The notes under the pieces: model-generated | What the model saw: only the letters and a program-made list of their open reading frames with translations | Told to the model about the DNA's origin: nothing | Databases searched by the model: none | Source: a virus | Direction: 5' to 3' (one strand) | Length of the DNA stretch: 30,479 nucleotides | IMG/VR virus record: IMGVR_UViG_3300046796_000125 | Location: 1-30,479 of that record | Shown: positions 1 to 30,479 of the stretch, in pieces | Layout of the letters: each line of letters opens with the position of its first letter | Numbering within the stretch: the first letter of the stretch is position 1 | Translations under genes and position numbers: made by a program

Positions 1-127
1 GCGGTTTCGAAACCGCATCCGGTAACGGAAATCGCAGCGATCGCGATCACGGAGGAGCAGCAGGCGGCGATCGGCAAGGACCGCGCGAAAGCCGACGCCG
101 CCGCGGAGAGCCGCGCTCGGCGCGAGG
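1..127. repeat. Terminal direct repeat, left copy (circular contig overlap)
   Basis: These 127 bases are identical to the last 127 bases (30353-30479). An exact overlap of 127 bases is a common final k-mer length in assemblers, so I read it as the join of a circular sequence and not as a packaged terminal repeat. An open reading frame passes through the join without interruption, which supports circularity. Confidence 0.9.
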
Positions 128-726
128 CGTCCCAGAAGGCGTTACCGAATGCGGCGTTCGACCTCCGCATTGGCGACGCGCGCGAGGTGCTCGCCGATGT
201 TCCCGCCGATTCCGTGCATCTGATTCTGACCGATCCGCCCTACGGCGACGACGCCGAGCCGCTGTATCGCTGGCTCGCCGAATGGTCGGCGCGCGTGCTC
301 GTCCCAGGCGGATCGTTGGTGTGCTTCACGGGACAATCCCGGCTCGATCGCGATCTGCAAATCTTTTCCGAACGTCTGCGTTGGTGGTGGCTCCTGGCGC
401 TGCGGCACAACCAATCGCAGCGGCTCCCGGGTAAGTTCGTGATGGCCGAGTTTAAGCCAGTCGTGTGGTTCGTGAAGGATCACCGCCGCGGCCGCACGCT
501 CGTCAACGACGTGCTCCGCAGCGATCGCCGCGAGAAGGACGGGCACGACTGGGGGCAAGGCGACGGCGGCGTCGAGCTGCTGATCCAGCAACTTACGGAA
601 CCCGACGAGATCGTGGCCGACCCCTTCGCGGGTACGGCCCGTTGGGGCGAGATTGCCGTCCGCATGGGTCGCGCGTGGGTCGGTGCTGACGTAGTTCGTG
701 GTGGCGACTCGGTCGTGGTGGCGTGA
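1..726 (+). CDS. HTH-containing adenine-type DNA methyltransferase, C-terminal part (gene continues from 30014)
   Basis: This is the catalytic part of a 354-residue protein that starts at 30014 and crosses the contig join. It holds a DPPYGDD motif (joined residues 191-197) and, near the end, DPFAG (320-324). DPPY is the catalytic motif IV of N6-adenine or N4-cytosine methyltransferases and DPFAG is the S-adenosylmethionine-binding motif I. The order IV then I is that of the beta class. The window part is 241 residues and ends with TGA at 724-726, directly before the next ATG. The protein probably methylates phage DNA, either to evade host restriction or for regulation. The canonical DPFxGSG is changed to DPFAGTARWGE, so activity is likely but not certain. 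No cognate endonuclease gene is next to it, which fits a solitary phage methyltransferase. Confidence 0.85.
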   Translation, partial: AVSKPHPVTEIAAIAITEEQQAAIGKDRAKADAAAESRARREASQKALPNAAFDLRIGDAREVLADVPADSVHLILTDPPYGDDAEPLYRWLAEWSARVLVPGGSLVCFTGQSRLDRDLQIFSERLRWWWLLALRHNQSQRLPGKFVMAEFKPVVWFVKDHRRGRTLVNDVLRSDRREKDGHDWGQGDGGVELLIQQLTEPDEIVADPFAGTARWGEIAVRMGRAWVGADVVRGGDSVVVA

Positions 727-1248
727 ATGGGTGGCTGCGGTCGGCAGTGGTGCTCGGTATGCGACGAGGAACTGATTCACCGCGACCACCGCAAATTCTA
801 CGAGAGTTCCTCGGCCCTTGGACAGATCGTCTGGCGAGAAGGCCCCGTCAATGTGACCGTCTGCGATCTGGATCTTGCCTCGCGCAAAGGACTGTCGAAT
901 GGCTTTCAACTCGTGCGTCTCGTGGAGCAGAAGCAACCGGATCACACCTTACGAGCGCCGCAGGCACGGCTTCTTTTTCTACTGGATGCCTGCCTCGGGC
1001 ATTGCGCGTCGTGCCCAGGAGCGGTGGACCTGCAAATCGACAAGCGGTCAGGGCTGCTGCTTGTGCACGGACACATCGCGGCCAGTACACGAGCACGACA
1101 CGAAACGATCTTCGACGGTCCGCAGACGGTGGAGCATGTGAGGACGAAACAGCGGATCGAGGTGCTGTCGCACGAAGAATTCTTTCGCGTGCTCGACCCC
1201 GAGGACTCGCAGCGCCGACACGGAAACGGCTGGAAGAGAACCTCATGA
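727..1248 (+). CDS. Hypothetical cysteine-containing protein
   Basis: A 173-residue protein whose ATG follows the methyltransferase stop with no gap. I do not recognise the family. The N-terminus carries C4, C9 and C12 followed by histidines (EELIHRDH), and a second cluster, CLGHCASC, lies mid-protein, so metal binding is possible. The rest is a mixed sequence with short hydrophobic strands and no signal peptide or membrane segment. The stop overlaps the start of the next gene (ATGA at 1245-1248), so it is translationally coupled to the recombinase-like ATPase. Position suggests a role in early DNA metabolism, but this is inferred from context only. Confidence 0.6.
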   Translation: MGGCGRQWCSVCDEELIHRDHRKFYESSSALGQIVWREGPVNVTVCDLDLASRKGLSNGFQLVRLVEQKQPDHTLRAPQARLLFLLDACLGHCASCPGAVDLQIDKRSGLLLVHGHIAASTRARHETIFDGPQTVEHVRTKQRIEVLSHEEFFRVLDPEDSQRRHGNGWKRTS

Positions 1249-2198
1249 CGTTTACCTTCCGCCCAGCGGTGCGCGAAAACGTGCCGCTGCTCGTCGGCCT
1301 CTCGGGCGGCACGGGCAGCGGCAAAACCTACACGGCGATGCGCCTGGCGCACGGGATCGCCGCCGACACACCCTTTGTCGTCATCGACACGGAAGCCGGC
1401 CGCGCGAAACACTACGCCGATCAATTCCGCTTCGATCACGGCGATCTCAAACCGCCGTTTCGCCCCGACACCTACACCGACGCGATCGCCGCGGCCGACG
1501 CCGCGCACTATCCCGTCATCGTCGTCGATTCGGTGTCGCACGAATGGGCCGGCGAAGGCGGGATCCTCGACTGGGAGGAAGCCGAACTCGATCGCATGGC
1601 TGGCGACGACTGGAAGAAGCGCGAGGCGTGCCGGATGGCGAGCTGGATCAAACCCAAGATGGCGCACAAGCAAATGGTGCAACGGCTCCTCCAGATTCGC
1701 GCGCACCTGATCCTCTGCTTCCGCGCTGAACCCAAAGTCGAGATGGTGCGCGAGAACGGCAAGACGGTGATCGTCGAGAAAAAATCGCTGGTCGGCCTGA
1801 ACGGCTGGATCCCAGTCACCGAAAAAAACCTGCCCTTTGAATTGACCGCGTCGTTTTTGCTGATGGCGGAACACCCCGGCGTGCCGTTGCCGATCAAACT
1901 GCAGGAACAGCACAAAGCGATCTTTCCGCCAGACCGCCCGATCACCGAACAGGCCGGCGCCGAGCTCGCGGCCTGGGCGAAGGGCGGCGTGACCCCGCCG
2001 GCGCCGACGGCCGCGGCCCCCGACGATCACGATGCCGCGGCCGACTGGCTCGTGAAAATCGCCGAGGCGAAATCGAAAGAGGAGATCACGCGGATCGGCC
2101 GCGAACTGAAAGGCGTCAAGCTCTCGCCGGGCAGCATGAAAATCCTGCGCGAGGCGTACGCGGCGCAACTCCCGCGCGCCGCCAAAGGGGGCCGATGA
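1245..2198 (+). CDS. Sak4-like RecA-fold ATPase (phage recombination protein)
   Basis: A 317-residue P-loop ATPase. Walker A is GGTGSGKT at residues 21-28 and a Walker B-like strand VIVVD lies at 91-95, followed by SVSHEW. The stretch VIDTEAGRAKHYAD (46-59) is typical of phage Sak4/RecA-core ATPases, which help ssDNA annealing and recombination together with an SSB. The C-terminal 70 residues after a proline/alanine linker (about 240-260) look like a small helical domain (EITRIGRELKGVKLSPGSM). I chose the ATG at 1245 because it overlaps the upstream stop as ATGA and starts 20 residues before Walker A; the frame is open upstream but that part is antisense-like filler. A RecE-like exonuclease lies upstream in the same operon (29142), a natural partner. 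No SSB gene was recognised. Confidence 0.82.
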   Translation: MTFTFRPAVRENVPLLVGLSGGTGSGKTYTAMRLAHGIAADTPFVVIDTEAGRAKHYADQFRFDHGDLKPPFRPDTYTDAIAAADAAHYPVIVVDSVSHEWAGEGGILDWEEAELDRMAGDDWKKREACRMASWIKPKMAHKQMVQRLLQIRAHLILCFRAEPKVEMVRENGKTVIVEKKSLVGLNGWIPVTEKNLPFELTASFLLMAEHPGVPLPIKLQEQHKAIFPPDRPITEQAGAELAAWAKGGVTPPAPTAAAPDDHDAAADWLVKIAEAKSKEEITRIGRELKGVKLSPGSMKILREAYAAQLPRAAKGGR

Positions 2199-2383
2199 CG
2201 CTCCGCGATCTGATCCTCGACACCGCCCCGGGCGACGGGTTGTTGCCCGTGCGGCGCGGGATCGCGCGGTGCGCGACGTGCGAGTGGACCGCGATCATGA
2301 CCGGCGACGACGACGAAGAAATTGCGGACTTTCTCGAGCTGCTGCTCCACGCGCACGTCGCCGACGAGCACCCGCGGCACTAA
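2195..2383 (+). CDS. Small hypothetical protein with possible C2H2-type metal site
   Basis: A 62-residue acidic protein starting at an ATG that overlaps the upstream stop (ATGA). Residues C26-x2-C29 are followed about 20 residues later by HAHVADEH, giving a C-C-H-H arrangement that could bind zinc. It lacks membrane segments. Small proteins of this kind are common between phage recombinase and replication genes. The function is unknown. Confidence 0.6.
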   Translation: MTLRDLILDTAPGDGLLPVRRGIARCATCEWTAIMTGDDDEEIADFLELLLHAHVADEHPRH

Positions 2384-2395
2384 CCCGGAGGGATC

Positions 2396-2551
2396 ATGAG
2401 TACACGACCGACCCTGCTCGACAAAGCGATCAAAGCGATCGACGACAAGATCACGGCGCTGGCGCTCGCCCGCGAGGAGCTCGTCAACCAGCGGAGCGCC
2501 GCGGACCTCGCCGTCGCCAAACGCCCCACCCTGAAAACCGTGACCAAGTAG
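2396..2551 (+). CDS. Small helical hypothetical protein (51 aa)
   Basis: A short gene with a clear Shine-Dalgarno sequence (GGAGG, 2387-2391) just upstream of the ATG. The 51-residue product is lysine/alanine/leucine-rich with a heptad-like central helix (LLDKAIKAIDDKITALALAR) and a threonine/lysine tail, so it may form a short coiled coil. It sits between the zinc-site protein and the replication-like protein on the same strand. No family is recognised. Confidence 0.55.
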   Translation: MSTRPTLLDKAIKAIDDKITALALAREELVNQRSAADLAVAKRPTLKTVTK

Positions 2552-2557
2552 GGCTGA

Positions 2558-2905
2558 ATGTGGTCCCGGCTCGATGACGAACTGATCGATCACGCCAAGC
2601 TCTTCGCCGCCGGGGAAGTGATCGGCAAGAACGGGCCGGCGATCGCGCTCGGGTTCTACGCGGTCGGTTTGATGTGGGCGAATAAACATTTAACGGATGG
2701 GTTTTTGCCGATGGCCGTGGTGAGAAGTTTTCGTCATGTCGCGAATCCGGCCGCCGTCGCTGACGCGCTCGTGAAGGCTGGACTGTGGGACAAGAACGGC
2801 GGGAGCGGCTTTCAGATCCACGACTTCGATCACTTCAACCCGTCAGCGGCGGACGTGAAGAAAAAGCGGCGCGAAGATCGTGCGCGGAAACGGGCGGAAG
2901 CATGA
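2558..2905 (+). CDS. Phage replication-initiation-like protein (winged-helix N-terminal domain)
   Basis: A 115-residue protein. The N-terminus (WSRLDDELIDHAKLFAAG) and the following helices resemble the N-terminal domain of phage replisome organiser / DnaD-like replication proteins, which bind DNA and help load helicase; this is family resemblance by eye, not a search. The end, KKKRREDRARKRAEA, is highly basic. In related phage proteins a long, low-complexity arginine/serine/proline tail usually follows this point. Here the in-frame stop is at 2903-2905, but a tail of the expected type is open in the +1 frame to 3074, so a frameshift or indel is possible (see findings). It is followed by the ATGA overlap at 2902. 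Confidence 0.6.
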   Translation: MWSRLDDELIDHAKLFAAGEVIGKNGPAIALGFYAVGLMWANKHLTDGFLPMAVVRSFRHVANPAAVADALVKAGLWDKNGGSGFQIHDFDHFNPSAADVKKKRREDRARKRAEA

Positions 2906-3105
2906 CGGCACCCGCCTTGCTTCCGTCGACAATTCCGTGTGGATTCCAAGCGGAGTCTGCGCGGATTCCACGTCTCGCGCGCGCGCGCGCGCCCGCGATC
3001 CCGTACCCATCCCGTACCGGGACCAGGACCCGTCTCTGTGCGTTCGTACCGTTCGTCTTACTACAACCAATTAGAGCAGCGCGCTGCGCGCGCGCTTTCC
3101 ACTTT

Positions 3106-3411
3106 GTGAACAAAACGCACCCGAAGACGCTGGCGTCGACGATCGCACGTGTGGTGCATACGCTGCTGGCGGCGGAACACTTCGACTCGCTCGCCGATCT
3201 CATCGACGCGCTCAAGTGGAAGCTGGCGAAGGCGCATATTCGGTGGACCAACGACGACCTCAACGCCGCGTACCGTACTGTCGCGTCGGCTCGACCGCTG
3301 CCGGGCGCACCGCTCCCGCGGAAAACGCATCACGTGGAACGTGAACCTGACCGGAGCCTCTCGCGCGCCGAGGCCGCGGCGATCCTCGAGCGCCTCGGGG
3401 TTCAGCTATGA
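3106..3411 (+). CDS. Hypothetical protein of the replication region
   Basis: A 101-residue product from a GTG at 3106; the frame is open back to an ATG at 2902, which would give 169 residues. I prefer the GTG because residues encoded by 2902-3105 are low-complexity (proline, arginine, isolated hydrophobics), whereas the part after the GTG looks like a folded helical domain: TIARVVHTLLAAEHFDSL, then ALKWKLAKAHIRWTNDDLNAAY. The ATG at 2902 does overlap the upstream stop (ATGA), which argues for the longer form, and no good Shine-Dalgarno sequence precedes the GTG. The stop overlaps the next ATG at 3408. No family is named with confidence. Confidence 0.5.
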   Translation: MNKTHPKTLASTIARVVHTLLAAEHFDSLADLIDALKWKLAKAHIRWTNDDLNAAYRTVASARPLPGAPLPRKTHHVEREPDRSLSRAEAAAILERLGVQL

Positions 3412-3710
3412 GGATCTGGCAGCGCGTGACCGTCCCGACGTTATGTGGCGGGTGCAACCGCGAACTCCACCGCGGGGATCCGATCCTCGAAATCGAGTTT
3501 GTGTTTCTCAAGGGAAAACCGATCCACTGCTGGCGCTGTGAGCACTGCACGGGTCCCGCGCCGCCGGACTTGCCCGCGCTGGTGGAGCGGTCAACCACGA
3601 TCACGCCGACGCCGCTGCGGCGCGTCGCGCCCGTCCTGCCGTTTCGTACGACGCTCGCCGACTGGCGGATGCGCGCCGCCGGCGACCGGGAACCCGGAGA
3701 GGAAGGTTAA
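3408..3710 (+). CDS. Zinc-ribbon hypothetical protein
   Basis: A 100-residue protein starting with an ATGA overlap. Two cysteine pairs, CGGC (about residues 13-16) and CWRCEHC (about 41-47), are separated by a short beta-rich stretch with HRGDPILEIEFVFLKG, the layout of a zinc ribbon. A basic tail with PTPLRRVAP follows. Such proteins can bind nucleic acid or protein; here it belongs to a run of tiny early phage genes. The function is unknown. Confidence 0.6.
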   Translation: MRIWQRVTVPTLCGGCNRELHRGDPILEIEFVFLKGKPIHCWRCEHCTGPAPPDLPALVERSTTITPTPLRRVAPVLPFRTTLADWRMRAAGDREPGEEG

Positions 3711-3714
3711 GCCC

Positions 3715-3852
3715 ATGCTCACGATCGCCCTGCTCCTGTTGTTGTCGGCGTTCGTCGTCACGTTGTTCGCAGCGGTGAACAAGGCGCCGTTGTGGGTCGC
3801 GATGATCCTCGTCGTCGTCGTGTTGTTGCTCCAGAGTCTGCCGCTGCGATGA
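3715..3852 (+). CDS. Small two-span membrane protein
   Basis: A 45-residue product. Nearly the whole chain is hydrophobic: a first span (ALLLLLSAFVVTLFAA), a short turn with NKAPLW, and a second span (VAMILVVVVLLLQ), ending in SLPLR. An AG-rich ribosome-binding stretch (GGAGAGGAAG) lies about 10 bases upstream of the ATG at 3715. It could be a holin or an inner-membrane accessory protein, but it lies in the early region and not next to a lysis enzyme, so holin is only one option. Its stop overlaps the next ATG (ATGA at 3849). Confidence 0.6.
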   Translation: MLTIALLLLLSAFVVTLFAAVNKAPLWVAMILVVVVLLLQSLPLR

Positions 3853-3980
3853 GGACCCGGCACGACACCCGGCCGCGGCGGTGCCACCTGTGCGGCCACG
3901 GCGGCGGCCTCGCGCTCGTGTTGACGTGCGTGCGCGACGTCTACGCCTATCGCTGGCTGTGCGCCCGGTGTCGCGCATGA
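3849..3980 (+). CDS. Tiny zinc-ribbon protein (43 aa)
   Basis: A 43-residue arginine-rich protein with CHLC near the N-terminus and CARC at the C-terminus, separated by a strand-forming segment (GGLALVLTCVRDVYAYRW). This is a minimal zinc-ribbon pattern. Both ends overlap neighbours as ATGA, so it is part of the coupled operon. It is the third small cysteine-pair protein in this region. The function is unknown. Confidence 0.55.
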   Translation: MRTRHDTRPRRCHLCGHGGGLALVLTCVRDVYAYRWLCARCRA

Positions 3981-4228
3981 CCACCCGACGACGCACGGAT
4001 CCGCCGCCCATGTATCGCGTGGACCTCGCGCTCGAGACCGTCGAGGCGCTCGAACGCGGGATCTGCCCCGAAATCCTCGCGCAACTCGCCCACGACCTCC
4101 TGCGCTGGCGGCGCGAGGCGATCCGCGCGACGACGCCCCCTCGGACCAATCCCAACCCGAAAGGACCCGCACATGGCCACCCTCGACGTCGTCGTCCTCG
4201 CGCAAAGCGGTCACCCCGTCGCCCATGA
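3977..4228 (+). CDS. Small hypothetical protein, C-terminus overlapping the next gene
   Basis: An 83-residue protein from an ATGA-overlap start. A helical core (YRVDLALETVEALERG, then ILAQLAHDLLRWRREAIRA) is followed by a proline/arginine-rich tail. The last 56 bases overlap the start of the Ig-like gene at 4173 in another frame, and the tail residues encoded there are probably incidental. No family is recognised. Confidence 0.5.
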   Translation: MTTRRRTDPPPMYRVDLALETVEALERGICPEILAQLAHDLLRWRREAIRATTPPRTNPNPKGPAHGHPRRRRPRAKRSPRRP

Positions 4229-5054
4229 ACTCGTCACGATCAACACGTTCTCCGCGCTCGACTGGGCGCAACCCGGGATCGAGATCAACCCGAACCCGCG
4301 GCGCACGGGTCCCGACGGCGCGGTGAACTTCTACAGCGGGCCGCCGCTGGCGTCGCCGATCATGGTCCAGGCCACCGCGCAAAACGGCACGAGTCACCCC
4401 GTACCGTTCGACGGCACGTCGAACGTGACGGTGACACTGGCGCTGATCCCGTTCGCGGCCGCCGCCCCGCCCACGCCCGAACCGCCAGACCCCGGACCGA
4501 CGCCGCCGCCCTCGAGCGCCGATGCGATCAACCTGTCAGGCGCGATCGTCGCGTCCGGTGATTGCCCTGCGGTGGCGCATCTGCCGATCCTCGCGTCGAT
4601 GGCGACGATCTCGTTGATTGAGAACGACCAGGGATTCGCGATGAATTTCAACGGGCGCGACACGTGGCCCGGCGTCATTCCGCCCGGGTGGGAAGGCGCG
4701 ATTAACCACACGTTGTGGATTGCCGAGTTGATCAAGGGCACGTGGTACGTCCTGCCGATCAAGGAGGCGCTGCACGACTACTGCACGCTCGGGCCGATCC
4801 TCAACCCCGGCCAGATCCCCGACAACCTGACCTACTACGCGCAGTCGCCCATGAACGGGTACCAACCGCGCCCGTACGAACAGATTGGCTTTTTCGCGAC
4901 GACGGGTGACACGCGTCGCATGAACCTGCAACCGCCGACCGGTGCGGGCCGCACCAACGTGGTGCTCGTGCCGTTTGCCGCCGGCGAGTACACGTTCCCC
5001 GCCAGCGGGACGCACACGGTGGTGATCGTCGCGTCTGACGGCGCGGGGCGCTAA
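4173..5054 (+). CDS. Hypothetical protein with Ig-like N-terminal domain
   Basis: A 293-residue protein with AAAGGA upstream of the ATG. Residues 1-95 look like a beta-sandwich of the carboxypeptidase-regulatory or Ig-like type (LDVVVLAQSGHPVAHELVTI, then GPDGAVNFYSGPPLASPIMV, then VTVTLALIPF). A proline-rich linker follows (about 98-113), then a C-terminal domain with NHTLWIAELIKGTWYVLP and a closing beta strand THTVVIVASDGAGR. No signal peptide is visible. It could be a minor virion or adhesion protein; Ig-like domains in phages often decorate particles and bind carbohydrate. It lies directly before the packaging genes and its stop overlaps the next start (TAATG). Confidence 0.5.
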   Translation: MATLDVVVLAQSGHPVAHELVTINTFSALDWAQPGIEINPNPRRTGPDGAVNFYSGPPLASPIMVQATAQNGTSHPVPFDGTSNVTVTLALIPFAAAAPPTPEPPDPGPTPPPSSADAINLSGAIVASGDCPAVAHLPILASMATISLIENDQGFAMNFNGRDTWPGVIPPGWEGAINHTLWIAELIKGTWYVLPIKEALHDYCTLGPILNPGQIPDNLTYYAQSPMNGYQPRPYEQIGFFATTGDTRRMNLQPPTGAGRTNVVLVPFAAGEYTFPASGTHTVVIVASDGAGR

Positions 5055-5242
5055 TGGACGACGCACCCGTGCTCGACGCGATGGAACGGTTCGGCGGCTC
5101 GTTTATCCAAGCCCTGGCGGCGTGCTATCGCCGCGCGGATGACGGGAACCGCGGCACGCTCAAACTCGCCTTCGCGACCTACTGGGCGCAGTATGCCGAA
5201 CTCGCCGAGCGCGCACGCGACCGTCGACCGGAGGTGCGCTGA
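5054..5242 (+). CDS. Small helical hypothetical protein
   Basis: A 62-residue helical protein (MERFGGSFIQALAACYRRAD, then LAFATYWAQYAELAERARDR) coupled on both sides (TAATG at the start, TGATG at the end). Similar small helical proteins occur next to phage HNH and terminase genes, but I cannot name the family. No cysteine motif or membrane segment is present beyond a single cysteine. Confidence 0.55.
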   Translation: MDDAPVLDAMERFGGSFIQALAACYRRADDGNRGTLKLAFATYWAQYAELAERARDRRPEVR

Positions 5243-5544
5243 TGCCGATGGCCCCGCCACGGGCGTGCGCCATCTGTGGCCGTCCAGGTTGCCAGGCGCA
5301 TCGTGGCCCGCGCCTGGCTCGCGTGCGCGGCCGGCGCCTGCAGCAGCTCCGCTACCAGCTCGCCCGCACGCAACCGTTCTGCGTGCGCTGTCACGTCGAG
5401 GTGGCGACCGTCCGCGACCATATCGTCCCGCTCTGGGAAGGCGGACCCGATGTCGAGGCCAACACACAAGCGCTGTGTGTCGAGTGCCACAATGCCAAAA
5501 CCGCCAGCGAGGCCAGACGCCGATATCGAGAGACGGGGGGGTAG
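5242..5544 (+). CDS. HNH endonuclease (packaging-associated)
   Basis: A 100-residue HNH protein. It contains CAIC near the N-terminus, then FCVRCHVEVATVRDHIVPLW with the DH of the active site, EANTQALC supplying the asparagine, and CVECHNAKT, so both the zinc cysteines and the H-N-H residues are present. The gene lies immediately upstream of the terminase genes. HNH proteins in this position are known to stimulate terminase cleavage in cos-type phages such as HK97, which suggests a role in genome maturation. The start overlaps the previous stop as TGATG. Confidence 0.85.
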   Translation: MPMAPPRACAICGRPGCQAHRGPRLARVRGRRLQQLRYQLARTQPFCVRCHVEVATVRDHIVPLWEGGPDVEANTQALCVECHNAKTASEARRRYRETGG

Positions 5545-5659
5545 CCAAGAACTATGCCAACCGAAGTCGGGAAACCCTCCGGCCCGAGCATGTTTGGCGG
5601 AGGTTTCAAACCGGTCCTAGGAATCAAATGAGGGCCTCTAGAATTCAAATGGGCGCACG
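5545..5659. other. Gap between HNH and terminase genes; candidate cos region
   Basis: This 115-bp gap between the HNH and small-terminase genes is less G+C-rich than its surroundings. It has a run of seven G just before the HNH stop, an 11-bp palindrome GGTTTCAAACC (5602-5612), and an imperfect short repeat (GGAATCAAATG and GAATTCAAATG, 5620-5630 and 5640-5650). It includes a possible 25-codon reading frame at 5554-5631 that I do not call as a gene. Position beside HNH and terminase makes it the natural place for a cos site, but no cleavage sequence can be assigned. Confidence 0.3.
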
Positions 5660-6136
5660 ATGGCGGGCGTAAAGGGGTCCAGCGGCGGGCGGCGTGTCGG
5701 GGCCGGCAGAAAGCCCAGGACGCGCCTGGAACAGGTCATCACCGGGACCCTCCGGGGTCCGGGGCGGGTGCTGCCGGGGCCTGGGGCGGGTGACGCCCCG
5801 ATGGTGGCCCCGATCGACCGGTTTGAGGCCCCGGCGGACCTATCGGACCTCGAGCGCGCGATCTGGCTCGATCTGGCCCCGCATGCGTTCGCCGCGCGGA
5901 CGTTGACGCGCGCGACGGCGTTCGCCTTCCGCCTGCTCTGCCAGAATGTCGCGCTCGAGCGGGGGTTTGCCGCGCGGGCCGACGAGTGCGGCCGGGCGAG
6001 TCATCGCGGCCTGATCCAGCGGGTCGACGCGGAGCTGGCCGCCTTCAACCTGCGCCCGTTCGGGAAACCGATTTTCGAGGCCGCCCCCGCCCAGCCGGCC
6101 AACCCGCTCGACAAATTCGTGCACCGGACCCGCTGA
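5660..6136 (+). CDS. terS: Terminase small subunit
   Basis: A 158-residue protein starting GVKGSSGGRRVGAGRKP, the basic glycine-rich N-terminus characteristic of P27-like small terminases. A helical central part follows (LSDLERAIWLDLAPHAF, then TAFAFRLLCQNVALERG), and the C-terminus has RVDAELAAFNLRPFGKP, also typical of this family. The small subunit recognises the packaging site and hands DNA to the large subunit. Its stop overlaps the large-subunit ATG (TGATG at 6134-6138). Confidence 0.85.
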   Translation: MAGVKGSSGGRRVGAGRKPRTRLEQVITGTLRGPGRVLPGPGAGDAPMVAPIDRFEAPADLSDLERAIWLDLAPHAFAARTLTRATAFAFRLLCQNVALERGFAARADECGRASHRGLIQRVDAELAAFNLRPFGKPIFEAAPAQPANPLDKFVHRTR

Positions 6137-7857
6137 TGGATCCGATCACGCAGTACGCGCAGGACGTCGGCGCGGGGCGGATCCTCGCCGGCCGGCTCGT
6201 GCGCCTGGCCTGTGCGCGCCATCTCCGCGACCTCGAGACGCCGGGCCTCGTCTGGAACCCGGCCGAGGCCGCCCTGGCGCTCGAGTTCTTCGCGCAGATC
6301 CTCTGCCTGCCCGAGGAGACGGCCGCCGCGGACACGATCGGGGCGGCGGCGCCGGTCGACGGGTCGCCGTTCGTGCTGCAGCCGTGGCAACAGTTCATCG
6401 TCGGGTCGCTGCTCGGCTGGTACACGATCAGCGGCTATCGGCGGTTTCGGGATGCCTTCATCGAAACGGCGAAAGGCAGCGGCAAGACGCCGCTCGGCGC
6501 CGGCCTGATGTTGTATCTCCTCGTCGCCGACGGCGAACGCGGCGCGCAGATCTATTTCGCGGCGGTCGGAAAAGACCAGGCCAAGCTCGCGTACGCCGAC
6601 GCGGAAAAAATGGTGCAGGCCTCGCCGTATCTCCGCGCGCTGGTCGATCAGAAAGTCAACAACCTGGCCGTGCTCGAGACCGGCTCGTATCTGCGCCCGA
6701 TCTCGTCGGAAAAACGCGGCCTCGACGGCAAACGCGTGCACGGGTGCCTGATCGATGAGGAACACGAACATCCGACGCCCGTCGTCGTCTCGAAAATGCG
6801 CCGCGGCACCAAAGGCCGGCGCAACGCGTTGATCGTGCGGACGACCAACAGCGGGTACGACCGGACGTCGGTGTGTTGGCACGATCACGAATATTCGCGC
6901 CAGGTGCTCGAGGGCACGATCGCTGACGTGCACTGGTTCGCGTACGTGTGCGGGCTCGATCCCTGTCCCGCCTGCCTCGACAAGGGGCGACACTTTCCCG
7001 ACGCCGAGTGCCTGACCTGCGACGATTGGCGCACCGAGGGGCCGCATTGGCTGAAAGCCAACCCGAACCTCGGCGTGTCGCTCTCGTGGCAGTACCTGCG
7101 CGAGCTCGTGCAGCAGGCCAAGGGGCGGGCGGATGCCGTCTCGGATCTCCTGCGGTTCAACTTCTGCGTGTGGACGAGCGCGCACACCTCGGCGTGGAAC
7201 ATGGCGAAGTGGCACGAGAGCGGGCGCCGGCCGCTGCCGGACGCCGCGACGTTGCGGGACGTGCCGTGCTGGGGCGGCCTGGACCTGGGGCAGACGGATG
7301 ACTTCGCCGCGTGGGTCCGGCTCTGGGAACTCGCCGACGGCACGGTCGCCGTGCAGCCGCGGTTCTGGTTGCCCCGTGCCGCGCTCGCCCGCTATCCGCA
7401 CCGGCCGTACGCCGACTGGGAACGGGCCGGCCTGCTCGAGATCACCGAGGGCGATACGACCGATCTGGATTGCATCGAAGCGACGATCCTCGAGGACGCG
7501 CGGCGCGACGGCGTGCGGGAGATCGGCTATGACAAACGGTTTGCGCAGCACCTCGCGCTGCACTTGCAGGGGGCGGGCCTGACGATGGTCGACACGCCGC
7601 AAGGGTTTGCCTTGAACGAAGCGATCCAGAACGTGGCGAAACTCGTCGCCGATACGGCGATCGTGCACGGGTCGCACGCGATCCTGACGTGGATGATGGA
7701 CAACGCGGTCCTGCGGCACGGACGCAACCAGGAAGTCCGGCTCGATAAAGAGGCGGCCAAGGACAAGATCGACGGGGCGGTCGCGCTCGTGATGGCCAAC
7801 GCGCGCCGGATCGTACAACCCGCCGCCCCGACGTATCAGATGGTCGTACTGGGGTGA
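6136..7857 (+). CDS. terL: Terminase large subunit (HK97/Terminase_1 type)
   Basis: A 573-residue motor-nuclease. The Walker A motif is AKGSGKT (residues 112-118) and Walker B is CLIDEE (204-209). The C-terminal nuclease has GGLDLGQTDD with D383 and a late acidic residue in KDKIDG (D546). Between the two domains lies CPAC (277-280) with CLTC (292-295), a likely zinc-binding insertion. The length and the sequence around LQPWQQFIVGSLLGW match the HK97-like Terminase_1 family, whose members package at cos sites. I chose the ATG at 6136 because it overlaps the small-subunit stop; the frame is open further upstream but inside terS. Confidence 0.95.
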   Translation: MDPITQYAQDVGAGRILAGRLVRLACARHLRDLETPGLVWNPAEAALALEFFAQILCLPEETAAADTIGAAAPVDGSPFVLQPWQQFIVGSLLGWYTISGYRRFRDAFIETAKGSGKTPLGAGLMLYLLVADGERGAQIYFAAVGKDQAKLAYADAEKMVQASPYLRALVDQKVNNLAVLETGSYLRPISSEKRGLDGKRVHGCLIDEEHEHPTPVVVSKMRRGTKGRRNALIVRTTNSGYDRTSVCWHDHEYSRQVLEGTIADVHWFAYVCGLDPCPACLDKGRHFPDAECLTCDDWRTEGPHWLKANPNLGVSLSWQYLRELVQQAKGRADAVSDLLRFNFCVWTSAHTSAWNMAKWHESGRRPLPDAATLRDVPCWGGLDLGQTDDFAAWVRLWELADGTVAVQPRFWLPRAALARYPHRPYADWERAGLLEITEGDTTDLDCIEATILEDARRDGVREIGYDKRFAQHLALHLQGAGLTMVDTPQGFALNEAIQNVAKLVADTAIVHGSHAILTWMMDNAVLRHGRNQEVRLDKEAAKDKIDGAVALVMANARRIVQPAAPTYQMVVLG

Positions 7858-7861
7858 CGCC

Positions 7862-8071
7862 ATGAGCAAACGACCGCCAGGTCGTCCGCCGATCGCCGAC
7901 GTCCCTGCGACGGCGCGCGTGGAGCTCCGCGTCACCCCGGCGCAACGGCTCGAACTGCGGCGCGTCGCCAGTGAAAACCAAACCGGGATCGCGGGACTGT
8001 TGCGCGAGGCCGTCAACGAGTTCGTCGCCGACTACCACGAGCGGCGAGTTTTTGACCGGCAGAAACGCTGA
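7862..8071 (+). CDS. Ribbon-helix-helix-like small protein
   Basis: A 69-residue protein with an N-terminal KRPPGRPPIAD (similar to an AT-hook core, GRPP) followed by a beta strand (VELRVTPAQRLELRRVA) and two helices (TGIAGLLREAVNEFVADYHE). This matches ribbon-helix-helix DNA-binding folds. Placed between the terminase and capsid genes, it may regulate late genes or help DNA packaging. The start is 4 bases after the terminase stop. DNA binding is inferred from fold-like appearance only. Confidence 0.6.
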   Translation: MSKRPPGRPPIADVPATARVELRVTPAQRLELRRVASENQTGIAGLLREAVNEFVADYHERRVFDRQKR

Positions 8072-8092
8072 GCTGACCGCATTCTGTCCCGC

Positions 8093-9988
8093 GTGTCGCT
8101 GACGCGCGCGTACGCCGTCCTCCACATCAAAGCCGTCGACCCCGACCAGCGGACGATCGCGGGCATCGCCTCGACACCCGAGCCCGATCGCATGGGCGAC
8201 GTCGTCGAACCGCTCGGCATCACCTACAAAAACCCGCTCCCGCTGCTGCTGTATCACGACGCGAAAAAGCCCGTGGGCCAGGTCACGTTCAAGAAGCCGA
8301 CCGCCGACGGCCTCGCGTTTACGGCGACGTTCCCGGCGGTGCCCGACCCGGGCACCCTGCGCGACCGCGTCGACGAGGCGTGGCAGAGCGTCAAGGCCGG
8401 CCTCCTGGCCGGCGTCTCGATTGGGTTCCGCTCGATCGAGGAGGCGTTCAACAAGGACACGGGCGGGTTCCGGTTTCTGAAAACGGAGATCCTCGAGCTC
8501 TCGCTCGTCGCGATTCCGGCCAACGCCGGCGCGACGATTCAGTCGATCAAATCCCTCGACCTGGCCGCGCCTGGCCGTCATCCGTCCCGCGACAGGGACC
8601 CCCTGCCGATCGTGCGCGTCGACAAGGGCGCGCCGCCCATGGACAAGAAAACGATCAGTGAACAGATCACGAGTTACGAGACCAGTCGCGTCGTCAAGCA
8701 CGATCGCATGACCGCGATCATGACCAAGTCGGCCGAGGCCGGCGCGACGCTCGACCAGGCCGAGACGGACGAATACGACGGGCTCGCCGCCGAGCTCAAG
8801 GCGATCGACGCGCACCTCGTGCGCCTCCGGGACCTCGAGGCGACCAATGTCGCGAAGGCGATCCCGATCACCGCGGCGACACCCGACGACGCGAGCCGGC
8901 AGCGCGGCACCGTGCCGGTGATCTCGGTGAAGAGCAACCTGGCCCCTGGCACCGCGTTTATCCGCTACGTGCAGGCGCTCGCGGTCTCGAAGGGGTCGAC
9001 CCTGCAGGCGGTCGAGTACGCGAAGAAGTGGCACGACTCGACGCCCGAAGTGGAACTCGTGCTGAAGGCGGCGGTCGCCGCCGGCACGACGACCGACGCG
9101 ACCTGGGCCGGGCCGCTGGCGCCCATCACGCCGTTGACGTCGGACTTTCTCGCGCTCCTGCGCCCGCAGACGATTCTCGGCAAGGTCGACACGTTTTTCA
9201 AAGTGCCGTTCAACGTCTCGGTCGCGTCGCAGACCGGCGGCGGCACGTATGCGTGGGTCGGCCAGGGCGCGCCCAAGCCGGTCGGCACGCTGCAGTTCGG
9301 GACGATCACGCTCGGTATCCTGAAGTGCGCCGGGATCATCGTCATCACCGAGGAGCTCGCGCGCACCTCGACGCCGTCGGCCGAGGAAGTCATCCGGCGC
9401 GACATGATCGCCGGCATCTCGGCCTTCCTCGACAGCGAGTTCATCAACCCGGCGAAAGCGCCGGTCGCGGGCGTGTCGCCCGGCTCGGTCACTAACGGGG
9501 TGACGCCGATCACGTCGGCCGGCACCACGCCGGCGAACGCGCGGACCGACATCCAGGCGTTGGCGAACGCGATGACCGCGCTGAACCTGCCGAGTGCGGG
9601 CGCGGTGCTCATCATGTCCGAGACCAACGCGCTGGCGTTGACCAACGCGCTGAACCCCTTGGGCCAGCCGTTGTTCCCGGGCATGGCGCAGGGCGGCGGG
9701 ATGATCATGGGCTACAAGGCGGTCACCTCGCAGTCGGCCGGCACGACCGTCGCGCTCGTGCAACCGAGCCAGATCCTCTATGCCGACGATGGCGGCGTCA
9801 CGATCGACGTGTCGCGCGAGGCGTCGCTGCAGATGGATTCCACGCTCGACAATCCGCCGGTCGCGACGACGCTGCTCACCTCGTTGTGGCAGATGAACCT
9901 CGTCGGCCTCCGCGCCGAACGGTTCATCAACTGGAAAAAGGCGCGCGCTGGCGTCGTCCAGTACACGGTCGCGACCTACACGGCGTAG
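8093..9988 (+). CDS. Fused prohead protease and major capsid protein
   Basis: A single 631-residue frame from a GTG. Residues 1 to about 150 are a U35/S78-type prohead protease: LLLYHDAKKPVGQV holds the catalytic His55, AGVSIGFRS the catalytic Ser109, and LELSLVAIPANA a likely third acid, E135. After a linker, residues about 183-270 are charged and helical like an HK97 scaffold (delta) domain, and the remainder is an HK97-fold coat protein (EELARTSTPSAEEVIRRDM, then YADDGGVTIDVSREASLQMD and FINWKKARAGVVQYT). The fusion would let the protease be built into the prohead with the coat. An internal ATG at 8639 (residue 183) could also give a separate 449-residue capsid protein, but no strong ribosome-binding site precedes it. 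Confidence 0.9.
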   Translation: MSLTRAYAVLHIKAVDPDQRTIAGIASTPEPDRMGDVVEPLGITYKNPLPLLLYHDAKKPVGQVTFKKPTADGLAFTATFPAVPDPGTLRDRVDEAWQSVKAGLLAGVSIGFRSIEEAFNKDTGGFRFLKTEILELSLVAIPANAGATIQSIKSLDLAAPGRHPSRDRDPLPIVRVDKGAPPMDKKTISEQITSYETSRVVKHDRMTAIMTKSAEAGATLDQAETDEYDGLAAELKAIDAHLVRLRDLEATNVAKAIPITAATPDDASRQRGTVPVISVKSNLAPGTAFIRYVQALAVSKGSTLQAVEYAKKWHDSTPEVELVLKAAVAAGTTTDATWAGPLAPITPLTSDFLALLRPQTILGKVDTFFKVPFNVSVASQTGGGTYAWVGQGAPKPVGTLQFGTITLGILKCAGIIVITEELARTSTPSAEEVIRRDMIAGISAFLDSEFINPAKAPVAGVSPGSVTNGVTPITSAGTTPANARTDIQALANAMTALNLPSAGAVLIMSETNALALTNALNPLGQPLFPGMAQGGGMIMGYKAVTSQSAGTTVALVQPSQILYADDGGVTIDVSREASLQMDSTLDNPPVATTLLTSLWQMNLVGLRAERFINWKKARAGVVQYTVATYTA

Positions 9989-9990
9989 TC

Positions 9991-10185
9991 ATGCCGGTCA
10001 CGATGACGGTCCTGCGCGACGGGTACTGGAACGGCCAGTACCCGCGCGCGGGCGACACGATCACGGTCGAGGCCGCGCTCGTCGAGCAGCTCGAGGTCGC
10101 CGGCTTTGCGATGCGGTGCGCGGTGGACGCGGTGCCGCCGCGCGGCGGCCCGACGGCCACCACCGGGAGGAAACATGCGCGGTAA
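9991..10185 (+). CDS. Small head-region protein
   Basis: A 64-residue protein with a beta-rich start (MTVLRDGYWNGQYPRAGDTI) and the phrase ALVEQLEVAGFA. This pattern is common in small proteins encoded after phage capsid genes. The start is 3 bases after the capsid stop, and the end overlaps the next gene by 11 bases. The role is probably structural or accessory to the head; I cannot be more specific. Confidence 0.55.
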   Translation: MPVTMTVLRDGYWNGQYPRAGDTITVEAALVEQLEVAGFAMRCAVDAVPPRGGPTATTGRKHAR

Positions 10186-10678
10186 ACACGTGGCCGAGCG
10201 CGCGGCCGGCGAGTCGATCGACGTCGTCGCCCGCGTCTACCACACCGAGAACGGCGTCGAGCACCTCGAGGGCGAGACCTACGCCGTCACCGATCGCGCG
10301 CTCGCGGAAACGCTGCGCGGGATCGGGTTCGTCTCGATCGACGGCTGGACCGAGGCGCCGATCGTCCCGCCGACCATCACCAGCCTGACGCCGGCGACCG
10401 TAGCGCTCGGCGCGCCGGACTTCACGCTGCAGGTCACCGGCACCGGGTTCGCGGCCGACAGCGTGATCGTCGCCAACGGCGCCGACCGCGCGACGACGGT
10501 CGTCTCGGACACGGCGGTGACGACCGACGTCGTCATGGCGACCGCGACCGAGGGCGTCGTGCCGATCCAGGTCCGCGCGGGCGGCAACCTCTCCGACCCG
10601 GTGACGTTCACCGTGACGGCGACGCGCGGGACGGCCCGCCACGCCCCCGATCCGCCGCACGGCGGCCTCGGCCGCTGA
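10175..10678 (+). CDS. TIG/IPT-domain protein, candidate head decoration protein
   Basis: A 167-residue protein with a strong ribosome-binding site (GGGAGGAAA) before the ATG. Residues 1-62 form a small unknown domain (DVVARVYHTENGVEHLEGET). From about residue 66 it reads PPTITSLTPATVALG, FTLQVTGTGFAADSVIV and PIQVRAGGNLSDPVTFTV, an IPT/TIG immunoglobulin-like domain. TIG-type Ig domains are found on phage heads and tails, where they bind host surfaces weakly or stabilise the particle. Its place directly after the capsid genes favours a head decoration role. The stop overlaps the portal ATG (TGATG). Confidence 0.65.
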   Translation: MRGKHVAERAAGESIDVVARVYHTENGVEHLEGETYAVTDRALAETLRGIGFVSIDGWTEAPIVPPTITSLTPATVALGAPDFTLQVTGTGFAADSVIVANGADRATTVVSDTAVTTDVVMATATEGVVPIQVRAGGNLSDPVTFTVTATRGTARHAPDPPHGGLGR

Positions 10679-12075
10679 TGGCGAGTGTCCGGCTGCAGTT
10701 GTTCGGTCGCGGCCTCGAGCTCACCGCGAAAAGCCTGACGGCGCCCTACAGTCCTGGCGCGGCCAGCGGCGGCGGCTGGTGGCCGCTCGTCGTGCGCGAA
10801 CCCTATAGCGGCGCCTGGCAGGTCAACGTCGAAGGCCGCCGCGACCAGGTCCTGCAATACGCGCCCGTGTTCGCGTGCGTCACCCTGATTGCCCAGGACA
10901 TGGGGAAGCTGACCCTGCGCCTGGTCGAGCAGACCGACGACGCCCTGTGGGAAGAGACGACCTCGCCGGCCTTTTCGCCGGTCCTCCGTAAACCGAACCG
11001 CTACCAGACGATCACGAAGTTCGTCGAGCAGTGGATCACGTCGAAGCTGATGTGGGGCAACACGTACGTGTTGAAGGAGCGCGACGCGCGCGGCGTCGTC
11101 ACCGCCCTCTACGTGCTCGACCCGCTGCGCTGTCTGCCGCTCATCACACCCGATGGCGGGATCTACTACCAGCTCCAACATGACAATTTGTCCGGCACCC
11201 TGGCGCTGACCGGCGAGCCCGACAAGGTCATCGTGCCGGCGAGCGAAATTATTCACGACCGCATGGTGTGCCTGTTCCATCCGCTCGTGGGCATGTCGCC
11301 CATCTACGCCTGCGCGGCGGCGGCGATGCAGGGGCTGGCGATCCAGAACAGTTCGACCGCCTTCTTTACCAATGCCAGCCGTCCCAGCGCGATGATCACC
11401 ACGCCGCCCGGCGTGACGGAAGCCGCCCTCGCTGATCTCGCGGCCAAATGGAAAGCGGCCTACAGCGGTCCCAACGCCGGCAACGTCGCGGCGTTCACGG
11501 GCGATCTCAAGTACACGCAATTGACGGTGAACGCCCACGATGCGGAACTGATCGCGCAGTTGGGGTGGACGGCCGCCACGATTTGTAGCTGCTATCACGT
11601 GCCGCCATTCCTGATTGGGGTCGGCGAACCGCCGCGCGGGGTGCAGCTCGAATCTGAGTGGCAGATGTACCACTCGCTCTGCATTCAGTCGCTGATCACG
11701 AACTTCGAGGCGTGTCTCGACGAGGGCCTCGGGCTCGAGAGCACGCCGTACGGGACCGAATTTGATATCGACGACCTGATCTGGATGGACACGGCGACCA
11801 AGACCAAGGCCGCGGCGGACGCGATCGGCGCCGGCGCCATGTCGCCCGATGAAGCGCGCGAGCGGTACTTCGGCCTGCCGCCCGTCGAGGGCGGCGACAC
11901 GCCGTACATGCAGCAGCAATATTTTTCGCTGAAGGCGCTCGCGCAACGTGACAGCGCGGACCCGTTTAGCAAACCCACGCCGGCGCCGATGGCCGTGCCG
12001 GCGGCCGACCAGGTGCCCCTGACGCAGATGGCCGCGCAGACGGGCTATCTCATGACGAAGGCGTTAGCCGCATGA
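10678..12075 (+). CDS. Portal protein (HK97 family)
   Basis: A 465-residue protein with hallmarks of HK97-family portals: FACVTLIAQDMGKLTLRLVE, then VLRKPNRYQTITKFVEQWIT, SKLMWGNTYVLKERDARG and ALYVLDPLRCLPLITPDGG, and later CSCYHVPPFLIGVGEPPRG. The portal forms the ring through which DNA is pumped and the tail attaches. The gene usually precedes protease and capsid, but here it follows them. The C-terminus (from about residue 410) is alanine/proline-rich. The start overlaps the previous stop as TGATG. Confidence 0.9.
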   Translation: MASVRLQLFGRGLELTAKSLTAPYSPGAASGGGWWPLVVREPYSGAWQVNVEGRRDQVLQYAPVFACVTLIAQDMGKLTLRLVEQTDDALWEETTSPAFSPVLRKPNRYQTITKFVEQWITSKLMWGNTYVLKERDARGVVTALYVLDPLRCLPLITPDGGIYYQLQHDNLSGTLALTGEPDKVIVPASEIIHDRMVCLFHPLVGMSPIYACAAAAMQGLAIQNSSTAFFTNASRPSAMITTPPGVTEAALADLAAKWKAAYSGPNAGNVAAFTGDLKYTQLTVNAHDAELIAQLGWTAATICSCYHVPPFLIGVGEPPRGVQLESEWQMYHSLCIQSLITNFEACLDEGLGLESTPYGTEFDIDDLIWMDTATKTKAAADAIGAGAMSPDEARERYFGLPPVEGGDTPYMQQQYFSLKALAQRDSADPFSKPTPAPMAVPAADQVPLTQMAAQTGYLMTKALAA

Positions 12076-12578
12076 CGGCCGACGAGCTCGCGGCGATCGT
12101 CGACGGGATCGCGCCGGTGATCCGCGACTACGTGACGCGGGTGCACGGCGAGCTCGTGCAGCGCCTGGCGGTCGCGGAGACGCAGCTCGCCGCCGTGGTC
12201 CTGGCGACCAACGACGTCGGGCCGCTCCGGGAGCGCGTCGCGGTGGCGGAGACGCGGCCGCCGGTTCCCGGCCCGCCGGGCCAGGACGGCGCGCCGGGGC
12301 CACCCGGGAAGGACGGGGCCGACGGCACGCCCGGCCTCGCGTATCGCGGCGTGTTCGTCGAGGGGCAGACCTACGACCGCGGCCACGTCGTGACGTGGGC
12401 GGGCTCGACGTGGCACGCCAACGAGACGACGGCGACCCGACCCGGCGATGGCGCGAAGGCGTGGACGCTGATGGTCAAACGCGGCCGCGATGGCAAGGAC
12501 GGGAAGGACGGGCCGCCCGGCCCTGCGGGGCCGCCGGGGGCCGACTGGCAACAGGTCTATGACAAGGGGCGGCGGTAA
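12072..12578 (+). CDS. Collagen-like repeat protein with carbohydrate-binding-like module
   Basis: A 168-residue protein. An N-terminal helix (about 1-60) has VAETQLAAVV and VAVAETRPP. Two Gly-X-Y tracts follow: GPPGQDGAPGPPGKDGADG around residues 70-90, and GRDGKDGKDGPPGPAGPPG around 140-158. Between them, GVFVEGQTYDRGHVVTWAGS with WHANETTATRPGDG resembles a chitin-binding-like CBM5/12 module as found in phage fibres. Gly-X-Y tracts form trimeric collagen-like stalks in phage fibres, and the N-terminal helix may trimerise. Its position between portal and connector genes suggests a head or neck fibre. The start overlaps the portal stop (ATGA). Confidence 0.75.
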   Translation: MTADELAAIVDGIAPVIRDYVTRVHGELVQRLAVAETQLAAVVLATNDVGPLRERVAVAETRPPVPGPPGQDGAPGPPGKDGADGTPGLAYRGVFVEGQTYDRGHVVTWAGSTWHANETTATRPGDGAKAWTLMVKRGRDGKDGKDGPPGPAGPPGADWQQVYDKGRR

Positions 12579-12581
12579 GCC

Positions 12582-12914
12582 GTGGCGCTGTTCGTGACGC
12601 TCGACCAGGTCAAGGCGCGGCTGCGGATCACGTCGACCGCGGATGACGCCGACGTGCAAAGCATGGCCGACCAGGCCGAGGCGAAGATCCTCGGCTGGTG
12701 CAGCACGACGACGCGCACGAAAGCGATCGTCGACACCTGGACCGACGCGACGACCGTGCCGCAAGTCGTGGTCGCGGCCATTCTGGTGCAGGCGGGCGAG
12801 TTCTATCGGTTCCGCGGCGACGACCTCGAGGGCCCCGCGCGCCAGGACCCCGAGGAGCTCCACGTGCTCGTCCGTGAACTGCTGCGCGCCTATCACGATC
12901 CGGGGATCGCATGA
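12582..12914 (+). CDS. Head-tail connector (HK97 gp6-like)
   Basis: A 110-residue protein from a GTG, with FVTLDQVKARLRITSTADDA at the N-terminus. The phrase 'D..K..LRI....DD..V....AEAKI.GW' is the signature of gp6-like head-tail connectors (DNA packaging proteins), which form a ring below the portal. The helical remainder (VVVAAILVQAGEFYRFRGDD, LHVLVRELLRAYHDPGIA) fits the family, as does the usual length near 100 residues. It overlaps the next gene as ATGA. Confidence 0.8.
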   Translation: MALFVTLDQVKARLRITSTADDADVQSMADQAEAKILGWCSTTTRTKAIVDTWTDATTVPQVVVAAILVQAGEFYRFRGDDLEGPARQDPEELHVLVRELLRAYHDPGIA

Positions 12915-13264
12915 GTCCGACCACCGCGGCCTACGTCTCGAGCGGGCAACGGCTGCACCAGGGGCTGTTTCAGAAACCCGGCCCGCCGATCCCCGACGGC
13001 ACCGGCTACACGCAGTCGTGGATCGATTTGCCGCCGCCCGAGTTCGCGCGCATCACGCCGGCGTCGCAGGCCTCGCTCGAGCAGATCACCGCCGGCACGA
13101 CGATCTCGATGGCGACGCACATTGTCACGGTCCCGTACCGGACCGGCCTCACGACGAAAACCCGGTTTCTCTATGACGGGCGCAGTCTCTCGGTGCTCGG
13201 CATCTTCGACTATGAAGAACGCCACGTGCAGTTGCATCTCGTCTGCGCGGAGGTGGTCGAGTGA
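12911..13264 (+). CDS. Head closure / head-tail adaptor protein
   Basis: A 117-residue beta-rich protein in the slot normally occupied by head-closure proteins (SPP1 gp16-like). The central part, ISMATHIVTVPYRTGLTTKT followed by RFLYDGRSLSVLGIFDYEER, resembles 'H.v.vRY..gi....ri.y.gr.y.I....d.e...' found in that family. These proteins cap the connector and join the tail. Coupled to the neighbours on both sides by ATGA and GTGA overlaps. Confidence 0.75.
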   Translation: MSPTTAAYVSSGQRLHQGLFQKPGPPIPDGTGYTQSWIDLPPPEFARITPASQASLEQITAGTTISMATHIVTVPYRTGLTTKTRFLYDGRSLSVLGIFDYEERHVQLHLVCAEVVE

Positions 13265-13695
13265 GCGGGCCGGGCGGCGCGTCGGTGTGGTTCCAGTGGA
13301 CCGGGATCCAGGAGCTCGTCGACCAGTTCGCGACGCTCGCGCAGGATCTCACCGCGACGGCCGCGCCCGAGGTCGAGGGCGCCGCGCAGGCGGCGAAACA
13401 GACGATCTACGCGGGGTATCCGACGCGCACCGGCAATCTGAAGGATCACCTGGCGGTGGTCGTGCACACCGACAGCACGCGCACCGAGGCGGTCGTCATC
13501 AACACGTCGCCCCACGCCGCGGTGTTCGAGCGCGGTAGCCAGGCGCGGCATACCGCGATCGGCGCGTTCCGCGGCTCGATGCCGGCGAACCCGTTGTTTA
13601 CCGCCACGCTGATCCGCGCGCGCCGCGGCGTCTATGCGGGGCCGATCCCGCGCGTGCTCGAGGCCATGGGGCTGCAGGTGACGGGCGGTGCTTAA
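13261..13695 (+). CDS. Tail completion / neck protein (HK97 gp10-like)
   Basis: A 144-residue protein from a GTG. It reads GIQELVDQFATLAQDL, later AAKQTIYAGYPTRTGNLKDH, then SPHAAVFERGSQARH, which is the pattern 'a...aP.rTGnLr...' and 'Y...vE.Gt' of HK97 gp10 family proteins. It is thought to help attach the tail at the neck. It overlaps the preceding stop and, by 8 bases, the next gene. Confidence 0.8.
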   Translation: MSGPGGASVWFQWTGIQELVDQFATLAQDLTATAAPEVEGAAQAAKQTIYAGYPTRTGNLKDHLAVVVHTDSTRTEAVVINTSPHAAVFERGSQARHTAIGAFRGSMPANPLFTATLIRARRGVYAGPIPRVLEAMGLQVTGGA

Positions 13696-14113
13696 CGTCG
13701 CCACGATCACGATCGCGCTGCTGCAGGTGTTGCAGCAGGATGCCGCGTTGCGCGTGATCCTGCCCGACGGCGTGTGGTTCGCCGAGGCGCCGCCGGGCGC
13801 GACGCGCTTCGGGATCGTGCAGCTCGTCTCGGCGGCCGACGTGCCGATCTTCGGCGGCCCCGGGTTCAAGGACACGGTCTACCTCGTCGAGGCGCGGGCG
13901 CTGATGACGACCGGCACCGACGTCGAGAGCGCCTTCGCGCGGATCGCGACCCTGCTGACCGATGCCGACCTGGCGATCGCGGACTACGGCGCGATGCTCA
14001 CGCAGTTCGAGGAGGAGATCGAGACCGTCGAAGTCGACGACATCGATCCGTCGATTCGCTGGAACCGGTGCGGCGGTCACTTGCACGTCATGGTCGCCCC
14101 GCTCGTCACGTAA
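13688..14113 (+). CDS. Tail terminator protein
   Basis: A 141-residue protein from a GTG. The N-terminal helix (TITIALLQVLQQDAALRVIL) followed by WFAEAPPGATRFGIVQLV and strands such as KDTVYLVEARAL is the usual layout of DUF3168-like tail terminators, which cap the tail tube and set its attachment to the head. The length and position, between the neck protein and the major tail protein, agree. The sequence IDPSIRWNRCGGHLHVMVAP is the C-terminal strand pair. Confidence 0.72.
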   Translation: MLNVATITIALLQVLQQDAALRVILPDGVWFAEAPPGATRFGIVQLVSAADVPIFGGPGFKDTVYLVEARALMTTGTDVESAFARIATLLTDADLAIADYGAMLTQFEEEIETVEVDDIDPSIRWNRCGGHLHVMVAPLVT

Positions 14114-14137
14114 ACCCGCAACCTCGAGGACCACGCT

Positions 14138-14554
14138 ATGGCAGCGATCGATCGCATTCACGGTAAAAGCGGGCAGATCAAAATGGACCCCACGGGCGTC
14201 GGGGGGGTCGCATCGGTCCTGGTCGCCTCGCTCGATAAATGGGACCTCGACATGGCGAAGGATCACGTCAAGGTGACGTGCTTCGGCGACACGAACCAGG
14301 TCTATGTCGACGGGTTGCCGGACCTCAAAGGCACCTTCGGCGGCATGTACGATCCGGTCGATGGGCTGGTGATCTTCTCGGTCATCTTCGGCACGGTCGC
14401 GCCGTGGCTGGACCTGTTCCCGACCAGCCTCGGCACCACGCCGCCGAAGTTCTCGGGGCGCGGCCTCCTCGACGGCAAGATCTCGGTGCCGGCCAACGGC
14501 GCGGTCACGATCAGCGGCGCCTTCGTCGCCGCGGGCCCGTGGACGCACCCGTAA
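14138..14554 (+). CDS. Major tail tube protein
   Basis: A 138-residue protein, the first after the tail terminator and preceding the tail chaperones, which is the expected place of the tube protein. The beta-rich sequence includes VASLDKWDLDMAKDHVKVT, LPDLKGTFGGMYDPVDGL and KFSGRGLLDGKISVPANGAV. The start of typical tube proteins (a GKSG-type loop, then a beta sandwich) is visible. The stop is 10 bases from the next start. Identification rests on position and beta-tube character more than on a diagnostic motif. Confidence 0.72.
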   Translation: MAAIDRIHGKSGQIKMDPTGVGGVASVLVASLDKWDLDMAKDHVKVTCFGDTNQVYVDGLPDLKGTFGGMYDPVDGLVIFSVIFGTVAPWLDLFPTSLGTTPPKFSGRGLLDGKISVPANGAVTISGAFVAAGPWTHP

Positions 14555-14564
14555 ACGAGGCGCC

Positions 14565-14837
14565 GTGCTGTCGGGCGTAATCGGGTCGATCAAATGGGGG
14601 CACTACACCGCCGCGGCGATCCACGGGTATGCGGTCACGCCCACCGACAAGACGCTGACCGCGTGGACGCTGACCGCGACGGTCGTCCTGGCCGACCCGT
14701 TCAAAATGGCGCAAACGCCGCTCGTGTTCACCGCGAAGCACGCGAAGGGCGAATGGCGGTTTCCGATCAAAACCCTGGCGCGCGACGAGGGTCGCCTGAC
14801 CGCGACCCTCGGACCGCCGCAGTCCCTGGTGACATAG
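14565..14837 (+). CDS. Small tail-region hypothetical protein
   Basis: A 90-residue protein from a GTG, ending exactly one base before the next start. It contains short strands (GHYTAAAIHGYAVTPTDKTL, then WTLTATVVLADPFKMAQTP) and ends in TLGPPQSLVT. It is likely structural or an assembly factor given its place between the tube protein and the chaperone. I do not recognise a family. Confidence 0.55.
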   Translation: MLSGVIGSIKWGHYTAAAIHGYAVTPTDKTLTAWTLTATVVLADPFKMAQTPLVFTAKHAKGEWRFPIKTLARDEGRLTATLGPPQSLVT

Positions 14838-15209
14838 ATGGATCGCTGCTCGATCGTCGTCCCGGAGACCGTGCGCCTCGCGCTGTCGAATGGCGACTAT
14901 CTCGACGTCACGAAGGAACTCAACGCCGGCGAGTACTACGACATGCTGATCGCCATGAGCGAACGGAAACCGTTTGCGAAACCGCTGGCCTATCTCGTCG
15001 CGTGGTCGCTGACGGGCGTCGGCGATACGCCGATTCCGTACGACCTCGACATGCCCGAGGACGTGCGGCGCTCGACCCTCCGGTCGCTCAAGGTCGCGAA
15101 GATGCGCGAGATCACGACGGCCCTCGACAAACACGAGGCCGCCGCCGACGCGGCCCTCGAGGCAAAAAAAAAGATACCCGATTCCGCACCCGGGTCCTCT
15201 CCACCATGA
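14838..15209 (+). CDS. Tail assembly chaperone, short form (G-like)
   Basis: The unshifted product is 123 residues. It contains TVRLALSNGDYLDVTKELNA, then EYYDMLIAMSERKPF and RRSTLRSLKVAKMREITTAL, typical of the G-like member of the pair. The final codons in this frame, after EAKKK, give IPDSAPGSSPP and look like readthrough of non-coding frame. Near the end is a nine-A run, at which a -1 shift yields the longer product described next. G-like chaperones coat the tape measure before tube assembly. Confidence 0.82.
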   Translation: MDRCSIVVPETVRLALSNGDYLDVTKELNAGEYYDMLIAMSERKPFAKPLAYLVAWSLTGVGDTPIPYDLDMPEDVRRSTLRSLKVAKMREITTALDKHEAAADAALEAKKKIPDSAPGSSPP

Positions 15210-15319
15210 ATATCTGCCGCGCGATGGGCGGGTGGCGCTACGAGTGGGTGGACGCGCTCCCGCGTGCCGTCTATGACGTGCTCGTCGATCACCTGAACCA
15301 GGCCGAGGCGGATCGCTGA
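14838..15319 (+). CDS. Tail assembly chaperone, frameshifted long form (GT-like)
   Basis: This product would be made by a -1 ribosomal frameshift, joining 14838-15173 to 15173-15319 (160 residues). The slippery site A AAA AAG lies inside the A9 run at 15164-15172 and is in frame with the short form (gca aaa aaa aag). After the slip the sequence continues DTRFRTRVLSTMNICRAMGG, then WRYEWVDALPRAVYDVLVDH, the T-like domain. Its stop overlaps the tape-measure ATG (TGATG at 15317-15321). The G/GT pair made at a fixed ratio is conserved in long-tailed phages, and the layout here matches it closely. Confidence 0.82.
15164..15173 (+). promoter_or_regulatory. Programmed -1 frameshift slippery site
   Basis: Nine A followed by G. 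The heptamer A AAA AAG in the zero frame of the short chaperone is the classic bacterial dnaX-type slip site. It leads into the -1 frame that stays open to 15319 and encodes a GT-like tail. The downstream 40 bases are G+C-rich and could form a stimulatory hairpin, which I did not fold. Confidence 0.82.
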
Positions 15320-17334
15320 TGGCGCTGACCGGCACGCTCCTCGCGGATTTCAGCGCCTTCCAGAAAGAGGCCGCCGATTCGACCGCCGCCCTGAAGACGA
15401 TGGGCCAGGGCGCCGACCAGGCCGCCGCGCAGATGGCGAAAGTCCCGGCGCCTGTCGAGGACAGCGCCAAGGCGTTCGGCGGGCTCAGCCAACGGATTGT
15501 CGAGACCATGACCGGCATGGTGTCGGCCGATGCGATCGTCGGGGCCACGTCGGAAGCATTTCACACGCTCACGGAATTTGTCAGCGAGTCCGTGGCGGCG
15601 TACAGCAAACAGGAAGACGCGACCGTCAAGCTCACCGCGGCGCTGCGGACGCATGGCCTGGCGACGGCGCCGGTGATCGAGCAGTACAACGCGCTCGCGA
15701 CGACGTTCCAGTCGACGACCAAGTACGCCGACGAAGACATTCAGGCGATGGAGTCGCTGCTGACGCTGGTCGGCAACATCATGCCCAGCCAGATGCAGGC
15801 GGCGCTGAAGGCCTCGACCGATCTCGCCTCGGGCCTCGGGATCGATTTGCAACAGGCGACGATGCTCGTCGCCAAGGCCGCCGAGGGCCATACGACGGCG
15901 CTCGGGCGGTACGGCATCACGGTCGATGCGGCCGACGTCAGTTCGCGCGGGTTCGCGGCCGTGCTCGATGTCATCAACGAGAAGTTTGGCGGCCAGGCGG
16001 CCGCCGCGATCGAGACCTACTCGGGCCGAGTCGCACAGGCGGCTAACGCGTGGGACAACGTGAAGGAGGCGCTCGGGAAGATCATCCTCGAAGACCCGCT
16101 CGTGACGGCCGCCCTGAATCAGATGGTCGCGGCGACCAAGGACGCCGATACCGCCGCGACGAACGCGCACAAAACGTTGCCGGATCTGATCGCGGATTTC
16201 GGCCTCATCGATCACGTGACGGCCGACGCGGTCAACGGGATCAATTTCTTCGCCGGCAGCTTGCAAGAACTGACGAAGATGACGACCTTGGCCGAGGCGA
16301 AACTGCCAAAATTGGTCGAGCAAATGGCAAAAGTGATGTCGAATCAAGACATCACCGCCGGGTTTGCGATCCAGACCGCCCTCGTGAAAGAGCACGAAGA
16401 ACAGATCAAGAAGGACGCCGAGGCCGCGAAGGAATGGGCGAAAGCCAACGACGCGGTCAACGCCTCGCTCGTGACCTGGCAGGACACGCTCGCGACCGTC
16501 GACAAAGGGTTGCAGCAGGACATCGCCATTGCGTTGTCGTCCGGGGTGTCGCAGAAGGATCTGGCCACGGCCTGGGGGCTGACCGACGCGCAGATCAAGG
16601 CCGTCGTGATTTCGCTGCACGACTATGCGACCGCGCTGACCGAGACCGCGGATCTCGAGAAGGCCGAACTCGCCCAGCGCAAAGAGATCACGGCGTTGAC
16701 CTTGAAAGCAACGAATGATCGCGTCCTCGCCGAGTTTCAGAAGAAACAAGCGGCCGAGGCGAGCGAGGCTGCCTTCCTCAAGGCCAACCTCGCCGACGCC
16801 CAGGCGCAGGACGCGATTCAACAGGGCATCCAGACGACGACCGCGGCGGCCACCGAGTCCGCCGACGTGATCGGCACCGCGTATACGACGCACTTCAAGG
16901 CGGCGAAGGATTCCTTTGAGCAGTTCCAGGGCGTGGTCGTCGCCGGCACCGCCGAGATGATCGCGGGCCTGACCAGCTTTCACGACTCGGGCGCGTACGT
17001 GCAAATGCAGAAGGACATGCGCGACGTCCAGAACGCGCGCGGCGGGTTCTACATCGATACCGGATTCGCGCCGCCCCCGGTGCAGACGCGCGACAGCGGC
17101 GGGCCGGTCGTCGCTGGGACGTCGTATCTGATCGGCGGCGGCAAGGCGCCGGAAATCTTCACCCCCGGCGCGAGCGGGTTCGTGACGCCTGGCGGCGGCG
17201 CCGGCGGGGGCATCACGCAGAACATCTACATCACGCACCCGCTCGGCACGCCGGACGCGATCGCGCGCGCCGTCGGCGACGCGCAGGTCGCGTTGCTGAA
17301 GGGGCAGGGGATGCGCCTGCCGTACGGCACATGA
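15319..17334 (+). CDS. Tail tape measure protein
   Basis: A 671-residue protein, the largest of the middle tail block and directly after the chaperones. It is helical and alanine-rich, starting with TGTLLADFSAFQKEAADSTA. Phrases such as QMQAALKASTDLASGLGIDL, then QQATMLVAKAAEGHTTALGR, are typical of phage tape measures. The glycine-rich C-terminus (GGPVVAGTSYLIGGGKAPE, then GGGAGGGITQNIYITHP) is also common. At about 0.15 nm per residue, known from tape-measure studies, this length would correspond to a tail of about 100 nm; that is a rule-of-thumb estimate. No obvious peptidoglycan hydrolase domain was seen. Confidence 0.88.
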   Translation: MALTGTLLADFSAFQKEAADSTAALKTMGQGADQAAAQMAKVPAPVEDSAKAFGGLSQRIVETMTGMVSADAIVGATSEAFHTLTEFVSESVAAYSKQEDATVKLTAALRTHGLATAPVIEQYNALATTFQSTTKYADEDIQAMESLLTLVGNIMPSQMQAALKASTDLASGLGIDLQQATMLVAKAAEGHTTALGRYGITVDAADVSSRGFAAVLDVINEKFGGQAAAAIETYSGRVAQAANAWDNVKEALGKIILEDPLVTAALNQMVAATKDADTAATNAHKTLPDLIADFGLIDHVTADAVNGINFFAGSLQELTKMTTLAEAKLPKLVEQMAKVMSNQDITAGFAIQTALVKEHEEQIKKDAEAAKEWAKANDAVNASLVTWQDTLATVDKGLQQDIAIALSSGVSQKDLATAWGLTDAQIKAVVISLHDYATALTETADLEKAELAQRKEITALTLKATNDRVLAEFQKKQAAEASEAAFLKANLADAQAQDAIQQGIQTTTAAATESADVIGTAYTTHFKAAKDSFEQFQGVVVAGTAEMIAGLTSFHDSGAYVQMQKDMRDVQNARGGFYIDTGFAPPPVQTRDSGGPVVAGTSYLIGGGKAPEIFTPGASGFVTPGGGAGGGITQNIYITHPLGTPDAIARAVGDAQVALLKGQGMRLPYGT

Positions 17335-20300
17335 CCCTGACGATTGCGCGATCGGGGCTGGCGCGGTCGAAGGCGACCCGCTCGGGGTGGCCGGTCCTCC
17401 TCGGGACGAAGGTCCCGCTGTATGCGATCGCCAAGATCGCGCGCTCTGGCGCGACGCGCTCGAATTACACAAGCGGGCGCGCGTTCATCGCGATCGGCGG
17501 CGTGCCGATCGGCACGGTCCCAGGCGTCGGCGTGTTGATCGATTCGCTCACGATCAACGACGCCGTCAGCAGTACGCCGACGACCGGCACGATGACCGCG
17601 TACGGGTGGGTGCCCGTCGAGGGGACCGACGTCGTGATCACGCTGGGATCGAAAAACAACGCGGACCGCGCGTTCGGCGGGACGATCCTCAGTACCCGCC
17701 ACCGCTACGTGGGCGATAAACCCGTCGCGGCGAACATGGTGTATGACTGCGCGCTCATCGACTACGAGTGGGGCCTGCAGCGGCGCAAGGTGTCGGACAA
17801 GTTCACGGCAACCACCGTCGGGGCGATCGCGGCGTCGCTGATGACGCGCGCGCCCGCCGGCTATACGTTGCAGGTCGCGGCCGATATCGCCGCCGCACGA
17901 ATCGACGAGATCACGTTTACCGAGCAGAACCTCGACAACGCGATCGGGCAGCTCGTGACGCGCGTCGGCGGCGATTGGCAGTGCGACTACACCAAAGTTG
18001 TGCGGTTGTTTTTCATCGACACGGCGTCCGCGCCGCCGACGATCGTCAACGCCGTCCATCCGTCGATGGCGGGGATCACCTGGGACCGCGACCTCTCGCA
18101 AGTCGTGACGCGCGTGTATGTCGACGCGGGCGGATCCAACGCGCTCGAGGCGATTGCCCCGGGCGCGACGATGATTCCCGTCGACACGGCCGTGTGGTAC
18201 CCGCCGACGGGCGGTACCGTCCTGGCCGGGCCCCAACGCGTGCAGTACGCCAGCGTCGATCTCGGCGGCGGGGGATCGCTCGTCGGGCCGGGCGCGGCCC
18301 CGATTTCGGCCCTTAACGCGCTCGTCGTGCCCGGCGCGGGCGTCACGCCGGGCGCGCATAACTATGCCGTGACGTACCGCACGGCGGCGGGGGAAACGAT
18401 TCCCTCGCCCGTCGCCACCGTGCAGGTCGGCGTCTTTGCGCCGCCTGCCGCCGCGCCCGTCGCCGGGCCGCCCACGATCGCGGGCCCGGGCCCCGACCTC
18501 GGCGCGCACGACTATGCCGTGACGTTTATCGTGTCGACCGGGGAAACGACGCCCGGGCCGCGCGTCACGGGGGCGACCGATGTCACGCCGCCGCCGCCGG
18601 CGGGGCCCAACGTGACGCTCGGGGCCGAGGGGGCGGGCCCCGATTTCGGGACGCATGACTACGCCGTGTCGTTTGTGACGGCGGCGGGCGAGACGACGCC
18701 CGGGCCGATCGGCGGGAGCGCGACGACGGGCAACACGCCGATCAACCCGCCCGCGACCGCGCCGACGTTTGGCGCGCCGACGAGTGGCGGGGCCGTGCCC
18801 AATGGGAGTCATTCGTGGGGCGTCTCATTCGTGACGGCGACCGGCGAAACGACGCTCGGGCCCGTCGCCGCCGCGACCGTCGGGACCGACAACGTCCCCG
18901 ATCCGCCCAGCGGGCCGAATTTGATCGTGAGTGGGTCAGGTGGATCCGCATGGCTGGACCCGGGCGGGACGCTCTTTTACGTGTACACGTGGGTCACGGC
19001 GACGGGCGAAACGCTCGTCTCGCCGAATTCCATGATCCCCGCGTACCCGGGCGGCGGGACGAAGTACACCGAGGTACGGCCGTACGGCACGACGGATGCC
19101 CGCTGCACCAAAGTCAACATCTATCGCAACAGTACCAAGGCCGGAAACGTGATCGTCGCGAACCAATGGCAGTACGCCGGGCAAGTCGACAACAACCCGT
19201 CGGGCGGCCTGTGCGCGCCCCTGATTGACGCGTACGACACGGCAGGAGCCGCGCCGCCGTCGGCGAATTCCACGAGTCCGAATCACACGGTCCCGATCCA
19301 AAACATTCCGCGCGGATCGGCGAACGTGATCGCGCGCAAACTCTATCGCTCGCTGACGGGCACGGGCACGATGCGCCTCGTCGTCACGTTGAACAACAAC
19401 ACGGCGACGAGTTACAGCGACGCCCTGAGCGACGCCGCCCTCGGCGCGGGCGCGCCGGGGTCGAATACGGCCCTCGGGACGGTCGCGCTCGCCCTGGATA
19501 CCATTCCCAAAGGGGCGGCCGCCGTGACGGCGCGCAAGCTCTATCGCCGGTCGGGCGGCGTCGGCCTGCGCTACCTCGACACGATCGCGAACAATGCGTC
19601 GACAACCTACACCGACACGAAAGCCAATGCCGCCCTGGGGGCCGCGCCGCCCTCGACGAATACGGCGTACCTCCAACAGATCCCCTTGAGTGCGATCCCG
19701 ATCGGCGGATCCGTCGTGACGGCGCGCAAACTCTATCGCACGAAGATCGGCAACTCTGGCTTGTTTCTCCTCGCGACGCTCGACAACGTCGCGACGACGT
19801 ACCTCGACACGACGCCCGACGCGAGTCTCGGCGCAGCGGCCCCCGCGACGAACACGGCGACGGCGGCCCAGGTGAACCTCTCGGGGATCCCCGTCGGGGC
19901 CTCGACGGTGACGACGCGCGTCCTCTATCGCACGGCCGCGAACCTCTCGCAATTGCGCGTCCTCACCACGATCGCGAACAACGTCGATACGACCTGGGTC
20001 GACACGGCGGCCGACGCCGTCCTCGGCGCCAACGCCCCGACGTCGGACACGTCGACCCTCGTCCAACCGTCGGGCAACGTCCTGGCGGGCTCGCCGACGG
20101 TCCCGTGTGCGAGTCTCGCGGCGTTCTCGGCGGCGGGCGGCTGGGCGGTCGCCGGGTCGCAAGTCATCCGCTACACGGGGATCGCGGGCAACACCCTCAC
20201 CGGCGTCCCGGCGTCGGGCCCGGGATCGGTCGCCTCGCCTCTGTCGTACAACACGACGATCGCGGCGGCCCCGACGATCCGCGGCATTCCCGCGACCGGC

Positions 20301-20756
20301 GTCGGCGCGATCCGGGTCGCGATCGTCAAAGGCGACCCCGTCGATCTGTTTGTGCAGGAGGACGACGTCGCGGCGCAAACCGCGCTCGCGGCGCAACTCG
20401 GCGGCGGGGCCGATGGGATTGTCGAGGACGAGATCCAAGATCGGCGCCTGTCGGCGACCGAGGCGCACGCGCGCGCCCGCGCCCGCCTGGCGCAGCTCGC
20501 CGAACGGGACGCCGACGGCAAGGTCGGGATCATCACCGTGCACTACACGTGTCGCGATCTCAATACGCGCGCGGGCGCGACCGTGACCATCAACCTCGGG
20601 CCGCCGATCAACCTGCGCGGGGATTTTCTCATTCAGCGCGTCACGGTTCAGCAGTTCGGCGTCCCGCATCTCCCGCCGACCTACACCGTCGAGGCGTCCA
20701 GCGTCCGGTTTACGTTCGAGGAATTACTCCGCGTTATCCGAGAGGCGGCCGCCTAA
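17331..20756 (+). CDS. Tail hub/tip protein with inserted repeat arrays
   Basis: An 1141-residue protein, the first gene after the tape measure. The N-terminal 290 residues look like a baseplate-hub domain (GDKPVAANMVYDCALIDYEW and ARIDEITFTEQNLDNAIGQL). The C-terminal 140 (from about residue 990) resume hub-like sequence, RARLAQLAERDADGKVGI, TCRDLNTRAGATVTINLGPP and PPTYTVEASSVRFTFEELL. Between them are two arrays. Five units of about 50 residues (starting near residues 340, 390, 440, 490 and 548) share H-x-Y/W-x-V-x-F/Y...GET. Four units of about 65 residues (near 668, 733, 796, 862) share ARKLYR or TRVLYR and a closing Y/W-x-D motif. The arrays look like Ig/fibronectin-type beta domains inserted into the hub, and probably extend from the tail tip toward the host. 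Confidence 0.75.
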   Translation: MTLTIARSGLARSKATRSGWPVLLGTKVPLYAIAKIARSGATRSNYTSGRAFIAIGGVPIGTVPGVGVLIDSLTINDAVSSTPTTGTMTAYGWVPVEGTDVVITLGSKNNADRAFGGTILSTRHRYVGDKPVAANMVYDCALIDYEWGLQRRKVSDKFTATTVGAIAASLMTRAPAGYTLQVAADIAAARIDEITFTEQNLDNAIGQLVTRVGGDWQCDYTKVVRLFFIDTASAPPTIVNAVHPSMAGITWDRDLSQVVTRVYVDAGGSNALEAIAPGATMIPVDTAVWYPPTGGTVLAGPQRVQYASVDLGGGGSLVGPGAAPISALNALVVPGAGVTPGAHNYAVTYRTAAGETIPSPVATVQVGVFAPPAAAPVAGPPTIAGPGPDLGAHDYAVTFIVSTGETTPGPRVTGATDVTPPPPAGPNVTLGAEGAGPDFGTHDYAVSFVTAAGETTPGPIGGSATTGNTPINPPATAPTFGAPTSGGAVPNGSHSWGVSFVTATGETTLGPVAAATVGTDNVPDPPSGPNLIVSGSGGSAWLDPGGTLFYVYTWVTATGETLVSPNSMIPAYPGGGTKYTEVRPYGTTDARCTKVNIYRNSTKAGNVIVANQWQYAGQVDNNPSGGLCAPLIDAYDTAGAAPPSANSTSPNHTVPIQNIPRGSANVIARKLYRSLTGTGTMRLVVTLNNNTATSYSDALSDAALGAGAPGSNTALGTVALALDTIPKGAAAVTARKLYRRSGGVGLRYLDTIANNASTTYTDTKANAALGAAPPSTNTAYLQQIPLSAIPIGGSVVTARKLYRTKIGNSGLFLLATLDNVATTYLDTTPDASLGAAAPATNTATAAQVNLSGIPVGASTVTTRVLYRTAANLSQLRVLTTIANNVDTTWVDTAADAVLGANAPTSDTSTLVQPSGNVLAGSPTVPCASLAAFSAAGGWAVAGSQVIRYTGIAGNTLTGVPASGPGSVASPLSYNTTIAAAPTIRGIPATGVGAIRVAIVKGDPVDLFVQEDDVAAQTALAAQLGGGADGIVEDEIQDRRLSATEAHARARARLAQLAERDADGKVGIITVHYTCRDLNTRAGATVTINLGPPINLRGDFLIQRVTVQQFGVPHLPPTYTVEASSVRFTFEELLRVIREAAA
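18350..19010 (+). repeat. Array of about five 150-bp repeat units in the tail hub gene
   Basis: Degenerate tandem units encode G-x-H-x-Y/W-x-V-x-F/Y..TA.GET.PGP. Unit starts lie near 18352, 18502, 18649, 18805 and 18960. They are diverged at DNA level but clearly similar in protein. Neighbouring units are separated by proline/glycine-rich linkers. Confidence 0.7.
19280..20070 (+). repeat. Array of four ~195-bp repeat units in the tail hub gene
   Basis: Four units each contain IP.GA..V.ARKLYR, a beta hairpin with L..I.NN..TTY.D, then ALGA.APS.NT. The ARKLYR-type positions fall near 19334, 19530, 19718 and 19917. The spacing is about 185-200 bp, and the units share repeated codons such as CGCAA and CTCTATCG, suggesting expansion by duplication. 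Confidence 0.75.
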
Positions 20757-21742
20757 TGGCAGTCACAATCACGCGCACGGCATGGATCGACGACGACGGG
20801 ACCGGGACGAGCGGGACCGTGATCAACAACGCGGAAAAAACGACGATCTACAACCAGATCGACGCCGCGCTCGCGCAACTCGCGCAACTGTCGGGCGGGA
20901 ATACCTTCACCGGCAATCAATCGATCAACGGCGTGCTGACCGTAACCGCGATTGGGGCTCACACGATTGGGGCGAGTGGGGCGGGGGCGATGGATTTCAT
21001 CGTTCGCAACACGGCCGCCGGATCGGGCAGTCAGACACGGATCGGCGTCGGGAATGACACCGATCCATTTCTCACCATGTTGGCGTCGTATGCGTCGAAC
21101 TTCAGCGGGGCCCCGTTTCAAGTCGCGAACGGATCGTTACTGTACGCGGGCGGGGCGGGCGGATTGGTAATGAACTCCGCTGCGGCGATCCGTTCGTTCA
21201 CGGCGGGCGTCGAACGGATGCGGATCATGCCGACGGGCGAGGTAGTGATCAATACGACGGGCCCCATCGGTGCGGGGTTGTTAAGTCTGTCGCTAGCTAC
21301 TGGAAACGGTATCGGAATGCAAAACATGAACCCGTCAAATTCGACGTTGTTCATGCTCTTTTATAACAGCGTGGGGGCGCTCGCGGGCAATATCGGGCAA
21401 ACGGGCGCGACGACCGTCGCCTACTCCACGTCGTCGGACGCGCGTCTGAAAACCGACAAGGGCCGCGTGACAGATCTGAGTGCGTTGCGCGGCGTCATCG
21501 TCCACGATTTCACGTGGACGGCCGACGGCCGCCGCGATCGCGGCGTGTTCGCCCAAGAAGCGTACGATGTGTTCCCGCGCGCCGTCTCGAAAGGGACCGA
21601 CGACCGCACCGACGGCGGCGATCTCGCCTCGCCCTGGATGACGGATTACAGCAAATTCGTGCCCGACTTGATTGCGGGCTGGCAACAACACGACGCCGAA
21701 CTCGCCGCGTTGCGCGCGGCGTTCGCGACCCTGAAAGGATAA
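20756..21742 (+). CDS. Tail fibre with peptidase S74 intramolecular chaperone domain
   Basis: A 328-residue protein. The N-terminal part has a helix (TTIYNQIDAALAQLAQL) followed by NTFTGNQSINGVLTVTA, a fibre repeat-like strand, and then a beta-rich shaft. The last 100 residues are an S74 chaperone domain: STSSDARLKTDKGRV, with the catalytic Ser227 and Lys232, then GVFAQEAYDVFPRAV, which matches the conserved 'G.iAqe..evfP.av' element, and a C-terminal helix (DLIAGWQQHDAELAALRAAF). The domain helps the fibre trimerise and then cleaves itself off near S227. Coupled to the hub gene by TAATG. Confidence 0.88.
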   Translation: MAVTITRTAWIDDDGTGTSGTVINNAEKTTIYNQIDAALAQLAQLSGGNTFTGNQSINGVLTVTAIGAHTIGASGAGAMDFIVRNTAAGSGSQTRIGVGNDTDPFLTMLASYASNFSGAPFQVANGSLLYAGGAGGLVMNSAAAIRSFTAGVERMRIMPTGEVVINTTGPIGAGLLSLSLATGNGIGMQNMNPSNSTLFMLFYNSVGALAGNIGQTGATTVAYSTSSDARLKTDKGRVTDLSALRGVIVHDFTWTADGRRDRGVFAQEAYDVFPRAVSKGTDDRTDGGDLASPWMTDYSKFVPDLIAGWQQHDAELAALRAAFATLKG

Positions 21743-21749
21743 GGACACC

Positions 21750-22085
21750 ATGAACGATGCGTTTACCCAACAGGCCCTCGCGAGCGATCGGACGTTTGTC
21801 GTGCGCGTCCAAAACGCGCTCGCGAAAGTCGCCTGGGAAGTCCTCGAAGAGGATCCGTCGACGTTGCACCATGCCGAGCGCGCCGCGTACGCGCAACGCG
21901 TGAACAACAGCCCCGCGCAAACGGCGCAGCAACTCGCGCCGAGTTTCGTCAACCGGCCGAACGTGTTCGGGTTCGAGACGTCGTACAGTTTCGAGGTTGG
22001 CGCGACGGTCACGGCGGCGGGCGATCCCGATCTCGAATCGCAATTGCATACGGATTGGAACAAGCTGGCGGGCGTCATCGAATGA
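21750..22085 (+). CDS. Tail-region hypothetical protein
   Basis: A 111-residue protein with a good ribosome-binding stretch (AAGGATAAGGA) before the ATG. It starts MNDAFTQQALASDRTFVVRV and has WEVLEEDPSTLHHAERAAY, a pattern I have seen in small uncharacterised proteins downstream of tail fibre genes in phages, but I cannot give a function. It ends with an ATGA overlap. No cysteine or membrane segment is visible. Confidence 0.6.
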   Translation: MNDAFTQQALASDRTFVVRVQNALAKVAWEVLEEDPSTLHHAERAAYAQRVNNSPAQTAQQLAPSFVNRPNVFGFETSYSFEVGATVTAAGDPDLESQLHTDWNKLAGVIE

Positions 22086-22324
22086 CGCGCACGCTCGAGG
22101 CGGTCGACTATTGGAAGCTGCGCGCGATCTGCAGCGAGGCGTCGCGGTGCGAGGTGCTCGCGCTCCAGGCGCGGGCCGAACTCGCGACCGCGCACAAAAA
22201 ACAAAACGCGCAACTCGCCGCGCTCGGGTTCGACCCGACGGCCCCGACGTTCACGCTCGACGACGACACGCTGACGATCACGATCCCCGACGCCCCGGAG
22301 GCCCCCCGTGCAAACGCCGCGTGA
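22082..22324 (+). CDS. Small hypothetical protein with N-terminal helix
   Basis: An 80-residue protein starting at the ATGA overlap. A long charged helix (YWKLRAICSEASRCEVLALQ, then ARAELATAHKKQNAQLAAL) is followed by FTLDDDTLTITIPDAPEAPR. The helix could mediate fibre or chaperone contacts. Its end overlaps the GTG of the next gene by 17 bases. No family is recognised. Confidence 0.55.
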   Translation: MTRTLEAVDYWKLRAICSEASRCEVLALQARAELATAHKKQNAQLAALGFDPTAPTFTLDDDTLTITIPDAPEAPRANAA

Positions 22325-23888
22325 CGTGCTGCGCGAACTCGATCGCCTCCTCGCTGCGCGCGAGGTCGATCCCACGCTCGCCGCGCTGACCGGCCACGTC
22401 CTCGGGGGCCTGATGGCCGCGAACCCGGACATGGACGAGGCGCTCGCCATCGACCAGGCGATCCGCATGGCGCGGGCGACGGCGGCGCAGCTCGCCGGCG
22501 TCGTGCCGCCCGAGCCGATCCCGCCGCCCACGACGCACCCCGTGATCACGCCGGATGATTTCACCTACTTAGGATCGGCCACGTTGCCGCTCGACATCAG
22601 CGGACAAACCCGGTTCGGGTATTCGACGGGGGCCCTGTCGGGCCGTGTCGTCGATGGGCAGATTCATCTCTTCATCACGGGCGCACAAGCGGAGACGGGG
22701 TGGATGGATCCGGTGTACGAAGTCGCATGGACCGGTGTCGGCACACGGTGCACGCTGGTCACGTCCTGGGGCGACGTGACGTGTGGTATGCGCGTGTCCA
22801 CCGCAGGCAATTCACTGCCGATCAAGGGGCTCTTATGGGATCCCCAGAGCGCGCGGCTGTGCTGGACCTACATGGACCAATACAACGTGGCGGGTTCGCA
22901 CGATCCGTGTCTCGGCGCCTCGCAGCTGTTGCCAGAGGGCCCACGTGCGGACGGTCCGTGGCGGCTGGCCTGTCATTCGATGCGCGTCGGCGGCTATCTG
23001 GTGGCCCTCCCGGAGTCGCTCCAGGCCCTGCTGGGCGGTATGCGGCTGGGCGCAGGTGCTCCGATTGGATCCGGCAATGCGACCTCACCCTGGGGGCCTT
23101 ACTTCTCAGCCTTCGACCTCCCGCCGGCAGGCACGCCACCGGATAGTCCGGCCGATCCGGCACACGTCACGATCCCCACCACGAACTTGATCCACACGGA
23201 CATCGATCACCGCCAGCCGCGCACGGACGATGTCGACGAATGCGGCTGGACGCACTACGGCGAGTTTGACTCGAAAGGCGCGGAGCCACAGAACAATCCC
23301 GTGCAGGACGGTTCGGGGTGCACGGTGAACGGGGAATTGTGCGGCGTGTCGTACGGACCGTTTACGACGTTCACCTCAGTCGATGTGATTTCCGCGGGCG
23401 CGTTTGTGTCGGGTCCGGCCAAGCAGGGATTGGTGCTGATTGGTCAGATGGCAAAGACCCTGGCCGACCATGCGGCCGAGTATGGGGATCTGGGTCGGTG
23501 CCACGTGTGGTACGGCCCCGCGCAGGACTATGGGGTCCGAAAGATGTGCGCCCACGGCCAGAATGATAGCCGGTACGGCTACAGCGCGACCGGTCCCGGT
23601 GTCACCACGATGGCGTCCGCCCTGTTCATCTACGCGGCCGACGACTTGGCCACGGTGGCGCAGGGCACGTGTTCACCGATTCTGTTGCCACCGACGACCG
23701 ATGCCGTCAATTTGCATCAGGTGGCCCACGACGGCCCGCCGTTTCCGCAGCTGGTGGCGCACGGCATTTGCACGTTCGGGGGCGCGTGGTGGGAACCGGC
23801 CAGTCAGACGCTGTTCGTGAGCGAGATCCACGCGGAGTGGCAGGGCGAATGGAGACCGGTGGTGCATGCGTTCCGCGTGGCGTGCTAA
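22308..23888 (+). CDS. Cysteine-rich putative beta-propeller protein of the tail region
   Basis: A 526-residue protein from a GTG. An N-terminal helical part (about 1-65: VLRELDRLLAAREVDPTLAA) is joined by a proline linker to a beta-rich domain that begins DFTYLGSATLPLDISGQTRF. Repeated blade-like phrases such as LLWDPQSARLCWTYMDQYN and GAWWEPASQTLFVSEIHAEW, and the closing RPVVHAFRVAC, suggest a beta-propeller. It holds 13 cysteines, unusual for a phage cytoplasmic product, so disulfides or metal sites are possible. It may be a receptor-binding or glycan-acting virion protein, following the fibre genes. I saw no catalytic motif. Confidence 0.55.
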   Translation: MQTPRDVLRELDRLLAAREVDPTLAALTGHVLGGLMAANPDMDEALAIDQAIRMARATAAQLAGVVPPEPIPPPTTHPVITPDDFTYLGSATLPLDISGQTRFGYSTGALSGRVVDGQIHLFITGAQAETGWMDPVYEVAWTGVGTRCTLVTSWGDVTCGMRVSTAGNSLPIKGLLWDPQSARLCWTYMDQYNVAGSHDPCLGASQLLPEGPRADGPWRLACHSMRVGGYLVALPESLQALLGGMRLGAGAPIGSGNATSPWGPYFSAFDLPPAGTPPDSPADPAHVTIPTTNLIHTDIDHRQPRTDDVDECGWTHYGEFDSKGAEPQNNPVQDGSGCTVNGELCGVSYGPFTTFTSVDVISAGAFVSGPAKQGLVLIGQMAKTLADHAAEYGDLGRCHVWYGPAQDYGVRKMCAHGQNDSRYGYSATGPGVTTMASALFIYAADDLATVAQGTCSPILLPPTTDAVNLHQVAHDGPPFPQLVAHGICTFGGAWWEPASQTLFVSEIHAEWQGEWRPVVHAFRVAC

Positions 23889-23935
23889 ACGCTCGACGAC
23901 CCGATCGGGTTCACCCGAAGGAGAGGACGGATCCC

Positions 23936-24097
23936 ATGACTGATCGCAAACCCGACCACGACAAACCCGGCCACGACCCCAAGCCGGATCGCCCGGGTGG
24001 GCCCACGCGTCCCGACGACGGTGGCGCGCACCCCACGCATCCGATCACCGAGCCGCCGCCGACCCAACCGCCGCCGGCCCAGCCGAAAGAGAGCTGA
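23936..24097 (+). CDS. Proline-rich, likely disordered small protein
   Basis: A 53-residue protein with a Shine-Dalgarno-like GAAGGAGAGGA upstream. It is hydrophilic and proline-rich: DHDKPGHDPKPDRPGG followed by PITEPPPTQPPPAQPKES. Such a sequence should be unstructured, and could be a spacer or tail-attached peptide. The good ribosome-binding site supports expression. The function is unknown. Confidence 0.5.
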   Translation: MTDRKPDHDKPGHDPKPDRPGGPTRPDDGGAHPTHPITEPPPTQPPPAQPKES

Positions 24098-24214
24098 CGA
24101 CGGGTCGGGCGGGCGTGCGGTGTTGGTGCGCGCCGCGGCCCGACAATTCCGCCGGGGCGGCGCGGTGTTTCCCGCGCTCGCCCGGCCCGTGGCCGGAACC
24201 CAAGGAGGGGCGTC

Positions 24215-24367
24215 ATGGGCGTGCTCGAAGTGCTCATCGTCGTGCTGCTGGTGCTGTGGCTGCTCGGCGGGTTCGTCGTGCCGGTGGGCGGGTCGCTGAT
24301 TCACGTCCTCCTGCTGATCGTGGTCGTGCTCGTCGTCGTGCGGCTGCTGCAAGGCCGGTCGATCTGA
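24215..24367 (+). CDS. Small two-span membrane protein (Lmo0937/DUF5670-like)
   Basis: A 50-residue protein with a strong ribosome-binding site (AAGGAGGGG) before the ATG. It has a first span (VLIVVLLVLWLLGGFV) and a second (LIHVLLLIVVVLVVVRLL), separated by a glycine turn, GGSLIH. The layout 'VLW.L..F......G.lIH.LL.ia....' resembles the Lmo0937/DUF5670 family of tiny bacterial membrane proteins. Phages carry these near the end of the structural region. A holin role is possible but unproven. Confidence 0.65.
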   Translation: MGVLEVLIVVLLVLWLLGGFVVPVGGSLIHVLLLIVVVLVVVRLLQGRSI

Positions 24368-24377
24368 CCGCGCCGTC

Positions 24378-24458
24378 ATGCTGACGCCGGGCGTGCTGCT
24401 CGTGGTCGCGCTGGTGGCCCTGCTGCTGGTCGGCCGCGGCGCGCGACGCGGGCCCTAG
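24378..24458 (+). CDS. Very small single-span membrane peptide
   Basis: A 26-residue reading frame, MLTPGVLLVVALVALLLVGR then a basic end (GARRGP), a possible single membrane span with inside-positive tail. It lies 10 bases after the previous stop, has no clear Shine-Dalgarno sequence, and is the last frame of the rightward unit. It may be a real toxin-like or lysis peptide, or an artefact of hydrophobic codons in a G+C-rich region. Confidence 0.35.
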   Translation: MLTPGVLLVVALVALLLVGRGARRGP

Positions 24459-24467
24459 ACGGCCCGC
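24448..24467. terminator. Hairpin at the end of the rightward transcription unit
   Basis: GCGGGCC (24448-24454), a 6-base loop, then GGCCCGC (24461-24467) form a 7-bp G+C stem. It lies between the last rightward frame and the convergent leftward gene. There is no T-tract on either side, so it would be an imperfect intrinsic terminator. Confidence 0.4.
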
Positions 24468-24513
24468 CCGGCGCGTCAGGCGGCCGCAGGACGCGCGATC
24501 GGCGGCGAGGCCG

Positions 24514-25095
24514 TCAAGGCGTATGGACCGAGAGCTCGACTTCGCAGTGCTCGCCGCGCAGTGTGGCGGTGATCCCCATGCCCTCGGCGTGCATCGTCAA
24601 CGGCACCCATCGCGATCCATCGGCCGCCTGAAAATCGCTCAGAGCAATCCCCCTCGTCACGCCTGGCGCGAGGTCTCGATGGAGCGTGTACACGCCGGCG
24701 GGTTCCTTGTGGGCGCCGATGGTGGTGGTGCCGAAAATACGGAGCTCGGCGTTGTCCCACGATGCGGTGTCGCGATTCGTGATCGCGAGCGTGTCACCGC
24801 CGACGCGCGCCTCGTGCGGGATGGCGATCGCCTCGCCCGACAATTGGCATTCGCCGCTGACGCGTCGGTTCTGGAGACTCGGCCTCAGCTGGAACGCCAC
24901 GAACCCGAGGACGACCATGCCGGTGATCGCGATGAGGCTCACGACGGCCACGAGCGCGAATACGCGCAGCCACCCGCTCGACTGTGGTCGGACGGTCACG
25001 GCGCCGACGTTCGCGCCTTTCACGTCGCGGCCGCAATGTTTGCAGACGATCGCCGCGTCCTGGATCGCTTCCGCGCAGTAGGGACAGTTTTTCAC
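24514..25095 (-). CDS. Zinc-ribbon membrane protein (candidate lysogeny or accessory gene)
   Basis: A 193-residue leftward protein. The N-terminus is a zinc ribbon with CPYC (4-7) and CKHC (18-21). One membrane span lies about residues 43-69 (VFALVAVVSLIAITGMVVLG), and an exposed beta-rich domain follows (DTASWDNAELRIFGTTTIG, then EGMGITATLRGEHCEVELSV). The predicted topology puts the ribbon in the cytoplasm and the rest outside. Its ATG overlaps the stop of the upstream leftward gene (ATGA). It lies on the attP side away from the integrase, a place where phages carry genes expressed in the lysogen. Superinfection exclusion is one speculation; no such activity is shown. Confidence 0.65.
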   Translation of the reverse strand: MKNCPYCAEAIQDAAIVCKHCGRDVKGANVGAVTVRPQSSGWLRVFALVAVVSLIAITGMVVLGFVAFQLRPSLQNRRVSGECQLSGEAIAIPHEARVGGDTLAITNRDTASWDNAELRIFGTTTIGAHKEPAGVYTLHRDLAPGVTRGIALSDFQAADGSRWVPLTMHAEGMGITATLRGEHCEVELSVHTP

Positions 25096-25409
25096 AATGG
25101 TGCCTCGGGAAAGAGTCGCGCGCGGACGCCCTGCAGGATCGGCCCTTTGCCGGTGGCCTGATCACGGATGGCCTCCTGCACGATGGTCACGATGGCCATC
25201 TTTTGCGGGTCGCTCAACTCGTGGACCGGGACCGTCGACGAGGACGGCGCGGACGGCTCGGGCCGTTGGCTGCGCCGCCAGGCTTGCATCTCCTCGCGCG
25301 TGGTCGTCCGTGGAAAGGTTCGGCTGACCAGCCGTCCATCGACGCGGACGTACGCTTGCCAGCCGTGGCGATACCGTCGAATGCCAACTCGGGGATCTGT
25401 TCGTTGCAT
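25092..25409 (-). CDS. Stand-alone integrase arm-type DNA-binding domain protein
   Basis: A 105-residue leftward protein. Residues 9-45, GIRRYRHGWQAYVRVDGRLV followed by SRTFPRTTTREEMQAWRRSQ, match the N-terminus of the integrase encoded at 25648-26787 (GIRRKGEGWQAYIDVDG then FP..TP..EMRAWRDAQ), so the two are paralogous arm-type/AP2-like domains. The C-terminal half, PVHELSDPQKMAIVTIVQEA then IRDQATGKGPILQGV, is a helical region with no catalytic residues. I chose the ATG at 25409: AGGAG lies 9 bases upstream and the domain starts as in the integrase. The frame is open to 25553 upstream, across the 17-bp repeats. It may compete with or assist the integrase. Confidence 0.7.
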   Translation of the reverse strand: MQRTDPRVGIRRYRHGWQAYVRVDGRLVSRTFPRTTTREEMQAWRRSQRPEPSAPSSSTVPVHELSDPQKMAIVTIVQEAIRDQATGKGPILQGVRARLFPEAPL

Positions 25410-25427
25410 GGGTGCTCCTGTCGTGTT

Positions 25428-25465
25428 CAACATTATGCAACTCTCAGACAACATTATGCAACTCT
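25428..25465. repeat. Two 17-bp direct repeats at 21-bp spacing
   Basis: CAACATTATGCAACTCT occurs at 25428-25444 and again at 25449-25465, giving a 21-bp period, two helical turns. On the minus strand each unit contains CATAAT, a good -10 element, so they could be both promoter and operator of the leftward gene, or arm-type integrase sites. A related inverted copy, TTGCATTAT, lies at 25555-25563. Confidence 0.75.
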
Positions 25466-25480
25466 GGGCAAGTTCCTGGG
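25430..25480 (-). promoter_or_regulatory. Candidate promoter of the leftward arm-domain/zinc-ribbon operon
   Basis: Read leftward, TTGCAT is followed after 18 bp by CATAAT; the first element belongs to one 17-bp repeat and the second to the other. A ribosome-binding AGGAG and the ATG at 25409 come next. The hexamers match the sigma-70 consensus in most positions. Direction and distance suit the gene. Confidence 0.45.
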
Positions 25481-25601
25481 CAAGGTTAGGTTGCCCCAAG
25501 GGCACATTTCGGCCCGTTGTGGCCTGTCGTGGCCTTGGGTTTCGAACAGCCAAATTGCATTATTTTGGTGCAAATTATTGAATGTTCTGGGAATTTCGAG
25601 G

Positions 25602-25645
25602 TGGAGCGGGCTACGGGGATCGAACCCGTGTCCGAGGCTTGGGAA
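25602..25645 (-). other. Candidate attP core: 3' half of tRNA-Gly (anticodon CCC)
   Basis: Read leftward, this stretch runs from an anticodon loop, TTCCCAA, through a T-arm (CACGGGTTCGATCCCCGT) to an acceptor strand AGCCCGC and a final TCCA. U73 followed by CCA, with an acceptor of this type, is typical of tRNA-Gly, and TTCCCAA gives anticodon CCC. The 5' half is missing and the anticodon stem does not pair, so it is not a functional gene. Tail-adjacent tRNA 3' halves are the usual attP cores of phage tyrosine integrases. The integrase stop codon is at 25648-25650, next to the core. Confidence 0.82.
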
Positions 25646-25647
25646 GG

Positions 25648-26787
25648 CTATGACCCGTCAGCTAACAGCAGTTTGGGCTGACGTTTACGGCGTCGGGCAG
25701 GTTTAGCGGGCAAGGTTCGCGCGGTGGTGGGGGCGGTCTGGACGGCCCGCGCGGCCGTCAGCTTCGCCAGGGCGGCGCGATCGACGTCCGCATGGGCGCC
25801 CATCGCGTAGCGTTGCGTCACGATCGATCCCTCGACGTGACCGAGTAGACGCCCGACGGTCGCCAGATCGTGGGTCGTGCGATAGGTATCGGCGCCGAGA
25901 CTGTGGCGCAGATCGTAGAGGCGGATCGGGGTATCGGGTCCGCACACCCGCCGCGCCGCCCGCTTGAACGAGGTCGACAGGCGCTCGGCCGCGAAGGGCC
26001 CCCAGGCGCCGGCGGCGTCGAGCGCGACGAACGCGGCGACGCCCTCCGGCGAGAGCTGGCGCGTATGTGCGGGCGTGCCGCCGCCCTTGTCGCGCCATGG
26101 CATCTTCACGATCGCCGCGACGCGATCGAAATGCTGCGCGCCGAGTTTCATCAACTCGGCCGGGGGAATGCCCGTATGGAGGATGACCGCCGCGCGTAAC
26201 CGCCCGAACGACGGCTGACGGATCCCTTTCGCGATCCGGCGCTCGGCCGGCATCGCCGCGAGAATGCGCTCGAGCGTGGCGAACGGCACCGACCGATCCA
26301 CGGGCCGATAGTGATCGGGGCGCGTCGTGCCGGTGACAGGATTGTGCCCGGGGGTGTCGCCATTCATCGTGACGTAGAACGAGCCGAGCGCGGTGCGCCG
26401 GTGGTAGACGGTCGGCTGGGCGAGGCCGGCGGCGAGCCAGCGTTGCAGGACGGCCTCGACCTCGGCGCGCGTGACCGTGTAGCGCGAGCGGTCGCGGTCG
26501 CCCCCGAGGGCGTCGATCCAGAGCTGCAGATGGCGCGTGCGTTCATCGATCGTCGGCATGGCCGCGATCTCGGGGCGCCGCAGATAGGTTGCGACATCAG
26601 CCGCGAATGATCCCGCGGTGAACGGGGCGCGAGCGGTCCCGGCCTGCGCATCACGCCAGGCGCGCATCTCGACGACCGGCGTGTCGATCGGAAATTGCTG
26701 CGATCGAAACTCACCGTCGACGTCGATGTACGCCTGCCAGCCCTCGCCCTTGCGTCGAATGCCGATTTCTTGCCGTCGTCGTCTCAC
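25648..26787 (-). CDS. int: Tyrosine recombinase / phage integrase
   Basis: A leftward integrase of 379 residues from a GTG at 26787, or 408 from an ATG at 26874. I prefer the GTG because it starts at the same distance before GIRR as in the small paralogue at 25092; neither start has a clear Shine-Dalgarno sequence. In 408-residue numbering the N-terminal arm-binding domain is about 37-80, the core-binding domain about 85-180, and the catalytic domain about 195-365. Box II reads LYDLRHS with R323, followed by LLGHVEG (H346) and TQRYAM (Y356, the nucleophile). A lysine-rich beta hairpin is present (RDKGGG). The first catalytic arginine position, TGxR, instead reads TGIPPAEL. It integrates at the adjacent attP. 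Confidence 0.85.
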   Translation of the reverse strand: MRRRRQEIGIRRKGEGWQAYIDVDGEFRSQQFPIDTPVVEMRAWRDAQAGTARAPFTAGSFAADVATYLRRPEIAAMPTIDERTRHLQLWIDALGGDRDRSRYTVTRAEVEAVLQRWLAAGLAQPTVYHRRTALGSFYVTMNGDTPGHNPVTGTTRPDHYRPVDRSVPFATLERILAAMPAERRIAKGIRQPSFGRLRAAVILHTGIPPAELMKLGAQHFDRVAAIVKMPWRDKGGGTPAHTRQLSPEGVAAFVALDAAGAWGPFAAERLSTSFKRAARRVCGPDTPIRLYDLRHSLGADTYRTTHDLATVGRLLGHVEGSIVTQRYAMGAHADVDRAALAKLTAARAVQTAPTTARTLPAKPARRRKRQPKLLLADGS

Positions 26788-27038
26788 TGCGTGTCCCCAT
26801 CTAGACGGGCGCGCAGCGCGCGGATCTGTTCGCCCTCGGTTTTCAATATGTTTGCGCAGGGTCGCCCTGTGCATTGTGCCGGGTTTAGTCTCGACCGTAT
26901 TGCACGTGGTGTCATCGAGAGAAAATTCCTATTGAAGGAGTTCGCTCTTCGGGCGTAACGTCTGATGCTTCGTTCAAGGAGGCGTCGATCACATGGCGTC
27001 GGCATCATTGGCACCCATCGTCGAGAAGCACCGCTGGC
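26788..27038. other. Intergenic region between integrase and repressor genes
   Basis: This 251-bp region separates two leftward genes. It includes the possible N-terminal extension of the integrase (up to 26874) and the ribosome-binding site AAGGAGG (26976-26982) of a rightward ORF at 26993. A stretch around 26905-26940 is A+T-richer than its surroundings, but I could not place a convincing promoter there. No terminator hairpin with a T-tract was found. Confidence 0.35.
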
Positions 27039-27214
27039 TTACCGCGAAGTACGACGCCTTGTTGCCTTCAGGGCAGGCCGCGGTGGACGCGGCGTTGGTG
27101 GCGTTGTCTCCCCGGCCGGTTTCGACGGCCCCGTCCCCTCGGCGGCCACGAGCGCCTTCGCCGCATTTGCCAGCGCCACGAATGCGGTCCGCCCATCGAC
27201 GGTCGTCTCGTTAA
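26993..27214 (+). CDS. Possible small protein antisense to the repressor C-terminus
   Basis: A 73-residue rightward frame with a strong Shine-Dalgarno sequence (AAGGAGG, 10 bases before the ATG). The first 38 residues look protein-like (LAPIVEKHRWLTAKYDALLP), while the rest is proline/arginine/serine-rich as expected from the antisense of the repressor gene at 27039-27521. It may be a small regulator, or a truncated gene end over which the repressor tail reads. It has no recognised family. Confidence 0.35.
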   Translation: MASASLAPIVEKHRWLTAKYDALLPSGQAAVDAALVALSPRPVSTAPSPRRPRAPSPHLPAPRMRSAHRRSSR

Positions 27215-27521
27215 AGACCCGCACGATCATCGCGGCCTCTGGTGTCAGCGGTTTCACTCGCGACTCGAGGACTGAATTCAAGACGTCGACGATCTCGAGT
27301 CCGAGGGCGCGTGCGCATTTATCCAGGCTCTCGAATGCGCCGGGCGTCCCTTCCTCGATTGTCTGAACCGTCTTGTAGCTCGGCCCGCCGTGACGTTGGA
27401 CGTCCATCAGGGTCCACTTTCGATTGAGCCGCTCGCGCTGCAGGACCAGCCCTACGGCCAACAGCATCTCCGCTGAGGTCACGTCTACAGTATAGAAAGT
27501 TTCTTCTAGCGTTGCACGCAC
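27039..27521 (-). CDS. XRE-family HTH protein, probable lysogeny repressor
   Basis: A 160-residue leftward protein from a GTG at 27521, with a later ATG at 27467 as alternative. Residues about 20-75 form an XRE helix-turn-helix domain: AVGLVLQRERLNRKWTLMDV, then GPSYKTVQTIEEGTPGAFES and LDKCARALGLEIVDVL. The C-terminal part (VNETTVDGRTAF-type helix, then a proline/arginine tail) is not a LexA/CI-type peptidase, so this repressor would not self-cleave in an SOS response. It is divergent from the Cro-like gene at 27614, and the region between them holds the promoters. This is the layout of a phage immunity switch. Confidence 0.72.
   Translation of the reverse strand: MRATLEETFYTVDVTSAEMLLAVGLVLQRERLNRKWTLMDVQRHGGPSYKTVQTIEEGTPGAFESLDKCARALGLEIVDVLNSVLESRVKPLTPEAAMIVRVFNETTVDGRTAFVALANAAKALVAAEGTGPSKPAGETTPPTPRPPRPALKATRRRTSR
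27494..27504. promoter_or_regulatory. Palindrome inside the start of the repressor gene, possible operator
   Basis: AGAAAGTTTCT is a perfect 11-bp palindrome near the repressor start, with flanking T and C extending to an imperfect TAGAA...TTCTA. It could be an operator for autoregulation. It lies within coding sequence if the GTG at 27521 is used, and upstream of the ATG at 27467 if that one is used. Confidence 0.35.
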
Positions 27522-27577
27522 GCGTTCCCCCCAAGATATCGTGGTTGGAATAAAATTCTAACATAGAGTTAAATTCC

Positions 27578-27606
27578 TTGACCCGGGCGAGAATTTTTTC
27601 TAGAGT
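27578..27606 (+). promoter_or_regulatory. Rightward early promoter of the Cro-like gene
   Basis: TTGACC (27578-27583), a 17-bp spacer, and TAGAGT (27601-27606). The -35 box is strong and the -10 moderate. A start 7-8 bases beyond the -10 falls at 27613-27614, where the ATG of the Cro-like gene lies, so the mRNA could be leaderless. The region is much more A+T-rich than the rest of the genome. Confidence 0.6.
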
Positions 27607-27608
27607 TC

Positions 27609-27625
27609 CCGGAATGAATTTCCGG
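27609..27625. promoter_or_regulatory. Operator-like inverted repeat over the Cro-like start codon
   Basis: CCGGAA, five bases, then TTCCGG give a perfect 17-bp inverted repeat centred on 27617. Operators of this size (half-sites of 6 around a short spacer) are typical for phage XRE repressors. It overlaps the expected transcription start, so repressor bound here would block the promoter. Confidence 0.55.
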
Positions 27626-27829
27626 CAACTCCGGGAGCGCGCGGGCATCACGCAGTACCGGCTGGCCAAACTGACGGGGGTCGAGCAGACCACCATCAGT
27701 CAACTCGAACTCGGCAAGGTCCGCGATCCGCGCTGGTCCACCATCTCGGCCCTGGCCGAGGCCCTCGACACCACCCCCGGCATGGTCGCCAAGGCCATCG
27801 AGCACACACAGAAACGGAAAATCGCATGA
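27614..27829 (+). CDS. Cro-like XRE-family regulator
   Basis: A 71-residue protein almost wholly an XRE helix-turn-helix domain: FRQLRERAGITQYRLAKLTG, then VEQTTISQLELGKVRDPRWS and TISALAEALDTTPGMVAKAI. It would compete with the leftward repressor for operators, switching the phage to lytic growth. I chose the ATG at 27614; the frame is open from a TTG at 27578, but that TTG is the -35 element of the promoter, so the longer start is unlikely. There is no Shine-Dalgarno sequence before the ATG, which agrees with a leaderless mRNA. The stop overlaps the next ATG (ATGA). Confidence 0.78.
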   Translation: MNFRQLRERAGITQYRLAKLTGVEQTTISQLELGKVRDPRWSTISALAEALDTTPGMVAKAIEHTQKRKIA

Positions 27830-28053
27830 GCGACACCCGCTGCTACACCGTCGCCCAGATCCTCGAGCGGTTGCAGTTGTCGCGGCGCACGTTCGCGCGC
27901 CAGCGCAAAGCCGGCGCGCTGCCGTTCCTCGAGGAGCTCCATCCGCGGATCGGCCGGCGGCCCCGGTATCGGGCCGAGCCGATCGATCGCTATCTCACCG
28001 GCGAATGGGGCCGGCCGTCACTGGTCTTCGGCCGCAAGCGAGGGGCCCGGTGA
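27826..28053 (+). CDS. MerR/excisionase-type HTH protein
   Basis: A 75-residue protein: YTVAQILERLQLSRRTFARQ, then RKAGALPFLEELHPRIG and RRPRYRAEPIDRYLTGEWGR. This is a winged helix of the HTH_17/excisionase type, with the recognition segment around SRRTFARQRKAG. Proteins like this act as excisionases or regulators in temperate phages. Directly after the Cro-like gene, it would be produced early in lytic growth, as expected for an excisionase. The start is coupled by ATGA and the stop overlaps the next start as TGATG. Confidence 0.72.
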   Translation: MSDTRCYTVAQILERLQLSRRTFARQRKAGALPFLEELHPRIGRRPRYRAEPIDRYLTGEWGRPSLVFGRKRGAR

Positions 28054-28196
28054 TGTTGATGGCGATCGCGATGCTGATCGCCGTCGCGGGCGTCGGCCTG
28101 GTCGCGTTCCTGCTGGTGCACGGCGCGCAGGACCGCCCCGACCAGGTCTCGGACCACTGGCGCCAGGCCCACGTGCGGGAGCGGCGCGATGGGTAA
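28053..28196 (+). CDS. Small single-span membrane protein
   Basis: A 47-residue protein with one hydrophobic segment (MAIAMLIAVAGVGLVAFLLV) and a charged end (HGAQDRPDQVSDHWRQAHVR). It starts at the TGATG overlap and its stop overlaps the next ATG by 8 bases. Membrane location is clear from the sequence; the role is unknown. Confidence 0.6.
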   Translation: MLMAIAMLIAVAGVGLVAFLLVHGAQDRPDQVSDHWRQAHVRERRDG

Positions 28197-28389
28197 GCAC
28201 GCCGATCGCCTTCATCAACAAGAGTCGTTCATGCGCGAGCAGGAACGGCTGGCCAACGAGCGGCCGAACGAACCGCCGCCGTCGAACACCGGCGACTGCC
28301 CGACGCACGGCTCGCACGATTTCACGATGAAAGGCCGCGACGGGATCCGCCGCTGCTGGTACTGCGCGAGGCGCCGACCGGAAAGGTGA
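28189..28389 (+). CDS. Small zinc-ribbon-like hypothetical protein
   Basis: A 66-residue protein with a charged N-terminal helix (RLHQQESFMREQERLANERP), a proline linker, and a C-terminal metal-site pattern: GDCPTHGSHDF followed by RRCWYCARRRPER, giving C-x2-H and CWYC. It ends 3 bases before the metallopeptidase ATG. One of several tiny cysteine-containing proteins in the early operon. The function is unknown. Confidence 0.55.
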   Translation: MGKHADRLHQQESFMREQERLANERPNEPPPSNTGDCPTHGSHDFTMKGRDGIRRCWYCARRRPER

Positions 28390-28392
28390 CCC

Positions 28393-29145
28393 ATGCCGAC
28401 GAGACGACCCAAGAAGGCGGGCGCGCCCAAGAGCGTGTCCTATGTGCTGATTCCGCCGCACAGCGAGATCGGGAGACCGATGTACGAGCGCCTCTACATG
28501 CTCGTCGACGCTCACCACGAGGATCTGAGTCAGACCAACGTGCGGATCGCGCTCGCCTGGGCGACATCGTGGAAGGCCGACGTCGACGGCCGGCTGACGC
28601 TCGGCAAGTGTAAGAAGGCCACAGACCTCGATCGTGAGCTGGCGCCGTACGACTTTGTCATCCTCCTAAATCAGGACTTTTGGCAGAACGGGCGCGTCAC
28701 CGATGCCCAGCGCCAGGCGCTCCTGGATCACGAGTTGATGCACGCGGCCTGCGTCTACGACGAGCAGGGCACGATCAAAGTCGACGAGCGTGGCCGCACT
28801 TGCTATCGGGTCCGGAAGCATGACCTGGAAGAGTTTGCGGACATCGTCACGAGGCATGGCTGCTATAAGCGAGACATCGAGGACTTCGCCCAAGCGCTCG
28901 CGCGCGCGGAGCACAGCGTCTCGACGTGGGTCGGCTACACCAGCCTGCACGAGACGTTGAAAGCGATCGGTGTCGACATCACGCCACACGTCATTGCGAG
29001 TTGGTCGGACTTCGAACGGCGAGCAGTCGCGACGTGGGCAGCGCTGCGCGACGGCGCCGACGTCAAGATCGTCGATGGGGCGAAGAGTTCCAACATGCCG
29101 CCGTGCCTGATGGCCGCGCTCACCAATAGGAGTGTGACGGCATGA
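28393..29145 (+). CDS. Putative phage metallopeptidase
   Basis: A 250-residue protein with a zinc-peptidase motif, HELMH (residues 113-117), in the phrase QALLDHELMHAACVYDE. A downstream histidine in RKHDLEEFADIV (about 143) could be the third zinc ligand. The sequence PYDFVILLNQDFWQNG just before it is typical of the 'putative phage metallopeptidase' family, found in early regions of many temperate phages. The C-terminus is acidic and helical (SDFERRAVATWAALRDG). Its target is unknown; it may act on host or phage regulators. A good GGAAAGGTGA lies before the ATG. Confidence 0.8.
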   Translation: MPTRRPKKAGAPKSVSYVLIPPHSEIGRPMYERLYMLVDAHHEDLSQTNVRIALAWATSWKADVDGRLTLGKCKKATDLDRELAPYDFVILLNQDFWQNGRVTDAQRQALLDHELMHAACVYDEQGTIKVDERGRTCYRVRKHDLEEFADIVTRHGCYKRDIEDFAQALARAEHSVSTWVGYTSLHETLKAIGVDITPHVIASWSDFERRAVATWAALRDGADVKIVDGAKSSNMPPCLMAALTNRSVTA

Positions 29146-30014
29146 CCACGATCGATCGCCCTGGTATCTACACGATCCCCGCGGTCGACTACCATGCCGA
29201 TCCCTGCCCGGAACCGTCGCTCTCGAGCTCGATCGCCAAAATGCTCTGCTTCTCCTCAGCCCTGCACGCCCACCACGCCCACCCGCGCCTGAACCCGGCC
29301 GCTGAACCCGAGAACGGCGATCACTTCGACATCGGCACGGCCGCGCACGCGCTCGTGCTCGAAGGGCGCGACACCATCGCGATCATCGACGCGCCCGACT
29401 GGCGCACGAAGGCGGCCAAGGACCAACGCGACGCCGCCCGCGCCGCCGGCAAAACGCCCTTGCTGGCGCACGTCCACCAGGACGTGATCGCGATGGTCGC
29501 CGCGTTGCGCGGGCAGCTGCACGACCATACCGACGGCGGCGGCCTGATGTTCACCAATGGCGAGGCCGAACAAACCGTGATCTGGCGCGAGGACGACGTG
29601 TGGTGCCGCGCGCGCCTCGACTGGATTCGCACCGACCCGTACGCGATCGACGACTACAAAACCACCAGTGCCAGCGCCAACCCTGACACGTGGGCACGGA
29701 CCATGTTCAGCGCCGGGTACGATCTGCAAGCCGCGTGGTACCTGCGCGGCCTGCGCGCGATCACCGGCGAACGTCTCGACGATCCGGCCGCGTTCCGGTT
29801 CTGCGTGCAAGAAACCTATGCGCCGTACGCCGTCAGCGTGATCGCGCTCAACCCGGACGCCATGTTCCTGGCCGAAAAAAAGTGCGAGTACGCGCTCGAC
29901 CAATGGCGCGACGCCCGCGCGCGGAACGATTGGCGCGGCTACCCGCGGCGCACCGCCTACGCCATCTTGCCGGCCTGGGAAGAGGCGCGCTGGCTCGAGA
30001 AGGAACTGCGCTGA
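29142..30014 (+). CDS. RecE-like PD-(D/E)XK exonuclease
   Basis: A 290-residue protein resembling the RecE/exonuclease VIII nuclease (PDDEXK_1 type). Key sequence: AEQTVIWREDDVWCRARLDW with E143 and D160, then YAIDDYKTT with D171 and K173 (the D-x-K core). Upstream is GTAAHALVLEG (residues about 64-74), the conserved GTAvHalvLE element. The C-terminus has FSAGYDLQAAWYLRGL, also typical. Such 5'-3' exonucleases produce single strands for a recombinase or annealing protein; here the partner is probably the Sak4-like ATPase at 1245. The start overlaps the metallopeptidase stop as ATGA, and the end overlaps the methyltransferase ATG. Confidence 0.85.
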   Translation: MTTIDRPGIYTIPAVDYHADPCPEPSLSSSIAKMLCFSSALHAHHAHPRLNPAAEPENGDHFDIGTAAHALVLEGRDTIAIIDAPDWRTKAAKDQRDAARAAGKTPLLAHVHQDVIAMVAALRGQLHDHTDGGGLMFTNGEAEQTVIWREDDVWCRARLDWIRTDPYAIDDYKTTSASANPDTWARTMFSAGYDLQAAWYLRGLRAITGERLDDPAAFRFCVQETYAPYAVSVIALNPDAMFLAEKKCEYALDQWRDARARNDWRGYPRRTAYAILPAWEEARWLEKELR

Positions 30015-30479
30015 TGAACAAGGCGCTCGCGGAAGAACTGACCCAAGCGGTCGGCCAATCGACCTCTGGCGCGTGGCGCACGATCGCGAGCCTCAAGGCC
30101 CTCGGCGTGCCGAAAGCACTGGGCCTGACCAACGAGCAATGGCTCAAGAAATATCTTGGCAACTACATTCAGCTCGCGGTCGCCGAACAATACGACGTCC
30201 TCGCTGCTGCGAAGGCGGCTGGCTTATCGAACCGAGAGATCGCGAAGGTGGCGGGTGTCGACGAGAGCACGATTCGAAAGGATCTCAGTGCGGTTTCGAA
30301 ACCGCGGCGCGGTCAGAAATATAAAGTAAAAAAGCAAGGTCGAACTCAGAATGCGGTTTCGAAACCGCATCCGGTAACGGAAATCGCAGCGATCGCGATC
30401 ACGGAGGAGCAGCAGGCGGCGATCGGCAAGGACCGCGCGAAAGCCGACGCCGCCGCGGAGAGCCGCGCTCGGCGCGAGG
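30014..30479 (+). CDS. HTH-containing adenine-type DNA methyltransferase, N-terminal part (continues at 1)
   Basis: The first 113 residues before the contig join, plus the repeated 127 bases. Residues 70-91 (GLSNREIAKVAGVDESTIRK) form a helix-turn-helix of the type found in phage regulators. A linker of about 90 residues follows, containing AVSKP twice and a charged, alanine-rich stretch, and leads into the methyltransferase domain described at 1-726. The full protein is 354 residues. The HTH could guide target choice or regulate the gene itself; two palindromes inside the linker-coding sequence are candidate sites. The start overlaps the exonuclease stop (TGATG). Confidence 0.8.
   Translation, partial: MNKALAEELTQAVGQSTSGAWRTIASLKALGVPKALGLTNEQWLKKYLGNYIQLAVAEQYDVLAAAKAAGLSNREIAKVAGVDESTIRKDLSAVSKPRRGQKYKVKKQGRTQNAVSKPHPVTEIAAIAITEEQQAAIGKDRAKADAAAESRARRE
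30290..30305. repeat. Palindrome copy 1 in the methyltransferase gene
   Basis: GCGGTTTCGAAACCGC is a perfect 16-bp palindrome. The same 16 bases recur 63 bp downstream at 30353-30368. Both copies lie in the region coding for the linker after the HTH domain and both encode AVSKP in the same frame. Confidence 0.85.
30351..30370. repeat. Palindrome copy 2 in the methyltransferase gene
   Basis: This copy extends to a 20-bp perfect palindrome, ATGCGGTTTCGAAACCGCAT. The terminal repeat and the contig join begin at 30353, inside this palindrome. The 63-bp distance to copy 1 is about six helical turns. Confidence 0.85.
30353..30479. repeat. Terminal direct repeat, right copy
   Basis: These 127 bases equal positions 1-127. 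Joining the ends gives a circle of 30,352 bp with an intact methyltransferase gene across the join. Confidence 0.9.

Follow-up and report, generated by a model that had tools for sequence, protein, structure and literature searches.

DNA methyltransferases with an N-terminal HTH, such as M.SsoII and M.EcoRII, are thought to bind a palindromic operator and to control their own gene. HTH regulators of the LuxR/GerE type act as dimers on sites with dyad symmetry. In phage lambda, the replication origin lies inside the O gene, and the N-terminal half of the O protein binds the iterons of this origin (PMC4488673).

The window analysed here, the full 30,479 nucleotides of IMG/VR virus record IMGVR_UViG_3300046796_000125, carries a gene for an HTH-methyltransferase with two palindromes in its coding sequence, at and just after the HTH codons. 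From sequence comparison with related genes we consider the best overall explanation (probability roughly 0.7) to be that the protein's own HTH binds these palindromes as a dimer, at sites within the gene that encodes it.

Results

Bases 1-127 of the window are exactly identical to 30353-30479, a terminal repeat that is likely an assembly k-mer overlap (k=127). The record therefore represents a complete circular (or circularly permuted) genome of 30,352 bp, and its contig start coincides with a palindrome. The HTH-methyltransferase gene (354 aa) spans the join, running from 30014 to 30352 and then from 1 to 726, and its ATG overlaps the stop codon of the exonuclease gene upstream (Table 1). 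It belongs to an early operon with a phage metallopeptidase gene and an exonuclease VIII-like gene on its 5' side and an unknown gene, a Sak4-like ATPase gene and a replication-initiation-like ORF on its 3' side; a tyrosine integrase and regulators of the Cro/CI and HTH_17 types are encoded nearby. An ORF at 2558-2905 (115 aa) matches only the N-terminal third of the 295-aa PHROG 'replication initiation protein' families and is possibly truncated or split.

Table 1. Features of the HTH-methyltransferase locus (window coordinates)
Feature	Position	Strand	Remarks
HTH-methyltransferase gene, 5' part	30014..30479	+	residues 1-155; rest at 128-726
HTH-methyltransferase gene, 3' part	1..726	+	stop 724-726; bases 1-127 duplicate 30353-30479
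HTH	30164..30298	+	residues 51-95; helices 51-68, 73-80, recognition helix 84-95 DESTIRKDLSAV; AF2
Methyltransferase domain	58..693	+	residues ~133-344; TDPPY motif; PF01555, PHROG 67
Palindrome copy 1 GCGGTTTCGAAACCGC	30290..30305	.	codons 93-98, end of recognition helix/start of linker
Palindrome copy 2 ATGCGGTTTCGAAACCGCAT	30351..30370	.	20 bp; centre 63 bp (6.0 turns) from copy 1
Spacer between the 16-bp palindromes	30306..30352	.	40% GC in a 67% GC genome
Copy 2 repeated by the 127-bp terminal overlap	1..18	.	same site, not a third

The protein consists of an N-terminal helical domain, the HTH, a linker modelled with low confidence and an N6/N4 methyltransferase domain (AF2 model, mean pLDDT 81.6; PF01555, PHROG 67). 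The methyltransferase domain has a PF01555 score of 45.2 bits against a gathering score of 26.7, and TDPPY is present in the translation. All HTH-family profile matches of the window protein lie below the curated cut-offs; its modelled HTH superposes on LuxR/DosR C-domains with an rmsd of 0.6 Å over 36 residues, at a non-significant E-value. In Pfam searches the GerE profile had no match in the window protein and matched relatives below the curated cut-off, and a ParB N-terminal/CTPase domain was absent from the window protein. The window protein and related proteins match PHROG 664, 'DNA binding protein', in their N-terminal regions.

The first-pass annotation had described two copies of GCGGTTTCGAAACCGC within this gene. 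A sequence scan confirmed both, at 30290-30305 and 30353-30368 (63 bp start-to-start), together with the extension of the second palindrome to 20 bp (30351-30370) and the pentapeptide AVSKP encoded by each copy in the frame of the gene. A third match at 1-16 was rejected as a separate site, since the terminal overlap repeats copy 2 there; the circular genome has exactly two GCGGTTTCGAAACCGC sites. Four 16-mers with up to three mismatches from GCGGTTTCGAAACCGC were found versus 0.59 expected, and synonymous-codon shuffling of the linker gave a comparable pair at p = 0.0002. Partial relatives of the palindromes, proposed at 5602-5612 (GGTTTCAAACC) and 25537-25549 (GGGTTTCGAAC), proved weak and not significant against chance; the former, in the gap between HNH and terminase, is an odd palindrome of 11 bp, half-site-like and indistinguishable from chance. 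A match with three mismatches at 14970 was discarded as chance-level, and an exact IMG/VR match (L006:2363-2378) lies on an unrelated contig, by eye in the T-arm of a tmRNA/tRNA-like gene (tmRNA 3' end).

The first relative found, a homologue on contig L005 (G001), carries a different pair at the same location, GGGACAAATGTCCC twice and 63 bp apart. A second (L009/G002), with a related N-terminal domain and no methyltransferase, has the same pair as G001 but at a distance of 54 bp. The other 22 members came from scans with N-terminal alignments and from the first search. In this sample, drawn mainly from contigs of uncultivated viruses, a palindrome pair was present at or just after the HTH codons in 25/25 genes (the window gene and 24 relatives; 24 of the N-terminal family, window included, and one with another N-terminus), and the palindrome sequence differed in nearly every gene (Table 2). 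One site is imperfect in each of G020, G018 and L180. The four genes with spacings of 73 or 84 bp (G006, G018, G016 and G021) have little linker, with the partner site farther upstream among the codons of the HTH; these partners were recognised only when spacing limits were widened after the first pass. Inspection revealed the pattern before any formal definition was set, and the only out-of-sample check consists of L178-L180, which were obtained afterwards and had the pair at the expected place in 3/3 cases (two strict, one differing by 1 bp in the central spacer).

Table 2. Half-sites and centre-to-centre spacings of the palindrome pairs
Gene	Half-site	Centre spacing (bp)	Remarks
Window	GCGGTTTC	63	
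G001	GGGACA	63	
G002	GGGACA	54	
G003	GCGGGA	63	
G004	GATGCA	54	
G005	GATGCA	51	
G006	GTCCC	73	
G007	GGTCCA	51	
G008	GTTCC	63	
G009	CGTTC	63	
G010	TGTCCA	63	
G011	GTTGCA	63	
G012	TTCGGCA	51	
G013	TGCCC	63	
G014	CTTGCA	51	
G015	TGCGTCA	54	
G016	TGTTA	84	
G017	TGTCCA	53	
G018	TGTCC(A)	73	imperfect, read by eye
G019	GTGGTGGA	54	
G020	GGTA(CC)	54	imperfect
G021	GCCAA	84	
L178	GTTGCA	63	
L179	TGGGGCA	54	
L180	GTCCC	62.5	

Methyltransferase-domain relatives with other N-termini (L099-L177) showed no strong palindrome pairs, and the trait therefore belongs to the HTH, not to the methyltransferase. Comparable palindromes were not found in the Gordonia Jujuvirus HTH proteins (GVSKP) or in Sour gp51, and tblastn of plasmids and phages with G001-type N-termini gave no matches. 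Among the members, the fused methyltransferase is of the PF01555, MT-A70 or Dam type, or absent; it is absent in about ten, all with paired palindromes (assessed by Pfam in eight members and, for the others, judged visually from the sequence and length of the protein).

This variation bears on the earlier proposal that the palindromes hold the methylation target, with TTCGAA as the recognition sequence of the fused enzyme. A methyltransferase domain is indeed fused in the window protein and TTCGAA is central in both palindromes, but the motif occurs in the genome about as often as expected (5 occurrences versus 4.4) and is missing from the palindromes of the relatives. Because about ten members have their pairs without a methyltransferase, TTCGAA methylation is not the general explanation, and although several methyltransferase types are fused, the sites follow the HTH helix. 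We regard a methylation target as very improbable; the optional nature of the methyltransferase argues against this role and for an exchangeable effector.

We also considered whether the palindromes could be a by-product of a repeated peptide (the AVSKP motif) and codon usage, or arise by chance. Most members do have both copies in frame, with one pentapeptide encoded twice. Against this, inverted or out-of-frame copies (G007, G017, G006 and G018) encode different peptides, the peptides vary between members while palindromy is kept, and synonymous shuffles that preserve the protein seldom reproduce such pairs (p 0.0002-0.02 for most genes). The two G007 copies are reverse complements of each other, those of G017 are inverted and in different frames, and across members the sites occupy codon phases 0, 1 and 2. 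Strong pairs numbered 14 in the HTH genes versus 10, mostly GC-rich simple sequence, elsewhere in 750 kb of contigs, and perfect copies were confined to the own gene in the 20 contigs scanned. Since the copies of some pairs differ in orientation or reading frame, it is the DNA rather than the peptide that is conserved. The first-pass annotation had left open whether DNA or protein function keeps the palindromes: the DNA side of that statement holds, and a protein-level reason fails for the family. Peptide repetition or chance is the least credible of the explanations considered here.

The centre spacings of the 25 genes were 51 (four genes), 53, 54 (six), 62.5, 63 (nine), 73 (two) and 84 bp (two). 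At 10.5 bp per turn, the seven distinct values correspond to 4.86, 5.05, 5.14, 5.95, 6.0, 6.95 and 8.0 turns, so all lie within 0.15 turn of 5, 6, 7 or 8 turns of DNA. A constraint to in-frame spacings (multiples of 3) would by itself also permit 57, 60, 66 and 69, which did not occur among the 25 genes. Phasing was significant in a Rayleigh test (p ~2e-8, with the 25 genes treated as independent) and in a Monte Carlo test on the seven distinct values (p 0.002). Because the genes are related, these tests and the pairwise tests below overstate independence.

The arrangement of the sites can also be read as that of a lambda-O-like replication initiator, in which case the palindromes would be origin iterons within the initiator gene, bound by the HTH to initiate replication of the phage DNA. 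Within the gene the sites directly follow the DNA-binding domain, comparable to lambda with its origin inside O (PMC4488673), the window gene is located between exonuclease VIII-like and Sak4-like/replication-initiation-like genes, and both the window and G001 have an AT-rich spacer. However, there are just two sites, 51-84 bp apart, and no clustered iteron array; no consistent AT-rich (low-GC) element was present near the sites in 23 genomes, the AT-rich spacer being common to the window and G001 only (2/19). Moreover, the window has a separate replication-initiation-like ORF, and a helicase-loader partner was not identified. We consider an initiator unlikely, although it is the chief alternative to the preferred reading.

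Half-site similarity tracked nine recognition-helix residues (Mantel r 0.41, p 1e-4; n=26 proteins, which are related), and the correlation was the same when partial on upstream identity (r 0.41, p 1e-4; n=26). It was not correlated with upstream-domain identity itself (r 0.04, p 0.30; n=26). Helix residues and site register were picked by eye before testing. The rows for G019 and G020 are approximate: their sites are odd-centred and were fitted to the register by omitting the central base, and in G019 the second site was given the same two central positions as the first. Without G019, G020 and G021 the result was unchanged (n=23, r 0.45, p 5e-5).

Individual pairings follow the same trend: SKSQ/SKSQV helices go with TGTCCA (G010, G017 and G018), NEATV/DNATV helices with GTTGCA, and DQ(A/S)TV helices with GATGCA (G004, G005 and orf30 of Propionibacterium phage PFR1). 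The PFR1 protein has the helix DQSTVVRD, an upstream region that is only ~17% identical, the half-site GATGCA and one palindrome of 28 bp, GGCAGGTGATGCATTTGCATCACCTGCC, directly after the HTH (L043:2623-2650). G012 and G002 are an exception, with the same helix (TEKT) and different half-sites. The family consensus half-site is TGnnnCA with dyad symmetry, a form that fits a dimeric HTH; the window half-site matches the family register only after a 1-bp shift.

Single palindromes were seen in other HTH proteins. Gene 59 of Agrobacterium phage Rivra encodes an HTH-MT-A70 protein whose N-terminal region is ParB-like by eye; it has a 21-bp palindrome, TGGTGGGGAAATTCCCCACCA, just after the HTH (L045:2075-2095), encoding GGEIPH. 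GEIP-like words are common after HTHs of this kind, and single self-sites may therefore be widespread. Gene 10 of Mycobacterium prophage prophiGD43A-1 has one palindrome, TCGGAAAATTCCGA, after its HTH (SENS peptide; L010:1804-1817).

Diversification of specificity independently of the rest of the domain would also be expected under selection against cross-recognition between co-resident elements. This raises the alternative that the pair serves the HTH protein as a centromere-like site or as an immunity-type specificity determinant for an extrachromosomal or co-resident prophage, with which the restriction of the sites to their own locus agrees. An integrase is present in the window, though, a scan of ten neighbours yielded neither a ParB nor a Walker ParA domain, and for a spreading centre of the ParB kind two sites would be a small number. 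A partition or incompatibility function thus appears quite improbable, more so than an initiator.

Discussion

The phased pairs in 25/25 genes and the covariation of the sites with the helix strongly support the suggestion that the HTH of the same protein recognises the palindromes, and from both we infer binding. With high confidence we predict that the palindromes are sites of the own HTH, and the gene thus seems to reveal the DNA target of its own protein. Given such sites, autoregulation or a roadblock has about an even chance of being their role, an origin or partition-like centre is a clearly weaker candidate, and some other role is less likely still.

Under the preferred reading, an HTH dimer would occupy each palindrome, and the two dimers would lie on the same DNA face and bind cooperatively. 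The complex on the gene body would act in negative regulation of the early operon, via a transcription roadblock or a short loop; the restriction of the sites to their own gene makes negative autoregulation the likely use. In this scheme the HTH would tether an interchangeable effector, the fused methyltransferase (N6/N4, MT-A70, Dam-type or none, according to the phage). Since helix and sites lie within about 100-150 bp, recombination could swap them as one specificity cassette.

It is somewhat probable that these genes represent a widespread class of self-addressed phage HTH proteins, with phased intragenic operator pairs and with helix and target as a rapidly diversifying cassette on varied effectors. 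If so, the target of an uncharacterised HTH protein could be read straight from its gene, and many natural helix-site pairs would be available for learning a recognition code. It would also add a regulatory arrangement, an operator pair in the gene body with integral helical spacing and an exchangeable effector, and account for repeated pentapeptides (for example GTNVP, AVSKP, DANAS and AGNPA) after phage HTH domains. Searches of the full-text literature, mostly of papers available without subscription, returned no account of the arrangement under any name, and it may be new.

Among described families, PHROG 664 matches the N-terminal region, but its annotation gives no function or binding site. 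The HTH of the window protein superposes well on the DosR C-domain of the LuxR/GerE regulators, a similarity of fold only; unlike these, the protein has no receiver or ligand domain and has a distinct N-terminal helical domain. With M.SsoII and M.EcoRII it shares the combination of an HTH (in the AF2 model) and a DNA methyltransferase (PF01555 above cut-off) in one protein. Their operator, however, lies in the promoter region, whereas here the perfect sites occur only within the coding region, and the same module of HTH and sites also exists without a methyltransferase. The likeness to lambda O and its origin is that sites of a phage DNA-binding protein, here predicted from sequence, lie in its own coding sequence. 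In contrast to the four clustered 19-bp iterons and the AT-rich element of lambda, the present genes have two palindromes 5-8 turns apart and no conserved AT-rich element; their site sequence varies with the recognition helix, and a methyltransferase is often fused.
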